Assembly (NCBI GenBank): GCA_029856045.1
Contig: JAHQWG010000035.1
Coordinates: forward strand, 62,001 to 126,000
Source of the DNA: Promethearchaeia archaeon
Lineage (GTDB): Archaea > Asgardarchaeota > Lokiarchaeia > Sigyniarchaeales > SOKP01
Direction: 5' to 3'
DNA length: 64,000 nt
Of this stretch, positions 1-64,000 are shown one piece after another (positions within the stretch are counted from its first letter, which is position 1; each line of letters starts with the position of its first letter). A program made the translations under genes and the position numbers. The notes beneath the pieces were generated by a model. That model ran no database searches and was not told where the DNA came from. It saw only the letters and a list, made by a program, of their open reading frames with translations.

Positions 1-840
1 ATTAATGGTGGAAAACACGCAGGAAATGCATTGGCAATCCAAGAATTTATGATTTTACCAATCGGTGCGAAAACTTTTGATGAAAGCATACAGTTTTTAG
101 TTGAAACTTACCACACTATGAAAGACCTTTTAATGAAGGAATATGGAAAAAATTCAATTAATGTGGGGGATGAGGGCGGGTTTGCTCCATCAATGCAAAA
201 AACAACCGAAGCTTTAGATATTATTGTAGAAGCGATAAATCGAAGTGGATTCACACCTGGAATTGATTTTGTATTAGGGCTTGATGCGGCAGCAAGTGAA
301 TTTTATAAGGATGGTGCATATCATATTGATGGGAAAGTTTTAGATCCAAATGAAATGATTCAATATTATATTAATCTTGTTGAAGATTATCCAATAAAAT
401 TGATTGAGGACCCATTTGATGAGAATGCTTTTGATTCTTTTAGGAAATTAACGAAAAATGTTAATGATAACGTGATAATTGTTGATGACGACATAACAGT
501 AACAAATGTTAAAATCTTAGAGAAAGCCATCGGTATGGAAGCAGGAAGTGCGCTTTTATTAAAAGTTAATCAGATAGGAACACTAACAGAGGCAATTAAC
601 GCCGCAAAAATGGCTTTTGATAATAATTTCAATGTTGTAGTTTCCCATCGCTCTGGAGAAACTGAAGATACATTCATTGCAGATTTATCTGTAGGTTTAT
701 GTACTGGCTTGATAAAAACAGGTGCTCCATGTAGAACAGATAGAAATGCTAAATATAATCAACTATTAAGGATTGAAGGAAATAATCCAGATAAAGTAAC
801 ATATCCAAACTCATTTAATGATTGGAAAAACTTCCAATAA
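1..840 (+). CDS. eno: Enolase (phosphopyruvate hydratase), 5' end cut by the window
   Basis: Glycolytic/gluconeogenic enzyme converting 2-phosphoglycerate to phosphoenolpyruvate in the cytosol. The frame is open from base 1, so the TTG at 31 is an internal Leu codon and not a start. About 279 residues remain; the family usually has about 410-430, so roughly the N-terminal third is missing. Visible landmarks in order are NGGKHAGN, QEFMILP with the catalytic Glu, GDEGGFAPS, the metal-binding glutamate in LIEDPF, LLKVNQIGT with the catalytic Lys, SHRSGET, and a C-terminal IKTGAPCRTDRNAKYNQLLR block. The metal site usually written GDDL reads VDDDIT here, keeping the Asp pair. Its TAA stop abuts the stop of the convergent methylase gene with no spacer. 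Identification is secure. Confidence 0.97.
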   Translation: MNGGKHAGNALAIQEFMILPIGAKTFDESIQFLVETYHTMKDLLMKEYGKNSINVGDEGGFAPSMQKTTEALDIIVEAINRSGFTPGIDFVLGLDAAASEFYKDGAYHIDGKVLDPNEMIQYYINLVEDYPIKLIEDPFDENAFDSFRKLTKNVNDNVIIVDDDITVTNVKILEKAIGMEAGSALLLKVNQIGTLTEAINAAKMAFDNNFNVVVSHRSGETEDTFIADLSVGLCTGLIKTGAPCRTDRNAKYNQLLRIEGNNPDKVTYPNSFNDWKNFQ

Positions 841-1482
841 TTATTTTGTTTTTATTAATCGATATAAATCAACCAAGATATTTTTTCTTTTTTTAGTGTG
901 AAATTGAAAAGTTTTCTCTAATATCAAATTTAATGAGAAAATATCATCAACCACCCAATTTCTTTTTTCTATATATGACGTTAGAAATTCTCGAGTGTTT
1001 TTATTTGACAGATGAACCGAATAAATAATATCTGAAATGGTTAAGGCAGTATCTAAAAATAATCTATCTGCCTTTCTCGTTTGAACTCCAAATGGAGGAT
1101 TCATAATAGTTGTGATATTGGCGCTCCCTCGAAAAAGATCATCCCTAAAAGGTAAATGGTTAATATCTGATGCAATTGGATGATTAAGATGATATAGATC
1201 TAATTTATCACAATTATTCTTTAATATAATTAGCGCTAAGGGGTCTATATCAATATTTAATACTAATAACGCTTTAAGATAGGTAGCGGCAATCGATAAC
1301 CTTCCAGTACCAGCTCCTAAATCAAGAACTATCTTGTTTTCAATATCATTATGTTCAAATCCGGCATAGAACATTATATCCACTGCAGAAATTGCATTGA
1401 TACAATATTGTTCTAAAGATAAATTAGGATTAGTAAAATGTTTTGTTTTCTGAATAATGGTAACTAATTCTTTTTTTCTCAT
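841..1482 (-). CDS. METTL5-like RNA N6-adenine methyltransferase
   Basis: Class I SAM-dependent methyltransferase of the COG2263/METTL5 type, a family that modifies adenine in RNA. About 213 residues, the usual family length. The SAM-binding glycine loop is LDLGAGTGRLS near residues 54-64, followed by an acidic strand end (LNIDIDP). The amino-methylase motif IV is NPPFG near residue 129, the form expected for N6-adenine methylases. The first ATG is at 1482; a TTG immediately upstream (1485) is a less likely start. The gene is convergent with enolase and touches it. The rRNA substrate is inferred from family members and is not shown by the sequence. Confidence 0.85.
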   Translation of the reverse strand: MRKKELVTIIQKTKHFTNPNLSLEQYCINAISAVDIMFYAGFEHNDIENKIVLDLGAGTGRLSIAATYLKALLVLNIDIDPLALIILKNNCDKLDLYHLNHPIASDINHLPFRDDLFRGSANITTIMNPPFGVQTRKADRLFLDTALTISDIIYSVHLSNKNTREFLTSYIEKRNWVVDDIFSLNLILEKTFQFHTKKRKNILVDLYRLIKTK

Positions 1483-1617
1483 CAAAAATCCAGATAATAT
1501 TTTCTTCCCTTATAAAAAATATTGGAAACCATTATTTATTATAGATCATTTTTAATTGTAATATTAAGAGAGTGTTACTAAGAAAATTAATGAAATAATT
1601 AAAAAAAATTGATTTGA

Positions 1618-2214
1618 ATGACAAATAATACTAAAAACGGGGAATATGCTTCTATTGGGCAGAGATTGGGTGTAGTTGAAGAATATTTACCTGATAAGAA
1701 TTCTACTTATGCAGACAAAGGGGTAATTTATGCGACTAGATCAGGAGCAATACATATTGATTCCCACAAAAAGAAGATCTCTGTTAAAGAACCTGACGAA
1801 AGTAAGAGACAAAAAATGAAAATCGGTGATATTGTTATTGGAATAATAAATTTTGTGAGAAAGTATTCTGTAGGTGTAAAGATATATATAATTAATAATA
1901 ATGTTAAGTTTTTTTCGGGAAATCTAGGAAATGTTCATGTATCTCAAATATCAAGAAATTATGTTGAAAAAATAGAGGATGCTTTTCAAAAAACAGATAT
2001 TCTTAGAGCTAAAGTATCAAAATTAAATTATAATGAAGTTGATTTAGTTACAGATCAACCAAATTTAGGTGTAATATCTGCGGATTGCTCAAGATGTGGA
2101 GGTCCTTTATATTTAATCAAAAGGGATTTATTGAAATGTGAAATTTGTGAAAATATAGAAAAAAGGAAATTAGCAAATGATTATGGTTCAGTAAAAACTC
2201 GATTAATAATATAG
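1618..2214 (+). CDS. csl4: Exosome RNA-binding cap subunit Csl4
   Basis: RNA-binding cap protein of the archaeal exosome, which feeds RNA to the Rrp41/Rrp42 core and recruits DnaG. The 198 residues show the family order: an N-terminal beta domain (YASIGQRLGVVEEY onward), a central S1-like OB domain with IGDIVIGIINFV and later VHVSQIS, and a C-terminal zinc ribbon with two Cys pairs (CSRCGGPL ... CEIC). ATG start; TAG stop. It leads a forward cluster (Pcc1-like, rpoL, RNase III-like, DUF99) with short spacers, and may be co-transcribed with it. The grouping of exosome, KEOPS-like and RNA polymerase subunits fits archaeal informational gene clusters. Confidence 0.93.
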   Translation: MTNNTKNGEYASIGQRLGVVEEYLPDKNSTYADKGVIYATRSGAIHIDSHKKKISVKEPDESKRQKMKIGDIVIGIINFVRKYSVGVKIYIINNNVKFFSGNLGNVHVSQISRNYVEKIEDAFQKTDILRAKVSKLNYNEVDLVTDQPNLGVISADCSRCGGPLYLIKRDLLKCEICENIEKRKLANDYGSVKTRLII

Positions 2215-2255
2215 AAGTTTTTTAATATTTTTATTAATTTGAAGAGGGATCTCTT

Positions 2256-2489
2256 ATTCCTAAAACTAAACGAAAAGTATTGTCTTTTACATATAATAGT
2301 GTAAAACAAGCACTTCAATTTATTGAAGCAATTAAAAAAAAAGTCGTTAATTTAAATATTAATTTGACAATGGATAATGTAAGAATGAAAATAAATGTTG
2401 AATTAAGTGGTCCAAGAGATTTACAACGTTTAGCAACTTTTTTAATTCAAGATTTATCTAAGGAGATCCTTAAAAAGGAGATTTCTTAA
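2256..2489 (+). CDS. Small Pcc1-like protein (possible KEOPS subunit), probable ATT start
   Basis: Short protein of about 70-77 residues between csl4 and rpoL. It has the outline of the Pcc1/dimerisation fold: a first strand and helix (VKQALQFIEAIKKKV), two strands with an alternating pattern (VRMKINVELSG), then DLQRLATFLIQDL, which resembles the end of Pcc1 (leucine-rich helix after a polar turn). Pcc1 is the dimerising subunit of the KEOPS complex that makes tRNA t6A. The only standard start is a TTG at 2280, which lacks a ribosome site. The frame is open back to 2238, and an ATT at 2256 has GAGG (2244-2247) eight bases upstream. I prefer the ATT. The Pcc1 assignment rests on size, pattern and position and is tentative. 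Confidence 0.5.
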   Translation: MPKTKRKVLSFTYNSVKQALQFIEAIKKKVVNLNINLTMDNVRMKINVELSGPRDLQRLATFLIQDLSKEILKKEIS

Positions 2490-2567
2490 GCTATTATTCC
2501 GAACTAATAGTAATAGCGAAAAAAATAAATTATATTACGAATTTTAATCAAATAGGTGTTCTTTTAA

Positions 2568-3044
2568 ATGGCAAAAAAAACAACTACAAGCAAAAAGGAT
2601 AAGACAAAGAATAAAGAATTAGAGGATATAGATGAAGAACTTTTTTCTGATGATGATGAAGAAGAATATCCGGCTACGGAAATTAAAGAAGAGGAAAAAC
2701 CACAAGATGAATTATCAGAAGAGGAAGAAGAAATTCAAAAAATACCAATAAAAGAAGAAAAATTTTATAAATATTTAAATCTAAAACTTAAGAAAATCAG
2801 AGAAAAAGATTATGAACTAAGTATTGAAGGTCAAACTCATGGATTTTGTAATATCTTAGTTAAGTACCTACTAGATATTGAAGGTGTTGAAATAGCTGCT
2901 TATAAGAGCACAACTATTGAGCCATCAAAAGTATTTATTAGACTAAAAAATGGATTTGATATTAAAAAAATTATCTCTAAGGGAGTTTCCCTTCTGGAAG
3001 AAGAAGTAATTAAACTTCAAAAAGTTTTTAATAAAAACTTCTGA
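2568..3044 (+). CDS. rpoL: RNA polymerase subunit Rpo11 (RpoL) with acidic N-terminal extension
   Basis: Rpb11-like subunit of the archaeal RNA polymerase that pairs with RpoD in the assembly platform. Residues ~65-158 match RpoL: ELSIEGQTHGFCNILVKYLL is the conserved dimerisation helix region, followed by GVEIAAYK, the proline turn EPSKVFIRLKNG, and a long C-terminal helix. The first ~65 residues are a charged, low-complexity stretch (Lys/Thr then long Glu/Asp runs) not present in the usual ~90-100 residue RpoL, making this protein 158 residues. ATG start with AGGTGT a few bases upstream. It lies in the csl4 cluster and precedes the RNase III-like gene by about 20 bases. Confidence 0.9.
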   Translation: MAKKTTTSKKDKTKNKELEDIDEELFSDDDEEEYPATEIKEEEKPQDELSEEEEEIQKIPIKEEKFYKYLNLKLKKIREKDYELSIEGQTHGFCNILVKYLLDIEGVEIAAYKSTTIEPSKVFIRLKNGFDIKKIISKGVSLLEEEVIKLQKVFNKNF

Positions 3045-3062
3045 TTCTTTTTGTGTCATATT

Positions 3063-3539
3063 ATGGAAAAAAATAATAATAATAAAAATGAACTAACATA
3101 TCTAATTTCTGATTTAAAAGATAAACCAAAGCTAATTGGAACTGATAAAGGTTTGGCGAAAATCGGAGATGGTATTGTTAATTTAACATATTCTGTAGCA
3201 AAATCGAAATTTTTAACACATTCTAAAAACATTCCTGAATCTCCAATTAGAGAGGGAAAAAAAGTTGATAAACTTATTCTCTCTAATGCTTTAAAAAATG
3301 CAGATATGAGGCAATATGCAAAAAATCGCTCAGATTCCCATGATTTAGCAAATACCTATGAGGGTCTAATTGCATACGTTTGGTTGTCTGGAGAAATAAC
3401 TATTAAACAAATTATATCAATTCTTGCGAGTCAACTTGAAGATGATATCTCCAATTACAAAATTGAAAGAATTGAAGCTATTAAATCGTTTACTCACTTA
3501 TTAAAAAAAGTTAAAAAATTCATTCCTAGGATTGAGTGA
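3063..3539 (+). CDS. Archaeal RNase III-like domain protein
   Basis: Helical protein resembling the archaeal RNase III-like family (I believe Pfam PF11469, not checked). The segment GLAKIGDGIVNLTYSVA corresponds to the RNase III signature around LGDAVL. ANTYEGLIAYVWLSGE corresponds to the second acidic motif (DxxEAxxGAxxxDxG), so the acidic residues expected for metal-dependent cleavage are at least partly present (Asp in IGDG, Glu in TYEG). No dsRNA-binding domain follows. ATG at 3063 is preferred over a TTG twelve bases upstream. Lying between rpoL and DUF99 in an RNA-processing cluster, a role in RNA maturation is a fair inference; the substrate is unknown. Confidence 0.75.
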   Translation: MEKNNNNKNELTYLISDLKDKPKLIGTDKGLAKIGDGIVNLTYSVAKSKFLTHSKNIPESPIREGKKVDKLILSNALKNADMRQYAKNRSDSHDLANTYEGLIAYVWLSGEITIKQIISILASQLEDDISNYKIERIEAIKSFTHLLKKVKKFIPRIE

Positions 3540-3545
3540 TATAAT

Positions 3546-4112
3546 TTGAAAGATTATCCAATTACTATTGGCTTTGATGATGCTAAATTTCGTTTTGATG
3601 GACAAAAACAAACTACCCCCTTAATCGGTGTTGTATGTCAAGGAACTAGAGTAGTAAAAGTTGTAAAAAAAGAAATATTTATTGATGGAGACGATTCTAC
3701 GGATGCGATTATTGATCTGGTTAGATCGTGCGAAAATAATGTTCAATACATCCTAACACATACAATTACATTTGGTGGTTTCAACATTGCAGATATTGAG
3801 GAGATACACCAAAAACTTAAAACTCCGATAATTGCATTTACTGAACGTATGGTAAACCTTGATGATGTAAAAAAAGCCATTATTAAAAAATTTCCAAATC
3901 AAAACCGTGATAAAATCAATAAAATCATTAAAGCCGGCAATTTATATGAAATGAAAATAAAAACCCATGGTGGATATTCCACAGTTTATTTTCATTCAGT
4001 AGGAATACCTCCTGAGAAAGTTAAGTTTTTAATGGAAAAAGTTTCCATAGATTCGAAACTTCCCGAACCCGTTCGAATTGCTCATTTGATAGGAGCGTCT
4101 TTCGAGATTTAG
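3546..4112 (+). CDS. DUF99 family protein (endonuclease V-like fold)
   Basis: Member of the archaeal DUF99 family (COG1628), related in fold to endonuclease V; its biochemical role is not established. Diagnostic segments are IGFDDAKF near the N terminus, TTPLIGVVCQGTRV, IDGDDST, LTHTITFGGFNIADI and the C-terminal PEPVRIAHLIGAS. The full length of about 188 residues is typical. The start is a TTG two codons after the TGA of the preceding gene; no other start exists between them, so the genes are probably translationally linked. TAG stop. It closes the csl4-rpoL cluster. Confidence 0.88.
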   Translation: MKDYPITIGFDDAKFRFDGQKQTTPLIGVVCQGTRVVKVVKKEIFIDGDDSTDAIIDLVRSCENNVQYILTHTITFGGFNIADIEEIHQKLKTPIIAFTERMVNLDDVKKAIIKKFPNQNRDKINKIIKAGNLYEMKIKTHGGYSTVYFHSVGIPPEKVKFLMEKVSIDSKLPEPVRIAHLIGASFEI

Positions 4113-4154
4113 CTTTTTCAAAATGAACAAAAATGATAATTACAAAAAATTTTA

Positions 4155-4634
4155 CTAAATTTCGGAAATCTCTTGCCTTAAAATTGCTTGAACTTCTTTT
4201 CTTTTTGCAGGATCTATTGCGCACATCCCATATGTTTTAACACCTAATTTATTAGCAACATTCTGGATATTAATTGCTCCGGGTAAGTCTTGTTTATTTG
4301 CAATTGCGATAACTTTACTCCCTTTAAACCTAGAAAACCTTTCATAAAAACCTTTGGTGAAATTAATATTCTCTTCTGTGGAATCAGTAATTAATACTGT
4401 TAATCCAGCTCCTTTAACAAAATCTTCCCACATGAATTGAAAACGTTCTTGTCCTCCCATATCCCATATGGTTATTTTTTCACCATTATTTAATTTTACT
4501 TGCTCAATAGCAACACCAATTGTGGGATCACGACGTTCCAAAATTTCCTTACCTTGCATTAAAGAAAGAATAGTGGATTTGCCTACGCCACCTTTACCTA
4601 TGAACACAACTTTCTGTTTAATATTACCAACCAT
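4155..4634 (-). CDS. Arf-like small GTPase
   Basis: Small GTPase of the Arf/Arl type from the Asgard expansion of eukaryote-like GTPases. G1 is GKGGVGKST, switch I carries DPTIG with the conserved Thr, G3 is WDMGGQERF (the double-Gly GGQ is the Arf-family form), G4 is NKQDL and G5 is near CAID. From the ATG at 4634 it has 159 residues, a little shorter than usual Arf proteins, and it lacks the N-terminal amphipathic helix with myristoylation glycine. The frame continues upstream to 4706 with a hydrophobic stretch that I regard as untranslated. It is convergent with DUF99. Role unknown; membrane-linked signalling is an inference from the family. Confidence 0.88.
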   Translation of the reverse strand: MVGNIKQKVVFIGKGGVGKSTILSLMQGKEILERRDPTIGVAIEQVKLNNGEKITIWDMGGQERFQFMWEDFVKGAGLTVLITDSTEENINFTKGFYERFSRFKGSKVIAIANKQDLPGAINIQNVANKLGVKTYGMCAIDPAKRKEVQAILRQEISEI

Positions 4635-4837
4635 TGTTTCTATATTAAAAATTTTTAAAAGGATGAATATCAATTCCCATAAAAATTTCAAAAAATAAAG
4701 TATCATACAGATGTTATTGAGTCTTAATCTTAAATTAGGAAAATATTGGCAATAGCGAACAACTTGTTTTAATTTAAAGATTTGCTAAAAAGATGAGTGG
4801 TTGGAATTTCTAAGTGCTTTTTTATGTAGAAAAAAAG

Positions 4838-4846
4838 TTTATATAT
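4838..4846 (+). promoter_or_regulatory. TATA-like promoter element for the 4940 gene
   Basis: The AT stretch TTTATATAT lies about 95 bases upstream of the ATG at 4940, in the 305-base spacer between the Arf-like GTPase start and this gene. It is the best TATA candidate seen there, implying a leader of roughly 65 bases. A GGTGA ribosome site sits just before the ATG. Moderate confidence only, because the region is AT-rich throughout. Confidence 0.35.
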
Positions 4847-4939
4847 TTAACAATTAAACATATTTTTATCCAAGTAATAGTTCTAGCTTCTAACTATAAC
4901 AAAATTTAAATAAAAAATTGAAAATTTGAAGGTGAAATT

Positions 4940-5518
4940 ATGTCAGGCAAAGAAGTTGTTGGAAGTATTTTAATTTCTTTAATCTTAATGAGTGCGATAG
5001 TTTTTTTTGCTTTACCGTTTATTTTTCCAGGTGTCAGTGAGAAAAATATTGTTGTTCAATCTAAATACGCAGAATGGAAAACTACCGCGATGATTTATGA
5101 TAGTGAAACTACAGCATATAAAAAAATAAGCGACACTGAATTAAATATTACTATTCAAGAGAGCTCCTCACTAGCTATTGTTTTTAGCGCCGATGCAATC
5201 TTGCATCTAAGTGATACTTTTACTGTAAAAAATAGCTATTTTTTTTCTGTAGTGATAGAAGGAGTAGGTAATAAAACTTTTTTTATTACCTACTTTGATT
5301 CTAGCGCAGCAACGGGTAGTATTCGAGAATTAACTTACAATCTCTATGTCAATTATGTAACAAACCCTTTACCAGCGGGAACCTATAATGTTGCAGTGTA
5401 CTGGCAGTCGAGATTTGATGCAAATGGCAGTAATTTTCTAAGCTTAGCACATTCTGGATATAATTATTCGCGAAGCTTGTGGATACAAGAATTAAGTATG
5501 GCGTTAATTACGACGTAA
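4940..5518 (+). CDS. Secreted or membrane-anchored beta-rich protein of unknown function
   Basis: 192 residues. The N terminus has a charged start (MSGKE) followed by one hydrophobic helix of about 20 residues (residues ~6-30). This looks like a signal anchor and somewhat like a type IV pilin-like leader. The rest alternates polar and hydrophobic residues as in a beta sandwich, with several N-glycosylation sequons (NIT, NKT, NYS) and a LPAGTYNVAVYW segment typical of extracellular beta domains. ATG start with a good GGTGA ribosome site five bases upstream. A run of 12 T follows the gene. Function not recognised; an outward-facing surface protein is the simplest reading. Confidence 0.7.
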   Translation: MSGKEVVGSILISLILMSAIVFFALPFIFPGVSEKNIVVQSKYAEWKTTAMIYDSETTAYKKISDTELNITIQESSSLAIVFSADAILHLSDTFTVKNSYFFSVVIEGVGNKTFFITYFDSSAATGSIRELTYNLYVNYVTNPLPAGTYNVAVYWQSRFDANGSNFLSLAHSGYNYSRSLWIQELSMALITT

Positions 5519-5533
5519 ATTTTAAAATTATTA

Positions 5534-5545
5534 TTTTTTTTTTTT
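5534..5545 (+). terminator. Oligo-T terminator
   Basis: A run of 12 consecutive T begins 16 bases after the TAA of the 4940 gene. Archaeal RNA polymerase terminates on such runs without needing a hairpin, and none is evident here. Confidence 0.6.
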
Positions 5546-5633
5546 AATTGTAATAAATTCAGAAAAATTCAAGAAGATATAATTTTATGGTTTAATAGTA
5601 TCTTTTATATCTATAATTTATAGGTCTGGAAAA

Positions 5634-6425
5634 ATGGAGAAACATAAAGAACTTTATTCAATTAATGAAATTGATGGAGTAACTTCTATCAGTAGCCCCC
5701 ATAAAAAAGAATTAAAGGAAATTGGGGAGAGAAAAGCTAAAACCTTTAGAACACTCACCGAAGAACAACTTAAGAATGCGACAAAAAACATTATCGGAGG
5801 CACACTTGAAAACATAGGGTTGAATGAAGACTGGACAATAACTAAAGTTTTTTTTCCTAATGTCAAAATTCACACAATCTATTTTTATTATGGAGATGAG
5901 TTTGGGTCAAAAGAAATAGATCAATTGAAATTTCTCTTTTCAGGTGAGCGTATAAGGTGGATTCCCGGGGAAGACCTCGCAAATTTTATAGATATAATGA
6001 TGAATTACGCCGAAAGAATGATTATAAAAAAAGAACCATTTAAATCCAGGAAAGAAAAACAATCTGAAATGTTAAAAAATGCTATTGAGGAAAGAAGCCC
6101 CTCGTTCTATTTTATAATTAATGAAGATATTCCAAATATAGCAGAATTGATTGGTGGGAATTTCATAAAACATAAAGATTTCTGGGAACTAAATAAAGAA
6201 ATCTTTCCTGGAATAACAATTAGAATTAAATATACCGAAAAACATGAACTAATCCCCCTTATTTTGGGAGTTAAATCCGATATGCTCGAAAATTACGAGA
6301 AAGATCTTCTTAGAATCCTCACTATCAATCACATCTTGCGATACATAACTATAAAATATGATAAGAGAGACCTCCCCGAAGTCTGCAAAAAGATGTTCGC
6401 ACCTGGTTATCTTAAACAGAAATAA
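5634..6425 (+). CDS. Unknown 263-residue protein with internal duplication
   Basis: I do not recognise a known family. There appear to be two related units at residues ~53-132 and ~172-241. Both start with a hydrophobic residue then IGG, then a Trp, then K..FFP or K..IFP, then an alternating strand (VKIHTIYFYY in the first, ITIRIKYT in the second), and end with a hydrophobic helix followed by IIK or ITIK. A charged linker (KSRKEKQSEMLKNAIEERS) joins them. No signal peptide, membrane segment or catalytic motif is visible, so it is probably cytosolic. ATG start. It is convergent with the aEF1A gene, whose stop is 130 bases away. Confidence 0.7.
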   Translation: MEKHKELYSINEIDGVTSISSPHKKELKEIGERKAKTFRTLTEEQLKNATKNIIGGTLENIGLNEDWTITKVFFPNVKIHTIYFYYGDEFGSKEIDQLKFLFSGERIRWIPGEDLANFIDIMMNYAERMIIKKEPFKSRKEKQSEMLKNAIEERSPSFYFIINEDIPNIAELIGGNFIKHKDFWELNKEIFPGITIRIKYTEKHELIPLILGVKSDMLENYEKDLLRILTINHILRYITIKYDKRDLPEVCKKMFAPGYLKQK

Positions 6426-6556
6426 TATAGTAAAAAAAAAATTCCTCGAAATAATGAACTACAAAAAAAAAATGAAGAAGAAAACAAAAAAAAATTGAAA
6501 AATTAGACTGCAAAAAAATATAAAGGAATAAAATATATTTAAAAAAAATTATATTT

Positions 6557-7861
6557 TTACTCTGATTGAATTTCTTTGACAATTCCAACAGCGACCGTAC
6601 GTCCCATATCTCGCACCGCAAACCTCCCTAACTCTGGTATCTCTGAGTATTTCTCAATACAGAGTTTCTTGAGAGGTTGTAATTCCACAAATGCGACCTC
6701 ATTTCGTTTTATAAATTTTGGGTTATCTTCAATGACTGCTCCAGTTTTTTGGTCAATTTTTTTGAGCAAATTAACAAATTTGCAAGCTGTTTGTGAGGTA
6801 TGAGCGTGCACTACTGGTGTATAACCTTGTGCGATTGCTGTGGGGTGCCAAATAACCATTAATTGTCCTTTGAAATTTCCTGTTTTTGAGATAACTGTAG
6901 GTGGATCGCTGGGATGACCTAAGACATCTCCACGATGAACATCATTCATAGTTATACCTCGAATACTGAAACCCACATTATCACCTGGTTCCGCCTTATC
7001 GTATCCCTCATGGTGCATCTCGATGCTTCGAACCTCTCCTTTAAATCCAGTAGGCAATATAAGAATTTCTTCTCCAACCTTCATTACACCAGTTTCAACT
7101 CTGCCAACGGGTACAACGCCTGTGCCCTTTATTTTATACGCATCCTGAATTGGGAGTCTAAGAGGTTTATCCAATGGCTTTTCTGGTAATTTAAATTTGT
7201 CCATTGCTTCGAAAAGTGTTGGTCCATCATACCAAGGTGTTTTATCACTTTTCTCAACGATATTATCGCCTGTTATTCCACTAACTGGCACAAAATTAGT
7301 CTCTTTAATGTTGAAGCCAATTCTTTTTAAGAGATTAGAGACTCCATCTTTTACTTCATTGAACCGTTCTTCAGAATAGTTAAATGATGCATCATCGGCT
7401 TTATTAACTGCAACAACCAATTGTTTTATACCTAGAGTTTGGGCAAGATATGCGTGTTCTGTGGTTTGGCCATTAGCAGCTATGCCAGTTTCGAATTCTC
7501 CTTTTTTACCGGAAACTACGAGGACTGCTGCGTCTGCTTGAGAGGCGCCGGTTATCATATTTTTAACAAAATCCGCATGTCCTGGTGCATCAATTATAGT
7601 GAAGTAAAAGTTATTTGTATTGAATCTTCTGAACGCAAGGTCTATTGTAAGGCCACGTTCTCGTTCTTCTTTTAATCTATCAAGTACATAAGCGAATTTC
7701 CAAGATTCACGGTCGAGTTCTTTCGCAAGTTTTTCAAGTTCCCTTGCTTCGCGGTCTGAGATAGCTCCTGCGAGTATTAGCATGTGTCCCATCATGGTTG
7801 ACTTGCCATGGTCGACATGACCGATTATAATCAAGTTTAAGTGTGGTAATTCCTTAGGCAT
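6557..7861 (-). CDS. tuf: Translation elongation factor aEF1A (EF-1 alpha)
   Basis: GTPase that delivers aminoacyl-tRNA to the ribosome. Full length at 434 residues. G1 is GHVDHGKST, switch I contains ERERGLTIDLAF, G3 is DAPGHADF, G4 is NKAD (NKMD in most homologues) and G5 lies near PVSG. Domain 2 begins near residue 235 and domain 3 contains GQLMVIWHPTAIAQGYTPVV and the C-terminal RFAVRDMGRTVAVGIV. Starts at ATG with GTGATGATAA just upstream. Downstream on this strand are several T-rich runs (6541-6548) that can serve as terminators. It stands alone here rather than in the str-type operon with S10. Confidence 0.98.
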   Translation of the reverse strand: MPKELPHLNLIIIGHVDHGKSTMMGHMLILAGAISDREARELEKLAKELDRESWKFAYVLDRLKEERERGLTIDLAFRRFNTNNFYFTIIDAPGHADFVKNMITGASQADAAVLVVSGKKGEFETGIAANGQTTEHAYLAQTLGIKQLVVAVNKADDASFNYSEERFNEVKDGVSNLLKRIGFNIKETNFVPVSGITGDNIVEKSDKTPWYDGPTLFEAMDKFKLPEKPLDKPLRLPIQDAYKIKGTGVVPVGRVETGVMKVGEEILILPTGFKGEVRSIEMHHEGYDKAEPGDNVGFSIRGITMNDVHRGDVLGHPSDPPTVISKTGNFKGQLMVIWHPTAIAQGYTPVVHAHTSQTACKFVNLLKKIDQKTGAVIEDNPKFIKRNEVAFVELQPLKKLCIEKYSEIPELGRFAVRDMGRTVAVGIVKEIQSE

Positions 7862-8106
7862 TTATCATCACTTTTTTGTTATTTTATATAGATTTGAAAT
7901 TATATAGATTTAATTAATAAGTCTCCTTATTTTTTAAAGTTTTAAAATTTTTGGATAAATTAATATTTTTTGCTCTTTATTAATTTGGATTTCAACAAAA
8001 AAATTAATGTGATATGAGATAAAAAGCATTGAATTTTAATGAATTTATTGGCAAAAAATGTATAGGAATGCTTTTAAATGTAAAAACGATGAAGGAATAA
8101 ATAGAT

Positions 8107-8222
8107 TTATAGAGCAGATGGTTCTCTCAACCTTGCCCAATGGTCAAGATTAATAGCCAGAATTGTGGATTTTTCAAGTAATTTGAGTCCAGAGTGCTCG
8201 TAAATCGGTAGATTTTTTTCAT
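8107..8222 (-). pseudogene. Coding-like remnant or frameshifted 38-codon gene
   Basis: This spacer is much richer in G+C (about 41% over 8112-8210) than its surroundings. One reverse frame is open over ~48 codons and ends NLDHWARLREPSAL then TAA. It reads like real protein but contains no ATG, GTG or usable TTG. An ATG at 8222, with AAAGGT upstream, lies in the neighbouring frame. A run of seven A directly follows it; moving one base at that run joins the ATG to the good frame and gives a 38-residue protein starting MKKNLPIYEHSG. Explanations are a sequencing or real indel in the homopolymer, a programmed slip on A AAA AAA, or decay. Family not recognised. Confidence 0.5.
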
Positions 8223-8245
8223 TATAAACCTTTATTTTTATTCCT

Positions 8246-8704
8246 CTACTTTTTCAAATTTTTAATTAATAACACACCCCAATATATAAAAATGCATATG
8301 CTCATTAAAGCAAATAGAAAAATCATATCTTGACCAAAAAATACTCTTAAGGTGATATAAATACCTGAGAAAAAAATTAATATTAAGCCAAAAGGTATAA
8401 AAATTTTAAATATAACATTTTCAAATTCAATGAGATCTTCTTGATCTTGTTTCCTTGAACCTTTTAAATAATCAACGAGCGCGATGATTATATACGGTAT
8501 TGATAATATAAAAATTGATATGGGTAAAACTAATATAATAAGGAAAATTAAGGCTTGGAGAAATCCAAACATTTCAACGTATATTTCTTGGAAAGTCAAT
8601 GCAATAGAACTAGTTATTAAATAAAAAAGAATTATAACGAGATAACCAAGAATCAAACCTAAGACATTCCAAAATAAGATTTTTTCTAACTGTTTTATCT
8701 TCAT
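8246..8704 (-). CDS. Four-helix membrane protein of unknown function
   Basis: 152 residues with four hydrophobic helices (approximately residues 9-32, 46-74, 100-120 and 126-146). A short charged loop KGSRKQDQEDLIEFEN lies between helices 2 and 3, and a basic C terminus (KNLKK). No catalytic motif seen. ATG start, TAG stop. The next unit downstream on this strand is the frameshifted remnant ending at 8107. Upstream lies an AT-rich divergent spacer shared with the acyltransferase gene. Could be a small integral regulator or transporter subunit; the sequence does not say which. Confidence 0.65.
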   Translation of the reverse strand: MKIKQLEKILFWNVLGLILGYLVIILFYLITSSIALTFQEIYVEMFGFLQALIFLIILVLPISIFILSIPYIIIALVDYLKGSRKQDQEDLIEFENVIFKIFIPFGLILIFFSGIYITLRVFFGQDMIFLFALMSICIFIYWGVLLIKNLKK

Positions 8705-8905
8705 TTTTTCATGTATTTATCGTATTAAAATTAAATAGATATACTAAATTATAAAATTTCTTATCTCTGATAATTTGAGAAATAAGATTTAATAAATCTT
8801 TATATTTTATCCCTATCAAAAGAGAATATTTTTTATAATTCTATTAGGAAAAAACTTAAATATTTCTAAAGAATTAACCAACTACCCGATTGCTATTAAA
8901 AATAA

Positions 8906-10081
8906 GTGTTTTTAAAAAATGCGATGAAAAATATGAATGAAGTTAATTTAATAAAAAGTGAGCCAGAAGATTTGGGACAAAGCAAGACTCATTATTTTCA
9001 AGTAGATGCAATGAAAGCGTTAATGATATTTTTAGTTATATTCGACCATACAATACCATGGACGATAAAGGGTGATATGGGAGTTGCGTTTTGGGAAAGA
9101 ATTTCAATTCCTGTTTTTTTGGTGATTATGGGTTTTAACATGGGGAATTCATTTAAACAGAAGGGAAATGCCCCATTGAGGGAGTTATATTCGAAGAGTT
9201 ACTTTAAAAATAAAACCTTACGCTATATAGTTCCTTTTCTAATACTATATATAATATCAACTATTGTTGGCTTGGTTCTTTATAATTTCGATTATAATGC
9301 GATGATTGAAACTCAATTATTGCCTCATTTTGGTGAAGTTAATATGATTATGGGAATTCTTCCATTTTGGGGTCCGGGCAATTGGTTCATTCCAATAATT
9401 TTCGAATCTATCTTAATCATGCCATTACTATATAAAGGTTTTTCAAGCAAACCTATTTGGAGTGTATTAACCCTAATTTCATGTTTTGTTATTGAAATTG
9501 TCGCTCAGTTATTTATCTTTTTTTATTTTGGTACACCTCCATTTCCTTCGTGGGAAATATATTATAGTTATCTTTTTGTAATTTGCAGTGTTTTTATATA
9601 TCTTTCCGCTATTGGGTTGGGTTTGTGGTTTTCTATGGGATATGGTATCACACAGAAGAGGAATTTATTTATTTGGATTTTATTTCCACTTAGTGTCATC
9701 TATCTTATAATGTATCAATTTTTTGATTTTCGATTTGACTTTATTAGGGGAGATTACAATTTATTTGTATTTCCTTATTCTGCTTTCTTATTTCTGATTG
9801 GAGTGAAATTATTACCTGAGAAAGCGGAGAGTAAATTTGCAAAAGCAATTGCTGTGATTGGAAAGGCGACGTATCATATCTTATTAGCACAAATCTTATA
9901 TTTTGGGATTGTTGTTGCCATTTGGGGTGACCATTATTGTGCATCAATTATTGGAATTAACCCTTTTAACTACATTGTTTGTTTTACTTATTTACCGATT
10001 AATTGGGTGATTTGTATCCCCCTTGGTGTCTTATGGTATTTTGTAGAAACCAAAATACGAAAGTATCGATTATATAAGTAA
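8906..10081 (+). CDS. Acyltransferase 3 family membrane protein
   Basis: Integral membrane acyltransferase of the PF01757 type, which transfers acyl groups (often O-acetyl) onto sugars or lipids of the cell surface. The N-terminal signature is FQVDAMKALMIFLVIFDHTI, where the His after the first helix corresponds to the catalytic His of the family. About ten hydrophobic helices follow to residue ~385. The annotated start is a GTG; ATGs at 8924 and 8933 are possible and I see no strong ribosome site that decides. No sugar-synthesis genes adjoin it, so the acceptor is unknown. Confidence 0.85.
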   Translation: MFLKNAMKNMNEVNLIKSEPEDLGQSKTHYFQVDAMKALMIFLVIFDHTIPWTIKGDMGVAFWERISIPVFLVIMGFNMGNSFKQKGNAPLRELYSKSYFKNKTLRYIVPFLILYIISTIVGLVLYNFDYNAMIETQLLPHFGEVNMIMGILPFWGPGNWFIPIIFESILIMPLLYKGFSSKPIWSVLTLISCFVIEIVAQLFIFFYFGTPPFPSWEIYYSYLFVICSVFIYLSAIGLGLWFSMGYGITQKRNLFIWILFPLSVIYLIMYQFFDFRFDFIRGDYNLFVFPYSAFLFLIGVKLLPEKAESKFAKAIAVIGKATYHILLAQILYFGIVVAIWGDHYCASIIGINPFNYIVCFTYLPINWVICIPLGVLWYFVETKIRKYRLYK

Positions 10082-10086
10082 ATAAA

Positions 10087-10641
10087 TTAAAATTCTTTTT
10101 TTTTTATTTCAAATCTATAATTTAATACATCTAATGTTTTAGGAATTTGATTTACTCTTTTGAAGGACAGTGCTACAATTCCTAATTTGTATCCAATTTC
10201 TGAAGGGAAAATGTATCCATTTAATTTCTTAAACATAAAAGGATATTGTCTATATAATCCTTGGATTTTCGTAATTACAGGAATATTTAAATTTGAATCA
10301 ATTTCGAAGCCCTTTCCTTTTTGGATATTTTTAAAAAGGTAGATAATATCACTAAGATCTTTATAATCTCTGATACTTAATGAAATTTTTTTGATGTGGT
10401 TTTTAGAATAAGTAAAAAATATCGTATTATTTGATATTTTGATATCCATTTTGTTAAGATATTCATTGCTATACTCACAAGCGTAAATAAAAACTGTGAA
10501 TAAAAATATTAATTCACTTCTCGAAAGATCTAGTTTTTGAGATAAATCATTTAGGTTAAAAAACATATCCTCCCTAATCGGGAGTTTTTTTTGTATAAAA
10601 TCCATAAATTTATTCCAATTTTCGAAACTAAACTCTAACAT
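10087..10641 (-). CDS. Unknown 184-residue cytosolic protein
   Basis: No family recognised. The N-terminal third is helical, with LNDLSQKLDLSRSELIFLF resembling a helix-turn-helix or small helical bundle. The rest mixes strands and charged helices (VITKIQGLYRQYP, FPSEIGYKLGIVALSF). No signal peptide or membrane helices. The C terminus is basic (EIKKKEF). Stop is six bases from the stop of the convergent acyltransferase gene. It lies 24 bases downstream of nothing on its own strand except the large surface-protein gene's tail, so it is probably transcribed from its own promoter. Confidence 0.55.
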   Translation of the reverse strand: MLEFSFENWNKFMDFIQKKLPIREDMFFNLNDLSQKLDLSRSELIFLFTVFIYACEYSNEYLNKMDIKISNNTIFFTYSKNHIKKISLSIRDYKDLSDIIYLFKNIQKGKGFEIDSNLNIPVITKIQGLYRQYPFMFKKLNGYIFPSEIGYKLGIVALSFKRVNQIPKTLDVLNYRFEIKKKEF

Positions 10642-10665
10642 GATGATCCAGAAAAAAGAAAAAAG

Positions 10666-13600
10666 TTAAGGTTTTAAATTCTTATTATCAATTGGAGTGT
10701 TATTATGTTTTTTGTTTTTTATTTTTTTTTTCATATCAGTTATTTGATTTTTCTTTTGCTTTCTTCTTATTACAGTTGATGATACAGTTAAAACAATTGC
10801 AAAACCAAAAATACCTGTTAGAGCAGGCATATTATAATTAGAAACATACTGTTCTTCTGAATCGGTTTCTTCATTGTTTGGGTCAGTCGAATTATCATTA
10901 TCTGAGGGATTATTATCAGGAATCTCAGGTAAAATGCTGATTGAGTAATATATCTGAAATGTTAATTCCTTTTTTCCTATCTCTGGATTAAATATATCGG
11001 GATCTAAGAACGGATGGATCAAGTAAAAATCAAAAATATATGAACCTGAATCTACAAAATCATAAGTTATACTATAATGGTTTTTTGGCCCTACCTGTGA
11101 TGATTCCAAAGTAATATTTTCGTTAAAAGTATCGTTAATAATAATATTTACGTACATACTTGTTCCCGATATTGGGGTATATCCTGAGGATGTATTAACG
11201 GTATAATTAAATTCTACGGTTATAGAATTTGAATTATTAGTATAACAATGCTCAGAAATTATATCTATATTGATATTTATTTCTACGGGATTTTCAATTA
11301 TTTTTTCTATTCCCGAATATACACATAAATTTCCATTTATTTTTGGAAGATAATCAGGATTGAGGTCAAGATAAATATCTTTTTCATATAAATTTTCACC
11401 GTTTCTATCCAGAATAATCGTTCCCAGCATATCGCTCTCAAATTTTACCGTTACTGGCGGTCCCAAACTGTCAAGAATCGGATTAGAAAGGTTTGCTTCT
11501 ATATGGAATGTATGCCCGAGAGTAGCATTATTATCTATTTGATAAAATAATTCGTTAAAATAATATGTCTGAAGCGTCAATTCCTTCTTACCAATTTCAG
11601 GATTATATATCTTGGGATCTAAGAATGGATGGATCACGTAAAAATCAAAAGTATATTGCCCTAGCTCTATAAGACCATAAGTCAGATTAAAATGATTTTT
11701 CTGTCCGACCCGAGATGAGCCCAATGAAACATTTTCTATAAAAGAATCGTTGAGAAATACGCTTGCATACATTTCTATTCCCGATATTAGAGTATATCCC
11801 GAGGATGTATTAACGGTATAATTAAATTCTACGGTTATAGAATTTGAATTATTAGTATAGCAATTTTCCGAAATTATGTCTATATTGGTATTTATTTCTA
11901 CGGGGGTTTCAATTATTTTTTCTATTCCCGAATACACACATATTTTACCGTCTATTTTCGGGAGGTAGTCGGGATTAAGATCAAGATAAATGTTTTTTTC
12001 ATATAAATTCTCACCGTTTTTATCCAAAACAATCGTTCCCAACTTATCGCTCTCAAATTTTACCGTTACCGTCGGTCCAAAACTGTCAAGAATTAGATTA
12101 CATAAACTCGACTCAATTCTAAATGTATATCCGAGGGTGGCATTATCATCTATTTGATAATATAACCTAATGTCATCATTTACTGCAATATCACATATCC
12201 AAAAGACCATATCCGTGTCGATGGTTTCCGAAGTATTTAAGGCAAAATATTCTTTTTCATCCCCAATATATAAACTATGAATTAGAGTCCTAACTTTCTC
12301 AATATCAAGGTCAATGGTAATATTCAAGACTTTTGAAATTTTAAACGTATAATAAACATCCCTAAAATTGGAATAATCCAACTGTGAAAAAATGTAATTT
12401 ATAATTTTTTGGGTATCTAAATTATATCTCCCTACAGATGTTAAGACATAGACCATATAATAAATATCTTTCAAAATATCGCTGAAATCATCGGAATAGT
12501 TGGGGTCATAATAAAGATATTGCGAAGATTCCATAACACCTGCGGAGATAAAGGTGCACAGTGCGTCAATGTCTATCCCGTTATTAGTTATATCCCCGTC
12601 ATCCAAGAATATATCGAGTATTTCTATGCATCTTATGGTAAAATAGGAGTAATGTAAATAAATATGGTCCTCATAATTCTCAGGCGGATATAAAGTATAT
12701 ATATAATCCGGAATAAATCCGCCGTATTTGGTATATCCGGGTTCTAAAAATTGACATGTTATTATATGCTCAAGTAACTCAGTCAGGTTGTTAGCTGAAG
12801 AAAAATCATCCAGTTTATATATAGTGTCTAAAGCGGATAAAGCATAGAAGATATGCTCTACCGAATGAAGGAATCCTATCTCTTGTGAATAAGTGTGTTT
12901 TTTTGTTCCTTTATATTCCAACGGGGCTGTTCTATAATTAACGGAAGTTAAATTTGATGTGGCAGGTCCGTAGAATGTACCTTCACCAAGATTACCGAAA
13001 GTATAATTTTTATGAGCCGATTCTATGAGTTCATATAACTCCTGCAGATTTAAATCGGGGATTCTATAATTTAAATCGAAAGAGCTAACGGTATTCCAGA
13101 CTACCTTTAGAGAAGTATGGTCTCTTGATAGAGATGAGAACCCTTCTATTTGCTGGAATCTTAGGATAAATTGGTAAATTTCTTCTCTTGCTAAATCATC
13201 AAGATAAAAAAGTTTTTCATTCCTTTTGAAATACCTTATAACCTCATAAGTATCAATTAACTCATAGGTCCCCAAAAATTGAGTATTCTCCCAACCTCCG
13301 CCATTCATTCTAATGTTTAACAAAAAATCTGTTGATAATGAATTATTATAGTTATAGCCGATAAGGTCTGCAACCTCCATCGTTAAAGCGGTCGAAAAAA
13401 TATTATAAGTTTTTGTAATTTTGTTAAAATAATTATAATAAAAACAACCCGAATCTATATCGTACAATCCATCGATATACTGTAAGAGATTTTCAATGTT
13501 TATCACGTCCAGCATTTCAAAAGAATCAAGTATAGTAATAGCAAAAAATGTGGATCTCAAGTTAGGATCATATCTTAAAACTGTATCTACTAAATCTTCC

Positions 13601-14382
13601 AAATCATTATTAAACCCACCGTGGGTGTACGAATTATAGGGACTCTGGACTTGAAGTGAATTCAGGAAGGCAATAATTTGGTTTCTCTGAACAAGGTAAT
13701 AATCCCAATTTATGTTAAGGACATTCAATAATTCGACGGCAAAAAATGTATTTTCTGCCGTTGGAATATTTTGCGGGGAACTATCGGGAGAAGGACAACC
13801 AAAAAATCCACCAGTATCCGGATCGTGGCAGCTCCATATATAATCCGTAATATCTTCCTGGTTTAATGCACTTAGCTCATCCAATATAATCAAAGAAAAA
13901 ATGGCATAACAATATGTCAAGAGGGGAGAGTTTTGATAATAAGCTTCCGAGTCTATAAGATCATAAAACCTAAGGGAATAATCATCTTGAAATTCATTGT
14001 TCACAGAATCATAATGAGACATTATATATTGTAAGACTTTTCCCTCATCGATTTGATGTAATTTGCTGATTGCATCCAGAACATACAGAGCAAAATAAGT
14101 ATCCCTGATTGATGGAGAATAATATTCCTGGAAGCATCCATATTGATTATAATCAGATAGTCTGTCATCTAAAAGATCATCGACATTTGATTGGTTTAGA
14201 CCATATTCTGATGAGTCTATACGTTTTATATTTGCCTGGGAAAAATCAATCGAGACCATTTTCTTAGATGATAATAAAGAAATAAATCCAGACATTCCTA
14301 CAATGAATATTATTAGATTTCCAATCAATATTTTTTGTTTAATTTTAATCAATTTAATCAAAAGAAGACTAAAAATATACAT
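10666..14382 (-). CDS. Large membrane-anchored surface protein: alpha-toroid repeats plus two near-identical beta repeats
   Basis: About 1238 residues from the ATG at 14382 (a TTG at 14409 is the alternative). It has an N-terminal hydrophobic helix. Residues ~70-720 hold many helix-hairpin repeats of the type D.Y..FYAL..L..L....I....I..FI, often with GGF or GG near turns. This resembles the alpha-alpha toroid of protein prenyltransferases and squalene cyclases. Two ~204-residue beta-sandwich repeats follow, starting YYQIDDNATLGYTF and FYQIDNNATLGHTF. The C terminus has an acidic Asn/Ser/Asp linker, a single membrane helix (MPALTGIFGFAIVLTVSS) and a Lys/Arg tail, like archaeal C-terminal surface-sorting tails. 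Many N-X-S/T sites. Probably displayed outside the cell; function unknown. Confidence 0.75.
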   Translation of the reverse strand: MYIFSLLLIKLIKIKQKILIGNLIIFIVGMSGFISLLSSKKMVSIDFSQANIKRIDSSEYGLNQSNVDDLLDDRLSDYNQYGCFQEYYSPSIRDTYFALYVLDAISKLHQIDEGKVLQYIMSHYDSVNNEFQDDYSLRFYDLIDSEAYYQNSPLLTYCYAIFSLIILDELSALNQEDITDYIWSCHDPDTGGFFGCPSPDSSPQNIPTAENTFFAVELLNVLNINWDYYLVQRNQIIAFLNSLQVQSPYNSYTHGGFNNDLEDLVDTVLRYDPNLRSTFFAITILDSFEMLDVINIENLLQYIDGLYDIDSGCFYYNYFNKITKTYNIFSTALTMEVADLIGYNYNNSLSTDFLLNIRMNGGGWENTQFLGTYELIDTYEVIRYFKRNEKLFYLDDLAREEIYQFILRFQQIEGFSSLSRDHTSLKVVWNTVSSFDLNYRIPDLNLQELYELIESAHKNYTFGNLGEGTFYGPATSNLTSVNYRTAPLEYKGTKKHTYSQEIGFLHSVEHIFYALSALDTIYKLDDFSSANNLTELLEHIITCQFLEPGYTKYGGFIPDYIYTLYPPENYEDHIYLHYSYFTIRCIEILDIFLDDGDITNNGIDIDALCTFISAGVMESSQYLYYDPNYSDDFSDILKDIYYMVYVLTSVGRYNLDTQKIINYIFSQLDYSNFRDVYYTFKISKVLNITIDLDIEKVRTLIHSLYIGDEKEYFALNTSETIDTDMVFWICDIAVNDDIRLYYQIDDNATLGYTFRIESSLCNLILDSFGPTVTVKFESDKLGTIVLDKNGENLYEKNIYLDLNPDYLPKIDGKICVYSGIEKIIETPVEINTNIDIISENCYTNNSNSITVEFNYTVNTSSGYTLISGIEMYASVFLNDSFIENVSLGSSRVGQKNHFNLTYGLIELGQYTFDFYVIHPFLDPKIYNPEIGKKELTLQTYYFNELFYQIDNNATLGHTFHIEANLSNPILDSLGPPVTVKFESDMLGTIILDRNGENLYEKDIYLDLNPDYLPKINGNLCVYSGIEKIIENPVEININIDIISEHCYTNNSNSITVEFNYTVNTSSGYTPISGTSMYVNIIINDTFNENITLESSQVGPKNHYSITYDFVDSGSYIFDFYLIHPFLDPDIFNPEIGKKELTFQIYYSISILPEIPDNNPSDNDNSTDPNNEETDSEEQYVSNYNMPALTGIFGFAIVLTVSSTVIRRKQKKNQITDMKKKIKNKKHNNTPIDNKNLKP
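10943..12168 (-). repeat. Tandem ~612-base direct repeat inside the surface-protein gene
   Basis: Two adjacent units, about 12168-11557 and 11553-10943 (limits approximate), encode the two beta repeats. Identity is high at the DNA level. For example the segments near 11184-11250 and 11803-11870 share more than 55 identical bases in a row, covering GATGTATTAACGG through the Asn-Ser-rich stretch. Such DNA identity suggests a recent duplication or continuing gene conversion, and makes this stretch prone to repeat-number change or assembly collapse. Confidence 0.85.
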
Positions 14383-14503
14383 ATATAAAAAAAAAAAGGT
14401 AATTTTCAAATTAGAAAGAAATTCATGAAAATTTTTATATATAAATTTAATTAATTAAATAATATAAAAACAAACTTGAAAAAAATTTAAGGGAGTTGTT
14501 TTT

Positions 14504-14932
14504 TTGCCAAGAATGGATAAAAAAATTATAATTAAAGCGTCTTTAAATAAAATTTATGATATTATGAAGGACTATTCAACTTTACCTAGATGGAATATTG
14601 TTATAAATGAAGCTACTGAACTTGAACCCGGTAAATACTTCTTTAAAACAAATGTTGGAGATGTTATAAATACTGAAATAGAAAATATTCCAAATGAGAG
14701 AATGACATCGACACAAGAGGGAAGTCCGATGACTTCAATAGGATACATTTTTAAACCTGTAGATGAAGGAACCGAAGTGACACTTTGGGCAGAATTTGAA
14801 TTAGAGGATCAAAGAAATGTTATGGACATAGCAGGAGATTTATTTTTAAAGAGTTTGAAAGTATATGTTGATTATATTGAAGCTGGTGGAAATCCAGAAG
14901 AATATAAGAAGAAATTTTCAGCAATAAAGTAA
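14504..14932 (+). CDS. SRPBCC (START-like) domain protein
   Basis: 142 residues with the helix-grip pattern of the SRPBCC/polyketide-cyclase superfamily, which binds hydrophobic ligands in a deep pocket. KIIIKASLNKIYDIMKDYST is the first strand and helix, followed by LPRWNIVINEA, a run of antiparallel strands (MTSIGYIFKPVDEGTEVTLW) and the long C-terminal helix (FLKSLKVYVDYIE). The start is TTG: GGGAG (14491-14495) sits eight bases upstream of it, whereas the ATG three codons later would be too far away. Divergent from the large surface-protein gene. The ligand cannot be read from the sequence. Confidence 0.82.
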   Translation: MPRMDKKIIIKASLNKIYDIMKDYSTLPRWNIVINEATELEPGKYFFKTNVGDVINTEIENIPNERMTSTQEGSPMTSIGYIFKPVDEGTEVTLWAEFELEDQRNVMDIAGDLFLKSLKVYVDYIEAGGNPEEYKKKFSAIK

Positions 14933-15103
14933 ATTTAAAAATTCCTAAAATTCTTCCTAAATCGTTAATATCTCATGCTTCTTGGAGATATGGAGTGATT
15001 TTAATTATGATAATACCATTTTCCTTTCTTTTTATTATTATAAGTCTTAATAAAAGAAATATCTGGAAAAAATAATATAATAAAAAAAAAAAATTAATTA
15101 TTA
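14933..15103. other. Spacer with hairpin and possible 22-codon ORF
   Basis: Between two convergent genes. It holds a 7-base inverted repeat ATATCTC/GAGATAT (14968-14991). Just after it is a possible short forward ORF, 15007-15075 (22 codons, hydrophobic then basic), with GAGTGA upstream. Support for the ORF is weak and I do not list it as a gene. Confidence 0.3.
15082..15093 (-). terminator. Oligo-T terminator (reverse strand)
   Basis: Twelve A on the + strand, hence twelve T in the transcript direction, start about ten bases past the stop of the gene at 15104-15616. Typical archaeal T-run terminator. Confidence 0.6.
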
Positions 15104-15616
15104 TTAATCTCTGCCTGCAAAACCCCCAATAAGACCTAAAAAGCCTCCTGCAATTAATACGTATGTCCCAATATCCACTGTGTCAAGTTCTAATATTTTA
15201 AGCGGAATTATTCCATCTATTAATGGCTCGGCATCCCAAAATAAAAATGTATATATACTCAATTCCGTAGGAAGAACCCCAAAACCATATAATAAAATAT
15301 ATATACCTATTAAAATTGGCAATATTGAGCCTATAATCACTAATACGCGACTTTTTACCCCAATTAACTGAAAGATCCCTGAAATCAAGAAAAAAATAAT
15401 AACGACTACAATAATATAAATTGCAAAAGTTGGTAAACTAAATAAAGTCGCATATGAATCAGGATTGGTTAACATCTCTGGGATTTGTTTCATTGAGCCT
15501 ATTCCACCAAGATAAATGGTTACAAAAAAGAATTCAAATGCAAAAAAAGATAAAAAGTATGTTGCTACTATCGTTAAAAGTCCAGCTAATACACTAAAAA
15601 TTTTTCCAGCACCCAT
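15104..15616 (-). CDS. Four-helix membrane protein of unknown function
   Basis: 170 residues with about four membrane helices (residues ~5-35, 60-85, 90-112 and 145-165) rich in Gly, Ile and Phe. The N terminus MGAGKIFSVLAGLL looks like an uncleaved first helix. A longer outside loop of about 40 residues with WDAEPLIDGIIPLK lies before the last helix, and the end is a Gly-rich helix (LIAGGFLGLIGGFAGRD). ATG start. No family recognised. A T-run terminator follows. Its promoter region faces that of the DUF401 permease gene in a 164-base spacer. Confidence 0.65.
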   Translation of the reverse strand: MGAGKIFSVLAGLLTIVATYFLSFFAFEFFFVTIYLGGIGSMKQIPEMLTNPDSYATLFSLPTFAIYIIVVVIIFFLISGIFQLIGVKSRVLVIIGSILPILIGIYILLYGFGVLPTELSIYTFLFWDAEPLIDGIIPLKILELDTVDIGTYVLIAGGFLGLIGGFAGRD

Positions 15617-15780
15617 TTTTTAATAAACCTCTTAAAAAAGATTTCGATTATAAATAATTTAATCACAGAATTATTTATAATTTATGTTATTTCTTTTACG
15701 AAATTGTCTTGTTTTTTATTCAAAAAAAAATAAATTATATATTTAAAGCGATTTTTAAGTGAATAAATATTTTCTTTATT

Positions 15781-16968
15781 GTGATACCACCTTGGCTAAG
15801 CTTTCTTCTGATAATTGCATTAATTATTATTTTTTCTAAAAAAGAATTGAGCATCATTTTGTTTTTTGGGGCTCTAATATTTGGAATTTTAACTCAAGTA
15901 GATGTAATAATTTCGATTATTTCAGTCTTTACGGATCCTTCAATCATCCTATTAGCACTTTCAGTAACATTAATCCCCATTCTCGGTGGTATAATGGAAG
16001 AGTCAGGCCTAATGCTTGAATTGGTTCAAAAAATGAAGGTTTCTAAAAGAGTTGCATTAATGACAGCTCCCGGGCTTTTTGGGCTTTTACCAGTACCGGG
16101 AGGGGCACTTCTCTCCGCTCCAATCATAGATCAAATAGATCCAAACCTTAATCCTAATCGTAAGGTTGGAATCAATGTATGGTATCGTCATGTATTAATT
16201 TTAATTTATCCTCTTTCCTCCACTCTGATTGTAGCCAGCGCCTTATCCGGTATTTTATTATATATCATTATTGCAGCGATGATTATTCCATTTATCATTA
16301 TGATAATTATTGGATACTACACATTACTTCGAACAATTGAAAAAACGGAAGACATAAATACTCGGGATCTTAAAAGAGTGTTCTTTAATATTATCCCCAT
16401 TGTGATAGCACCAATTATTGATTTTATTGGTAGAATTGTTCTAAATCTTACTATTCCAGAGATTTTTTTATTTATTGGATTAGTCTTGAGCATTTGGGTT
16501 GCTTTAAAATTTGCAAAAATGCCGGCATCAAATATAAGAAATATCGCTAAAAAAATGCAAATTTGGAGATTTCCACTTTTGATTATTGCAATGTTCTTAT
16601 TTTTAGATATATTCATAAATTCAGGGGTGCCTGAAGATATTGGAGCATTAGATCTACCGTTTATATTATTAATTTGCATCGGATTTTTACTTGGATTTGC
16701 TTTAGGGCGCGTTATATTACCAATTTCGATTTTAATTCCGATTTATTTAATCCAAAACATCTTAATAATTATGCCTCTACTTGATTTTGTATTTCTATAT
16801 TTTGCTACATTTCTGGGCTATTTAATGACCCCACTTCACCCATGTCTTGCATACAGTATCCAATACTTCAAAACTGTCTATAAAAAAGCTTTCAAAGATA
16901 TAGCAATTCCCACATTTATCTGCTTTGGTTTATTACTAATCGTTTATTTGATTATCAGTTTATTTTAA
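15781..16968 (+). CDS. DUF401 family integral membrane protein (putative permease)
   Basis: 395 residues, about ten membrane helices. The conserved block is LMLELVQKMKVSKRVALMTAPGLFGLLPVPGGALLSAP in the first third, whose LLPVPGGALLSAP core is the hallmark of the DUF401 family (COG1906), and NVWYRHVLILIYPL after it. The family resembles secondary transporters and its substrate is unknown. The second half repeats the general helix layout and includes TPLHPCLAYSI, a polar re-entrant-like segment often seen in ion-coupled carriers. GTG start; no strong ribosome site. Convergent with the TFB-like gene; the spacer has a weak CACG/CGTG stem only. Confidence 0.78.
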   Translation: MIPPWLSFLLIIALIIIFSKKELSIILFFGALIFGILTQVDVIISIISVFTDPSIILLALSVTLIPILGGIMEESGLMLELVQKMKVSKRVALMTAPGLFGLLPVPGGALLSAPIIDQIDPNLNPNRKVGINVWYRHVLILIYPLSSTLIVASALSGILLYIIIAAMIIPFIIMIIIGYYTLLRTIEKTEDINTRDLKRVFFNIIPIVIAPIIDFIGRIVLNLTIPEIFLFIGLVLSIWVALKFAKMPASNIRNIAKKMQIWRFPLLIIAMFLFLDIFINSGVPEDIGALDLPFILLICIGFLLGFALGRVILPISILIPIYLIQNILIIMPLLDFVFLYFATFLGYLMTPLHPCLAYSIQYFKTVYKKAFKDIAIPTFICFGLLLIVYLIISLF

Positions 16969-17047
16969 ACCTTTCACACGTTTTTAGAGCGTGGAGGAAC
17001 TTTAAAAAAATTTATTAAAAGGAGAGAAAAAAGGAAGTAATTAAAAC

Positions 17048-18304
17048 TTATATAGGAGGGCCTTTTTCCGGATGCCTTTTATTTAATTTTAAAATTTGAA
17101 AATCGCTCCTATTTATTATATTTGTATAGTTCTCTAAAAGATTAAGTGGATAAGTATTTATGGTAAATTTGAGTGGATCTGAATGCAAATTATGAGGAAC
17201 TATATCTCGAAAATCTTCCAGACTTACATTAAAATGATGTTCCTTTTCATTTTTTAGGTCAATAATTACAATTTCACTTTCATCTGATTCTTCAATTTCT
17301 TTCCCAACTGAGATATCTTGAACAATATCAGACTTAATTATTAGCGCATCAAACACAACACCTTCAATTACTTCTTTTATCAATTTTGATGAGTTTACTA
17401 AACTTTTGAATCCTGAAATTCTCTTTTTACCGAAAATATGATTTTTAACCTGATAATTAATTGTGCTCATTTTAATTCCAATCTTATCACAAATGCTTGA
17501 GATCGAAACGGAATTAATATTTTTAGCAGTTATTGTTAAGGTGGTCACCACACCTGCGATTACATCATCTTTTGTATTCTTGATAAATGGCCAAAATTTC
17601 AGCAGTATAATATTTGCAATTTTAATGAAATCATTGTTAAAATTAAAGGATAAACAAATTTCATTTATTTTTTTAAGGATCAATTGTTTTCTATCTCTCC
17701 TAGCGTAAGCTGGATAATAGCGAGATGCTTCCATTAAAATCTCTTTAAAATCGCTTTTACTTACGTTTAAAATGTTTATAAAATGTGGAATTTCGAAATT
17801 AATTGCTTTTACTTTTGAAACCATAAAGAGAATAACGGGTACTAACTTCTCTGGTGCCCTTCCTTTAGTTCCTTTTTTTAAATTTTTCCAAACATTCTTA
17901 AAAACGAAGATACAATCAGATTTTAACGAGATAGGAAGATGTAGAGCAGTTATAATACGATTAAATTCGGAATCAGCTATTTGAAGTACAAAATTTCTAT
18001 ATCCATTAGAAATCCTTTGCATCTTTGACATTCGCTCTAACTCATATGAGCGTGAATTTGCTCTCCTTTCTAAATTAGTCCCTAATTTTGTTGTTTTCTT
18101 AAGTTCATTAGAATAAACTTGAATTGAATCTTGATTATAGGGAGAGTTATATCGAAAGATCGGTAAATCTAATGTTAATCCACAATTTCTACAAACATAA
18201 ACACCACCAGACTCGATAATGTCTTCTGATCTACAGCCGTCACAGAAAAATCCAATCGTTTTTTCCGGTAAATCAAATATTTGAAGGTTTTTATTAAACA
18301 TCAT
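17048..18304 (-). CDS. Divergent TFB/TFIIB-like transcription factor with long C-terminal extension
   Basis: 418 residues. The N-terminal zinc ribbon has Cys pairs at 21/24 and 38/41 (CDGCRSED ... CRNCG). The linker shows KLGTNLERR, a weak echo of the TFB B-reader. Residues ~95-300 contain two cyclin-like helical repeats, including KGTKGRAPEKLVPVI and KIGIKMSTINYQV. About 110 residues at the end are unlike TFB and contain an acidic stretch EIEESDESEIVIIDL. TFB recruits RNA polymerase to TATA/BRE promoters. This one is too divergent to be the housekeeping copy and is more likely a specialised or regulatory paralogue. Its closest relative in the window is the ribbon-less gene at 48253-48951. 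Nested inverted repeats lie just upstream. Confidence 0.83.
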   Translation of the reverse strand: MMFNKNLQIFDLPEKTIGFFCDGCRSEDIIESGGVYVCRNCGLTLDLPIFRYNSPYNQDSIQVYSNELKKTTKLGTNLERRANSRSYELERMSKMQRISNGYRNFVLQIADSEFNRIITALHLPISLKSDCIFVFKNVWKNLKKGTKGRAPEKLVPVILFMVSKVKAINFEIPHFINILNVSKSDFKEILMEASRYYPAYARRDRKQLILKKINEICLSFNFNNDFIKIANIILLKFWPFIKNTKDDVIAGVVTTLTITAKNINSVSISSICDKIGIKMSTINYQVKNHIFGKKRISGFKSLVNSSKLIKEVIEGVVFDALIIKSDIVQDISVGKEIEESDESEIVIIDLKNEKEHHFNVSLEDFRDIVPHNLHSDPLKFTINTYPLNLLENYTNIINRSDFQILKLNKRHPEKGPPI

Positions 18305-18687
18305 TTTTTATAGATCCGAAATTTAATTATCACTTGAATATGATAGGGTAGGAGTTTTAATTTTAAAGATTACGATTACCCTCTAGAAATGGCTTCTATC
18401 ATATTTTAAATGGAATAAAATTGAATAAAATTGAATTCTTAAGGAATAATCTAAGATCTAGTATTCTTCATCAAAAATCTAAGACCCTTTAAATTATTTA
18501 AAAAACGTCTCTGATAAAAATATAAAAAGGTACTGCAATTATATTTAAAAATTAATAAGTTTATGGTGTCAAAGGTTCTTAAATTATTAAAAAATTATTT
18601 ATGTATAAAAAACTAAAAATTAATTTTTATCTAAAAATATTAGCCTAAATCTATTAGGGTGCGTTATTTGATATGTTTCATAAAAAT
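18305..18687. other. 383-base spacer with nested inverted repeats upstream of the TFB-like gene
   Basis: AATATGATAG at 18337-18346 pairs with CTATCATATT at 18396-18405 (10 of 10). Inside it GGGTA (18346-18350) pairs with TACCC (18377-18381). The structure lies 33-101 bases upstream of the TFB-like start, where an operator or leader would be. The rest (18406-18687) is AT-rich with no credible ORF, tRNA or further structure seen. Confidence 0.45.
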
Positions 18688-19431
18688 TTACTCTAAATTT
18701 AATAATTTATTTAATTTTGGGATAATTTCATCAGAAAAATCATAATATTGAAGAAAAAGATCCAAAAATTCATCGTAATCATTTTCATTTAAATTAAAAT
18801 TTTGAAATATCAGGTTGCGCGAAATATCAGAAAGAGGAGTATTACTTATCCAATTTAAAAACTTACTAAAAAAATCGCCATTACCAGTTAAAATATAACC
18901 TAAATTAATCCAAACTTTATCAGGAACAAGTCCCTCATTATTAAATAATGTTTTTTCGATAATCCTCAAACTTTCTTTATTATTTTTTATTTTCTGTAAT
19001 GCTTTAAAATTGGTCCCATTACTTATTTTAAAGCTTTCAATGAATAGCTTTTGAGCTTCTATTTTATTCCCTGCAATTTCTTCAATCAATCCCAAGTAAT
19101 AATAATTTACATCAAAAAATTGATTGATTTTTATAGAAGCAATGAACATTTTTTTTGCAGTTTTATATTTCTTTTGCTTGAATTTTATTTTTCCTAAAAG
19201 ATATCTTGATTCGAAATCTTCAGGATCGTTCAGTATTGCTTTATTGAGAAAATCTTCACTTTCTACAAATTTTCTTAACTTATAAAGAACCTTTGCCATA
19301 AAACCATAAGCAGTACTATAATTAATATTAATTTCAAATATGTTTTTCAGAAGATTGTATGCTTCTTCAATATTATTCTCGCTATATTGAAATTCCGCTT
19401 CCAACATTAGGTTTTCTAATTTAGAATTCAT
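18688..19431 (-). CDS. Tetratricopeptide-repeat protein
   Basis: 247 residues built of TPR-like helix pairs. Clear units are near residues 4-36 (EAEFQYSENNIEEAYNLLKN), 37-70 (AYGFMAKVLYKLRKFVESED), 71-104 (SRYLLGKIKFKQKKYKTAKK) and 105-138 (YYYLGLIEEIAGNKIEAQKL). Each keeps the small-residue and aromatic spacing of TPRs. The C-terminal ~100 residues are helical but less regular and end in an acidic/aromatic helix. No signal or membrane segment. TPR arrays act as protein-binding scaffolds; the partner is unknown. It follows the helicase gene's promoter region on the same strand but with its own 143-base spacer. Confidence 0.8.
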   Translation of the reverse strand: MNSKLENLMLEAEFQYSENNIEEAYNLLKNIFEININYSTAYGFMAKVLYKLRKFVESEDFLNKAILNDPEDFESRYLLGKIKFKQKKYKTAKKMFIASIKINQFFDVNYYYLGLIEEIAGNKIEAQKLFIESFKISNGTNFKALQKIKNNKESLRIIEKTLFNNEGLVPDKVWINLGYILTGNGDFFSKFLNWISNTPLSDISRNLIFQNFNLNENDYDEFLDLFLQYYDFSDEIIPKLNKLLNLE

Positions 19432-19574
19432 CTATAAATGAACTCAAGAATTTTTTTATCCAATATGGTTAAATAAATCTTTATTATGATTTTATAATAA
19501 TTTATCTGTATTTTTTGTTAATACTAATTTTTTTTTTATTGAATTCAAAAAATTTGATGATTTTTCTTTTTATA

Positions 19575-22106
19575 TCATGCTAATGTATTAAACCCCTCAA
19601 ATTCTTTTATTTTGCTTTTATTTTTTCTTGATTTTGTTGATATTATTATTGATTTACAGATTGTTAAGTTTAATCCTGTTTTATGTCGCAATATATGAGG
19701 ATTTTCAGAAAGAACTTTTGATGCAATATGATATCCAGCATTATACAAAATCCGACCCCTGACTCTTCCCACATTCCTCAACCTTAAAACTAAATCAAAT
19801 AATTCTTCACGAATTCCGTGTGTAATTCGGATTATTAATGTTTCACATAAATTTGCAATTTTATCATCATCTAAATAAGAAGCAATTATTCCAATAAATT
19901 TGATAATTCTGATAACGTTTTCTTTAATTGAAAATAAATCCCCGGCATAAATTTTGAATTCATCCAATATATTTTGTAAAGGTTCTTCATCTGCCCACCA
20001 AATGAGTGGTTTCATCATCTTCATATTTCTGATTCTTGATTCAGATTTTAATACAATAAAAGCACACTTAATTAAACTTTTATAATCATTAACTTCACCG
20101 TTTTCTAACATTTTTCTAATTTTTACACCGCTTGACGGATACAGATATAATTTAACTATTAATTTGCCAAAATTGGAGCAAATTAATCCATTCCTTTCCT
20201 TTAATAAAAGCCCTTTCTCAATTAAATAATCTAAGATATATTCTCCCTTCACACTTTTAGGGATTATATCATTTACGTATTTTATTATTCTTACATCGGT
20301 CTGAGAAACCAAAAATAAAAGAAAACTACTTATGTGATTACAAAAAATGAAGTTACAAGAATTTTGTCCTAGTAAATCTTCTCCAACTCTATTATTAAAA
20401 TTACAACTACATGTAATTCCGCTATCCATATCAAATCTTACATGAAAGACTCCAAAATCTGTTTTAACTATCCCTTCAATTGAATCCTTTTTTATATTTG
20501 TAATTTTTGTTTGAAAGTTAGACCTTTTAATTTTTTCTAAAACTTCTGGATTTGAATGCAATTTCAATATATTCTCTGTTGTTATTTCTTTAATTCGTAA
20601 GAATTGATCTATGGGAATTATTTTATCCTTTATGCAATTCCAATAATATGTTTTTTCAAAAAAATTTTTCAATTTATTAAATGAAATGGATTCTTGCTCA
20701 AAAACCCTTAATAATACTTGTTCTCTTAAAGTTTCAGTTGAATTTATAGCAGATTGAATAGAATTATATATAGGAACCAATCGTTTTCCATCCTCTCCTA
20801 TTTGAAAATATTGATCCTCCACCCATATTTTTTCTTCAATGTTTTTAACAAGTATTATTCCAAAACCTTTAAGATCTAAACCTGGTCTACCAGCTCTGCC
20901 CAGCATTTGGAAAATTTGATTTCTTGAAAAAGGTTCAAAATAAGTAAATCCATTGCCAAAATCTTCATAAAATTTAGAAAAATCGGTAATGTTATCAACA
21001 CTTGTTTGATATCTTTTAAAATCCTTAATAATTACCATTCGAGCTGGCGTGTTTATTCCTGCGGAGAGAGTTGTTGTGGAACAAATAACTTTTAAAATTC
21101 TCTTATTAAAATATTCTTCAATTATTTGTCGTTCTTTTGAGAGAAGTCCTGCATGATGGAAAACCACACCTCCTTTTATGCAGCTCTTTAATTCAGTAAT
21201 TCCACCCTTAATGTTTTCTAATTGCTGTGATAATTTTTTACAGATTGATAGTTCTTGAGGATCCAACTTTTTCTTTATAAAATTTTTAAGGTATAGAGCA
21301 AGCTTCTGCGCTTCCTTCCTTTTATTCACAAATATTATAATTTGGCCTTTTTTCTTTAAAATTTCATTTACATAATGTTTGATGGTTGAATCTTTATTTT
21401 GAGACACTTTGATATCATATTTTAATGGTACTGGCCTTTCATTAGAAATTATTAAGATAAATTCTTGCCCAAGTGACGATAACCAGTTGCAAAAAAATTC
21501 AGGATTTGCTACTGTGGCAGATAAAGCAATAATTTGAGGATTAATCAAAAATTCATTCAATCTAACAATTAATGATTCTAACCGCGGACCTCTGTCTCTC
21601 TCTCCAACACAATGTATTTCATCTATAATAATTGTCGTAATTTCATTAATCCATTTTTCTTCTTTATAATTTCTTAATATTGAGTCCATCTTCTCATATG
21701 TAGTTATAATTATATTAGCTTTTTGAAGTTCCTTATCGTCAATGACAATATCCCCGATTGATAATTCTATTTTTATTCCGTATTTACTGTAATTTTTCGA
21801 GAAATATTGATACTTCTCGGAAGCCAAAGCTTTAAATGGTACTAAGTAAATTGCCTTTCCATCGTTTTTGAAAATATTATTAACAATACACAGTTCACCA
21901 ATCAATGTTTTTCCGCTACCGGAGGGTGCAACAATTAAAAAAGATTTATTAAAATAGAGTCCCTTAATAATTGCTTCTTTTTGGATATCTCGTAAATTAT
22001 AAATGTTATTTTTTAATAAGATTCTAATTATTCTCTCATCGTCTACATATTGATTAAATTCTGAGATTATTTCCTCCGGTGATTTTTCAAAATTAGTCGT
22101 TGTCAT
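19575..22106 (-). CDS. Ski2/Hel308-like SF2 helicase with SWIM zinc site
   Basis: 843-residue superfamily 2 helicase. Walker A is APSGSGKT (60-67), motif II is DEIH (162-165), motif III is ALSATVANP and motif VI is QMLGRAGRPG (near 405-414), with a long PFSRN-type insertion before motif VI as in Hel308/Ski2 proteins. A SWIM-type zinc site is inserted after the winged-helix region (residues ~564-590): CSC followed by C..CNH. The C terminus has a helix-hairpin-helix-like segment (LRNVGRVRGRILYNAGYHIA). Ring-like Ski2 helicases unwind DNA forks or RNA duplexes; the SWIM site suggests extra nucleic-acid or protein contact. ATG start at 22106. Whether it acts on DNA or RNA is not decided by sequence. 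Confidence 0.87.
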   Translation of the reverse strand: MTTTNFEKSPEEIISEFNQYVDDERIIRILLKNNIYNLRDIQKEAIIKGLYFNKSFLIVAPSGSGKTLIGELCIVNNIFKNDGKAIYLVPFKALASEKYQYFSKNYSKYGIKIELSIGDIVIDDKELQKANIIITTYEKMDSILRNYKEEKWINEITTIIIDEIHCVGERDRGPRLESLIVRLNEFLINPQIIALSATVANPEFFCNWLSSLGQEFILIISNERPVPLKYDIKVSQNKDSTIKHYVNEILKKKGQIIIFVNKRKEAQKLALYLKNFIKKKLDPQELSICKKLSQQLENIKGGITELKSCIKGGVVFHHAGLLSKERQIIEEYFNKRILKVICSTTTLSAGINTPARMVIIKDFKRYQTSVDNITDFSKFYEDFGNGFTYFEPFSRNQIFQMLGRAGRPGLDLKGFGIILVKNIEEKIWVEDQYFQIGEDGKRLVPIYNSIQSAINSTETLREQVLLRVFEQESISFNKLKNFFEKTYYWNCIKDKIIPIDQFLRIKEITTENILKLHSNPEVLEKIKRSNFQTKITNIKKDSIEGIVKTDFGVFHVRFDMDSGITCSCNFNNRVGEDLLGQNSCNFIFCNHISSFLLFLVSQTDVRIIKYVNDIIPKSVKGEYILDYLIEKGLLLKERNGLICSNFGKLIVKLYLYPSSGVKIRKMLENGEVNDYKSLIKCAFIVLKSESRIRNMKMMKPLIWWADEEPLQNILDEFKIYAGDLFSIKENVIRIIKFIGIIASYLDDDKIANLCETLIIRITHGIREELFDLVLRLRNVGRVRGRILYNAGYHIASKVLSENPHILRHKTGLNLTICKSIIISTKSRKNKSKIKEFEGFNTLA

Positions 22107-22259
22107 TTTTTCTTTAGAGGGTCTTTAATTAATCTGGATTGAACTTTTTTTAAATTAGTTAAATATTACTAAAATTGCAATTTATAAAGAAAAAATCTCA
22201 ATTAAATTACAAGTATCTCAATTAAAACCATTTATTACTTTTTTTTCTCACTTCTTTTA

Positions 22260-22267
22260 TTTAAATA
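22260..22267 (+). promoter_or_regulatory. TATA element TTTAAATA, 24 bases before ATG 22292
   Basis: TTTATTTAAATAG context matches the recurring promoter of this window. With this spacing the transcript probably begins at or very near the ATG (leaderless). Confidence 0.65.
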
Positions 22268-22291
22268 GTTTGATTTTATACATCTACTAAT

Positions 22292-22717
22292 ATGGATAAA
22301 AGATTATTTGATCCAAACGACATAAAAATTTCACGCTCTGGAATATGGAAAATAGAAAGAGACCATGGAATTTTATATTTTGGGGTTAATTTAGACAATA
22401 AATCAGATTTTAATATTTATAATCTCAAATTTTTCTTACACAAAATTCCCATAAATATGAAATTAGAGCCAAAACAAATTCATAGAATTCCAAATTTGAA
22501 TCCAAAAACGAATATCTCAGTTTATTTCAGGTTAATTCCCGAAAAAGATTATATTTTTGATACTGTAGAAGGATTTATTTCATATTATGATTTACGAGAA
22601 AAAATATATATTAGAGATATAGAGCCGTATAAGATCGAATTTCAAAGAGAATTATATACACCGAATAAAATTTTCATAAGGAATTTGAATCAAAAAGTTA
22701 AGTCTTCTTCTATTTAA
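22292..22717 (+). CDS. Beta-sandwich (Ig/appendage-like) protein of unknown function
   Basis: 141 residues. The sequence pattern suggests a single beta-sandwich: GILYFGVNLDNKSDFNIYNL has the form seen where an Ig-like domain meets conserved Asn residues, then LKFFLHKIP, LNPKTNISVYFRLIPEKD and a final strand VEGFISYYD. Adaptin-ear and CARDB-like domains share this outline, but I cannot assign a family. No signal peptide, so probably cytosolic. It has its own TATA box and is followed by a hairpin with a T-run, so it is a separate unit from the operon that starts 77 bases downstream. A link with that membrane operon is possible from proximity only. Confidence 0.6.
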   Translation: MDKRLFDPNDIKISRSGIWKIERDHGILYFGVNLDNKSDFNIYNLKFFLHKIPINMKLEPKQIHRIPNLNPKTNISVYFRLIPEKDYIFDTVEGFISYYDLREKIYIRDIEPYKIEFQRELYTPNKIFIRNLNQKVKSSSI

Positions 22718-22733
22718 GCGTTTTCACTGATAT

Positions 22734-22757
22734 AAAAAAAACTTTGGAGTTTTTTTT
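22734..22757 (+). terminator. Hairpin plus T-run terminator
   Basis: Perfect 10-base stem AAAAAAAACT / AGTTTTTTTT with loop TTGG, ending in eight T, 17 bases after the 22292 gene. The T-run merges into the TATA box of the next operon. Confidence 0.6.
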
Positions 22758-22758
22758 A

Positions 22759-22766
22759 TTTAAATA
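22759..22766 (+). promoter_or_regulatory. TATA element TTTAAATA of the four-gene membrane operon
   Basis: Lies 27 bases before the ATG at 22794, the usual distance for a leaderless archaeal mRNA. This favours ATG 22794 over the TTG at 22785. Confidence 0.65.
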
Positions 22767-22793
22767 TACTTATTTGAACATCTATTGGATATT

Positions 22794-25175
22794 ATGGATA
22801 ATTACTTATATCAAAGTGATACGACATTAGATACCCCAGATAGAACAGATTATAAATATCATTATAATGAAGCAGAGAAATTGGAGAAAGAAGGAACTCT
22901 AGAAAGCCTTGAGTCCGCTATTGTTCATATTGAGATGGCAATCAATAATTTAAACATGAAAAAAGAAATATTGCCAGAGAAATCATTAGATTCAGAGTTA
23001 AAAAAATTCGCTGAACATCAATTAACGATTAAAACAAATTATCATGAGAAACGAATTAATAAATTGTTAGAAGAGGTAAAAAATGAGGAGAATTCAAAAA
23101 ACTATAAAAAATCGGTAAATATTTATAAGAAAATAAGAGATTCAATGAATTTTTTATATAAATTAGGAGATAAAGGCATAAACATTAATGAAATAAATAA
23201 AGTAAAAGAGAAAATTAGTAAATTAACTAAAAAGATATTAAATGAGAATTTATCAATCTCTTTGAACAGAAAATCAAGTAAAACTGAGCAAAAGCCATAT
23301 TCAGATGAATTTAAAGAAATTAATGCAGAATTTGAGGAAATAAATTTTGATACAAATGATCAAATTCCTTTACAGAATCATGATACTGAAGGAGAAATAA
23401 AAATACCGATTGAGGTTGAATCCAAGGTAATGGATCAAGATGAATTAGCTCAATCAGAAATGATATTATTAGAGGATAATGAAGTGGAGGAGGATAACAT
23501 AGATTTACTTGATAGACCTAACAAAATTAATATCTTAGATCAAATTAAAGTGATTTCAAATATCCCTGAAACTAAAGAATATTGCATGGAAAACGAAATT
23601 TTGGATAAAAAATCAGTCAAATTGTTATTAGCTCAGTTAAGAAAAGCATTAATTGCTAATAATTACCAAATTTTTCCTAATGATGACATTGATTTTCAAG
23701 AATTATATAATAAGATTGATTTTCTTGCAATAAAGATCTTCCATATTAATGAATTTTTAGATATATGCCATATTTTACCACTAAAACTTGCTAAACTATA
23801 CGGTTTATTACTTGTCTCAGAAAAAAAGATCGATTATAATAGCAATAATACAAATTTATCTCAGATTGAGCGTAAAAATCTAATACAGCCACTAAAAGAA
23901 GACATAAATGATGTCGTTCGTACTTTATCAAATGAACTTGGAAATGAAGGCCCGATCGCTAAAAATTTCATTTCGTATATTAATGATGATATATCCTTAG
24001 AAAAAAGCAGAATAGCAAGTAAAGGCTATTTTTATTGTAGAGGCCGAATGCAATACAATTTTATAGTTCAGCCCATTATCATTTCCCAAAATAAAATTGG
24101 ATTTTTAGAGAGGAATATACCATATGCATTCCAACAATCTTCTGATTTATATGTTGTTAATATTAACGATTTAAATGATTTATTAAGCTACTTGGAACAG
24201 AAAAAAAGTTCAATTGAAAAAATTTGTATCAAAAAGCAGCCACTTAATTTATTTATAGATAATAAAATAAAATTAAGCAATGCTTTAAGGTTAATAAGCA
24301 TCTTATTAGGAGTATTTGGGGTTTCTTACTTAATTTCATTGTTTTTAAATGATAAAATTTTTGTCAGTGTGTTTCAAGTATTACAAATTCCTTTTATAAT
24401 AGGGATAATACTTCTATTAGGTTTCTTTATATACATATATAAAAAAAACCAAGATGAGATCATTCAAAAATATAATAGACCATTCGGCTTCGACCATCCG
24501 GACTTTTCTGGACAAAATTTATCTATTGCTTTGAATCAAATTAATCCTCCTGAAAGAGAGCAATTCCTATATGAGATATATAACAAGCGTCCAATTCCTA
24601 TTGAGTTATTGCAAAAGATCCAAAATCCTCACATTTTTTCAGAATTTGTTGAATTATTTGAATCAAACATAGTAAATATCACATTAAATAATGAGAATTT
24701 AACTAGATTAAAACAGTCTTTTAAATATTTTAAACAAAAACATAATTTCTACAAAGCATATTGTATTCTTCGGGCAATTCTTGTGTTGAAATTACGAGAT
24801 TTTATAAGACATCGCTTGAATAAATCAGCCGATGATATCCATAATATCTCTTCCCTGCTAGATATAATATGCGCTGAATGTAATATCCTATTTAACAATA
24901 AGTCGGTAGAAGCGATAAAGAAAATAGAGGGAATTAGAGAACTGAAGGGACTTATAAATCAGAATTTTTTTACTCAAATTGTAAATATAGTATATGATAT
25001 TATCGAAATAATTCAGAAGAATACCAAATTGACTGAAGATCTTAAAGAATTTAATAATTTTCATGAAGAAAATGTTCAGAAATTTGAAGAGAATGCTGTA
25101 TTTGAAAAAAGCATTGGCTATACGGGAGGAGACCCTCCAGAAAATATATTTAAAGATTTCTTAAAGGATGATTAA
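22794..25175 (+). CDS. Operon gene 1: ~793-residue protein with helical repeats and a central pair of membrane helices
   Basis: No family recognised. The N terminus (to ~residue 150) has TPR- or MIT-like helix hairpins (YKYHYNEAEKLEKEGTLESL; EENSKNYKKSVNIYKKIRDS). An acidic linker follows (~165-250). A middle domain includes YCRGRMQYNFIVQPIIIS. Two membrane helices lie near residues 508-530 and 536-558 (LISILLGVFGVSYLISLF; FIIGIILLLGFFIYIY). The ~240-residue C-terminal domain is helical (YKAYCILRAILVLKLRDFIR). ATG 22794 is chosen from promoter spacing. Its stop overlaps the next start by eight bases, so the four genes here are co-translated. Probably part of a membrane complex with the ATPase-like last gene. 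Confidence 0.7.
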   Translation: MDNYLYQSDTTLDTPDRTDYKYHYNEAEKLEKEGTLESLESAIVHIEMAINNLNMKKEILPEKSLDSELKKFAEHQLTIKTNYHEKRINKLLEEVKNEENSKNYKKSVNIYKKIRDSMNFLYKLGDKGININEINKVKEKISKLTKKILNENLSISLNRKSSKTEQKPYSDEFKEINAEFEEINFDTNDQIPLQNHDTEGEIKIPIEVESKVMDQDELAQSEMILLEDNEVEEDNIDLLDRPNKINILDQIKVISNIPETKEYCMENEILDKKSVKLLLAQLRKALIANNYQIFPNDDIDFQELYNKIDFLAIKIFHINEFLDICHILPLKLAKLYGLLLVSEKKIDYNSNNTNLSQIERKNLIQPLKEDINDVVRTLSNELGNEGPIAKNFISYINDDISLEKSRIASKGYFYCRGRMQYNFIVQPIIISQNKIGFLERNIPYAFQQSSDLYVVNINDLNDLLSYLEQKKSSIEKICIKKQPLNLFIDNKIKLSNALRLISILLGVFGVSYLISLFLNDKIFVSVFQVLQIPFIIGIILLLGFFIYIYKKNQDEIIQKYNRPFGFDHPDFSGQNLSIALNQINPPEREQFLYEIYNKRPIPIELLQKIQNPHIFSEFVELFESNIVNITLNNENLTRLKQSFKYFKQKHNFYKAYCILRAILVLKLRDFIRHRLNKSADDIHNISSLLDIICAECNILFNNKSVEAIKKIEGIRELKGLINQNFFTQIVNIVYDIIEIIQKNTKLTEDLKEFNNFHEENVQKFEENAVFEKSIGYTGGDPPENIFKDFLKDD

Positions 25176-25917
25176 AATGATTGAGAATAGTGAGAAGATT
25201 GTAAGATGTTTTAAAATTTTCTATATCATAGGGATCGGACTGGTTATTGCATCCTTTTTCTCTGAGTGGTATTATTACGCTTATATCATCAATAGAATTA
25301 CAATGATTTGGGGATATAACATAATTGCAGGATGGAACTGTATTACTAATAATTCTATAAATTATCCTATATCAATCGAGATTGATCTTATGTTATTTTT
25401 ACTATATGTATTTATTTTTTTTTTAGCATTAATATCATTTATTTATATTTCACTTGAGCGTCCACTTTTTAGCAAGAAAAATTTTTATAATAAGGTAAAA
25501 ACTTTAAATTACATTTTTCCTGTATATCTTGGATTTAACCTTATAATATTGGCATTATTTTTATTTAATTTATTCCAGGCTAATTTCTATTTTCCATTTT
25601 TGAAGCTTTATATTGTTTCCGAAGATTCTGAAACTCTTTACTGGCTTGGTCCGGGATGTATTTTGCATATGATATCTTTTATTTTTATGTTTCCCTTTTC
25701 TGCTATAGTTTTACAGATCCCTCGAAAATTTAAATTAAAGGAGAATAAAATTGAAATTAATAAATTAATTGAAGTAAGTTCTAAAAATATAGATTTTGAG
25801 AAAATTATAATGAAAGAGAGGATAAAGAAAGATAAGACATTCAATCAATCTTCTAACGGAAAACTACAAAAAGGAAAATTTAATCTGGATAATATACGCT
25901 TGGAGAGTGAATCATAA
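25168..25917 (+). CDS. Operon gene 2: four-helix membrane protein
   Basis: 249 residues. Four predicted membrane helices (about residues 12-32, 72-95, 113-135 and 163-183). A loop between helices 1 and 2 is rich in aromatic and Asn residues (WGYNIIAGWNCITNNS), and the ~65-residue cytosolic tail is basic and acidic mixed. ATG at 25168 lies inside the end of gene 1 with AAAGG directly before it; a second ATG at 25177 is possible. Stop is followed at once by the GTG of gene 3. Family not recognised. Tight coupling to its neighbours implies one complex. Confidence 0.7.
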   Translation: MIKMIENSEKIVRCFKIFYIIGIGLVIASFFSEWYYYAYIINRITMIWGYNIIAGWNCITNNSINYPISIEIDLMLFLLYVFIFFLALISFIYISLERPLFSKKNFYNKVKTLNYIFPVYLGFNLIILALFLFNLFQANFYFPFLKLYIVSEDSETLYWLGPGCILHMISFIFMFPFSAIVLQIPRKFKLKENKIEINKLIEVSSKNIDFEKIIMKERIKKDKTFNQSSNGKLQKGKFNLDNIRLESES

Positions 25918-26796
25918 GTGTCAAAATTATTAGAAGCCACTAAATTGTTATTGAATAATCAAAATTACAATGACCTGTATGAATTATATTTGGATTTGAT
26001 TTATAACGCGGTCAATGAAATTGGTGTAAAATTAAATATTACAACACTTAAATCCAACGAAAAAATTTATGATTATATGATAATAATCGATAAATTCCTC
26101 TTTAATAATATCAATATTGTATTATTTGGAGAACATATTCAGAAAGTAGTTAATTTTCACACTATATATGATAAAATTAAAAATACTTCAGAAAACCTAA
26201 AACTAGATCAGTATGATATAAAAGAATTAATTGAAGAATACTATGAACTTAAAGCCCTAGCTGTCCCTAATGTTTTTCAAGATATTGAAAGTTATAAGAC
26301 AAGTAAATATGCCAATTTTCAAACACTCAAAGCGTGTAATTTAGTTTTTGGAAAAAAAAATAAGAATTATGATAATACCAACATTGAAGATGCATTGTAT
26401 GAGATGATCTCCAATCGTATTCAAAATGATTCTGATAAAATCAGGAGAGATTATGTGAAAGGAAAACTAGCTTTTGATAAAAGTTTCAGAAAATTAGCAA
26501 CCTTAGATTCAATCCAAAAAACAATAGAGTCGTCAAAGAAAAAATTCAGCCAAATAGAGATCAGTGGAACCTTATCTGACAATTTAGAATATAAAATCTA
26601 TACATTACGGATGCCGGGATATCTTATATTATCTTTTGGAATTATTTCAGCGATATTATTAGGTTTTATATTTATGGAGATATTTTCAGTGCCAATACTG
26701 GCTGTATCATTATATCCTAGTGCTATATTTTCTGGATTAATTTGTTTTATTTGTTTTTATATCTTTATTAAATTCTTTATTAGAGGAAAAAAATGA
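25918..26796 (+). CDS. Operon gene 3: helical protein with two C-terminal membrane helices
   Basis: 292 residues, all-helical cytosolic part of about 220 residues followed by a helical pair of membrane segments near 229-255 and 260-288 (YLILSFGIISAILLGF; IFSGLICFICFYIF) and a basic end RGKK. The region IIIDKFLFNNINIVLFGEHIQKV has a helix pattern reminiscent of HEPN-like bundles, but no RxxxxH motif is present, so I do not make that call. GTG start directly after gene 2's TAA; its TGA overlaps the next ATG (ATGA). It may present a helical domain at the membrane for the ATPase-like partner. Confidence 0.7.
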   Translation: MSKLLEATKLLLNNQNYNDLYELYLDLIYNAVNEIGVKLNITTLKSNEKIYDYMIIIDKFLFNNINIVLFGEHIQKVVNFHTIYDKIKNTSENLKLDQYDIKELIEEYYELKALAVPNVFQDIESYKTSKYANFQTLKACNLVFGKKNKNYDNTNIEDALYEMISNRIQNDSDKIRRDYVKGKLAFDKSFRKLATLDSIQKTIESSKKKFSQIEISGTLSDNLEYKIYTLRMPGYLILSFGIISAILLGFIFMEIFSVPILAVSLYPSAIFSGLICFICFYIFIKFFIRGKK

Positions 26797-29700
26797 GTAA
26801 AACACCAACAGAAATCACAACAAGTTTGAGTCCTTCAGAGAAAGAGGATTTAAATAGATTTGGAGCCGTTGCTGACATTAACATTTGGAATGAACGACCT
26901 GCATTCAAAGACGTGAATAAATTTTGTATTTATTTAAAAAGTGGTTTTATCATTGGTATATTTTTAATATTTACTTTATTGTTATATTATTGTAGTGGGG
27001 CGTTGATACCTTCGTTCTTATTCCCGAGTTTGATAATTTTCTTTTTTGTGTTAATATTTTTCCAAGATATTTTTTATTATTTTCCTAAATTCAGATATTC
27101 TGGAATTAAAAGAATCGAATTATTTAAGAATTGTTCATTTAGGATTAAAGATAAGAATTCTGATACTTTATTTATTTTCAATAGAAAAGAGAATTTAGTT
27201 ACTGGTATAAAGTTATTTAAAATAGACATATTACCTGAAACGATTGAAGGTAACGTTTATCGATTCTTAAGTTCTCTCGATCGAACTGGAATTCCTTATG
27301 TTTATCAAATAATTCAGACTTCAAATATTCAGTTAATAAAGAGATCTTCAGATTTTTCTGATAAAAAAGAAAAAATGAGAGTTAGGAACACTCTACAAAA
27401 TTCACAGACATCTTTTAATATTAGTTTATTCTTGGCAACTTCTTATTGTAATATGAATAAAATAATTTCTGTTGCATTGGATGAAATACAAAATTCTTTA
27501 AATCGTTATGGTAAAGGTATCATTTCCTCCTTTATTGCCTGTTTTCCTCATCATCATTTAACAGAACTAAAAGGTTTGGAATTAATAAATGGGTTATATA
27601 CTTTATTTTTTAAGACAGAAGTAGAACCAAGAAAAGATAATGAAAAATCATTTAAAAATAGAAATTGGAGATCCACAATAATCAGAATTGTTTATCTATT
27701 TATTTTTATTAGTTTTGAGGCATTCTTATTATTTTCTGTAGGCATTAGTGTTGATTTTAATATATTGGTTAATCTAATTGTTTTGATTGGAATTCTTTTC
27801 ATCTATTGGAGAGAAATATTTAGCTCTTTGACAGATAAATTCATCTTTAGGGATTTTCTTAGATTAAATCTTTTTAACGATTATAAATTTTTTATGAGAG
27901 CTGGTATTCCGGATTCTGTTTTTGTTTGGAATGAAGAATTGAAATTATTGATTGGAATTAAGTTATTTGCAGTTAGAAATATTATGACCCGTGGTTATTG
28001 TAATCCCGATAAGTTTATTAGAGCAATCTCGCCTTTTAAATTGTCATATTCTTATACAACGATCCAGGCTGCTCTTTCTCAATTTGATTTGGAAAAAGAT
28101 TATATGAAATACCTGAAAAGTAAAATCATTTACAGCATGCAGAAATATTATAATAATGAGGAGAAACTTTTAAAATGGCTTTCTATGAGAGCCGGTATTT
28201 GGCGATTTATGTTTCTTATTTCTATAAATTCCTACAAATTTACATCCTATATTTCAACTGAAATTATTGATAATTTAGAGTTGGAATTACAGGAGAGATT
28301 TGAAACCATTCACCTTGCGTTTCAGGAGACATATAGTGATTATGTGCCATTAGTATTAAGAAATCGACGATTAATTTTAGGAATTAAGGTAATTCTTTTA
28401 AAAAACAAGTTTATCCGTCGTGGAGGCACATATATACCCTATTCTCTTATTCAAGGTAAAATTTTAAAAGAAGTTAACAAAATAATGAATGAATTAAAGA
28501 AGGGAATTAAAACTCAAGTGGCTGTGGAGTTTAATACACCCTTAAGCTTAAAAAATGAAATTTTAATTGGTAATACAATAAATACTGAATTTTTTAGGGA
28601 GGAAATACCTTTTGGTTTATTATTTAATCAGATTAATAATTTAATCATTAGTGGTGGAACACACAGGCAAAGAGAAGATATTTGTATGAAAATAATAACG
28701 GAATTGGTTAAAAACAAAATCCCTTCAATAATATTTGATTTTAATGGAAAATATAGTAGGCTTATTGAAATTTTCTCTAAGACACAATTTTATCGTGATT
28801 TCTATTATTTTAAACTGGGTCAAAGTTTTAATATCGAGTTATTGAATTCGGGAATAAAAAATGATCCCAAGAATTTAGAATATTTGGATTATATCTGTGA
28901 AGCGATTGGATGTATAAAAAAATTAAATGACAAAGAAATACAAACGATTAGGGATTTGATATCAAAAGTCCCAATGGATTCTAAATCTATAACTATGGAT
29001 ATGGAAATGGAAGATAAGTGGAAAAAAAATAAAAATTATAATGAAAAATATATTGCTTCAGTATTTAATGATTATACTCAACAAACTAGAAATACAATCA
29101 GTGCAATAGGCATTGTGGAGGAAAATATTAATTCAAATGATTTTCTAAAAGATGATAAAACTGTAATTATTGATTTAAGCATTTTAAGCCCCCCGCTTAA
29201 TATATTTGCAATGTTTGTGTTGATTTCGAGAATAATTCATTATACCCAAGAAGGTAAAGATTATATTCCTAAGTTGTTAGTAATGCCTAACGTCGAATAT
29301 TTTTTCGATAAATTTTATCTTGATAAATTTATTAAGCCTTATACAATTGATAGATTCCTTAATCCATTGAAAGAAAAAGGATTTGGATTTATGTTTTTAG
29401 TCAATGAAGTAAATAAATTACATCCAACATTTTTTGATTATATTCAAAATTTTATGGCTCTAAAAACGGTGCAACCGGCAGATTTAATGGTTTTAAAAAA
29501 TCTTCTTAACTTGCAAGAAATTCAAGGTCAAGGATATTATACAAAATCACGAAAAAATACATATCATATAGATTTTTTGAAACAATTAAGGAATAATAAT
29601 GCCATAGTCTTAAGAGATGATATTGACCAACCCTTTCCCGTTAAAATCGATATTGATTCTCTTGCAGCGATACCTATTCCAAAATATTTGGAATTAAGCG

Positions 29701-30650
29701 AATATATGAAAGAATTTGGGTATAATTTTCAAAAAACCGAAGAGCAAATCTTGAATTCAATTGAAAAAACAATATTTGAAAAAGATTTTCAACAATATCT
29801 CTTTCTTTTAGACGATATTATTAATTTTCTTAGAGCCTTAAATCGAATAGACACAATTGGTAATATTTATGAGTTTAAAATCAAAGAACAACTTTTTAAG
29901 TTTATACATAAAAAATTAGTAGCTAAAGACTACAAGAGAAAACAAATTAGTAAAATTAGAGATGATTTGTTCAATGTATTAATTTCCCATCAATATTTGG
30001 TTGAAAATCACCCAAGAGAAGCTGGAGGCTCTCAATCGATGAGAACATCATATTCTGTAGGACATCAATTTGTGAAAGCATTGGATGATCATTATGATTC
30101 AAAAAAAAAAATCAATGATCAGGTTGATTTACAGCTTATCGAGAAGAGAAAGATTAATGTAAATGAAATTATCCCTAAAAAGGAAGAGATTTTCGAATAT
30201 TTCGTTCCACCAGATAGTGATCAGAATAAGCAACAAGTGATAATAAAAACCAAAAAAAAGATTAGTAATTCAAAAAATATATTGGCAAGTCTTATAGGAG
30301 CACTTTTAGTCAATGGAACTATAAGGGCTGGTAAAGAATTAAGAAGAAATCAATACAAAGATACAATCTTAAAAGTGAGAGATGTTTTATCTAAATTTTT
30401 ATATAAATTATATGATTTTAAATTTGATGAAAAAAGCAATGCAAAAATCCACAGTGATGTACTATTAGAAGCGGTAGATTTTATTGCTGAATCTAATATC
30501 ATTCCTTTCAATAGGCAAGAATTATATGATATTCTCAAAATGATTAATATTATTAAAATTAAAAGTGGAGAGTTAGAAAATACTGCAAAAAATCATTATG
30601 AAATGCTTTATGATTTTACACAAAAAATTTTGATAGGGGTCATGGATTAG
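26793..30650 (+). CDS. Operon gene 4: 1285-residue membrane protein with degenerate HerA/VirB4-like ATPase domain
   Basis: The N-terminal half is an internal duplication. A membrane-helix pair (~50-95) and a domain with LFIFNRKENLVTGIKLFKID (126-145) are followed by a second pair (~296-340) and VFVWNEELKLLIGIKLFAVR (376-395). The ~600-960 region follows the HerA/FtsK/VirB4 order: a strand leading to the P-loop place (LIISGGTHRQRED, ~618), then IPSIIFDFNGKYSRL, a position for Walker B (LLVMPNVEYFFDKF, ~828), then GFGFMFLVNEVNKLHP. The P-loop lacks GKS/T and the Walker B place lacks the Asp-Glu pair, so nucleotide hydrolysis is unlikely. The C-terminal ~300 residues are helical. TAG stop. No known family name can be given. 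Confidence 0.7.
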   Translation: MSKTPTEITTSLSPSEKEDLNRFGAVADINIWNERPAFKDVNKFCIYLKSGFIIGIFLIFTLLLYYCSGALIPSFLFPSLIIFFFVLIFFQDIFYYFPKFRYSGIKRIELFKNCSFRIKDKNSDTLFIFNRKENLVTGIKLFKIDILPETIEGNVYRFLSSLDRTGIPYVYQIIQTSNIQLIKRSSDFSDKKEKMRVRNTLQNSQTSFNISLFLATSYCNMNKIISVALDEIQNSLNRYGKGIISSFIACFPHHHLTELKGLELINGLYTLFFKTEVEPRKDNEKSFKNRNWRSTIIRIVYLFIFISFEAFLLFSVGISVDFNILVNLIVLIGILFIYWREIFSSLTDKFIFRDFLRLNLFNDYKFFMRAGIPDSVFVWNEELKLLIGIKLFAVRNIMTRGYCNPDKFIRAISPFKLSYSYTTIQAALSQFDLEKDYMKYLKSKIIYSMQKYYNNEEKLLKWLSMRAGIWRFMFLISINSYKFTSYISTEIIDNLELELQERFETIHLAFQETYSDYVPLVLRNRRLILGIKVILLKNKFIRRGGTYIPYSLIQGKILKEVNKIMNELKKGIKTQVAVEFNTPLSLKNEILIGNTINTEFFREEIPFGLLFNQINNLIISGGTHRQREDICMKIITELVKNKIPSIIFDFNGKYSRLIEIFSKTQFYRDFYYFKLGQSFNIELLNSGIKNDPKNLEYLDYICEAIGCIKKLNDKEIQTIRDLISKVPMDSKSITMDMEMEDKWKKNKNYNEKYIASVFNDYTQQTRNTISAIGIVEENINSNDFLKDDKTVIIDLSILSPPLNIFAMFVLISRIIHYTQEGKDYIPKLLVMPNVEYFFDKFYLDKFIKPYTIDRFLNPLKEKGFGFMFLVNEVNKLHPTFFDYIQNFMALKTVQPADLMVLKNLLNLQEIQGQGYYTKSRKNTYHIDFLKQLRNNNAIVLRDDIDQPFPVKIDIDSLAAIPIPKYLELSEYMKEFGYNFQKTEEQILNSIEKTIFEKDFQQYLFLLDDIINFLRALNRIDTIGNIYEFKIKEQLFKFIHKKLVAKDYKRKQISKIRDDLFNVLISHQYLVENHPREAGGSQSMRTSYSVGHQFVKALDDHYDSKKKINDQVDLQLIEKRKINVNEIIPKKEEIFEYFVPPDSDQNKQQVIIKTKKKISNSKNILASLIGALLVNGTIRAGKELRRNQYKDTILKVRDVLSKFLYKLYDFKFDEKSNAKIHSDVLLEAVDFIAESNIIPFNRQELYDILKMINIIKIKSGELENTAKNHYEMLYDFTQKILIGVMD

Positions 30651-30744
30651 ATGATCTAATTTTACTACTACTCATAAACGTCAATTAAGGCTACAGAGTC
30701 TAAAAAAAAAGAGATTAATTGAATTTTTATTTTTAAGATTTTTC

Positions 30745-31059
30745 TTATTCTTTTATTTTTTTACCAAGTTTCATTAAAATTGGAAGCAATTTAATCAATT
30801 CCATAGCAGGCGTAGTTTTTATGAATTTAAAAACACCTGGTTTGGCGATTCTCCATACTGCTGTGCCTTGTGCCATTTGTTCTTCGGTATCCGCTTCTGT
30901 TATTGATATGCCCTAAAAATCAGAGGTGCTGATATACCTAGCAATTGTCTTTGTGCCTTCAACTGGATAGAGTTTCTTGTTAAGGATTGTTTGTGCCATC
31001 TCCGATAATTCTGATGGGTCAAAATCTGTATTTAACTCCCAATACGAAATAAATATCAT
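30745..31059 (-). pseudogene. DUF3303-like small protein interrupted by an in-frame TAG
   Basis: A 105-codon reading frame with ATG at 31059 and a strong ribosome site GGTGGT (31068-31073) eight bases upstream. It is coherent along its whole length except for a TAG at codon 49 (30913-30915). Before the TAG it reads MIFISYWELNTDF ... ARYISTSDF; after it GISITEADTEEQMAQGTAVW and a basic C terminus. It resembles small DUF3303-type proteins of archaea, where an aromatic residue would sit at the interrupted place (TGG to TAG needs one change). It is either a freshly inactivated gene or a read-through gene. A 19-base palindrome lies in its promoter region. Confidence 0.65.
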
Positions 31060-31102
31060 TCTTTTTTACCACCTTTTGTATTTTAATTGGATTCAATAAA
31101 GG

Positions 31103-31121
31103 TATAGTTTTCAAAACTATA
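31103..31121. promoter_or_regulatory. Perfect 19-base palindrome TATAGTTTTCAAAACTATA
   Basis: Nine-base arms around a central C. It is centred about 53 bases upstream of the ATG at 31059, where the TATA box or operator of that reverse gene would lie. A dimeric repressor site overlapping the promoter is the natural reading, but no binding protein can be named. Confidence 0.45.
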
Positions 31122-31340
31122 TACCATTTTTTCCTTCTATTTTTGATTATTTATAAATTGCCATTATAAATTATTAATTATTTTAGGAGTATTATCAGTT
31201 ATGGGATGATCTAATTACATTTTAAAAAATTGAGATAAAACCATTAAGTATATTATTATAAATACAAGAAAAGAGTAATTATTGAAAAGAAAATTTCATA
31301 ATAAAAAATCTAAAAAAAAATTTTATTAAAGTGAGAAGTA

Positions 31341-31775
31341 ATGAGAATTAAAAAAAAACAGATGAATAATTATTTCTTAATTACGTTTGGATTAAATCTT
31401 GCCACTATGGTGATGGGAATTCTCTATTTCGTGATTGGACCTGATTTAATATTTGGATTTTTATTTGGTATTATTTTGGTCATCTCATGGCTTCTTGACA
31501 TCGGTTTAGTTTTATTAGATGATTTCAAACTCGCAAAAAACAATGCAACTGGAAAAATTCTTAATCGACTTGGTTATTGTTTTGTTTTTTTCCAGATATT
31601 TGGGGTGTTTTGCATGGTAGGTGGATTATTCCTTTTGAATGCAGATTGGACATCGGCTTTAGTTCACTATTCATTGATATTTATTAGCTTTTTTGGCTTT
31701 TTTCTTTTTGGTAGCATCTTGGCTTACTTGAATATAAAAAAATTAGATATTCCGGAGGCATGGAACTTTGAATAA
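31341..31775 (+). CDS. Four-helix membrane protein preceding the esterase
   Basis: 144 residues with four membrane helices (about 10-30, 36-58, 74-97 and 108-130). Both halves have the same up-down layout. No catalytic motif or family recognised. ATG with GTGAGAAG a few bases upstream. The stop overlaps the start of the next gene (TTG at 31768), so the two are translated together, which suggests the small membrane protein supports or localises the esterase. The 281-base spacer upstream carries the palindrome and AT-rich promoter sequence only. Confidence 0.68.
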   Translation: MRIKKKQMNNYFLITFGLNLATMVMGILYFVIGPDLIFGFLFGIILVISWLLDIGLVLLDDFKLAKNNATGKILNRLGYCFVFFQIFGVFCMVGGLFLLNADWTSALVHYSLIFISFFGFFLFGSILAYLNIKKLDIPEAWNFE

Positions 31776-33039
31776 ACTCAAGATTTTCAAGCTGTTATTG
31801 GTAATTTTCTGCATCATAATCTTAGTTTGGGGTTGCTTGTGGATATATTTATTATTTGTCGGAGGTAGACAATTACGGGGTGTTATGATATTATTAGAGG
31901 AATTTGTCGCGCAAAGTGCGACTTTGATGGTTGGTCTTTGCGTTTCAGCCACAATTTTATTGTTGAAACTCTTTTCTTCTAAAAGAATTCGTCATCCAAA
32001 ACAATATTATGCTCTCGCTATTATTGGTTTTACAATTGCTGGATTGAATTCTATGTCCTTACTAGCCACCCCATTCACAATATTGCACGCCAATGTTGAA
32101 TTCGATGAAGTTTTTGGGCCTAATTGGGAAAACTCCATCCCTAAAGATGTTAAACAACATTTCCTCCAAACTCCTTATATTCTTCCTACGCATATTCTAA
32201 CAATTCCCGAAAAACCAATTCTTGTAGAAAAAGATGTTTTATTTTATGAAGGAGAAAATATCACGCTATATTTTGATGTATATATACCTGCCCGGCCATC
32301 ATCGGAATTGCCTGGTAATGGAAGTATTATTATTAATCTTCACCCAGGCGCTTGGTGTTCTGGAGGAAAAGGCACATGGAATATGATTTCAACTAGTAAA
32401 TACTTGGCAGGTCAGGGTTATGTTGTATTCGATATTGAATACGGATTGATAGAATGGTTCCATTATTATGCTGCAGCTCCAGATACTCCTGTGCATGTAA
32501 TGGGTAATTTTACCATAGAGGATCAAATCAGACATATAGGAATTTTCACAAAGAGACTTGAAAATGAATTTGCAGCGACTTACGGGGCCAATTTGGATTC
32601 CGTTTATTTTATGGGTAGATCTGCTGGAGCACACCTTGCAGGTGTATCGGGATTGGGATATAATGAAGAATTCCATAATGGTACTTTTAGTTCGAAAATG
32701 AAAGTGAAAGGGATTATACCATTATATACCCCTTCAGCAGCTCCTGATGCATTTTTGAAAGAAGACCAAGAAACAAATCCCGAATTATTTGATGCTTATG
32801 CATTTGAAAAACTCTCTGACCCACAAGATCCACCTGCACTTTTCTTTCAAGGAACTAGTGATGGTCAAGTATCGAGCACAAGTGTTGAAACTTTAGAATC
32901 AGAGATGGAATTGAAAGGGGTTCAATGCTGTCTTTTAATATTCCCATTCGCAGGCCATGCTAATGATTTCGTTTTAAGTACGAACATTGGTCAAGTATGG
33001 GTTTATTATTTAGAACGTTTTCTATATTTAACACAATAA
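31768..33039 (+). CDS. Membrane-anchored alpha/beta-hydrolase (esterase)
   Basis: 423 residues. Three hydrophobic segments at the N terminus (about 9-31, 47-67 and 78-100) anchor an alpha/beta-hydrolase domain starting near residue 150. The oxyanion-hole motif is HPGAWCSGGKG (the HGGxW type of esterases and lipases). The nucleophile elbow is GRSAGAHLAG, the acid is likely in GTSDGQV and the His in FAGHANDF. This places it near the BD-FAE/HSL-like esterases. Substrate unknown; the active domain is likely outside the cytoplasm or at the membrane surface. TTG start supported by GGAGG (31754-31758) nine bases upstream. Confidence 0.85.
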   Translation: MNKLKIFKLLLVIFCIIILVWGCLWIYLLFVGGRQLRGVMILLEEFVAQSATLMVGLCVSATILLLKLFSSKRIRHPKQYYALAIIGFTIAGLNSMSLLATPFTILHANVEFDEVFGPNWENSIPKDVKQHFLQTPYILPTHILTIPEKPILVEKDVLFYEGENITLYFDVYIPARPSSELPGNGSIIINLHPGAWCSGGKGTWNMISTSKYLAGQGYVVFDIEYGLIEWFHYYAAAPDTPVHVMGNFTIEDQIRHIGIFTKRLENEFAATYGANLDSVYFMGRSAGAHLAGVSGLGYNEEFHNGTFSSKMKVKGIIPLYTPSAAPDAFLKEDQETNPELFDAYAFEKLSDPQDPPALFFQGTSDGQVSSTSVETLESEMELKGVQCCLLIFPFAGHANDFVLSTNIGQVWVYYLERFLYLTQ

Positions 33040-33237
33040 TTTACTTCGAGATATCTTATATCCACAATGATAAAGAATATGGATTTGAATCAATATAATT
33101 TAAATAACTTCCCTTTTTTTTAATTTCTATTTTTAATATAAATTCATTTTATTATCTGATTAATAACCTAGTTAAAATGGAGGATCTTTCAAAATATATT
33201 GTAAATAATAAATCATTAAGCCGGGAGTCTTTTTTTA

Positions 33238-33245
33238 TTTAAATA
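33238..33245 (+). promoter_or_regulatory. TATA element TTTAAATA upstream of the 33302 gene
   Basis: TTTTTTTATTTAAATAG context; 56 bases before the ATG, implying a leader of roughly 30 bases. Its presence argues that the short gene downstream is still transcribed. Confidence 0.55.
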
Positions 33246-33301
33246 GTTACTTTTGAAACTGATGATAACGCATCCCATAATTAAAAATTGATTTTATAAA
33301 A

Positions 33302-33694
33302 ATGGAAGCAGAATCGAGAGCAAACAGAAAATTTGGTTCCATAAACTTCTTTTTGGATGAAGATTTCATCAATACATTTAAGTGGAAGCAACCAAAATGG
33401 GATGAGTTTGAATATCAAATTTTTAAAAGGTATTATGCTCATTATATTGAAGAGGAAGATCGCCTTGAAGAATTTTGGGAAACCTTAAAAAGAGTGATTG
33501 AAGGCTGTTTTGGTATTCAAAAGGAACATTGTATGAATTTAGGAATACCATGGGATGAACAAGACGCTCAAAGATCAAGCCAATTAATGTTCCAAAAAAT
33601 GTGGCATTTTAAATTTCTAGAGCCTGGTAGATATATGCTAAAATTTTCTGAAACTCTTTTAAAATATTCTAACTCAGTTAAGAAATATAGATAA
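33302..33694 (+). CDS. Fragment resembling the N-terminal domain of class II (B12-dependent) ribonucleotide reductase
   Basis: 130 residues. The sequence follows the start of NrdJ proteins: FINTFKWKQPKWDEFEYQIF, then KRYYAHYIEEEDRLEEFWET (family: RTYARW...GR.E.W.ET), LKRVIEGCFGI and finally FLEPGRYM, where complete enzymes have PPGR.LW. Beyond that point the similarity stops and the gene ends. The thiyl-radical and cobalamin domains (~600 residues) are absent and I see no continuation nearby. It may be a decayed fragment, or a stand-alone domain kept for nucleotide binding; its own TATA box favours retention. The similarity is judged by eye. Confidence 0.55.
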   Translation: MEAESRANRKFGSINFFLDEDFINTFKWKQPKWDEFEYQIFKRYYAHYIEEEDRLEEFWETLKRVIEGCFGIQKEHCMNLGIPWDEQDAQRSSQLMFQKMWHFKFLEPGRYMLKFSETLLKYSNSVKKYR

Positions 33695-33733
33695 TAATTT
33701 TAAAAAAAAGTTTATTATTTCAGCGCAATTTGT

Positions 33734-33982
33734 TCAAGTAATTCCTGCACCAAATAATTTCTGAGATTCTAATAATTTATTTTCATACTGTTTTGATTTA
33801 ATCATAGCCCGAAACAATGAAATATCTAATTTTAATTCAAAAATTCCATTTTTACTTACAAAATCATCTAATTTATCTAATAACCAGTTTGATTCGATTA
33901 TTTGATTTTTACTAAGGTAAATGTGTACAATTTCTAACAAGTTTTTTATTCGTTTTATTTGACTTTTTTTGGCTTTCTTCAT
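33734..33982 (-). CDS. Small basic helical protein, unknown
   Basis: About 82 residues from ATG 33982 (a TTG at 33994 is possible). Basic N terminus (MKKAKKSQIKRIK) and two or three amphipathic helices (LLEIVHIYLSKNQI; LLDKLDDFVSKNG; LKLDISLFRAMIKSK) like one or two TPR-type hairpins. No family recognised. Convergent with the NrdJ-like fragment. A real gene is plausible but not certain. Confidence 0.45.
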   Translation of the reverse strand: MKKAKKSQIKRIKNLLEIVHIYLSKNQIIESNWLLDKLDDFVSKNGIFELKLDISLFRAMIKSKQYENKLLESQKLFGAGIT

Positions 33983-34093
33983 ATCTGTTCTCAAAATTAA
34001 ATAATTTAATTTATTTTATTATTTGCAAAATTATTGAGCGAAGATATATAAATAAAAAGGACATACATTAGCGTTCTTTAACAAATTTTTTTC

Positions 34094-34101
34094 TTTAAAT
34101 A
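34094..34101 (+). promoter_or_regulatory. TATA element TTTAAATA of the microprotein gene
   Basis: Located 21 bases before the ATG at 34123, matching the common promoter of the window. Confidence 0.5.
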
Positions 34102-34122
34102 TATTTATTTTAAACAGGAAGT

Positions 34123-34230
34123 ATGGCACAAATAACTTCGATAATATTAATATTAATTGCATCTTTGGGAATTGGATTTATATTTTTCTTCATCAAAAAT
34201 GTTATATCATTTTATATAAATTCAAATTAA
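34123..34230 (+). CDS. 35-residue single-pass membrane microprotein
   Basis: Short ORF of 36 codons beginning MAQITSIILILI and made almost entirely of one membrane helix with a small polar tail (SFYINSN). It is supported by a TATA box at the correct distance and by AGGAAG four to nine bases upstream of the ATG. The surrounding 330-base spacer holds no other gene. Comparable single-helix peptides act as small subunits of membrane complexes, but nothing in the sequence names a partner. Confidence 0.5.
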   Translation: MAQITSIILILIASLGIGFIFFFIKNVISFYINSN

Positions 34231-34325
34231 AACTCCTTGAATTTTTGCAGATAGTTTTTTTTCTTTATATAAATCATTTTTATTTTATTTTATTTTTATA
34301 GATAAGAGAGATCAAATATTTTATT

Positions 34326-34700
34326 ATGAAAGAAACAATAAGAAATGTTAAAAATATATCAGCAGATAAAATAAAAACTCAATTAAATACTTTAGATTTC
34401 ATCGTAGAATCCATAAGAGATATTATTTTTGACACTCAATATTTAGCAATATTAAAAAAGACCATTTTAAGATTAATTAATGGGCAAATTGAACAAAAGG
34501 ACTTAAAAAGATTGATAATTGAGCATGGAGTTAGTTCAGTAGAAGATATTAAAGATTTAATTAAATTATATACTGAAACAGAGATTAAAAGAGTTATTAA
34601 AAGCGTTGAAGCACAAAAAGATAAAATTAAAAAATATAATCAATTGCTTTCAAAAATTGCTCCTAGAGTAGAAAAAATTTATAATAAATTGAGTTTGTAA
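34326..34700 (+). CDS. Helical 124-residue protein upstream of the Hef helicase
   Basis: Nearly all helix with heptad-like spacing: KIKTQLNTLDFIVESIRDII, a middle segment DLKRLIIEHGVSSVEDIKDL, and a long C-terminal helix rich in Lys (KSVEAQKDKIKKYNQLLSKI). Probably a coiled-coil or helical bundle. ATG start. Only seven bases separate its stop from the GTG of the Hef-type helicase, so the two are in one transcript. A helicase accessory role is a reasonable inference. No family recognised. Confidence 0.65.
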   Translation: MKETIRNVKNISADKIKTQLNTLDFIVESIRDIIFDTQYLAILKKTILRLINGQIEQKDLKRLIIEHGVSSVEDIKDLIKLYTETEIKRVIKSVEAQKDKIKKYNQLLSKIAPRVEKIYNKLSL

Positions 34701-34707
34701 AGAGTGA

Positions 34708-36792
34708 GTGAAAATTAGCAATTCAAGGACCTTAAAAAATGAAGAGAATAATCTATTAAATTTCAATTTTCTTAAAAACGAGAAAATTGACCATAGAGAG
34801 TATCAAATAAATATTGCTAAGAAATGTTTTGGTAATAATTCCTTAGTTGTGATTCCAACTGGGTTAGGAAAAACGATAATATCTATAATTATTGCAGCTC
34901 ATACTCTTGAGAATTCTCCACCACATAGTAAAGTGGTAATTTTAGCACCAACACGCCCCCTGATTAACCAACATCATGAAAACTTTTTAAAATTCATGAA
35001 TATTCCTAGTGAAAAATTCAGTATTTTAACTGGACAGATCGAGCCACATAAAAGGACACACGAATTTATGAATAATCAGGTCTTATTTTATACTCCTCAA
35101 ACATTAAGGAATGACATCTTAAATAACAGATATTCTTTAATGAATGTTTGTTTAGTTATATTCGATGAGGCCCATCGAGCCCAAGGAGACTATGCTTATT
35201 GTCAAATTGCAGATGAATATATTGAACATAATAATGATGGAATTATACTTGGTCTTACTGCCTCTCCAGGGTCAAACAGAGAAAAAATCTCAGTTCTTTG
35301 TAAAAACTTGCATATTCCCGATTCTAATATTTTCCTTAGAACAAGAGATGATAAAGATGTTAAAGATTATATCAAACCAATGAAAATTTGGAAAGTTGGT
35401 GTTGATATGACAGATTTAATGAGATTAGTTCATTCCGCTTTAAAAAAAATGATTCAAGAAAGATTAAATTACCTAAATTCTCTTGGATTTATTGATTCTA
35501 ATAAAGAACAATTGGAAAGTATCTATAGAAAAGATTTAATAAAATTAAATCGAGATCTTTTAGAAATAATTAATGGAGATGGAAATAAAACGGGTGCTTA
35601 TAAAGCATTATCAATTAATGCACAAATGCTTAGGTTGTTTCATATGTTAAGCTTAGTTGAGAGTCAAGGACTTGATTCATTATTATCTTATTTAAAATCT
35701 ATGAAAAATCAATCTTCACAAAAAAATGCCTCTAAAGCGTTAATTATTTTAGCGAATGATTATGAAATCAATAAAATCTTCAATGAACTTCAGCAATATA
35801 ATGAATTAGATGAATTAATATTAATCCATCCAAAATTCAATATTTGTAAAGAAATAATTTTAAAGGAGCTTAAAGCAAATCCTAATGCAAGAATTTTAGT
35901 ATTTTCAAAATTAAGAGATTCAGTAGCAAATATCTCTTCTAAATTAAAAAAAAATAGTTTGATAAAACCAAAAAGATTTGTAGGGCAAGCAACTAAATCA
36001 ACTAATGATAAAGGTCTTTCTCAGAAAAAGCAAATTGAGATATTAAATAAGTTTAAGAATGGAGAATATAACGTGTTGGTATCAACTAACGTAGCTGAAG
36101 AAGGACTTGATATCACAGAATGTGATCTTGTCATATTTTATGATGTTGTTGCTTCGGAAATTAGATTTATACAGAGAAAAGGGAGAACAGCTAGAATTCG
36201 TGAGGGTAAAGTAATTATTCTTTATTGTAGAGGAACTTCAGATGAAATATATTTACGTATTTCTTTAAATAGACTTAAAAGAATGTATGAATCATTAAAT
36301 AACACGAAAAAGATTCCTGAAATTAATAAACAAAAAAATAAAATTAAGCGTATAAAAAAATCACAGAATGAAAATTTAGATAATTATCTTTCTCCTATTG
36401 TAATATTAAGTAAAATTATTCCTTTATTTTTTGGAATTCGACAATTCTACTCAGAATCCGGTATTAAATTTCAGGTATCCTCTAATGATTATCATATTCA
36501 AATTCAGAATCAAATAGGTATTCACATCTTTGAACCTAGAGATTTAATACAACAAGATGCAAATAATCAGTTTAAAAATTTTATTGAAAAATTTAAGAAA
36601 AGTTTTAAAATCATTATAATTATAGCCCAATTTCTTGATTTTACCGAGATTTTTAAAAATGAAAAGAAGTATATCAAAAGAAAATTATTAAAGATTTCTC
36701 AAAAATATGAAATTCAAATTATTCCTATTGATAATAAAGATGAATTATTTCTTTTATTGAGAGGATTTTTCAAAAAGAGAATAAAGAAATGA
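34708..36792 (+). CDS. hef: Hef/FANCM-type helicase (helicase half only)
   Basis: 694-residue SF2 helicase of the Hef/FANCM/Mph1 class, which remodels stalled forks and branched DNA. Walker A is PTGLGKT (50-56), motif II is DEAH (153-156), motif III is LTASPG, and the C-terminal RecA-like domain has STNVAEEGLDI and FIQRKGRTAR. The helical insertion between the two domains (residues ~235-345) is typical of Hef. The C-terminal ~160 residues are Lys-rich and contain a degenerate globular part, without an XPF nuclease. In euryarchaea Hef is fused to that nuclease; here the nuclease is a separate gene at ~41864-42589. GTG start; an ATT two codons later is possible. Stop overlaps the DUF1922 gene. 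Confidence 0.9.
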   Translation: MKISNSRTLKNEENNLLNFNFLKNEKIDHREYQINIAKKCFGNNSLVVIPTGLGKTIISIIIAAHTLENSPPHSKVVILAPTRPLINQHHENFLKFMNIPSEKFSILTGQIEPHKRTHEFMNNQVLFYTPQTLRNDILNNRYSLMNVCLVIFDEAHRAQGDYAYCQIADEYIEHNNDGIILGLTASPGSNREKISVLCKNLHIPDSNIFLRTRDDKDVKDYIKPMKIWKVGVDMTDLMRLVHSALKKMIQERLNYLNSLGFIDSNKEQLESIYRKDLIKLNRDLLEIINGDGNKTGAYKALSINAQMLRLFHMLSLVESQGLDSLLSYLKSMKNQSSQKNASKALIILANDYEINKIFNELQQYNELDELILIHPKFNICKEIILKELKANPNARILVFSKLRDSVANISSKLKKNSLIKPKRFVGQATKSTNDKGLSQKKQIEILNKFKNGEYNVLVSTNVAEEGLDITECDLVIFYDVVASEIRFIQRKGRTARIREGKVIILYCRGTSDEIYLRISLNRLKRMYESLNNTKKIPEINKQKNKIKRIKKSQNENLDNYLSPIVILSKIIPLFFGIRQFYSESGIKFQVSSNDYHIQIQNQIGIHIFEPRDLIQQDANNQFKNFIEKFKKSFKIIIIIAQFLDFTEIFKNEKKYIKRKLLKISQKYEIQIIPIDNKDELFLLLRGFFKKRIKK

Positions 36793-37325
36793 TTGAAAAA
36801 AATGCCCAAATAAGAAATTATATTGTATTTCCTTGTAGGAAGTGCTATCAATATACTTATGCTCATGTGGATCAAAAAGGAAAAAAATGCCCCCGTTGTG
36901 GACAAAATCACAAAATTTCAGAAATCTCTGGAGAAATTGTCAATAATTTGAAAGAAGCAAATCTATTGGTAAGAAAAAAACAATATGAATTTGATAAAAA
37001 AAGTGGATTTAAAAAACTCCACTTATCATCTTTAACATCTGGTTTTACCATACCAGGATCTGATAAATCTACAATTAATTTCCAGCAATTTATAGAAAAG
37101 AATAGAAAAGATAATAAAAATTCATATAACAAATTTATATTTTGGCTGAAACAATTAAAAAGTAATTTTTCTACAATTCCAGAAAATATTTTTAATTTAT
37201 TTTTTATAAATAAGGGTTTTAAGAGTTCAGAAATTAGACAATTTACAAAATTGGCTTTAAAAAACAAAAAAATTGATCAAAATTTAAAAATTAATGATGT
37301 TAAATATTATCAAATAGTTGTTTAG
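36789..37325 (+). CDS. DUF1922-like zinc-ribbon protein with helical C-terminal domain
   Basis: 178 residues. The N-terminal ~60 residues match the archaeal DUF1922 zinc ribbon: FPCRKCYQYTYAHVDQKGKK then CPRCGQ, followed by a strand and helix with LKEANLLVRKKQ. The Cys pairs CxxC and CxxC should bind zinc. The remaining ~110 residues are basic and helical, ending in a winged-helix-like segment (SSEIRQFTKLALKNKKIDQ). ATG overlaps the Hef stop by four bases, so it is coupled with the helicase, and a DNA-repair or RNA-binding role beside it is likely but unproven. Confidence 0.72.
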   Translation: MIEKNAQIRNYIVFPCRKCYQYTYAHVDQKGKKCPRCGQNHKISEISGEIVNNLKEANLLVRKKQYEFDKKSGFKKLHLSSLTSGFTIPGSDKSTINFQQFIEKNRKDNKNSYNKFIFWLKQLKSNFSTIPENIFNLFFINKGFKSSEIRQFTKLALKNKKIDQNLKINDVKYYQIVV

Positions 37326-37354
37326 ACTTTTCTTTTGTATTATAATTTTTATAT

Positions 37355-37888
37355 TTAAATCATATTAGCATTTTCCATCATTACACGAGCTATAGCGACG
37401 AAGACTGATTCAACATTTTCACCAGATTTAGAAGAACATTCAGTGTATCCAATTAAATTATGAGATTTTGCCATCTCTATAGCTTCTTCTCTAATTACAG
37501 TTCTTTTTTGAGAAAGATCTGCCTTCCCTCCGACCATCAAGATTGGAATTTTGTTATAATCATCTTTTAATCCTTGACTTATTACCTTAAGCCATTGATC
37601 TAAATTTTTAAAACTGGAATATCTGGTAATATCATACATGAAAATACCTCCAGAAGCCCCAATTACATAACCAGGCAAAAGAAACCTGAATCTTGATTCT
37701 CCTGCAAAATCCCAGATTTGTAAAGAGATCTTTTTCCCGTCGTAATTAATATTTTTTAAGTGAAAATCAAGACCTATTGTCATTAATGAATCACTTTTAA
37801 AAATACCAGTAACATAACGATAAGTTAATGCAGTCTTTCCTACCCCACCCTCCCCACAAATAAAAATCTTAAAAACTGCATCTCGAAT
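37355..37888 (-). CDS. Ras/Rab-like small GTPase with probable ATT start
   Basis: Read from the first ATG (37783) the protein would lack its P-loop. The frame continues upstream through GEGGVGKTALTYRY, a complete G1 motif, and KIFICGEGG, the expected first strand. No ATG, GTG or TTG exists in this extension before an in-frame stop. An ATT at 37886-37888 has a perfect GGTGAT site (37895-37900) six bases upstream and gives a normal 177-residue GTPase beginning (M)RDAVFKIF. G3 is WDFAGESRF; G4 reads GGKADL, with the usual Asn of NKxD replaced by Gly; G5 is SSKSG. No C-terminal Cys for prenylation. Convergent with DUF1922. Confidence 0.88.
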   Translation of the reverse strand: MRDAVFKIFICGEGGVGKTALTYRYVTGIFKSDSLMTIGLDFHLKNINYDGKKISLQIWDFAGESRFRFLLPGYVIGASGGIFMYDITRYSSFKNLDQWLKVISQGLKDDYNKIPILMVGGKADLSQKRTVIREEAIEMAKSHNLIGYTECSSKSGENVESVFVAIARVMMENANMI

Positions 37889-38194
37889 TTTGTTATCACC
37901 TTGATTTTGAAAAAAATTTTTATTTTGTCTTAATTGAAATTTAATAATTTATGTATTTAATTTTATAGATATTAAATTATAAAGTATAGATATTCTCATA
38001 CACTATTAATAAGCAAAATATTCAATTATTTTTTAATTTTATCTTATTTTAAAGGATTAAATACACCATTTAAATTACTCATTCATAATAAATTTTTTCA
38101 TTCAAAATGTTAATCAATTTTATCGTCATTAGAATTGCAAGAATATTATATAAATATTAGATAAAAGAAAATAGTTTCCTCTGCTTTAAAGTTA
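37889..38194. other. 306-base AT-rich spacer
   Basis: Contains the promoter and GGTGAT ribosome site of the GTPase gene (37895-37900). The remainder up to the FEN-1 stop is AT-rich with short T and A runs. No ORF with a start and ribosome site, no tRNA and no notable inverted repeat was seen. Confidence 0.5.
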
Positions 38195-39247
38195 TCAATT
38201 TCTTCTTTTAAAAAAAAAATTGCATTTTTCGTAATTATTAGTAAATTTAATTATATTATTTTTTATCCTTTCTGAATTTAATGTATGATCTTCACACATA
38301 AATTCCATAATTTTCTCTATTTGAGGATAATTCCATTTAAAATTAGAATAATTGCTAATTACTTCAGGAAATAGAAATATTTTTCTAATCTCCGCGATTT
38401 TTTTTCCATATAACCCAGAGAAATCGAATTTAGACGTACAATTTTTGACAACTGATTCAATAGAGCCAAATTTTTTAATAAACCGTAATGCTAACTTGGG
38501 ACCTATTCCCCTAATTCCTTTATTATAATCCGTTCCAATAAGCATTGCAATATCAACTAATTGAAATAGATCAATGTCCCATTTTTTTAAATTCTCTTTT
38601 AATTTAATGATAGATGGTTTTATTTTTGTATATTGCCAACTATTATTTATTTTCCTTACTCTAGATTTTGATAAATTTCTAACTTGTCCCAAGCTTCCGA
38701 AAACTAAACAATCAAAATCCTGGCTAACCGTAAAATCTACCACTTTTGTTTTAACCAAATAAGCGCATTGTGACTCCGCTGATGCAGGAGATTCCACGTA
38801 AGGAATTCCCAAATATGATAACATCTTTTTTGATTCTTGAATTGTATTAATCCACAAAAATTCTTTTCCAGTAGCGATTTGTTGAGCAAGTTGGTAATTA
38901 TGATTTTCTATTGCTTCTTTGTATTTTTGTTTAATATATTGGAAATCATGTAATTTATCTTTTGTAATCAATCGTTTATAGGGATGTACACAACCATCAA
39001 AACAAAAAATTGGGAGTATTTTTTTTGAATAATAAAAATTTATTCGATATAACAGTCCATAAAGATGAGAGATAATCCTTCTTGTTCGATCAAGCATATA
39101 TTTTGAGTTGAAATAACTGGATTTTTTATAAGAATAATTTAATAAAGACATAACAATATTAGGGCCATCTACGGCAACTATACTACCTTCCAAATCCTTT
39201 AATTCAATTTGATGAATAGTCAGAATATCTTTAATTTTTACTCCCAT
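38195..39247 (-). CDS. fen: Flap endonuclease FEN-1
   Basis: Structure-specific nuclease removing 5' flaps in Okazaki-fragment maturation and repair. 350 residues. The N-terminal MGVKIKDIL start is obligatory in this family because the N terminus enters the active site. Acidic metal ligands are visible in VAVDGPN, FCFDG, ASAESQCAY (Glu) and SQDFDCLVFG, and in LIGTDYNKGI, followed by the H2TH segment RGIGPKLALRFIKKFG. The C terminus ends NFFFKRRN, possibly a degenerate PCNA-binding box. The helical arch between residues ~80 and 130 is present. PCNA, PriS/PriL and RadA lie elsewhere in the window. Confidence 0.92.
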   Translation of the reverse strand: MGVKIKDILTIHQIELKDLEGSIVAVDGPNIVMSLLNYSYKKSSYFNSKYMLDRTRRIISHLYGLLYRINFYYSKKILPIFCFDGCVHPYKRLITKDKLHDFQYIKQKYKEAIENHNYQLAQQIATGKEFLWINTIQESKKMLSYLGIPYVESPASAESQCAYLVKTKVVDFTVSQDFDCLVFGSLGQVRNLSKSRVRKINNSWQYTKIKPSIIKLKENLKKWDIDLFQLVDIAMLIGTDYNKGIRGIGPKLALRFIKKFGSIESVVKNCTSKFDFSGLYGKKIAEIRKIFLFPEVISNYSNFKWNYPQIEKIMEFMCEDHTLNSERIKNNIIKFTNNYEKCNFFFKRRN

Positions 39248-39341
39248 TTCGATAAAATGTTACATATTGGGAATTTAAAAACAAAAAAATAACTTGGATT
39301 AGGAAAAATCTTTTAATTTCTTAGCATTTTAAAAATTTTTG

Positions 39342-39349
39342 TTTAAATA
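39342..39349 (+). promoter_or_regulatory. TATA element TTTAAATA of the roadblock/GTPase operon
   Basis: Fifty-two bases before the ATG at 39402, implying a leader of about 25 bases. It lies downstream of the start codon of the reverse FEN-1 gene, so the two genes have divergent promoters. Confidence 0.55.
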
Positions 39350-39401
39350 TGCTCATTTTATTTTTTGTCTGATTAATATTAAAAAAAACAGGATATATAA
39401 A

Positions 39402-39947
39402 ATGCAAGCAATACCGAAATTATTATATAAAAATAAAATTTCAGAAATTTTGGATGAAATTAGATATAATTATGGGATTTTAACACGACATGGTTATATT
39501 TATGGTTTAATAGCAGTGGATCAGGACGCAAAAATTATTGCAGTTGATACCAGATTTGATAAAAAATTAAATTATTGGGATCTTGCATCGATTGGTACAG
39601 CATTATATGGAGTTGCAAAACAAGGTCAAGATTTCTTCGAGGCAGAAGAACTTGAGCGCGGTGCCTTAATTTATAGAAACATGCAGTTATTTGTTAAATC
39701 TATCGGTAATGTCCATATTGGAGATAAGGGTAAAAGAGATATACTTATTGTCATTTTAGCAGATAATGAAGTGAATATCGGAATTATCATCTTACAAATG
39801 AGTAAATTTGCAAATAAGATAAAAACAATTATTGAAAAAAGCGGAAATATTAAGAACACATTGAAAATGACAGAAAGTGAACTTAGAGAACATATAAAAG
39901 AATTAAAAAAGCAAATATTTTCGGATAAAATCGGAATTATCTCATGA
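39402..39947 (+). CDS. Roadblock/LC7 (MglB-like) domain protein
   Basis: 181 residues from ATG 39402; the ORF extends upstream to 39339 through a hydrophobic stretch that I consider untranslated. The first ~110 residues have the roadblock/LC7 outline: a helix (NKISEILDEIRYN), a strand YIYGLIAVDQDAKIIAVDTR, then helix (DLASIGTALYGVA), and strands ending LIVILADNEVNIGIII. The last ~45 residues form a Lys/Glu-rich helix. Roadblock proteins are partners or GTPase-activating proteins for MglA-like and Rag-like GTPases. Directly downstream is an MglA-like GTPase with 18 bases between, so a functional pair is likely. Confidence 0.8.
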   Translation: MQAIPKLLYKNKISEILDEIRYNYGILTRHGYIYGLIAVDQDAKIIAVDTRFDKKLNYWDLASIGTALYGVAKQGQDFFEAEELERGALIYRNMQLFVKSIGNVHIGDKGKRDILIVILADNEVNIGIIILQMSKFANKIKTIIEKSGNIKNTLKMTESELREHIKELKKQIFSDKIGIIS

Positions 39948-39965
39948 TTTGGAGGTCTATAGCTT

Positions 39966-40613
39966 GTGATAATCAAATCTGAACACGATTCTAGCAAATC
40001 AGAACTTCCAGATTTTAATAAGGATGATTATATAATTCAATTTAAAATTGTATATTGGGGTCCAGGTGAATCAGGAAAAACAACAAATTTTCTAAGATTA
40101 AAGGAAAAATTCAGTTTTTTAAAAATTTCTAATGGATATTCTATAGATACTACTGATGGCAGAACACTTTGGCACGATTCCATATTTTTTACATTTAATT
40201 TGCAAATAAAAGGAAAAAAATATAATATTATTACTCAAATAACCACTTGTACCGGTCAAGAGCGTTTTTTATCAACTCGAGAGTATGTTATCGATGGTGC
40301 TGATGGAGTTATCTTTGTTGGAGATTCATGTCCTGATAAAATAGAGGAAAATAAACGGAGCTATCGAGAGCTAATAAGTTTTGTCAATAGAAATAATATA
40401 CCTATTGTTATTCAGTTAAATAAGCGAGATTTACCAGATGCAATTTCTTTAAAAAATTTTAAAAAACATTTAGGTCTTCCAAATTTAGATAAAAATTCAG
40501 ATGGAACACCAATTGTTTACGAAACCATAGCTTTAAAGGGTGAAAATGTTGCAAGAGTTTTTGAAGATTTGGTTATGAAAATATTCATCAATTTTTTTAT
40601 AAAAAATAATTGA
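39966..40613 (+). CDS. MglA-like small GTPase
   Basis: 215 residues. The P-loop is GPGESGKTT (32-40), the form typical of MglA and its relatives rather than Ras. Switch I region contains DTTDGRTLWHDSI, close to the family's DxGRTLFFD. G3 is TCTGQERFLSTREYV and G4 is LNKRDLP. A ~20-residue N-terminal tail precedes the domain. The GTG start is supported by GGAGGT (39951-39956) nine bases upstream. Sandwiched between a roadblock protein and an unknown 389-residue protein in one operon, it probably forms a switch with the former acting as regulator. Confidence 0.87.
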   Translation: MIIKSEHDSSKSELPDFNKDDYIIQFKIVYWGPGESGKTTNFLRLKEKFSFLKISNGYSIDTTDGRTLWHDSIFFTFNLQIKGKKYNIITQITTCTGQERFLSTREYVIDGADGVIFVGDSCPDKIEENKRSYRELISFVNRNNIPIVIQLNKRDLPDAISLKNFKKHLGLPNLDKNSDGTPIVYETIALKGENVARVFEDLVMKIFINFFIKNN

Positions 40614-40628
40614 AGGTATATTGTTAAT

Positions 40629-41798
40629 ATGGATACTGAATATGACATTATATCTCCTGAATTCTTTTATTTATTATTTTTTAAGCAAAAAAATCTAATT
40701 ATTTACCCATATCTTGATTTAAAGCATTTAATCCCCCTTGAATGCTTTTTAGTAGGTTATAATATTGAAAAATTAGATGGAACAGCATTATATAATATAA
40801 GTGAGATTATTGAATATGGTTCAGTTCCTACTCATAATCATAATCCTACATTTTTTATCATCACAAATGTTAATCGAGAAGAAATTGAAAAATTAATTAA
40901 GATCAAGGATCTTCATTGTATAATTAACACAAAAGAAGACGTATCTAAAGATTTCATTTCTAATTCCAATTTTATTGTATATAATAAAAAAAAGAAAACT
41001 TTTCTAAATCAAGATTTTTCTAACATTGATCTATCATTTGAAACTCAGATAATACAAAAATCTTCTTCATTAGAATTTTTAACTGATGAGATTCAATCTA
41101 TTAAAAATCTTGGTAATAAGATATATCTGGAACTTAATAAAACCGGAAAAATTGAAGATATTATGTACTTACTGAGTGAATTTAAACCTCAATACCATAA
41201 AACAATTTTAGATTTTGTTTCAAATTATTATAAAATTGTTATTCCTATTTCTATTCCAAAAGAACTAAACCAGTCCAATAAAAAATCAGACTCCAAAATA
41301 ATAGAACAATATCAAAAAATTCAAAAGATAAATTTAAAAATATTTTCGATTTTTAAGACCTTATTGCAGGATTACAAGAAAAATTTTGATGATAGTAATC
41401 TAACAACTAAGCAATTATTTCCGAGAAATTTTTTTGTATATTTAAGAGAACATCATTGGAAAAATGGTATTCCTCGAAAATTTTTAAATAATTGGCATTC
41501 TCGTTATATCAGTCAAATGAACCCAAACGATGAGGATTACACAGAATTCAAACAGATTTTAAGTATATTAGACGTATCTGAACCAGAAATTAACTCTCTT
41601 TTTATAAAGAACTTATCGACTAAGGAAAAAACAAAACCACTGATAATAAATAACTCTAATTCCTCTATTGATTTCAACCTTAAAGAAATTGATAATAAAG
41701 AGATTCCAAGTATTAATAATATAGACAAGTTTGAAAAATGGATCCTTAATAAATTAGATCAGATTGATTCAATACTAGATAAAAAAGATCTTCCTTAG
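40629..41798 (+). CDS. Third gene of the roadblock/MglA-like operon, unknown effector-like protein
   Basis: 389 residues, no family recognised. The N-terminal ~130 residues look like an alpha/beta domain (NLIIYPYLDLKHLIPLECFL; FFIITNVNREEIEKLI). The middle is helical with a segment TGKIEDIMYLLSEFKP. Residues ~255-320 form a conserved-looking helical part (NFFVYLREHHWKNGIPRKFL). The C terminus is low-complexity Asn/Lys/Ile followed by an amphipathic helix (FEKWILNKLDQIDSILDKK). ATG 15 bases after the GTPase stop. Co-transcription with the GTPase and roadblock genes makes an effector or adaptor role plausible, without direct evidence. Confidence 0.65.
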   Translation: MDTEYDIISPEFFYLLFFKQKNLIIYPYLDLKHLIPLECFLVGYNIEKLDGTALYNISEIIEYGSVPTHNHNPTFFIITNVNREEIEKLIKIKDLHCIINTKEDVSKDFISNSNFIVYNKKKKTFLNQDFSNIDLSFETQIIQKSSSLEFLTDEIQSIKNLGNKIYLELNKTGKIEDIMYLLSEFKPQYHKTILDFVSNYYKIVIPISIPKELNQSNKKSDSKIIEQYQKIQKINLKIFSIFKTLLQDYKKNFDDSNLTTKQLFPRNFFVYLREHHWKNGIPRKFLNNWHSRYISQMNPNDEDYTEFKQILSILDVSEPEINSLFIKNLSTKEKTKPLIINNSNSSIDFNLKEIDNKEIPSINNIDKFEKWILNKLDQIDSILDKKDLP

Positions 41799-41863
41799 TT
41801 TTCCTTTTAATTTTTATACTTTCATCATAATAATATTTCTGTAAATTATAGAATGGGTGTATA

Positions 41864-42589
41864 ATTATTTCTAAAAGTCAATATAAGAAAAAATCGAAAT
41901 CCTCAATTAAATATCGACCCTATATTATTGTAGATGAGAGAGAACCAAAAATCATTAAAGAGATACTTGATAATATAGGGTGTGATATTATTAATCAAAC
42001 TCTTGATATAGCCGACTATATTCTCTCTGAAAAAGTAGCTGTTGAAAGAAAACGTGGTGATGATTTTGCAAAATCATTATGTGATACTCGGCTTTTTGAA
42101 CAATTATTAAGATTAAAAGAGTCTTTCGAATCACCAATTTTAATTTTAGAGGATTTTGAAAAAATGTTCTCACGACCAAAAATGAAAATTGATTCTCTCT
42201 ACGGTGCTCTTATTTATATTGCAAGAAAGTTTGGATATCCCATTATTCCTACTAGAAATATAGCGGAAACCGCGACTTGCTTAAAGAGAATCGCAATTCG
42301 TGAGCAAGTTAAAAATCCTGCCCCTTTTTTTTCTCGAAATGCCCCAAAAAAAATGAATAATGAAGAAAGGAAAAAATTCATTTTGGAGGGTCTATATGAT
42401 ACTGGACCAAAACTCGCTAAAATTTTAATTAAAAAATTTAAAACCCCATACGATGTTCTCTATGCAATATATAATTCAAAATTAACATTTACAAAAACGG
42501 GAAATCCTAAGGGAGTTGAAGGACATTTAGGAGAAATACGGGGTATAGGGTTCAAATGGGTTGAAAAAAATAAGAAATTATTTGAATAA
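41864..42589 (+). CDS. XPF/ERCC4-type nuclease with HhH domain (nuclease half of Hef), probable ATT start
   Basis: Structure-specific nuclease of the XPF/Mus81/Hef family, cutting branched DNA. The first ATG in the frame (42164) lies after the catalytic centre, so translation must begin earlier: the frame includes IIVDEREP, LDIADYILS and the active-site motif VERKRGDDF. From a stop at 41849 down to that ATG there is no ATG, GTG or TTG early enough. ATT codons at 41864 and 41867 follow GGTG (41856-41859), so ATT initiation is proposed. The C-terminal half has tandem helix-hairpin-helix motifs (GLYDTGPKLAKILIKKF; IRGIGFKWVEKNKK). About 240 residues. The helicase partner is at 34708. Confidence 0.87.
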   Translation: MISKSQYKKKSKSSIKYRPYIIVDEREPKIIKEILDNIGCDIINQTLDIADYILSEKVAVERKRGDDFAKSLCDTRLFEQLLRLKESFESPILILEDFEKMFSRPKMKIDSLYGALIYIARKFGYPIIPTRNIAETATCLKRIAIREQVKNPAPFFSRNAPKKMNNEERKKFILEGLYDTGPKLAKILIKKFKTPYDVLYAIYNSKLTFTKTGNPKGVEGHLGEIRGIGFKWVEKNKKLFE

Positions 42590-42646
42590 AATTTATAATT
42601 ACAATTTTTATTAAAAATTGTTAAAGAAAAAAAGAGTAAATTATTA

Positions 42647-43468
42647 TTATTCACTGGGATGATACTGTGGTTTTATAACAAATCCCAGCGTCATTATACA
42701 CCATATAATTAGATCCATTATTTCCGAGACCCATACAAGGCCCCAAGGGGGTTCTCCAATTGTCATGAGGAAAGGTCTTAAAATTGATGAAATCAAATAT
42801 GCTATCCAAGCAATAGATATGATTAAACTATGTATTTCAGGCAGTCTTTTATATTTATAAAGAAATAGATAAGTAACAATAGACAGGATAATAATTGGTA
42901 ACAATAAAAAAACATGAATATCTTTTATTAGTCCAAAAGTAGGAACTACAACAATGTATATAGTCCAAGAGGAAATGAATATAATAAGCATTAAATATAA
43001 ATATTTTTTATTATAATCTGCCATCCATATCGATAATAATAAACCCACCATTGGAACTGTATTCGCCAGTATTAAGAGCCATCTTATTTTAGCATACCAT
43101 ATCAAAATTGGATCTATAGCGATATATATTTCAAAATCATAGCCACCAAAAAGGTTGAAAAGATATAGATCATATGCTTTTGCTACAATTAATATAAAAG
43201 TAGTAAGCGCCATCAGGAATGGTAAGTCTGTAAAAAAATGTTTTTCCGACTTAAGCCATTTATTTAGTAAAAAAAAACCTAAAAATACTAACACTATTTC
43301 TCTAGCTATAATAGAAATGGTTAATAAAGGATCTACATTAAATTCCATACCACCTGGAGGTAATTGAGCAAGAACAAAAGAACTCAAAAATCTAAAAAGA
43401 TTTAATATCGCAATTATAAAGCCCATAATAAGGATTAAATACAATTTATTTAGTTTTGTGGAAGTCAT
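42647..43468 (-). CDS. Seven-to-eight-helix membrane protein of unknown function
   Basis: About 273 residues from ATG 43468; upstream codons up to 43516 are open but hydrophobic and probably untranslated. Around seven membrane helices with a periplasm-like loop containing PPGGMEFNVDP and a polar/aromatic loop (FGGYDFEIYIAIDPILIWYAK) between helices 3 and 4. The overall pattern resembles sensor-type 7TM modules, but no signalling domain is attached. No family recognised. Confidence 0.62.
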   Translation of the reverse strand: MTSTKLNKLYLILIMGFIIAILNLFRFLSSFVLAQLPPGGMEFNVDPLLTISIIAREIVLVFLGFFLLNKWLKSEKHFFTDLPFLMALTTFILIVAKAYDLYLFNLFGGYDFEIYIAIDPILIWYAKIRWLLILANTVPMVGLLLSIWMADYNKKYLYLMLIIFISSWTIYIVVVPTFGLIKDIHVFLLLPIIILSIVTYLFLYKYKRLPEIHSLIISIAWIAYLISSILRPFLMTIGEPPWGLVWVSEIMDLIIWCIMTLGFVIKPQYHPSE

Positions 43469-43684
43469 AAGAATCAAATTAAAATATTTTAAAGGTTTTT
43501 GATATAAAATTTGCATTATTATTTAAAAACATCTATATAAAAGATTTTGAAGATTAACTGTATTTAACGTATTATTTTTTTAACTTTCGAAATTAATTGA
43601 AATTTTAAATGAATTTTTATACAGAATGATTTTTATATACAAGAAATTACAAATATCTTGTTTCTTATTATTAAAATGGCTTTT

Positions 43685-44161
43685 CTAACCATAATATATA
43701 AGCAAATTATTAAATAATGAAATTCCTGTTAAGATAATTCCAATCAAGATAAAAATGACATTCCATTTAAAGTCGTCATAAGGTATATTGGATATTTTTT
43801 TATTATTAAATAGTAAAGGGATGCCAGTCGGATTTAATGCATCCAATAATATATGAATTTCAAAAATAAACCACATTGAAATGGCTAAAAATATTGAAAA
43901 AGGAAGATTAATTAAAATTCCAAATAATCCTAAGATTATTGCCAATCCGATAAGTAATGGAGAGAGTGGAGAGTGTGTCCAAAAATATCTTTTATGTTTA
44001 ATAAACAATTTATAATCAAGGATATCATTTATTATTCCCGCTTCAAAATAAATTGGCAACATAAAAAAATAAATAACTCCAATATTTTGAAAAAAATTAA
44101 AAATTGTTAATAAAAAAGAGCCGATTCCAAGACTCATAAATCTATGAGAGTTTTTTTTCAT
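43685..44161 (-). CDS. Membrane-bound hydrolase-like protein of the YdjM/DUF1286 type
   Basis: 158 residues with about four membrane helices. The family-type motif is KRYFWTHSPLSPLLIG, where HS follows a Thr as in the RxxTHS signature, and a second His/Asp motif, IHILLDALNPTGIPLLF. These two elements characterise membrane metal-dependent hydrolases of the YdjM/COG1988 group. The N terminus starts MKKNSHRFMSLGIG, giving the extra early His. ATG start. Enzyme substrate unknown; family members are poorly characterised. Confidence 0.7.
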   Translation of the reverse strand: MKKNSHRFMSLGIGSFLLTIFNFFQNIGVIYFFMLPIYFEAGIINDILDYKLFIKHKRYFWTHSPLSPLLIGLAIILGLFGILINLPFSIFLAISMWFIFEIHILLDALNPTGIPLLFNNKKISNIPYDDFKWNVIFILIGIILTGISLFNNLLIYYG

Positions 44162-44259
44162 TTTATCTTCTTATTTATTGTTTTCTAAATAAAAAATTCC
44201 AATTTTTAGAAAGAATATATACTCCTTATTATTAAAGAAAAATGTTTTCTTTTTTTTTA

Positions 44260-44267
44260 TTTAAATA
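44260..44267 (+). promoter_or_regulatory. TATA element TTTAAATA of the amidotransferase gene
   Basis: Preceded by a T-run, 46 bases before the ATG at 44314; same element as at the other promoters here. Confidence 0.55.
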
Positions 44268-44313
44268 GATCTATTTTATTTTTCACATAAATTTCCAAAA
44301 TTATTAAAAAGAG

Positions 44314-45462
44314 ATGTTTAGTTTGCAAATTGAAATACAAGAAAATACATTTTATTGTAAAAAATGTATTAATCATAAAGGATGTATCAGCGTAGAGATA
44401 GGAAGTGATGGCATTTGCAATCACTGTAAAGAACCTGATAAACATTTTGTTGTCCCAATATCACCCGAATTAAAAGAGCAAAAACGTAAAGAAATGGAAA
44501 AAATCCTAAAAAAAATAAAAGCCAAACATAGAAATCGGGAATATGACTGTGTGATTGGTTTTTCTGGAGGAAAAGATTCTACATATCTGTTGTACATTCT
44601 TGCCGTTAAATATGGACTTAATGTTCTTGCAGTTTCAGTAAATTCAGGTTATATGAATAAGGTTGCTTTAAATAATATTAAACAAACGATTAAAAACTTA
44701 GGTGTAGAGCATATTTTTATTAAACCACCAATAGAAGTATTCACTAAATTATATCGCTGGCACATTATTAACTATGATTCTAACGATTTACCTATGATGA
44801 AGAAAATCTGTGATAATTGCACTGATCTTATTGACTCGCTTGTGATTAAAGAAGCAGCACGTAGGGGAATCCCTTATGTTTTTATTGGGCTTTCGCCAGA
44901 CGAGAATGCAAGACATTTCTTTGAAATTCCTAAAGAAAAATTAAATCATTCCTTGTTACCTAAACATTGGAAATCTGATTTTTATAGTAATGAGGATAGA
45001 AAATGGTGGTGGGATCCAAATGAATTTGGATCAAAAAAGGCACCTCGATTGTTATTTCCTCTTCACATCTGGCCGTACAATGAGAAGGAAGTCATTGCAA
45101 CGGTTGAGAGAGCAGGTCTCGTAAGGAGAGGTAAAGCTGATCCTCTAAAAACTAATTGCATTCTTATCTGGGCTATAGGTATGTATGATATAATGCGATT
45201 TGGACACCATATGTATAGACTACAAATCGCAAAATTGGTACGACAGGGATTAGGAGACAGAGAGCATTGGTTGGAGATTTTTAACAGGTTAGAACCTCTC
45301 GTAGCGAATGGTGAGTTCAATACTCAACAATTAGATCGTTTTTTTAAGCAAATAGGTATGACAAGAGATGAATTGATAGAATTAGCTCGATTTAAACGGA
45401 AAAATGATCCTCGAAGGGATAATATTGAGAATGCTATGAAATTAAAAGGAATTTCCTTATAG
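44314..45462 (+). CDS. N-acetyl sugar amidotransferase (PP-loop family)
   Basis: 382 residues, the usual length for the WbuX/LegZ/PseA-like amidotransferases (TIGR03573 type). These convert an acyl-sugar into an amidine, using ammonia from a partner and ATP via an N-type PP-loop. Cys pairs near the N terminus (CKKC ... GICNHC) form a zinc site, the PP-loop is IGFSGGKDSTYLLY, and the domain continues with LNVLAVSVNSGYMNK, KKICDNCTDL and a second-half helical region. ATG start. No other sugar-biosynthesis genes adjoin, so the sugar is unknown; the product is likely a component of surface glycans or N-glycans. Confidence 0.85.
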   Translation: MFSLQIEIQENTFYCKKCINHKGCISVEIGSDGICNHCKEPDKHFVVPISPELKEQKRKEMEKILKKIKAKHRNREYDCVIGFSGGKDSTYLLYILAVKYGLNVLAVSVNSGYMNKVALNNIKQTIKNLGVEHIFIKPPIEVFTKLYRWHIINYDSNDLPMMKKICDNCTDLIDSLVIKEAARRGIPYVFIGLSPDENARHFFEIPKEKLNHSLLPKHWKSDFYSNEDRKWWWDPNEFGSKKAPRLLFPLHIWPYNEKEVIATVERAGLVRRGKADPLKTNCILIWAIGMYDIMRFGHHMYRLQIAKLVRQGLGDREHWLEIFNRLEPLVANGEFNTQQLDRFFKQIGMTRDELIELARFKRKNDPRRDNIENAMKLKGISL

Positions 45463-45525
45463 CTTTATTTTCTTTTTTTTGTCTTTGGTCTTCTTTTTAT
45501 TAAAATATTTATTTAAAAACTATTT

Positions 45526-46746
45526 TCAGTAAACAAGATCCACTATTTTTTCTGCTTCAGGAATTAATTGTAGTTTAGGATTTAATTTTCCTTTTTCTAG
45601 ATTAAATATTATATGATCTTCAAATAATTCTCCTGATGGTGTGATAACTCTTTTCCAACTTGGAATATATCCTCTAACTTTAAATCCAACATCACAAAAT
45701 ATTCTTTGATGATTAGGTTTATAGGCTGATACAAAACATTCAATATAACGAACTTTTTTTTCAGAAGCATATCGTTTAAGTTCTTTAAGTAAGACAAACA
45801 ATTCAATATCATTATTCACATTATACTTAATCTTTTCGATGTTTTCAACAGTTGGTGTATATAAGAATTTGATATTGGAATCTGTTTCTAAAATCTTAAT
45901 TATAACCTTATGATATCCAAATTTATCAATTTCTTCATAAATTTTTACACTTTTTCTATTCCAAATCTTCCTATCTAAATTAAAATCATATTGAACTATT
46001 GGTTCTAAATAGTTTGCCTCTTCAAGATTATATTGTTTTTGAATAAATGAATATATCTTATTTATCTCTGGTATTAGAACAGGATTTTTTTTCCGTAAAG
46101 AAGATAAAACTTTCTCTGAGTAAATTGTATGGAAGATATCTGATTCTATATTATTTAAGAAAATATCCTTATTAGGTAGAAAAGCTAAGGGTTTTATACC
46201 ACAGATATTTGCTAAATATTGTGATTTTATATGAGCTGTTCGACATTCTGCGTACCATATATAAATAATATTTTTGAATGTACCCCACATTCCAATCATC
46301 GAGCCAATCATTAATTTCTTAACATTTGTAATTTTCTGATATTTCTTTTTTACTAATAACCCTCTCATATAACCTTTTTTTTGTTTTCTATTTAATACGT
46401 AAGTAAAACATCCTATAGTCTTTCCTCTAGGTGTTCTGAATAATACCCAATAATAATTTTTATTCAAAATCATCTTTTGAACTTCTACCGGATCTTCCAT
46501 TTCTTTATAAGGATATGTACCGTTATAGCAATCTTTATAAATTTCAGTTATATCATAGGCATCTTCAGGTGAAGCTAAGGTCAAACAGCAATCTAACCTA
46601 TCTAAATTTTTATCAATCTCGAAATTTAATTCCATATTTTCAGTTAGATCTGGATTAACTCCAATTTTAGTAAATTTTTCAATAAATTTTTCTGTAGAAT
46701 CTGAGGTTATCAATTTGGTTTTTATTATAAAACTACTTGAAGCCAT
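45526..46746 (-). CDS. Two-domain GNAT-type acyltransferase
   Basis: 406 residues. A GNAT fold spans roughly residues 50-200: LTLASPEDAYDITEIYKDCY, the strand WVLFRTPRGKTIGCFTYVL and a cofactor-loop region GYMRGLLVKKKYQ with the usual basic residues. A second GNAT-like part in the C-terminal third has FVLLKELKRYASEKKVRYIE and GFKVRGYIPSWKRVI. The tandem layout resembles GNAT N-acyltransferases of natural-product pathways. ATG start; the reverse TATA box (TATTTAAA, 46812-46819) lies about 66 bases upstream. It is divergent from another GNAT gene at 47085, so the pair may act together. Substrates unknown. Confidence 0.75.
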   Translation of the reverse strand: MASSSFIIKTKLITSDSTEKFIEKFTKIGVNPDLTENMELNFEIDKNLDRLDCCLTLASPEDAYDITEIYKDCYNGTYPYKEMEDPVEVQKMILNKNYYWVLFRTPRGKTIGCFTYVLNRKQKKGYMRGLLVKKKYQKITNVKKLMIGSMIGMWGTFKNIIYIWYAECRTAHIKSQYLANICGIKPLAFLPNKDIFLNNIESDIFHTIYSEKVLSSLRKKNPVLIPEINKIYSFIQKQYNLEEANYLEPIVQYDFNLDRKIWNRKSVKIYEEIDKFGYHKVIIKILETDSNIKFLYTPTVENIEKIKYNVNNDIELFVLLKELKRYASEKKVRYIECFVSAYKPNHQRIFCDVGFKVRGYIPSWKRVITPSGELFEDHIIFNLEKGKLNPKLQLIPEAEKIVDLVY

Positions 46747-47084
46747 AAAAAAATCAGCATTACTATCTTTTAATTCTTTTAAAATTTGATAGGAACTGTA
46801 TAAAATGAGGATATTTAAAGAAAAAATTAAATTACATTACTAAAAGAATTGTAAAAACTTTTCAAACATAAAAACAAATAAGATCTAAGAATTTGAATAC
46901 ATTTTATTATCAAAAATTATAATATTTAGACAAATACTATTGAATAATTATAGGTTTTAGATAATATGGTATTAAAATTTAATTAGTAAATTTCTATTTG
47001 ATTAAAAATTTTTATTTAAATATGTCTGTTTTACTCTCCTTTAAAATAAATTTAGAAATAATTTTGAAACCATAAGTGAGAAAA
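46747..47084. promoter_or_regulatory. 338-base divergent promoter region between two GNAT genes
   Basis: Carries a reverse TATA element (TATTTAAA, 46812-46819, reading TTTAAATA towards the left gene) and a forward one (TTTAAATA, 47015-47022) for the right gene. The middle (46820-47010) is AT-rich with no ORF or tRNA seen. Confidence 0.55.
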
Positions 47085-48239
47085 ATGGTATTAGAATATG
47101 AATTAGTAAAAAAAATCTATCAAACCCATGACTTAATAGAAATTGAATATGCTTTAGAATCTATCCTTGAAATTTCCGATAAACGATTGAAATCTAGAAT
47201 TGTAAGTGAAATTTTAAAATATCTAATTGAGAAATTTTTTGATAATATCTATAAAATAGCTGTTTATATCTGCCGTGATAATTCTGAAATTGTTGGATTT
47301 GTTATTGCTCAAATAGATCCTAGTTATCGAAGTTATGGTAAGTTGTGTGCTACTTTTGGATGGTTACGGGCTGATTCCTTAGAAACATGCAAAAAACTTA
47401 TGAATGCTTGTGAAAATTTTGCTAGAAAACATGGATTTCGAAAAATTAGAGGACCAATTAATTATCCAAAAGGTTTAGGTGGTATTGGAGTTCAAGTAGA
47501 TGGATTTAATGAGAAGTTATTTTATGGTGTTGCTTTCAATCCTATTAATATAGCAGATTATTTAGACAAGTTGGGATTTAAACGAGATGCCGAATATATT
47601 TGTGTTCATGTGACAGAAAAAACTTGGAAGAAGGGAAAAAAAATAGATAATAATGTTTGTTTAAGATTTCTTCCTTTAAAAGATATAATTGCAAAAGAAG
47701 AAGAGATTATGGAATTGACATCTAACGCGTTTAATTTCATTTTGCCTGATCATAGTGGAAGTGGTAGGTTTGATGAAGTTATGAGACAATATGCTGCAGT
47801 ACCAAAAACTCATTATAAATTGCCACCAAATTTTAACCCAAGAAACTATTCCGATATTCCAGAGTTTATTGAAGCATGGGAATCTTGTGACCTAGAAAAT
47901 GTAGTTACATGGGCTCCGATAGCATTTAATAGTTATACAGGAGAGATTGTTGGAGCCATCTTTTCACTTCCTGATCTTTATCAACTATGGCTTAGAGAAC
48001 CAATTACACGGGTTAATGTTGATACTGTTTTTGTTAAACCCGGTTATACAGGTAAAGGAATATTCTCTGCATTAAATAACATCGGACAGATCACTACCGG
48101 ATTCAACGGGATAAAATATATTGAAGGAACACATATCTGGAATAAGAATGAAGAAGCGGTACAGTCAATCTTTCCTCATACTAAACCTTTAAGAAAGCAT
48201 ATTATTTTTCAAAAAAGATTGCGTGCTCATAAAAAATAA
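47085..48239 (+). CDS. GNAT family acyltransferase-like protein
   Basis: About 384 residues. A GNAT domain lies in residues ~30-170 (AVYICRDNSEIVGFVIAQID, then GKLCATFGWLRADSLETCKK and KHGFRKIRGPINYPKG). The remainder includes an additional acyltransferase-like half with VDTVFVKPGYTGKGIFSALN, where the RGxGxG-type cofactor loop reads PGYTGKGI. ATG 47085 is preferred to the GTG at 47076 because the GTGAG of that codon provides the ribosome site. Divergent from the other GNAT gene. Family members acylate small molecules or proteins; the substrate cannot be inferred. Confidence 0.72.
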   Translation: MVLEYELVKKIYQTHDLIEIEYALESILEISDKRLKSRIVSEILKYLIEKFFDNIYKIAVYICRDNSEIVGFVIAQIDPSYRSYGKLCATFGWLRADSLETCKKLMNACENFARKHGFRKIRGPINYPKGLGGIGVQVDGFNEKLFYGVAFNPINIADYLDKLGFKRDAEYICVHVTEKTWKKGKKIDNNVCLRFLPLKDIIAKEEEIMELTSNAFNFILPDHSGSGRFDEVMRQYAAVPKTHYKLPPNFNPRNYSDIPEFIEAWESCDLENVVTWAPIAFNSYTGEIVGAIFSLPDLYQLWLREPITRVNVDTVFVKPGYTGKGIFSALNNIGQITTGFNGIKYIEGTHIWNKNEEAVQSIFPHTKPLRKHIIFQKRLRAHKK

Positions 48240-48252
48240 AATCAATATTCAT

Positions 48253-48951
48253 TTATTTTTTAATTATTTTATCTATTAAGTCCTTTATAACATCAGATGA
48301 TTTTCTCAGACTTATAAATCCAACTAAATGAAGACTTTTAAAAATTTTATTTTTTACTTGATAATTTACTGTGCTCATTTTAATTCCTATTTTATTACAT
48401 ACGTGTACAAAAGGGATGGAATTTATTCCCAATGCAATCATTGTTAAAATAAAAATTACTCCCACTATTACATCATCTTTTGTATTTTTTATATAAGGCC
48501 AAAATTTTTTAAAAATCTCTTGAGATTTATTAGTAAAACCTTTGTCAAATCTAAAAATTTCTTTTATTTTGTTTATTTTTTTGATAATAACGGTCTTTCT
48601 ATCTCTTTTAAAATAAGTCGGATAAAAAATCGCTGCTTGCTTTAAAATTTCAGTAAATTCTTTTTTATTTGAATTGATCTTTTCTATAAAATCAGCAATT
48701 CTAATATCAAATCCTTTTGCTTTAAAAACCATATAAATTATTACTGGGGCTAACTTTTTTGGTGACCTTGATTTAGTTCCTTTTCTCATCTGTTTCCATA
48801 TCTGTAAAAAAATCTGAAAACATTCTTCATATAAGTTTGGATATTTTGCCAAATCCAAAATAATTATCAATTTGTTTAAAATTAATTCAAAACTATCAAT
48901 TACAGTTTTCTCATAGTAAGAATATTGAATAAATTGTTCAGATTTGCTCAT
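48253..48951 (-). CDS. TFB-like cyclin-fold protein lacking the zinc ribbon
   Basis: 232 residues. It aligns by eye with the cyclin repeats of the TFB-like protein at 17048-18304. Shared segments include KGTKSRSPKKLAPVI (KGTKGRAPEKLVPVI in the other), YFKRDRKTVIIKKIN, FWPYIKNTKDDVI and KIGIKMSTVNYQVKNKIF. It has neither an N-terminal CxxC ribbon nor the acidic C-terminal extension. Without the ribbon it should not recruit RNA polymerase in the usual TFB way but may bind DNA or TBP, so a repressor or competitor is conceivable. ATG is 22 bases from a reverse TATA element (48973-48980), suggesting a leaderless mRNA. Confidence 0.8.
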   Translation of the reverse strand: MSKSEQFIQYSYYEKTVIDSFELILNKLIIILDLAKYPNLYEECFQIFLQIWKQMRKGTKSRSPKKLAPVIIYMVFKAKGFDIRIADFIEKINSNKKEFTEILKQAAIFYPTYFKRDRKTVIIKKINKIKEIFRFDKGFTNKSQEIFKKFWPYIKNTKDDVIVGVIFILTMIALGINSIPFVHVCNKIGIKMSTVNYQVKNKIFKSLHLVGFISLRKSSDVIKDLIDKIIKK

Positions 48952-48998
48952 GAATAGTTTTTAAATTAAAAATATTTAAATAAAAAAGAGATTTACTT

Positions 48999-50183
48999 TC
49001 ATAAGTTAAGTAATATTGGACTTTTAGGAATTTTAACTTCCGACATTATTTCTTTTTTTAAATTGTTGTCATAACGGAACTCATTACATTTATATTCCTC
49101 TAAATTTAGAGAAAATGGATAATAAAACTTACATATTGAATGATAAATAAATTGGAACCAGAGATATGGAATTTTTTTCAACATGTTATTATCATCTTGT
49201 TCAATATTATAGAAAATAAATCTCAAATCTTCAAATCCATTTTGTGTTAATGAATTTAAAGGAGGAAATGACTCATATTTCAAAAGATCTAATGATAAAT
49301 TAGAATTAGGATTATTTAAAATGAGAATTAACTTATTTTGGAAATTTTTTTCTATGTTTTTTCTTAAAATGAATTTTATAATAAAAATTGAAGAAATTAT
49401 TTTTCTTAAGAAGATAGGAAGCGTAATAGGAAATTTAATTAAAAAAATTCCCTCCTGTATTTTATCAAGAGTCCAAGACTCAATATTAATTTCATTTAAA
49501 TCTTGCATAATCATGTGAAAATTTATATGATACAACAATTGGTATAAAATCGAGATGAATTTATCATTTATTTTTGAGCCAAAATGTTTCAATTGGTTGA
49601 TATTTTTATTACCAGATATGAAGCTCTCAAATGGATCGTTATTTAATAATAGAGTTTCAATCTCTATTGCTTCTATTTCGGTTAATTTAAATATAGATTT
49701 TAAAATTTGCGTAATTGAATTATACCAAATAAAAGGATTAATCTTTGAAGGACGAACAAATAAGTTTTGATACATATCTGAATTAAAATAAATAGTATTT
49801 ACTTGAGATTTAAATATATTATGGCGAAAAAGTTCATTATTAAAATCAAAAATCACAACCGAATGATTTTTCATATTAATAATACCCAATTCTTTATCTT
49901 CCTGAAATAATTGAACATATTGAGAAATTAAAAACTCTACCAACTTAGTTTGATCTTGAAAGTGATGAATTTTGCTTGAAATAAAGATGTTTTCTTTTTT
50001 AAATACTCTATGAATAAGAGAGTAAAACACAAATGGGTTAAGATAATAGATTTTTTTTTTTGATGATTTCTGAAAAAATCTTTGCCTATTTTTGAAGTTT
50101 CTTATTAATTCCCAATCAGTTTTTTGTAATCTATTGGATATTTTACTGAAATTTTTAATCATATCAAGAAAGTTATAAGACAT
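48999..50183 (-). CDS. Degenerate HerA/FtsK-like ATPase-fold protein
   Basis: 394 residues, unknown family. The order of elements resembles HerA-type ATPases. A strand leads to the P-loop place (IFISSKIHHFQDQTK, 67-80) that has lost GxxGxGKT. Next comes VVIFDFNNELFRHN (109-122), matching the IFDFNGKYSRL of the operon protein at 26793. After that come NPFIWYNSITQIL, a helical part, a position for Walker B reading LILILNNPNSNL without Asp-Glu, and FIFYNIEQDDNNM where HerA has the Gln sensor strand. Lacking all catalytic residues, it is at most a structural or nucleotide-sensing relative. No membrane helix. A call based on pattern only. Confidence 0.5.
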   Translation of the reverse strand: MSYNFLDMIKNFSKISNRLQKTDWELIRNFKNRQRFFQKSSKKKIYYLNPFVFYSLIHRVFKKENIFISSKIHHFQDQTKLVEFLISQYVQLFQEDKELGIINMKNHSVVIFDFNNELFRHNIFKSQVNTIYFNSDMYQNLFVRPSKINPFIWYNSITQILKSIFKLTEIEAIEIETLLLNNDPFESFISGNKNINQLKHFGSKINDKFISILYQLLYHINFHMIMQDLNEINIESWTLDKIQEGIFLIKFPITLPIFLRKIISSIFIIKFILRKNIEKNFQNKLILILNNPNSNLSLDLLKYESFPPLNSLTQNGFEDLRFIFYNIEQDDNNMLKKIPYLWFQFIYHSICKFYYPFSLNLEEYKCNEFRYDNNLKKEIMSEVKIPKSPILLNL

Positions 50184-50284
50184 AAGCTTTTAAAGAAAAA
50201 ACATCATTTCATCTTTTTTTCTTTATATATTTTGATTATTATTTTCTCATAAAAGGTAATTGAACGATCAAATTTTGATGAGTA

Positions 50285-50617
50285 ATGAGTAAAACAAGTG
50301 TGTTAAAAATATTTGGAGTATTTTCAATAGGTATAATATCATTAGTGGTATTTTTCCAAGATGAAATTATGGTCCATCTTATTGATCCAATCCAAGAAAT
50401 TTTTAGATATATATTTAATTTAATTCCAGTGATATTATTTTCCGCAGCCGGAATATTTTTAATAAGCGGATTTATAAGTAAAAGGAATAGAGTAAGTTGT
50501 CTCATATTCAGTGCATTATGTTTCTTATTTGGGTTCTGGTTATCTAATCCAAGTGGTTTAGAAGATATTGCAAATATGTTTGCTGGAAGACCAGTAACTC
50601 CAAAAGGTTGGCATTAA
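50285..50617 (+). CDS. Three-helix membrane protein
   Basis: 110 residues with membrane helices near 8-25, 42-62 and 68-88 and a short soluble tail (NPSGLEDIANMFAGRP). ATG start; no ribosome site is obvious, and it may be leaderless. It is followed after 25 bases by another small membrane protein, with which it probably forms a two-gene unit. No family recognised. Confidence 0.6.
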   Translation: MSKTSVLKIFGVFSIGIISLVVFFQDEIMVHLIDPIQEIFRYIFNLIPVILFSAAGIFLISGFISKRNRVSCLIFSALCFLFGFWLSNPSGLEDIANMFAGRPVTPKGWH

Positions 50618-50642
50618 GTAAAAAAATGGGGGTAAATATAAA

Positions 50643-50900
50643 ATGTATAATTTATTTCAATTTCCAGATTTAATTGATATATTTACAAATCAATTACCTG
50701 TAAACTTGGCAGAGTTTTGGCAGTTTTTAACAGCAATTCTTTCATTATTGGGATTAACAGGACTTGTTATTTCAATTGTGTGCCTTTTACTCTCAATTAA
50801 AGTAAAATTTAAAGGATTATTGAGTTTTATGATATTTTCATTGATTTTATGTTTAATTTGCGGCTTCGATACCGGATTGATCTATTTTAAGATTATTTAA
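50643..50900 (+). CDS. Two-helix membrane protein
   Basis: 85 residues. After a ~25-residue polar/aromatic N terminus (PDLIDIFTNQLPVN) come two membrane helices (AILSLLGLTGLVISIVCLLL and LLSFMIFSLILCLICGF). ATG preceded by GGGGGT at suitable spacing. Linked to the gene just upstream. Function unknown. Confidence 0.6.
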   Translation: MYNLFQFPDLIDIFTNQLPVNLAEFWQFLTAILSLLGLTGLVISIVCLLLSIKVKFKGLLSFMIFSLILCLICGFDTGLIYFKII

Positions 50901-50972
50901 ATTAAAAATTTCTTGCTTTAAATTAATTTAAGAGGAAAATATTAACTATTTTCAATTATTCTAATTTTTTCT

Positions 50973-50980
50973 TTTAAATA
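50973..50980 (+). promoter_or_regulatory. TATA element TTTAAATA of radA
   Basis: In a T-rich context, 45 bases before the ATG at 51026, implying a leader of about 20 bases. Confidence 0.55.
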
Positions 50981-51025
50981 TCTTCATTGTATAATTATTT
51001 CAAAATTTAAGAAATTTTGATAATA

Positions 51026-52204
51026 ATGACAGAATTAAAATTAGTGAAAGGCATTCAAGCGAGACATATTAAGATTTTTACAGAGAACGGTATTACTACA
51101 GCAGAAGCTCTTGCTATGTCTGGTTTTAAGAGTATTACTGCAATGGAAGGTATTGGAGAAGCAACTTCTAAAAAACTTATTTGGAATGCCAGAAGTGCTT
51201 TGGGAATGAGTAGTTTTAAAACAATATCAGAGTTCCAAGAAAATCATGAATATATTAGCACAGGTTCTTTAAATTTTAATGCAATTTTAGGAGGTGGTAT
51301 AGAAACAGGTTTTATAACAGAAGTTTTTGGTCCATTTAAATCCGGAAAGACCAATTTAGCGCACACTTTGTGTGTTACTACACAATTACCAAAAGGAAAA
51401 GGTGGATTAAGTGGTGCTGTGATTTATATTGATACCGAAAATACATTTTCGAAAGAAAAAATCAAACGAATTACCAAGAGATTTGGTCTTAAACCCGAAA
51501 ATGTACTCCCGCACATTTTTCATGCGAGAATTTATAGTTCCGATCATCAAGCTCAAATGATTTTGGAAGCGGAGAAACTCGTAAAAGAAAAAAATGTTAG
51601 AATAATAATTTTAGATAGTTTAATGGCGCTTCTTCGAGCAGAATACATCGGAATTGGAATGCTTCCACAACGACAAGCTACATTAAATCAAATGATTCAT
51701 GCTCTTTCCAGAATTGCAGAGAGTTATAATATAGCGATCCTTGTAACAAATCAGGTTGCCCAACAAATAAAGGGAATGTTCAGCGGTATTGATGCAATTG
51801 GAGGGAATATCGTCGCTCATGGTTGCCAGATTCGGGTGATGTTTAAGACAAAAGGGTTCGCCGCGAATAGTTCTCTTGAAAGAAAGGCAATTATTGTTGA
51901 TGCACCTGATTTACCTCCTGAGGAATGCCAGTTTTATATAACTCCAGCAGGGATCTCAGATACAGAGAAAATAGATTTTTCAAGTATGGAAGAAAATATA
52001 GAACCCAAATTTATTATGGCTAATGATGAATTTACCTTAGAAAAAATTAGAGGAATAGGAAAAAACATAATGGAGAAATTGGAACAAATAGGAATTACTA
52101 CTACTGAGCAATTGAAAGATACAAATCCCGAAGATCTTGCTAAAGATTTGCCAGGTATTTCAAGTAAAAAAGTAAAAGAATGGATTGAACAAATTCCTGC
52201 TTAG
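51026..52204 (+). CDS. radA: RadA recombinase with an additional C-terminal helix-hairpin-helix
   Basis: Archaeal Rad51/RadA strand-exchange recombinase, 392 residues from ATG 51026 (the TTG at 51017 is less likely). Residues 1-60 form the N-terminal HhH domain (ITAMEGIGEATSKKLI). Walker A is GPFKSGKT (102-109), with Pro-Phe-Lys replacing the usual Glu-Phe-Gly. The Walker B region is IIILDSLMALLRAEYIG, and the L2 region and IDTENTFSKEKI are recognisable. After the core, residues ~335-392 add a second HhH unit (RGIGKNIMEKLEQIGITTTE and LPGISSKKVKEWI), not found in standard RadA. T-run terminator after the stop. Confidence 0.93.
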   Translation: MTELKLVKGIQARHIKIFTENGITTAEALAMSGFKSITAMEGIGEATSKKLIWNARSALGMSSFKTISEFQENHEYISTGSLNFNAILGGGIETGFITEVFGPFKSGKTNLAHTLCVTTQLPKGKGGLSGAVIYIDTENTFSKEKIKRITKRFGLKPENVLPHIFHARIYSSDHQAQMILEAEKLVKEKNVRIIILDSLMALLRAEYIGIGMLPQRQATLNQMIHALSRIAESYNIAILVTNQVAQQIKGMFSGIDAIGGNIVAHGCQIRVMFKTKGFAANSSLERKAIIVDAPDLPPEECQFYITPAGISDTEKIDFSSMEENIEPKFIMANDEFTLEKIRGIGKNIMEKLEQIGITTTEQLKDTNPEDLAKDLPGISSKKVKEWIEQIPA

Positions 52205-52220
52205 AAAAAATAAATCTTTC

Positions 52221-52246
52221 TTTTTTTTAATATTAATTTTTTTTTT
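52221..52246 (+). terminator. Double T-run terminator after radA
   Basis: Eight T at 52221-52228 and ten T at 52237-52246, 17 bases past the radA stop; typical archaeal T-rich termination. Confidence 0.6.
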
Positions 52247-52332
52247 AAGCTTAAATGAAAAAAACAGATAAAAATTGTTAGAATTAATTTCCTTATTATT
52301 CAAACTTTTCTGATATTTGATTATGTTTATAT

Positions 52333-53391
52333 TTATTTTATGGGTTTTTGCCCATATGTTTCATCTAATCCTTTAATTTTTATTTTCCTGGCTTGCATTG
52401 ATAAAATTATTACAATTACAACCACAATACTTACGAATATCATTAAAAAATAACCTTCTAGAGGGATTTCGAAATAAAATGTTGTGTTAAAATAGCCAGT
52501 ATTATTAAAAGTGTCATTTGCTGGGTTATTTATATCATAGGCTTGAGTTTCATTAATTCCTTGTCCAATTTTTCTAGATTCATATATTAAATATGCAAAA
52601 TTGTATCTGGGATATGCTGAAGCCAGACCAAATTTAAATAAATAAGACCCACGAAGTGCTGTTCCGAATAAAATGTCAGCAAATTCTAAATTTTCGGGAA
52701 GAGAAGTTGTATTATCAAATATAAGATAAGGATCTGCCTCAGGATCAATAATAGTTAAATTTACCGTTTGAGTTGCTGGTAATGTATAGGCAATCGGAGA
52801 AACTCTTACGACAATTATTCGGTAAAATGTATCATTTTCTAAATTAGCCAAAAATTGTAATTCATTATAAACTCCCGAACTGAAACAATGGACGTCATAA
52901 GATATTGTATCATTAAAAACACTTTCTAATAATTTGTCATATATGCACATATCCCCTTCCTTTACTGCAATATGTAAATTAAGATTATATTCAGTCTCAA
53001 CTGTTATTTTCAGTTCATAAGTTCCATTTTTTGCTGTTCCAAATGGCACAGTAAATTTTTTCGTATTTTCAAAATAAAAAGACATTGTCGCATTATAGAT
53101 TTCAAACTCAATACCGTCGGGATCTATCATATTTAGAGATATATTGCACTCATTAGGCGTTACTAATTCACAATTGATTATATAATAATAGTATTCTCTA
53201 AATTCTAAATCAAATATTCTTGTTGTTTTTGGAAAATTAAATTTATATACTTTATCAATGTAAGTCTTTGGCCACTCATTTGATTCGTTAGCAATCACAT
53301 TATAAATATTAAGATTGATTGAATTCATTAAAATTAATGATGCTAGAGAAAAAATCAAATATATAGATTTAATTTTTCTTTTAATACCCAT
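52333..53391 (-). CDS. Secreted membrane-anchored beta-rich surface protein
   Basis: 352 residues. A signal peptide (basic MGIKRKIK then a hydrophobic stretch to ~residue 35) is followed by an Asn/Thr/Tyr-rich beta region with many N-glycosylation sequons (NIS, NGT, NDT, NTT) and repeating segments of the type GTYELKITVETEYNL and GSYLFKFGL. These resemble prepeptidase C-terminal or similar beta sandwiches. A C-terminal membrane helix (FLMIFVSIVVVIVIILS) precedes a Lys-rich tail. Start overlaps the end of the zinc-ribbon gene by 11 bases. Probably displayed on the cell surface; function unknown. Confidence 0.72.
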   Translation of the reverse strand: MGIKRKIKSIYLIFSLASLILMNSINLNIYNVIANESNEWPKTYIDKVYKFNFPKTTRIFDLEFREYYYYIINCELVTPNECNISLNMIDPDGIEFEIYNATMSFYFENTKKFTVPFGTAKNGTYELKITVETEYNLNLHIAVKEGDMCIYDKLLESVFNDTISYDVHCFSSGVYNELQFLANLENDTFYRIIVVRVSPIAYTLPATQTVNLTIIDPEADPYLIFDNTTSLPENLEFADILFGTALRGSYLFKFGLASAYPRYNFAYLIYESRKIGQGINETQAYDINNPANDTFNNTGYFNTTFYFEIPLEGYFLMIFVSIVVVIVIILSMQARKIKIKGLDETYGQKPIK

Positions 53392-53707
53392 TCACCTTTA
53401 ATTCTTTAAACTCTTTAATTAGATTATTTACTTCCGAACATTGGGTATAATCAATACAAGTAAAACATGGTCTATCAGTCCAAAAATAATTGGTTTTATT
53501 TTTCTTAAATATAAGCAAGATTGGCACTTTTGTATTTGGACATAATAAAGTAGTATTTTCAATCTTTCCTGCTTTGGGCACAGCATACGAAAAATTACAT
53601 GTCTCAGATTCACATTTTATAAATCTCTTATAAGATTTTGTCTTATAAAGAATTAATTCATCAAATCCGCATTTAGGGCATTCTCCAATAGAAATAATCT
53701 TTCTCAT
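53381..53707 (-). CDS. Stand-alone topoisomerase I-type zinc-ribbon protein
   Basis: 108 residues. CPKCGFDELILYK, then RFIKCESETCNFSYAVPKAG and CPNTKVPILLIFK, then CFTCIDYTQC give paired Cys sites in the order seen in the C-terminal zinc ribbons of archaeal and bacterial topoisomerase I. Here they form a separate small protein without a nuclease or topoisomerase domain. The G-plus-P turn (AVPKAGKI) is characteristic. A reverse TATA element (53733-53740) lies about 26 bases upstream of the ATG. It overlaps the surface-protein gene downstream. A DNA-binding role is likely; the partner is unknown. Confidence 0.72.
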   Translation of the reverse strand: MRKIISIGECPKCGFDELILYKTKSYKRFIKCESETCNFSYAVPKAGKIENTTLLCPNTKVPILLIFKKNKTNYFWTDRPCFTCIDYTQCSEVNNLIKEFKELKVNGY

Positions 53708-53766
53708 AACAATGAAATGCTAAATTTAAAATATTTAAATAAAAAAAAATTGAGTGCATACAAATA

Positions 53767-54204
53767 TTAGTGATAATCATTTATTGTTGAAGAATTAGGC
53801 AAGGAGGTTGTAGCAAATTCAATTTTTTCCTGTAGAATATGTTCGAACAAACGTTTTAAAAACTCTGACTGTGGATATTTCAATAATCTATTATATTTTC
53901 CAATATTTATCCAAAAAGCTTGATCTGTTTCATGTTTTTTTATCGAAATTTTTGTAGTTTCATTATTAAATATGTGAATCGTACTCCACTCTGTTTTTTT
54001 CTGAGAGAGAACAAATAACATCTCGATAATTTCACATATATTAAATTTCACAATTTTACCTTCATTGAGTGATGGTTTTTCCCAAATTCCATTCTCCTTT
54101 TTTCTTATACAATGAAAATATAGAAATGGCTCATTTTTTTTATTACTTTTAACAATAATTCCTACTTTCTGACCAAAAAAACTCTGATTGTGCTTATCTG
54201 TCAT
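53767..54204 (-). CDS. Possible ssDNA/RNA-binding beta-fold protein
   Basis: 145 residues. An antiparallel beta pattern runs through the first two thirds: VGIIVKSNKKNEPFLYFHC, GIWEKPSLNEGKIVKFN, IHIFNNETTKISIKKHE and FWINIGKYNRLL, then a C-terminal helix (EFLKRLFEHILQEKIEFA). The alternation of strands, then a helix, and the basic/aromatic positions recall PUR-alpha/Whirly/PC4-type nucleic-acid-binding folds. The downstream reverse neighbours (topoisomerase-like ribbon) and upstream RecA paralogue fit a DNA-repair cluster. Family not firmly recognised. Confidence 0.5.
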   Translation of the reverse strand: MTDKHNQSFFGQKVGIIVKSNKKNEPFLYFHCIRKKENGIWEKPSLNEGKIVKFNICEIIEMLFVLSQKKTEWSTIHIFNNETTKISIKKHETDQAFWINIGKYNRLLKYPQSEFLKRLFEHILQEKIEFATTSLPNSSTINDYH

Positions 54205-54225
54205 TACTTCACATCCAATTTTATT

Positions 54226-54993
54226 TTAAATTATAAATTCAAATCCATTATTTGACAACTTGTATTTAGAAATAAATTCAATTTTATGATATTTTAAGTT
54301 AAGAGCTTTTTCTCGTTTCTCATTTACTTCCAATTTTATCATTATTGAGTCAATCCTATCAAATAATTTATGTAAAAATTTAACGTTTTTATTCAAATTT
54401 GGTTTATATGAAACTTCATGAATGAAAATTAGATTTACTCTATTAAGTGAAGCAAACATTTGTAGCGGATATATTTGCTCAGTAAAGAATGTATTTATTA
54501 TCTTGATTTTGTTGTCAATCTCATTAAATTCCATAAGTTTAAGGCGAAAATTGCTTGAAATTGAATCAAATATTATTAATTTTGTATTTATGGGAATAAA
54601 ATTTTCTATTGAGCTTAGCTCATTTATTAAATTCTGTTGTTTAAAATATGATGAAATATTGGTTAAAAAAATATTATTCTTAATATATTCTAACTGTTCT
54701 GGAGCATCCTTAAAGTTATGTTCTAATCTTTTATATGAAAATGGCGAACCAGCATTTATCCATAAAGCAGAATATAAATTTTCCTTATCTGAAATCAGAT
54801 GTCCGACTAAAAATTGTACAAACGTTGATTTACCTGAACCTGATTCACCAGATATTTGAATTATTCTAGAATTATTTCTTAAGAGATTATAGATAAGATT
54901 AAAAAATTCATCACACAACTCATTTTTATTTGAAATAAAATCATAGAAATTTGTTTTATTATTTTTTATCAGTTTTTTTGCCTCAATTATCAA
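54226..54993 (-). CDS. RecA/RadB-type recombinase paralogue
   Basis: 255-residue RecA-fold ATPase without the HhH domain of RadA, in size like RadB or archaeal RadC. Walker A is GESGSGKST (49-57), Walker B is KLIIFDSISSNFRL (near 138-151), and the end of the core shows NLIFIHEVSY, where RecA has the Gln-bearing switch, reading His-Glu. Such paralogues load or regulate RadA, as RadB does. Its start overlaps the end of the following reverse gene (54983-55330) by 11 bases. Radially it sits in a reverse cluster with a possible ssDNA-binding protein and a zinc ribbon, opposite radA. Confidence 0.82.
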   Translation of the reverse strand: MIIEAKKLIKNNKTNFYDFISNKNELCDEFFNLIYNLLRNNSRIIQISGESGSGKSTFVQFLVGHLISDKENLYSALWINAGSPFSYKRLEHNFKDAPEQLEYIKNNIFLTNISSYFKQQNLINELSSIENFIPINTKLIIFDSISSNFRLKLMEFNEIDNKIKIINTFFTEQIYPLQMFASLNRVNLIFIHEVSYKPNLNKNVKFLHKLFDRIDSIMIKLEVNEKREKALNLKYHKIEFISKYKLSNNGFEFII

Positions 54994-55330
54994 ATAATTT
55001 TAAAATTTGATTTTTTTCTTCTTTCAAATCTTCATCTCTTTCTTTTAAAGAATTCATCACATCTTGTTTTAAAATAAGTTTTACAGGTTGTGATTGATTC
55101 TGATTCAATAGAGACATTAAAAGTACCAATTTCACTAAATCATTGTTTGTCGATTCCCCAATTTCTCCTTTCCCAAAAATTCCCCCACCAGAATTCTTAT
55201 ATTTTCGATATTTTGGATATAAATAAATTATTAAAATAATTCCAATAATTATTGAGGCTGTTAAGGGATCTTTCTGGAAAAAGATAAAACCCATCAATAT
55301 CATTACCCCATATATTATTAATTTAAACAT
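54983..55330 (-). CDS. Membrane-anchored small protein upstream of the RecA paralogue
   Basis: 115 residues. A membrane helix pair lies near residues 3-18 and 27-42 (IIYGVMILMGFIFF; ASIIIGIILIIYLYP). A basic-Gly linker (KYRKYKNSGGGIFGKG) and an acidic/Lys helix (LKERDEDLKEEKNQILKLF) follow. No family recognised. Its last bases overlap the RecA-like gene's start, so the two are coupled, which is unusual for a recombinase and suggests membrane localisation or a regulatory partner. Confidence 0.6.
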   Translation of the reverse strand: MFKLIIYGVMILMGFIFFQKDPLTASIIIGIILIIYLYPKYRKYKNSGGGIFGKGEIGESTNNDLVKLVLLMSLLNQNQSQPVKLILKQDVMNSLKERDEDLKEEKNQILKLFDN

Positions 55331-55359
55331 TTTTTCTTACCTCATTTTTCTTCTCTATT

Positions 55360-56112
55360 CTACCATTGAGTGCGTGGTGAGAATTCATTTCCTCTTTTTT
55401 TTTTGCGATATTTAACTTCTATTTTATGTTTAGTATATTTGATTTTTCTCCGGGAGATTATTATGTTGTGATGGATTAAAATTAATCCGAGTCCGAGATA
55501 TCTCATCATGTAATAAAAGAGCATTGATAGAAAAAACAATGTTATTAATGAATCAAATATAATTAGTTCAAAAAAATTCATTAAATAATAGGAGATTGAC
55601 GAAGCAATAAAAATGACAATAATTTGAATTACTGTATATCTCTTGTTAGTGCTTTGAAATGATTTAGCAATCATTCGAATATCGGTATTGCTGGGACTCA
55701 TCTGTGTAAGAATTGAAATTGCGATATAAATTAAGATTAGGGCAATCATATAATTAACTACTGGACTGAATATATAGAAAAGGATAAAGCCAATAATATA
55801 GGTTCCAATAAATAAAGGTGCAAACGAGACCAAAAGACTCTGAAAAAAATTCGAATTTGCAGTGGCAATTTTTCCAGACAGACCACCTTTTTTATTTCTT
55901 ATTGGTATAATATTTGTTTCAGTTACTTTAGTATGAGTTAAAATACACATAATATAATGACTTACCTCATGAACGATAATCCCAATAAAGAAGCATGTAT
56001 GAAATAAACGATAAAATGTTATACTTTTACTACCTAAATGGGTTGTAACGAATGATAACAATGTGGAGATTACAAGAACTCCAATAAATATTATTAAACA
56101 GGTTACAATCAT
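55360..56112 (-). CDS. Membrane zinc metallopeptidase-like protein (M50-type HEVSH)
   Basis: 250 residues, about six membrane helices. The zinc-binding motif is HEVSH (near residues 47-51), in the M50 (S2P) form HExxH. A candidate third ligand is the Asp in MSPSNTDIRMIAKSF (the family has NxxPxxxxDG). S2P proteases cleave substrates within the membrane. The fold layout (HExxH in an early helix, Asp in a later helix) agrees, but the usual PDZ or CBS domains are absent. Divergent from aIF2-alpha; a reverse TATA element (56138-56145) is about 26 bases upstream. The substrate is unknown. Confidence 0.78.
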   Translation of the reverse strand: MIVTCLIIFIGVLVISTLLSFVTTHLGSKSITFYRLFHTCFFIGIIVHEVSHYIMCILTHTKVTETNIIPIRNKKGGLSGKIATANSNFFQSLLVSFAPLFIGTYIIGFILFYIFSPVVNYMIALILIYIAISILTQMSPSNTDIRMIAKSFQSTNKRYTVIQIIVIFIASSISYYLMNFFELIIFDSLITLFFLSMLFYYMMRYLGLGLILIHHNIIISRRKIKYTKHKIEVKYRKKKRGNEFSPRTQW

Positions 56113-56209
56113 GAATTGAGATTTTTATAAAATGATTATTTAAAAATAAAAAATGTAAAAATGAATTTTATTTAGAAGAATTTTAAAAATTTGTTTCTTA
56201 CATTAAATT

Positions 56210-57028
56210 ATGGTCAAATCAAAAACAAAATTTCCAAAAGAAGGAAGTTTTGTTATTGCTAAGGTTGTGGATATTCAAAGGGGCTATATTTATGTAGATC
56301 TATTAGATTTTGAAGGTCGGGAAGATGAAAATTTAGCAAGAGGGATGATTCACATATCTGAGATATCTTCTAGGTGGATAAGAAATGTAAGAAATTATGT
56401 TCGTATGAATGAAATTTTAGTATTGAAAGTTTTGAATGTAGATAATTTAAAAGGTCATGTAGATCTATCATTACGACGTGTTACGTCTCAACAAAAGCAA
56501 TTAAGAATGAAAGAATGGAAATATGCTGTTAAATATGAAAATTTATTAACATTTTTAGCTGATGAAACTGGGAAATCAATAGATGAATTGTATGAAATAA
56601 TTGGATTTCCTATATTAGATAGTTATGAATCATATCAAAAAACACTTGAGGATATTAAAGAAAATGGTATTCAAGCAATTAAAAATTTAGATATTGATCC
56701 TGAAATTTCTAAAAAATTCGTAAAAATTATAGAAGAGAATGTTATTATAGGTACAGTATTAATTAGCGGCAAATTGTTATTGACTTCTACTGCTCCAAAT
56801 GGAATTAAACTTATAAAGAATATATTAAATACTGGAATAAAAGTGATAAAAAGCCCAAAAGAAACACAGAAAGTTGATATTCGTTATGTTGCTGCCCCTA
56901 ATTATCGTTTAGAAGTGATTGAAAAAAATTATCAAGAAGCAGAATCAGTACTAGCTAGTGTTCTAAAAACAATTGAAGATGAAATGATTAATGTTGGTGG
57001 GACCTTTGAATTCATTCGAGATAAATAA
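56210..57028 (+). CDS. Translation initiation factor aIF2 alpha subunit
   Basis: 272-residue alpha subunit of the archaeal IF2 complex (alpha, beta, gamma) that places initiator tRNA on the small ribosomal subunit. The N-terminal S1 domain reads EGSFVIAKVVDIQRGYIYVD, then the helical middle (EWKYAVKYENLLTFLADET) and the C-terminal alpha/beta part with APNGIKLIKNIL and PNYRLEVIEKN. Full length for the family. ATG start without a clear ribosome site. Followed after 30 bases by nop10, the conserved archaeal pairing. Confidence 0.95.
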   Translation: MVKSKTKFPKEGSFVIAKVVDIQRGYIYVDLLDFEGREDENLARGMIHISEISSRWIRNVRNYVRMNEILVLKVLNVDNLKGHVDLSLRRVTSQQKQLRMKEWKYAVKYENLLTFLADETGKSIDELYEIIGFPILDSYESYQKTLEDIKENGIQAIKNLDIDPEISKKFVKIIEENVIIGTVLISGKLLLTSTAPNGIKLIKNILNTGIKVIKSPKETQKVDIRYVAAPNYRLEVIEKNYQEAESVLASVLKTIEDEMINVGGTFEFIRDK

Positions 57029-57058
57029 ATTATGAATTTAATTGGTTTTTAAAGAACT

Positions 57059-57265
57059 ATGACGAAATTACTTTTTAAATGCGTGGATTGTGGAGAATAT
57101 TCTTTACCAAATAAAGAAATGAAATGTAAAATTTGCGGAGGGAATTTAAAGAATTCCAAACCTTCTAAGTTCTCATTAATTGATAAATTTGGAAGATTTA
57201 GAAAAGATTATTTCAAGGAGGAATTTAATAAGCGTTTTGATAGAACCTCTAATAATAATAATTAA
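57059..57265 (+). CDS. nop10: H/ACA RNP protein Nop10
   Basis: 68-residue subunit of the H/ACA ribonucleoprotein that guides pseudouridylation of RNA together with Cbf5, Gar1 and L7Ae. The zinc ribbon is FKCVDCGEYSL then MKCKICGG (two CxxC pairs), followed by the characteristic KFSLIDKFGRFRKDYF tail. Slightly longer than most Nop10 (about 55-65) because of a Lys/Asn-rich end. ATG start. Located after aIF2-alpha as in many archaea. Confidence 0.9.
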   Translation: MTKLLFKCVDCGEYSLPNKEMKCKICGGNLKNSKPSKFSLIDKFGRFRKDYFKEEFNKRFDRTSNNNN

Positions 57266-57282
57266 AATTTTTCAACAATAAT

Positions 57283-57954
57283 TTATTTTGGCATTATTTT
57301 TTCCGCTATCTTTTCTTCAATAAGAATTTTCGCATTTTCAAAAGGTACCATACAGACATCTTCCTTTAAAAAAGGGCCGTAATTTACAAGATCAATTCCC
57401 ACTAATGCAGGACAATCCATTATAAATCTTACATTTAGATATTCAATTCCATTTAAAGATGCATATATTGTTGAGTTCACAGCCAGTTCATCTTTTTTTG
57501 AAAGTATATTTGGAATTTCTGAAACATTCTTTTCAACTGGAGTTAATTCTTTCTTCTTTAAAGAACTTTCGATATCAGATAATGTTAGAGATTCCAAATT
57601 TTTAAATCCTTTAAAAGAAGCAATGAGATTATCATAGAACATTTGTTCATGTTCTAATAATTTGTTTCTATCAATTTCTAATAAAATAAGTGATTTTTCA
57701 ATTATTTTGCGTTTTCTAACTTTTAATAAATCATCTAATAGAAATTTAGTATTTTTTATTAAAGAATTAATTAAAGATTCTTTTATAACTTGCATATCTG
57801 AATTATTTAGTTTTCCATCTGAAGCCGAATCGAGTGCATATAATTTTAAATATTCCTTAAAAGATTCATTAGTAAGAGAAGTTATCTCTTCATTATTTAT
57901 TTCATTAGTCCATTGTTGATATAATTCATTATATATTTTCTGAGTATTCATCAT
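57283..57954 (-). CDS. GINS complex subunit, Gins51 (Gins15) type
   Basis: 223 residues. A helical N-terminal A domain (LTNESFKEYLKLYALDSAS; KFLLDDLLKVRKRKIIEKSL) is followed by a C-terminal B domain with VRFIMDCPALVGIDL and YGPFLKEDVCMVPFENAKIL. The A-then-B order is the Gins51 type. GINS activates the MCM helicase within the CMG complex. It sits immediately beside PriS-PriL and PCNA. A reverse TATA element (58004-58011) lies about 50 bases upstream. ATG start (one of two consecutive ATGs). Confidence 0.92.
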   Translation of the reverse strand: MMNTQKIYNELYQQWTNEINNEEITSLTNESFKEYLKLYALDSASDGKLNNSDMQVIKESLINSLIKNTKFLLDDLLKVRKRKIIEKSLILLEIDRNKLLEHEQMFYDNLIASFKGFKNLESLTLSDIESSLKKKELTPVEKNVSEIPNILSKKDELAVNSTIYASLNGIEYLNVRFIMDCPALVGIDLVNYGPFLKEDVCMVPFENAKILIEEKIAEKIMPK

Positions 57955-58043
57955 TTCTTGAGTATATCTTTTAGTACCGATTCAATTATTTTATATGTCT
58001 TATTATTTAAATAAATTTAAAATCACTATTATTTAATTAAATT

Positions 58044-59303
58044 TTATTTAAGAGTTGCCACATTTTTACATAAAAGAAAGATTCCAATATCATGTGGAAG
58101 ATCTAAGACTTCTCCCATTTTAAAAGGACCCCAAATGTTTTCTCTTACACGGATCTTAGGTACTTCTGGAACTGTAATTTCCAGTTTAAGGAAATTTTTT
58201 TTTGAAAAAATTACTGGATCAGAAAATGGATCAAAACTTTCTAAATTCTTATACTCGATTCCAACCACTTTAAAGCCACTACTGCCATGTAAAGAACCAG
58301 GATATCTTATTAATCTATGGATATCAATGGTTACCGGGATATCAACATCTGTTCCAATATTTTTAACTAAATTAAAAAAAAGGTTTTCCCATGATTTTAT
58401 GCCAAATCCAAGTAAATTCCAAGGATTCTTCCTTTGAGAGACAATATTATCTATTATGTGTTTTCTTTCTTTAATTATAGTACCTATTTGTTCCTTGTTA
58501 AGTGAAAAATTACTTAAACTATTTTTTAATGCTTCTTCATTTTCTATTGAAAGTATCTCCTTTAATTTCAACATTATTTTTCTAGGCCAGCCAGCAGCAT
58601 ATTGATTAAAGAAACCAAGACCAATGTTTGGCTTTTCTAATCCTAAAACAGTAAATGAAATATTGTTCCCGGTAATATAATCAACTATTTCTCTTCGTTC
58701 ATGACTTGATAATTTCCTTAATTTCTCATCTTCTATATGAAGATGATAACCTCTATGTCCAGAAAAAAAGATAAAACAATTGTCTTTATTAATTCCAAAA
58801 TCTGGTTCTAAAAATTCATTAATCAATTTAAATATCTCTTTTTTTGCCTTTTCGAGACATTCTTCACAAATCCAAGTTATTTTTTTAAATTTTGTTGATT
58901 TACAATCAGGATTAGGACATAATTTGGGTGATAATCCAGTTCCATATTGATTACATGATTCACATTCCCAAAAATCATGTTTTTCTTTACATGTAGTATC
59001 TAAATGATCAGCATCAATATCAAAGATTAAATCACAACCAAGATAATTTTTATTATCCATTTTAGATGCATCAGGAAGCTCATAAAGTGATGCACTTGAA
59101 TACATATGTTTTGGAACATTATGAATCAAATAATCAGTTAAAATATCTAAGGATTTAAAGCCTATATGTCGAATCATAATATTATTTTCCCATGTTAAAA
59201 ACGCAAATTCTCTTTCCAGCAGATTACTAACTGATGGAAGAGAATTCTGTTGATTTTTATAATAGGCTTGAAATAATCTTTTTATAAATCTTATACTTTC
59301 CAT
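58044..59303 (-). CDS. priS: DNA primase catalytic subunit PriS
   Basis: Catalytic small subunit of the archaeal primase that starts DNA chains. 419 residues. The active-site Asp pair is in LIFDIDADHLD (95-97). A zinc module follows with several Cys pairs (WECESCNQYG, CPNPDC, WICEECLEKAKK), and the triphosphate-binding segment FFSGHRGYHLHIED lies near residue 185-198. The C-terminal part includes PVTIDIHRLIRYPGSLHG, matching the family. It is adjacent to PriL with only 13 bases between, so they are cotranscribed and form the heterodimer. Confidence 0.95.
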   Translation of the reverse strand: MESIRFIKRLFQAYYKNQQNSLPSVSNLLEREFAFLTWENNIMIRHIGFKSLDILTDYLIHNVPKHMYSSASLYELPDASKMDNKNYLGCDLIFDIDADHLDTTCKEKHDFWECESCNQYGTGLSPKLCPNPDCKSTKFKKITWICEECLEKAKKEIFKLINEFLEPDFGINKDNCFIFFSGHRGYHLHIEDEKLRKLSSHERREIVDYITGNNISFTVLGLEKPNIGLGFFNQYAAGWPRKIMLKLKEILSIENEEALKNSLSNFSLNKEQIGTIIKERKHIIDNIVSQRKNPWNLLGFGIKSWENLFFNLVKNIGTDVDIPVTIDIHRLIRYPGSLHGSSGFKVVGIEYKNLESFDPFSDPVIFSKKNFLKLEITVPEVPKIRVRENIWGPFKMGEVLDLPHDIGIFLLCKNVATLK

Positions 59304-59316
59304 TATTTAGATTCCT

Positions 59317-60567
59317 TTATTTTTTTTCGATTTTTGTTATGTTTTGTCCATTAATTTCTTTTTTTTTTATTTCCCAGAGAGATCTTGATTCTTTAACGCT
59401 TGTAAAGAAAAGTGGATGCGAGATTTTTATTATTTTATCTTGATTTTTTGAATAAAATCCTTCCCGACAAATCTTATCCCCAAAAATTTTATGATCCTTT
59501 TGACAAATCCCTAACGTTTCTAATTTTGCACAACTATGAGGTGAATACCCCTTTTTAATAGCAAATTCAATTTGATATCGTGCAATTTTGTCATCAAAAT
59601 CCGGTAGTGTTTTAAAAATATTTATTATCAGGTCTATAGGGTATTTTAAAGAATTTAGAAAAAATACTAAAAATAGACGTTCATTGTGAATTAAATTTTG
59701 ACTTTGTTGCACTTTTGATAAAAGTAATTTTATACAAGGAGGAAAAAAAATAGATAGATCTTTTCCCTCTTTATATTTCATAGTTTCGGTATAATCACTG
59801 CTTAAATCAATTTTTTTACTTTTAATTAGATCTTTTATTTTTTCAAATGTAATTTTAAAAGCGGTTATCTCGGTTAAGGTTTCTTCTAAATCAGTTCTTT
59901 CTTTCGGATCATCTTCAGATTTATTAGTCTTTTCAAACTTTAAAATTTCATTTCTAACATATTCTTGAAGAAGTCTAATCAATCGATTCTTTGAAATGAA
60001 TACATATCCGTGAGAAAGTGAATTATTTACAAGTTTTCTATAATCATCCCTGAGATTGATTCCCATTTTTATGAAATCAATAAAATGCACGCTTAGATTT
60101 GTTTTTTCAACAGCTGTAATTTTAATTGGATCTTCATAATATTGAACGTTAAGACCCAAATCACTACAAATCCAGTAAAGATATTCCATTTTTTCATCTC
60201 TAAGTAGTTCTAACTGGGTTTTTGCATTTTTTGAATACAGATTAGCAATTCTATTTGTTATATTTTGATTATTTAGAAGGAATAAAATGATTTTTAACAT
60301 CCAATAAATGTAAATATTCAATTCTCCGTCTTTAGGATCAAAATCTCGAATTATCTCTAAATTATTTATTGCATCTTCAAAAATTGATTCGATTTTCTTA
60401 TCAATATCAACTTTATTTTCGTCCCAATACTTTTTGTATAGCCACTCAACAAATTCATAGGGGTTTTTTTTTCCAATCTCTTTGAATTTGAATTTAGTAA
60501 AAGATAACCATGGGAATCTATATAATAATTCTGGTTTCGATGTTAAGATATTTTCATCAGAACTCAT
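59317..60567 (-). CDS. priL: DNA primase large subunit PriL
   Basis: Regulatory iron-sulfur subunit of primase. 416 residues. N-terminal helical domain (LYRFPWLSFTKFKFKEIG; EFVEWLYKKYWDEN), and the C-terminal part has four Cys positioned to bind a 4Fe-4S cluster: FFPPCIKLLLS, HSCAKLETLGIC and DKICREGF. All four are visible. It precedes PriS on the reverse strand by 13 bases. The middle is rich in Glu/Lys and weakly conserved. The primase large subunit helps in the switch from initiation to elongation. Confidence 0.94.
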   Translation of the reverse strand: MSSDENILTSKPELLYRFPWLSFTKFKFKEIGKKNPYEFVEWLYKKYWDENKVDIDKKIESIFEDAINNLEIIRDFDPKDGELNIYIYWMLKIILFLLNNQNITNRIANLYSKNAKTQLELLRDEKMEYLYWICSDLGLNVQYYEDPIKITAVEKTNLSVHFIDFIKMGINLRDDYRKLVNNSLSHGYVFISKNRLIRLLQEYVRNEILKFEKTNKSEDDPKERTDLEETLTEITAFKITFEKIKDLIKSKKIDLSSDYTETMKYKEGKDLSIFFPPCIKLLLSKVQQSQNLIHNERLFLVFFLNSLKYPIDLIINIFKTLPDFDDKIARYQIEFAIKKGYSPHSCAKLETLGICQKDHKIFGDKICREGFYSKNQDKIIKISHPLFFTSVKESRSLWEIKKKEINGQNITKIEKK

Positions 60568-60686
60568 AATTATAGTGCGCAGATTTTTTCTTATTATGGA
60601 TAATTAATTAAAAAATTATTAAAATTTGTAAGAATGAGAAATTAGTAATAAACAAAAAAAAAACGATATGAATCAACGATTAAATT

Positions 60687-61484
60687 TTAGTATTCTTCTA
60701 AATCTTCTTCTTCAAATTCAATTTCTTCTACCCTCGGTGCCAGAAAATAACTAATTGTGCCTCCTTCGAGAATATTAAAGATTAATTTTAATGGATGATC
60801 GTCCTTCAACGAAATCGTTAATTTCTCAGTAATATTTTCAATTTTAAGAATGCTCTTTAAAAATTGAAGTGAATAAGAACCTTTACTTATTGCCTTAATA
60901 TTTTTTTCCAATAAATCATCGAGAGCTAATTCATATTCCATTTCTCCAATTTGTCCAACAGAACTAAATAATAAGCCTTTATCTTCCTCTGCTTTTATAG
61001 TTAGAATTTCTGAATAAATTTCAGCATCTTTTATTGCTTCTACAAAAAATACAGGATCCATTGACCAATCTGCATTATATTCTAATTTTAAAAGATTTTC
61101 CATTGGAATATCTTCCATCTCTATATCTAACAATGCAAGACTAAAGGTTCTAACTTTTGTGCTTTTATGTTGTTTCATTTTAATTTTTAATTTTTGAGTA
61201 TCAGGTTCGAAAATTAACTCAACAGAATCACCTGCAGAGCTTCTTTTTAATATTTTATCGAGATCTTCGAGATTTAGACCAATTTTGGTATCTTTATCGC
61301 ATTCATACTCATCGAAATCTTGTTTAGCCATAGACAATTGGAGAAGACATATTCTAGATGGATCCATAGCTCTAATTGATAATTCCGTAGTAGTAATTAT
61401 GAATTCAGTTTCATCAATAATCGACGCTAAAGCCTCTATAATCCCTCTTAAAATTCTACTATTTTCTAATTTTATTTTAAACAT
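60687..61484 (-). CDS. pcn: DNA polymerase sliding clamp PCNA
   Basis: 265-residue trimeric sliding clamp. N-terminal SRILRGIIEALASIIDETEF and LSIRAMDPSRICLLQLSM match PCNA. The central linker around DIEMEDIPMENLL (interdomain loop) and the C-terminal APRVEEIEFEEEDLEEY follow; the extra acidic tail after APRVEE is a few residues longer than usual. It will bind FEN-1, polymerase and ligase. Located between PriL and an OB-fold gene in the conserved replication neighbourhood. ATG start. Confidence 0.96.
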   Translation of the reverse strand: MFKIKLENSRILRGIIEALASIIDETEFIITTTELSIRAMDPSRICLLQLSMAKQDFDEYECDKDTKIGLNLEDLDKILKRSSAGDSVELIFEPDTQKLKIKMKQHKSTKVRTFSLALLDIEMEDIPMENLLKLEYNADWSMDPVFFVEAIKDAEIYSEILTIKAEEDKGLLFSSVGQIGEMEYELALDDLLEKNIKAISKGSYSLQFLKSILKIENITEKLTISLKDDHPLKLIFNILEGGTISYFLAPRVEEIEFEEEDLEEY

Positions 61485-61582
61485 AAAATGGTATCAACTA
61501 CTAAAGTTTTAATAAAAATAATTATATTTTGATAAATAATCTAAATATATATTAAAAATTATATTATTAAGCCACTATTATT

Positions 61583-61918
61583 TTGTCTGAGCAATTCTTT
61601 AAACCCAAATCACCAGCAATACAAAGGATTATTGGTGATTTAAAAAGCGATGATGTTAGAATTCAAATTATTGGATATATTAGGGAAATAATATCAAATT
61701 CAGAGTTTATTTTAAAAGATAATTCAGGAGAAATCAAAGTTACTTTCGAAAAATCTGATTTTCCTATTAAAAAAGATTTATTAATTAATGTAATTGGTGA
61801 ATTGGAAATAAATGTTGAAGGTGAAAAGAATGTTAAAGCAAAATTTATTCAAAATATGAATATGTTGAATTATGAATATTATGAAAAGATTTATCACTTA
61901 AAAAAAGAATATTTATAA
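61583..61918 (+). CDS. Single OB-fold protein, possible ssDNA/RNA-binding factor
   Basis: 111 residues. The pattern of five strands (VRIQIIGYIREIISNSEFIL, KDNSGEIKVTFEKSD, LLINVIGELEIN, KNVKAKFIQNMNML) is that of an OB fold, like the RPA/Rpa2/Stn1 group. It contains SNSEFILKDNSG, where such domains place their strand 2-3 turn. No zinc motif. TTG start; no ribosome site is obvious. Lies between PCNA (divergent) and TFS. Binding of single-stranded nucleic acid is a fair inference. Confidence 0.65.
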   Translation: MSEQFFKPKSPAIQRIIGDLKSDDVRIQIIGYIREIISNSEFILKDNSGEIKVTFEKSDFPIKKDLLINVIGELEINVEGEKNVKAKFIQNMNMLNYEYYEKIYHLKKEYL

Positions 61919-61993
61919 AATTAAGTAATCAAAATCCTGTTATGGCTTGTTTTATTTCTGTATTTAAGAGAAATTTACTGGGAGTATAAGAAT

Positions 61994-62329
61994 ATGATAA
62001 AATTCTGTCCTAAATGTAATAATTTATTACGAAAAAAAATAACTGATAAGAAATTTGTTTATTCTTGTGCTTGCGGATATTCAGAACCGTTTGAAGAAGA
62101 TATACAAGAAAAGGAAATGATTGCTAAAAATAAAATCAAAAAATATTCAGATAAAACAATTGTTCTACCAGAAATAAATGCTGTTATTTATCCAACAACT
62201 AAGGCAGAATGTAGAAAATGTGGAAATAAAGAAGTAGAATATTGGCAATCCCAAACACGTTCGGCAGATGAAGGATCCACAACTTTTTTTCGTTGCACAA
62301 AATGTAAATTTACTTGGCGTGAATATTAA
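61994..62329 (+). CDS. tfs: Transcript cleavage factor TFS
   Basis: 111-residue archaeal TFIIS-like factor that rescues backtracked RNA polymerase. N-terminal ribbon CPKCNNLL ... CACGYSEP and C-terminal ribbon CRKCGNKE ... CTKCKFTW flank the catalytic Asp-Glu in RSADEGSTTFFRC. Standard length. GGGAG sits nine bases before the ATG. Convergent with eS27. Confidence 0.95.
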   Translation: MIKFCPKCNNLLRKKITDKKFVYSCACGYSEPFEEDIQEKEMIAKNKIKKYSDKTIVLPEINAVIYPTTKAECRKCGNKEVEYWQSQTRSADEGSTTFFRCTKCKFTWREY

Positions 62330-62336
62330 ATCTTTT

Positions 62337-62537
62337 TTAGGTTAAAACTTCTAAAATTTTTGTTAAAATATTAGCTTTACCTCCAGTAGATTGTGTTAAA
62401 GGCTTACCACATACACGACAAACAACTTTAGTGGAGGCACAACCAAAAATTATTTGTTCATTACCGCAATTCAAACATTTAACGCCCAGGAATCTTGATT
62501 TAGGATTTGGTATTAATTTTCGAATTTCTCTTGACAT
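62337..62537 (-). CDS. rps27e: Ribosomal protein eS27
   Basis: 66-residue zinc-ribbon ribosomal protein of the small subunit. Diagnostic parts are [17 protein letters not shown] and [20 protein letters not shown], with two CxxC pairs. ATG start. It lies 21 bases downstream of eL42 and belongs to the same operon; the pair is conserved in archaea next to aIF2-alpha. Confidence 0.97.
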
Positions 62538-62558
62538 TTTTTTTATTCCTTTTTTTTT

Positions 62559-62840
62559 TTATACTTCAATTAATTCAAATCGTTTTACCCGATAAGATTT
62601 ACCAATTGACTTTTTTGAACACTCCGTACATTGAAATATAGGTGTAGATTTCTTGTTAATTTTAGCAAAATTATGCTGAACCTCCTTGGGCTGCGAACCA
62701 TAGCCTTTTTTCTTTCGCTCGTATCTTCTTTTGCCTTCCGCAGTTTTTCGCTCTTTTCCTTTCTTATAAATAGTTACCTTGTGTTCGGTATGCTTTTTAC
62801 AATGTTTACAATATCTTCTTTGGGTCTTGGGATACTTCAT
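62559..62840 (-). CDS. rpl44e: Ribosomal protein eL42 (L44e)
   Basis: 93-residue zinc-binding large-subunit protein at the E site. YCKHCKKHTEHKVTIYKKG, a basic Lys/Arg stretch, and FQCTECSKKSIGKSYRVKR give the paired CxxC motifs. ATG start. First gene of the eL42-eS27 pair. Confidence 0.97.
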   Translation of the reverse strand: MKYPKTQRRYCKHCKKHTEHKVTIYKKGKERKTAEGKRRYERKKKGYGSQPKEVQHNFAKINKKSTPIFQCTECSKKSIGKSYRVKRFELIEV

Positions 62841-62982
62841 AAATGTTTTTTCTCGTTATTATACATATCATAAAAATTGATAAATTTTAAATTTTTTCAC
62901 AAAGAGTAAGTTTCAAAACTAATTAAACAATTATTATATTTCAAGAAAATTTTTATATAATAAAAAAACTTCCTAAATGATA

Positions 62983-63909
62983 ATGAGGGATTTTAAAAAC
63001 TAGAATATATTAAGTGCAAGAGATTTTACTAGGGAAGAAATTGATTTTATTCTGCAAATCGGTAAAAAGATGGTAAATAATAAGTATTCTAAATTATTAG
63101 ATAATAAAATAATGGCTACTTTATTTTTTGAACCTTCAACCAGAACAAGATTGAGTTTTGAATCTGCAATGCTTAGATTAGGAGGAAAAGTTATTGGATT
63201 TCAAACTCGAGATGTCTCATCAGTTAAAAAGGGAGAATCTATTGCAGATACTGTTAGAACAGTTGAAAATTATTCAGATATTATTGTAATACGTCATCCT
63301 TTGGAAGGTGTAGCACGTATGGCAGCCAAATTTTCTTCAATTCCGATTATTAATGGTGGATCAGGAAGCGCAGAACACCCTACACAGGCGTTATTAGATT
63401 TATTTACAATTAAAGAAGAATGTGGAACCATTGATGGACTGAATATTGGACTCTGTGGTGATTTAAAATATGGCCGGACAGTTCATTCGCTAGCCTATCT
63501 TTTTAGTAATTATAATATAAATTTATATTTTATATCTCCTGCTTCATTGAAAATGCGATTTAGAATAACTGATTGGTTGCGTGACAAAAAGATGAAATTT
63601 AAAGAAACTGAAAAGTTCAAAGAGATATTACCAATATTAGACATTCTGTATATGACACGAATTCAAGAAGAGCGTTTTTTGGAACCAGAAGAATATGAAA
63701 AAGTTAAAGATGTATATATTCTAACTGAGAAGGATTTAGATAATACAAAAGAGAATTTTCGTTTAATGCATCCTTTACCAAGAGTTGGTGAAATATCTCC
63801 CGATATTGATAAATCTCCTAAAGCGGTTTATTTTAAACAGATGAAATATGGACTTTATCTAAGAATGGCACTGCTTGCATTAATATTAAAAGGAAATAAT
63901 TTTGTATAG
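62983..63909 (+). CDS. pyrB: Aspartate carbamoyltransferase catalytic chain with an in-frame TAG at codon 7
   Basis: Condenses carbamoyl phosphate with aspartate in pyrimidine synthesis. The carbamoyl-phosphate loop FFEPSTRTRLSFESAM, KKGESIADTVRTV, HPTQALLDLF, GDLKYGRTVHSLAY and MHPLPRVGEISPDI are all intact. The N-terminal segment ILSARDFTREEIDFILQIG, conserved in the family, lies in frame upstream of the ATG at 63070, so that is not the true start. The frame reaches ATGs at 62983 and 62977, just below a TATA-like stretch (TTATATAA), but a TAG (63001-63003) interrupts codon 7. No ATG/GTG/TTG lies between the TAG and the conserved segment. Possible explanations are read-through, a non-standard start, or a sequence error. 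TAG also ends the gene. Confidence 0.9.
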
Positions 63910-64000
63910 ATATTGAAAATCAAGATATATTAAGTGCTGAAAGATTTTATAAATATCTATTTATAATTTTTTTATTTAAGGATTCAGAATCTATATATTG
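63910..64000 (+). other. Open frame at the window end resembling the start of pyrB
   Basis: From 63911 a frame is open to the edge and contains QDILSAERFYK, reminiscent of the ILSARDF region of pyrB. The DNA ATATATTAAGTGC plus a following AGATTTTA match the start of pyrB at 63006-63033. It could be a duplicated fragment or chance. The window ends too soon to judge. Confidence 0.2.

Follow-up and report, generated by a model that had tools for sequence, protein, structure and literature searches.

We find that Asgard archaea encode a family of membrane proteins whose best reading is that of a VirB4/HerA-clade ATPase that has lost catalysis, a state fixed early in these archaea. The protein, here called D, is the last product of a four-gene operon, A-B-C-D, in the window, a 64-kb stretch of a Lokiarchaeal genome (G000, contig C35) that also carries a gene for a Hel308-type DNA helicase. 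The fold of D, its duplicated module, the loss of its ATP site, its conservation, and its gene linkage all come from computation. As for function, which we infer from them, we see about an even chance that D is an ATPase-dead, VirB4-like membrane platform handling DNA for recombination. No description of the locus was found in the open-licence literature searched.

All four genes lie on the forward strand: A (22794..25175; 793 residues counted from ATG), B (25168..25917; 249 residues), C (25918..26796; 292 residues), and D (26793..30650; 1,285 residues). For A, an alternative TTG start at 22785 is possible. Successive genes overlap by 8 bases (A/B), abut (B/C), and overlap by 4 bases (C/D), which makes a tight operon, and hydropathy gives 2, 4, 2, and 4 membrane helices, both as described in an earlier, sequence-only reading of this DNA. 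Its statement that none of the four matches a known family also holds, with no Pfam family scoring above cut-off for A, B, C, or D. Measured against a relative at 90% identity (L051), dN/dS is 0.23 for A, 0.31 for B, 0.26 for C, and 0.19 for D, and hence all four are maintained proteins under purifying selection. Matches to promoters and terminators did not exceed chance level, and the promoter model used is a bacterial one. The Hel308-type helicase gene (19575..22106, reverse strand; Pfam DEAD 6.4e-31, Helicase_dom4_arc 7.2e-8) is divergent from the operon, and between it and A lies gene X (22292..22717, forward strand; 141 residues), which matches no family and whose homologues were found only in the same-genus loci L042 and L051. 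Genes in relatives were taken from simple open reading frame calls throughout.

The architecture of D is that of two N-terminal modules followed by a RecA-like core. Module 1 (residues 20-290; 26850..27662) and module 2 (residues 291-560; 27663..28472), each a membrane hairpin with a VirB4-NTD-like domain, are tandem copies of one another (hhalign probability 99, E 6e-18), and the core (residues 560-960; 28470..29672) is defined by HerA profile matches and by AlphaFold and Foldseek. Both modules match (E ~1e-12) a gene that in distant Asgard lineages stands on its own, directly ahead of the gene for the core, so that, judged from these alignments, the Lokiarchaeal D seems to have arisen by fusing and doubling parts that exist apart in other lineages. 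For residues 20-1200, the AlphaFold model (mean pLDDT 75.6, pTM 0.52) shows the RecA-like order of strands and helices at about residues 590-890; the HerA/VirB4-type core proposed earlier, with its structure set beforehand as the refuting test, is thus present. In Foldseek, VirB4/TrwK chains of the R388 type IV secretion system take the first 12 places among the PDB matches to the model, with E from 9e-17 to 2e-13 and alignments of about 940-1000 columns; Sulfolobus HerA comes second (E 4e-11). The TM-scores are modest (0.24-0.27 by query, with large rmsd) because the domains are differently arranged: the series of domains matches but the overall arrangement does not. The kinship with HerA/FtsK/VirB4 ATPases suggested earlier stands for the core, and can be sharpened: the nearest fold of the modelled protein is VirB4 rather than FtsK or plain HerA.

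Searched with a profile of the core, the PDB yields HerA proteins (best E 1.2e-6). Among NCBIfam models CedD comes nearest, reaching 6e-12 in some homologues, although the best matches of the D family to this model (NF053655) score 17-45 bits against a curated cut-off of 600 bits. D members gave no match to the VirB4 profile TIGR00929. PF01935 (DUF87) picks up 9 of 31 members at E values up to 1 (best 0.00018), without any reaching the gathering score, and gives no match to the window's D.

The ATP site has been lost. Aligned on intact relatives, the P-loop place of D reads GGTHRQRE (residues 621-628; 28653..28676), with R627 at the position of the catalytic lysine, and the Walker B place reads VMPN (residues 830-833), where PN (residues 832-833; 29286..29291) replaces the D-E pair; both degenerate motifs had been noticed from the sequence alone. 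The loss is shared across the whole family, and homologues keeping both GKT/S and DE, which would have refuted the earlier reading, were not encountered: none of the 71 orthologues with a readable site has GK[S/T]. Arginine occupies the lysine position in 64 of them, a single sequence has a lysine in that region (motif NGFDGMKE), and the rest have valine or leucine; the P-loop glycines and Ser/Thr are gone as well. Walker B is mostly P-N/H/Y across the Loki branch, and acidic residues are retained in several distant lineages, such as the LDECH of the distant homologue L048. The 'GRKF' segment of HerA, which holds the trans-acting arginine of that enzyme and is kept in this genome's own HerA proteins, has become 'xKGFG' in D. 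The suggestion that the complex might still sense nucleotide is unsupported, neither Walker motif having survived in the Loki branch. In a tree that also took in 12 intact Asgard ATPases, the 33 D sequences form one clade with no active member (support 0.76; L057, badly cropped, is to be ignored), in keeping with the ATP site having been lost just once and early. A 1,262-residue protein with an intact site, L144 (GATGTGKT), shares genome G204 with a D orthologue and is a paralogue.

Gene A encodes a helical N-terminus, a conserved alpha/beta domain (about residues 272-477), a membrane hairpin (about 483-560), and a helical tail; its predicted model, conserved domain included, has no PDB match at E <= 0.001. 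A helix-hairpin-helix (HhH) domain, a fold that often binds DNA, is present in 18 of 22 Loki-family A proteins and absent from the window's own A. B, with its four membrane helices, carries in its family a conserved C-terminal 'DLDKLIAxEE' segment, and C consists of a cytosolic helical domain and a C-terminal membrane hairpin; both are orphans by profile, and neither a VirB6/CedA channel nor a pilin could be recognised. In A and C, a weak Ilm1/DUF2207_C signal stayed below cut-offs and probably reflects membrane helices.

A single-sequence search found homologues of D in 49 of 97 related genomes; a profile search across the Asgard phylum, at E 0.001, found them in 153 of 228 genomes, a count whose weakest matches will include some ordinary HerA proteins. 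As far as searched, the D family is specific to Asgard archaea, and this part of the earlier proposal of an Asgard-specific system stands; C, however, was found only in the window's own family (40 of 117 relatives), a contig filed under Hodarchaeum mangrovi excepted. This contig (L178, the same as that of L123) carries A-B-C-D and Hel308 and may represent a transfer or a binning error. The same four-gene order, which was to be sought in other genomes, recurs as A-B-C-D in 26 D loci, those in which B and C occur together, and 22 of these have Hel308 nearby; 13 D-only loci with enough flanking sequence lack it. Searches of phage, plasmid, and viral contigs recovered no relatives of D, leaving a viral or plasmid origin of the operon unsupported.

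The association with recombination genes extends well beyond the window. Hel308 lies within about 10 open reading frames of D in families f1, f7, f8, f12, f15, f17, and f18; as it is one of about three thousand genes, its repeated closeness to D across families is not due to chance. Shared ancestry of the locus contributes to this closeness. Rad51-type genes, the weaker of which may be KaiC-like, occur near D in f2, f7, f8, f12, f13, f15, and f17, an XPD-like gene in f8 and, by tag, in f13, and FEN/XPG-like genes adjoin D in f4 and f7. In f15 and f17, the locus also contains a gene for an M28 peptidase. The f8 locus runs through a Rad51-type protein (HHH_5 and Rad51, 2e-48), a zinc-ribbon-like protein, a protein of no assigned kind, an XPD-like helicase, a short NTD-module protein, a small protein, D, Hel308, a membrane-hairpin protein, a RadB/KaiC-like ATPase, a membrane protein, and another Rad51-type protein; hhalign detected no kinship between its membrane proteins and A, B, or C. 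Some profile matches to A at distant loci were discarded as merely the shared HhH domain of Rad51-type proteins. Of the three roles offered by the sequence-only reading, the repeated linkage to recombination genes favours DNA handling over secretion and membrane remodelling.

Candidate motors are encoded elsewhere. Six paralogous D loci (L044, L068, L131, L137, L139, and L140) have a HerA/TraD-type ATPase of 631-690 residues with an intact Walker A just downstream, adjoining D or one gene away. Paralogous D genes are multi-copy and sometimes broken, and lie next to an active ATPase and giant acidic-repeat proteins; in genome G004, the operonic D has been lost. The window's genome encodes a 1,032-residue homologue of this ATPase (GLSGTGKT, E 2.5e-65), on another contig, unlinked and with no D beside it, as well as five DUF87 proteins. 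Active HerA-type ATPases, which the earlier reading had proposed to look for as a partner, are thus encoded elsewhere in the genome and could do the work.

On this evidence, D would retain the VirB4 build, with a doubled VirB3-like membrane hairpin and VirB4-type N-terminal domain ahead of an ATP-incompetent RecA-like core, and the most likely assembly that it makes with A, B, and C is a DNA-handling platform or pore in the membrane, working as the VirB4/CedB/CedD stage does in conjugation and in Ced DNA-import machines. The enzymes encoded alongside would receive the DNA; in the window this is Hel308, and in other Asgard lineages they are Rad51-like, XPD-like, and FEN-like proteins. The work would be done by other ATPases, either the neighbouring helicases and recombinases or the active HerA/TraD-type translocase. 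The platform is perhaps a DNA-import machine; its assembly into a ring, its contact with DNA, the direction of transport, and the source of energy we infer. In favour of the DNA-platform reading are the VirB4 fold, the tandem modules, CedD as the nearest model, the loss of the P-loop in all orthologues with a readable site, the grouping of D in one clade with no active member, the Hel308/Rad51/XPD linkage, HhH in most A proteins, the active ATPase beside paralogous D genes, and the low dN/dS. Against it stand the missing channel and pilin and the orphan status of B and C, the window's A without HhH and the conserved domain of A without a PDB match, the modest TM-scores, the clade support of 0.76, and the existence of D loci without A-B-C or Hel308; moreover, the neighbouring DNA genes could be there for chromosomal repair, without any passage of DNA across the membrane.

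This last point leads to a possible, though rather unlikely, explanation, that the complex is a membrane anchor for chromosomal repair, tethering Hel308, Rad51-type recombinases, and DNA ends. Every linked gene encodes a general repair enzyme, a dead translocase could act as a clamp or scaffold, and nothing resembling a channel or pilin was recognised; yet the closest folds and profiles, VirB4 and CedD, are those of dedicated DNA-translocation proteins, and the duplicated VirB3/VirB4-NTD-like module is itself a feature of translocation platforms. We consider it improbable that the complex remodels membranes or secretes proteins on a borrowed VirB4-like scaffold, with the recombination linkage a mere relic of ancestral gene order. 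VirB4 machines can move proteins as well, the window's own A, B, and C have no recognised DNA-protein fold, and there is the M28 peptidase at the f15 and f17 loci; nevertheless, the Hel308/Rad51-type linkage persists in distant families despite differing orientation and gene content, which inert gene order would not explain.

The two remaining alternatives concern the state of D itself, and both were rejected as unlikely. An active D, hydrolysing ATP through an unusual P-loop whose conserved arginine stands in for lysine, would accord with the prevalence of this arginine, the acidic Walker B of many distant relatives, and strong purifying selection on the core (dN/dS 0.19), but is very improbable given the loss of the P-loop glycines and Ser/Thr, the Loki-branch Walker B, the replaced 'GRKF', and the valine or leucine at the lysine position in some lineages. 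Least credible of all is a decaying remnant of a mobile or conjugative element: the paralogous D genes do look mobile and the operonic D is missing from G004, but A-B-C-D is kept beside Hel308 at dN/dS of 0.19-0.31, relatives in phage, plasmid, and viral contigs were not found, and the conservation and selection data disfavour decay.

For the archaeal relatives of eukaryotes, in which to our knowledge no route of DNA exchange is known, an Asgard-wide complex with a dead VirB4-like motor at its centre and with genetic links to recombinases and repair helicases offers a concrete candidate, open to testing, for taking up DNA, exchanging it between cells, or recombining it at the membrane, and D would be an unusual case of a translocase-type pseudo-ATPase retained across a whole phylum. 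A broader and more tentative proposal, which we hold to be less likely than not, is that Asgard archaea share a hitherto undescribed chromosomal DNA-exchange machine. Its VirB4-like platform would have been frozen early as a pseudo-ATPase and coupled to a recombination module of its own, made up of Rad51-type recombinases, Hel308, an XPD-like helicase, and a FEN-like nuclease; in Lokiarchaea the machine would have been rebuilt as a four-subunit operon through duplication and fusion of the VirB4 N-terminal module.

Among known systems, the HerA proteins (HerA-NurA and defence HerAs) resemble D in sequence profile (E 1.2e-6) and in fold, but they keep GK[S/T], D-E, and GRKF, and the window's genome encodes intact HerA proteins separately from D. 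VirB4/TrwK of R388 shares with D the succession of membrane hairpin, VirB4-type N-terminal domain, and RecA-like core; D differs in having no Walker A and, in the Loki branch, no Walker B, in its duplicated N-terminal module, and in the lack of a VirB4 profile match at the sequence level. VirB6 and VirB2 genes were not recognised at A-B-C-D, and recombination genes adjoin it. From CedD, D is set apart by a score far below cut-off (45 versus 600 bits) and by the lack of an intact ATP site, and from the Ced system as a whole by the lack of a recognised CedA or CedA1 relative. D and CedD/CedB are alike in being membrane-bound archaeal HerA/VirB4-type proteins with VirB4-like N-terminal domains (PMC11868833, PMC9905601). 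The Ced import system of Sulfolobales, a domesticated type IV secretion system (PMC9905601), serves DNA repair (PMC11868833), and the CedD of Saccharolobus is induced by DNA damage and needed for DNA import (PMC11868833).

In the same-genus relative G004, the D gene within the A-B-C-D operon (locus L042, contig C5, about 9400-9830) persists only as pieces of its N- and C-terminal ends, while A, B and C have remained under purifying selection. The same genome still carries a D paralogue (L052), 52% identical and unlinked to this operon. Downstream of D in the window, the stretch leading to the 144-aa gene (about 30680-31340) contains no open reading frame of at least 60 aa. At the matching place, L042 and L051, the latter also from a same-genus relative, encode a minus-strand gene of 104-122 aa, the window copy of which looks degenerate.

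Farther along the window (34326-37325), a gene for a 124-aa protein, homologues of which often come after D in other loci, is followed by the gene for a 694-aa Hef-like SF2 helicase and by one encoding a zinc-ribbon protein. At L038 and L039, this helicase gene is located upstream of A, and the repair helicase gene Hel308 was not seen at these loci. About 20 kb from the operon, the window encodes a Rad51/RadA-type recombinase (51017-52201; E = 2.5e-73) with a C-terminal HHH_5.

In families f15 and f17 (L049, L050, and L132-L134), a gene for a large M28-peptidase-like protein stands ahead of the D genes. A complete Loki-type A-B-C-D-Hel308 locus (L178/L123) occurs in the record of Hodarchaeum mangrovi FT_5_011, which may reflect either transfer or a misbinned contig.

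The window genome encodes a second HerA-type ATPase (L128, contig C27, 243-3002), with an intact P-loop, GFTGTGKS, and an N-terminus starting with hydrophobic stretches that resemble membrane helices. Elsewhere, an active HerA/TraD-type ATPase adjoins long acidic-repeat proteins, one containing a TFIIB repeat (E = 1.4e-14), both in the window genome (L193, 9244-15733) and at L137, L139, L140, L044, L068, and L131. In relatives, paralogous D copies are also present at such loci, and the assemblage looks like an integrative element.
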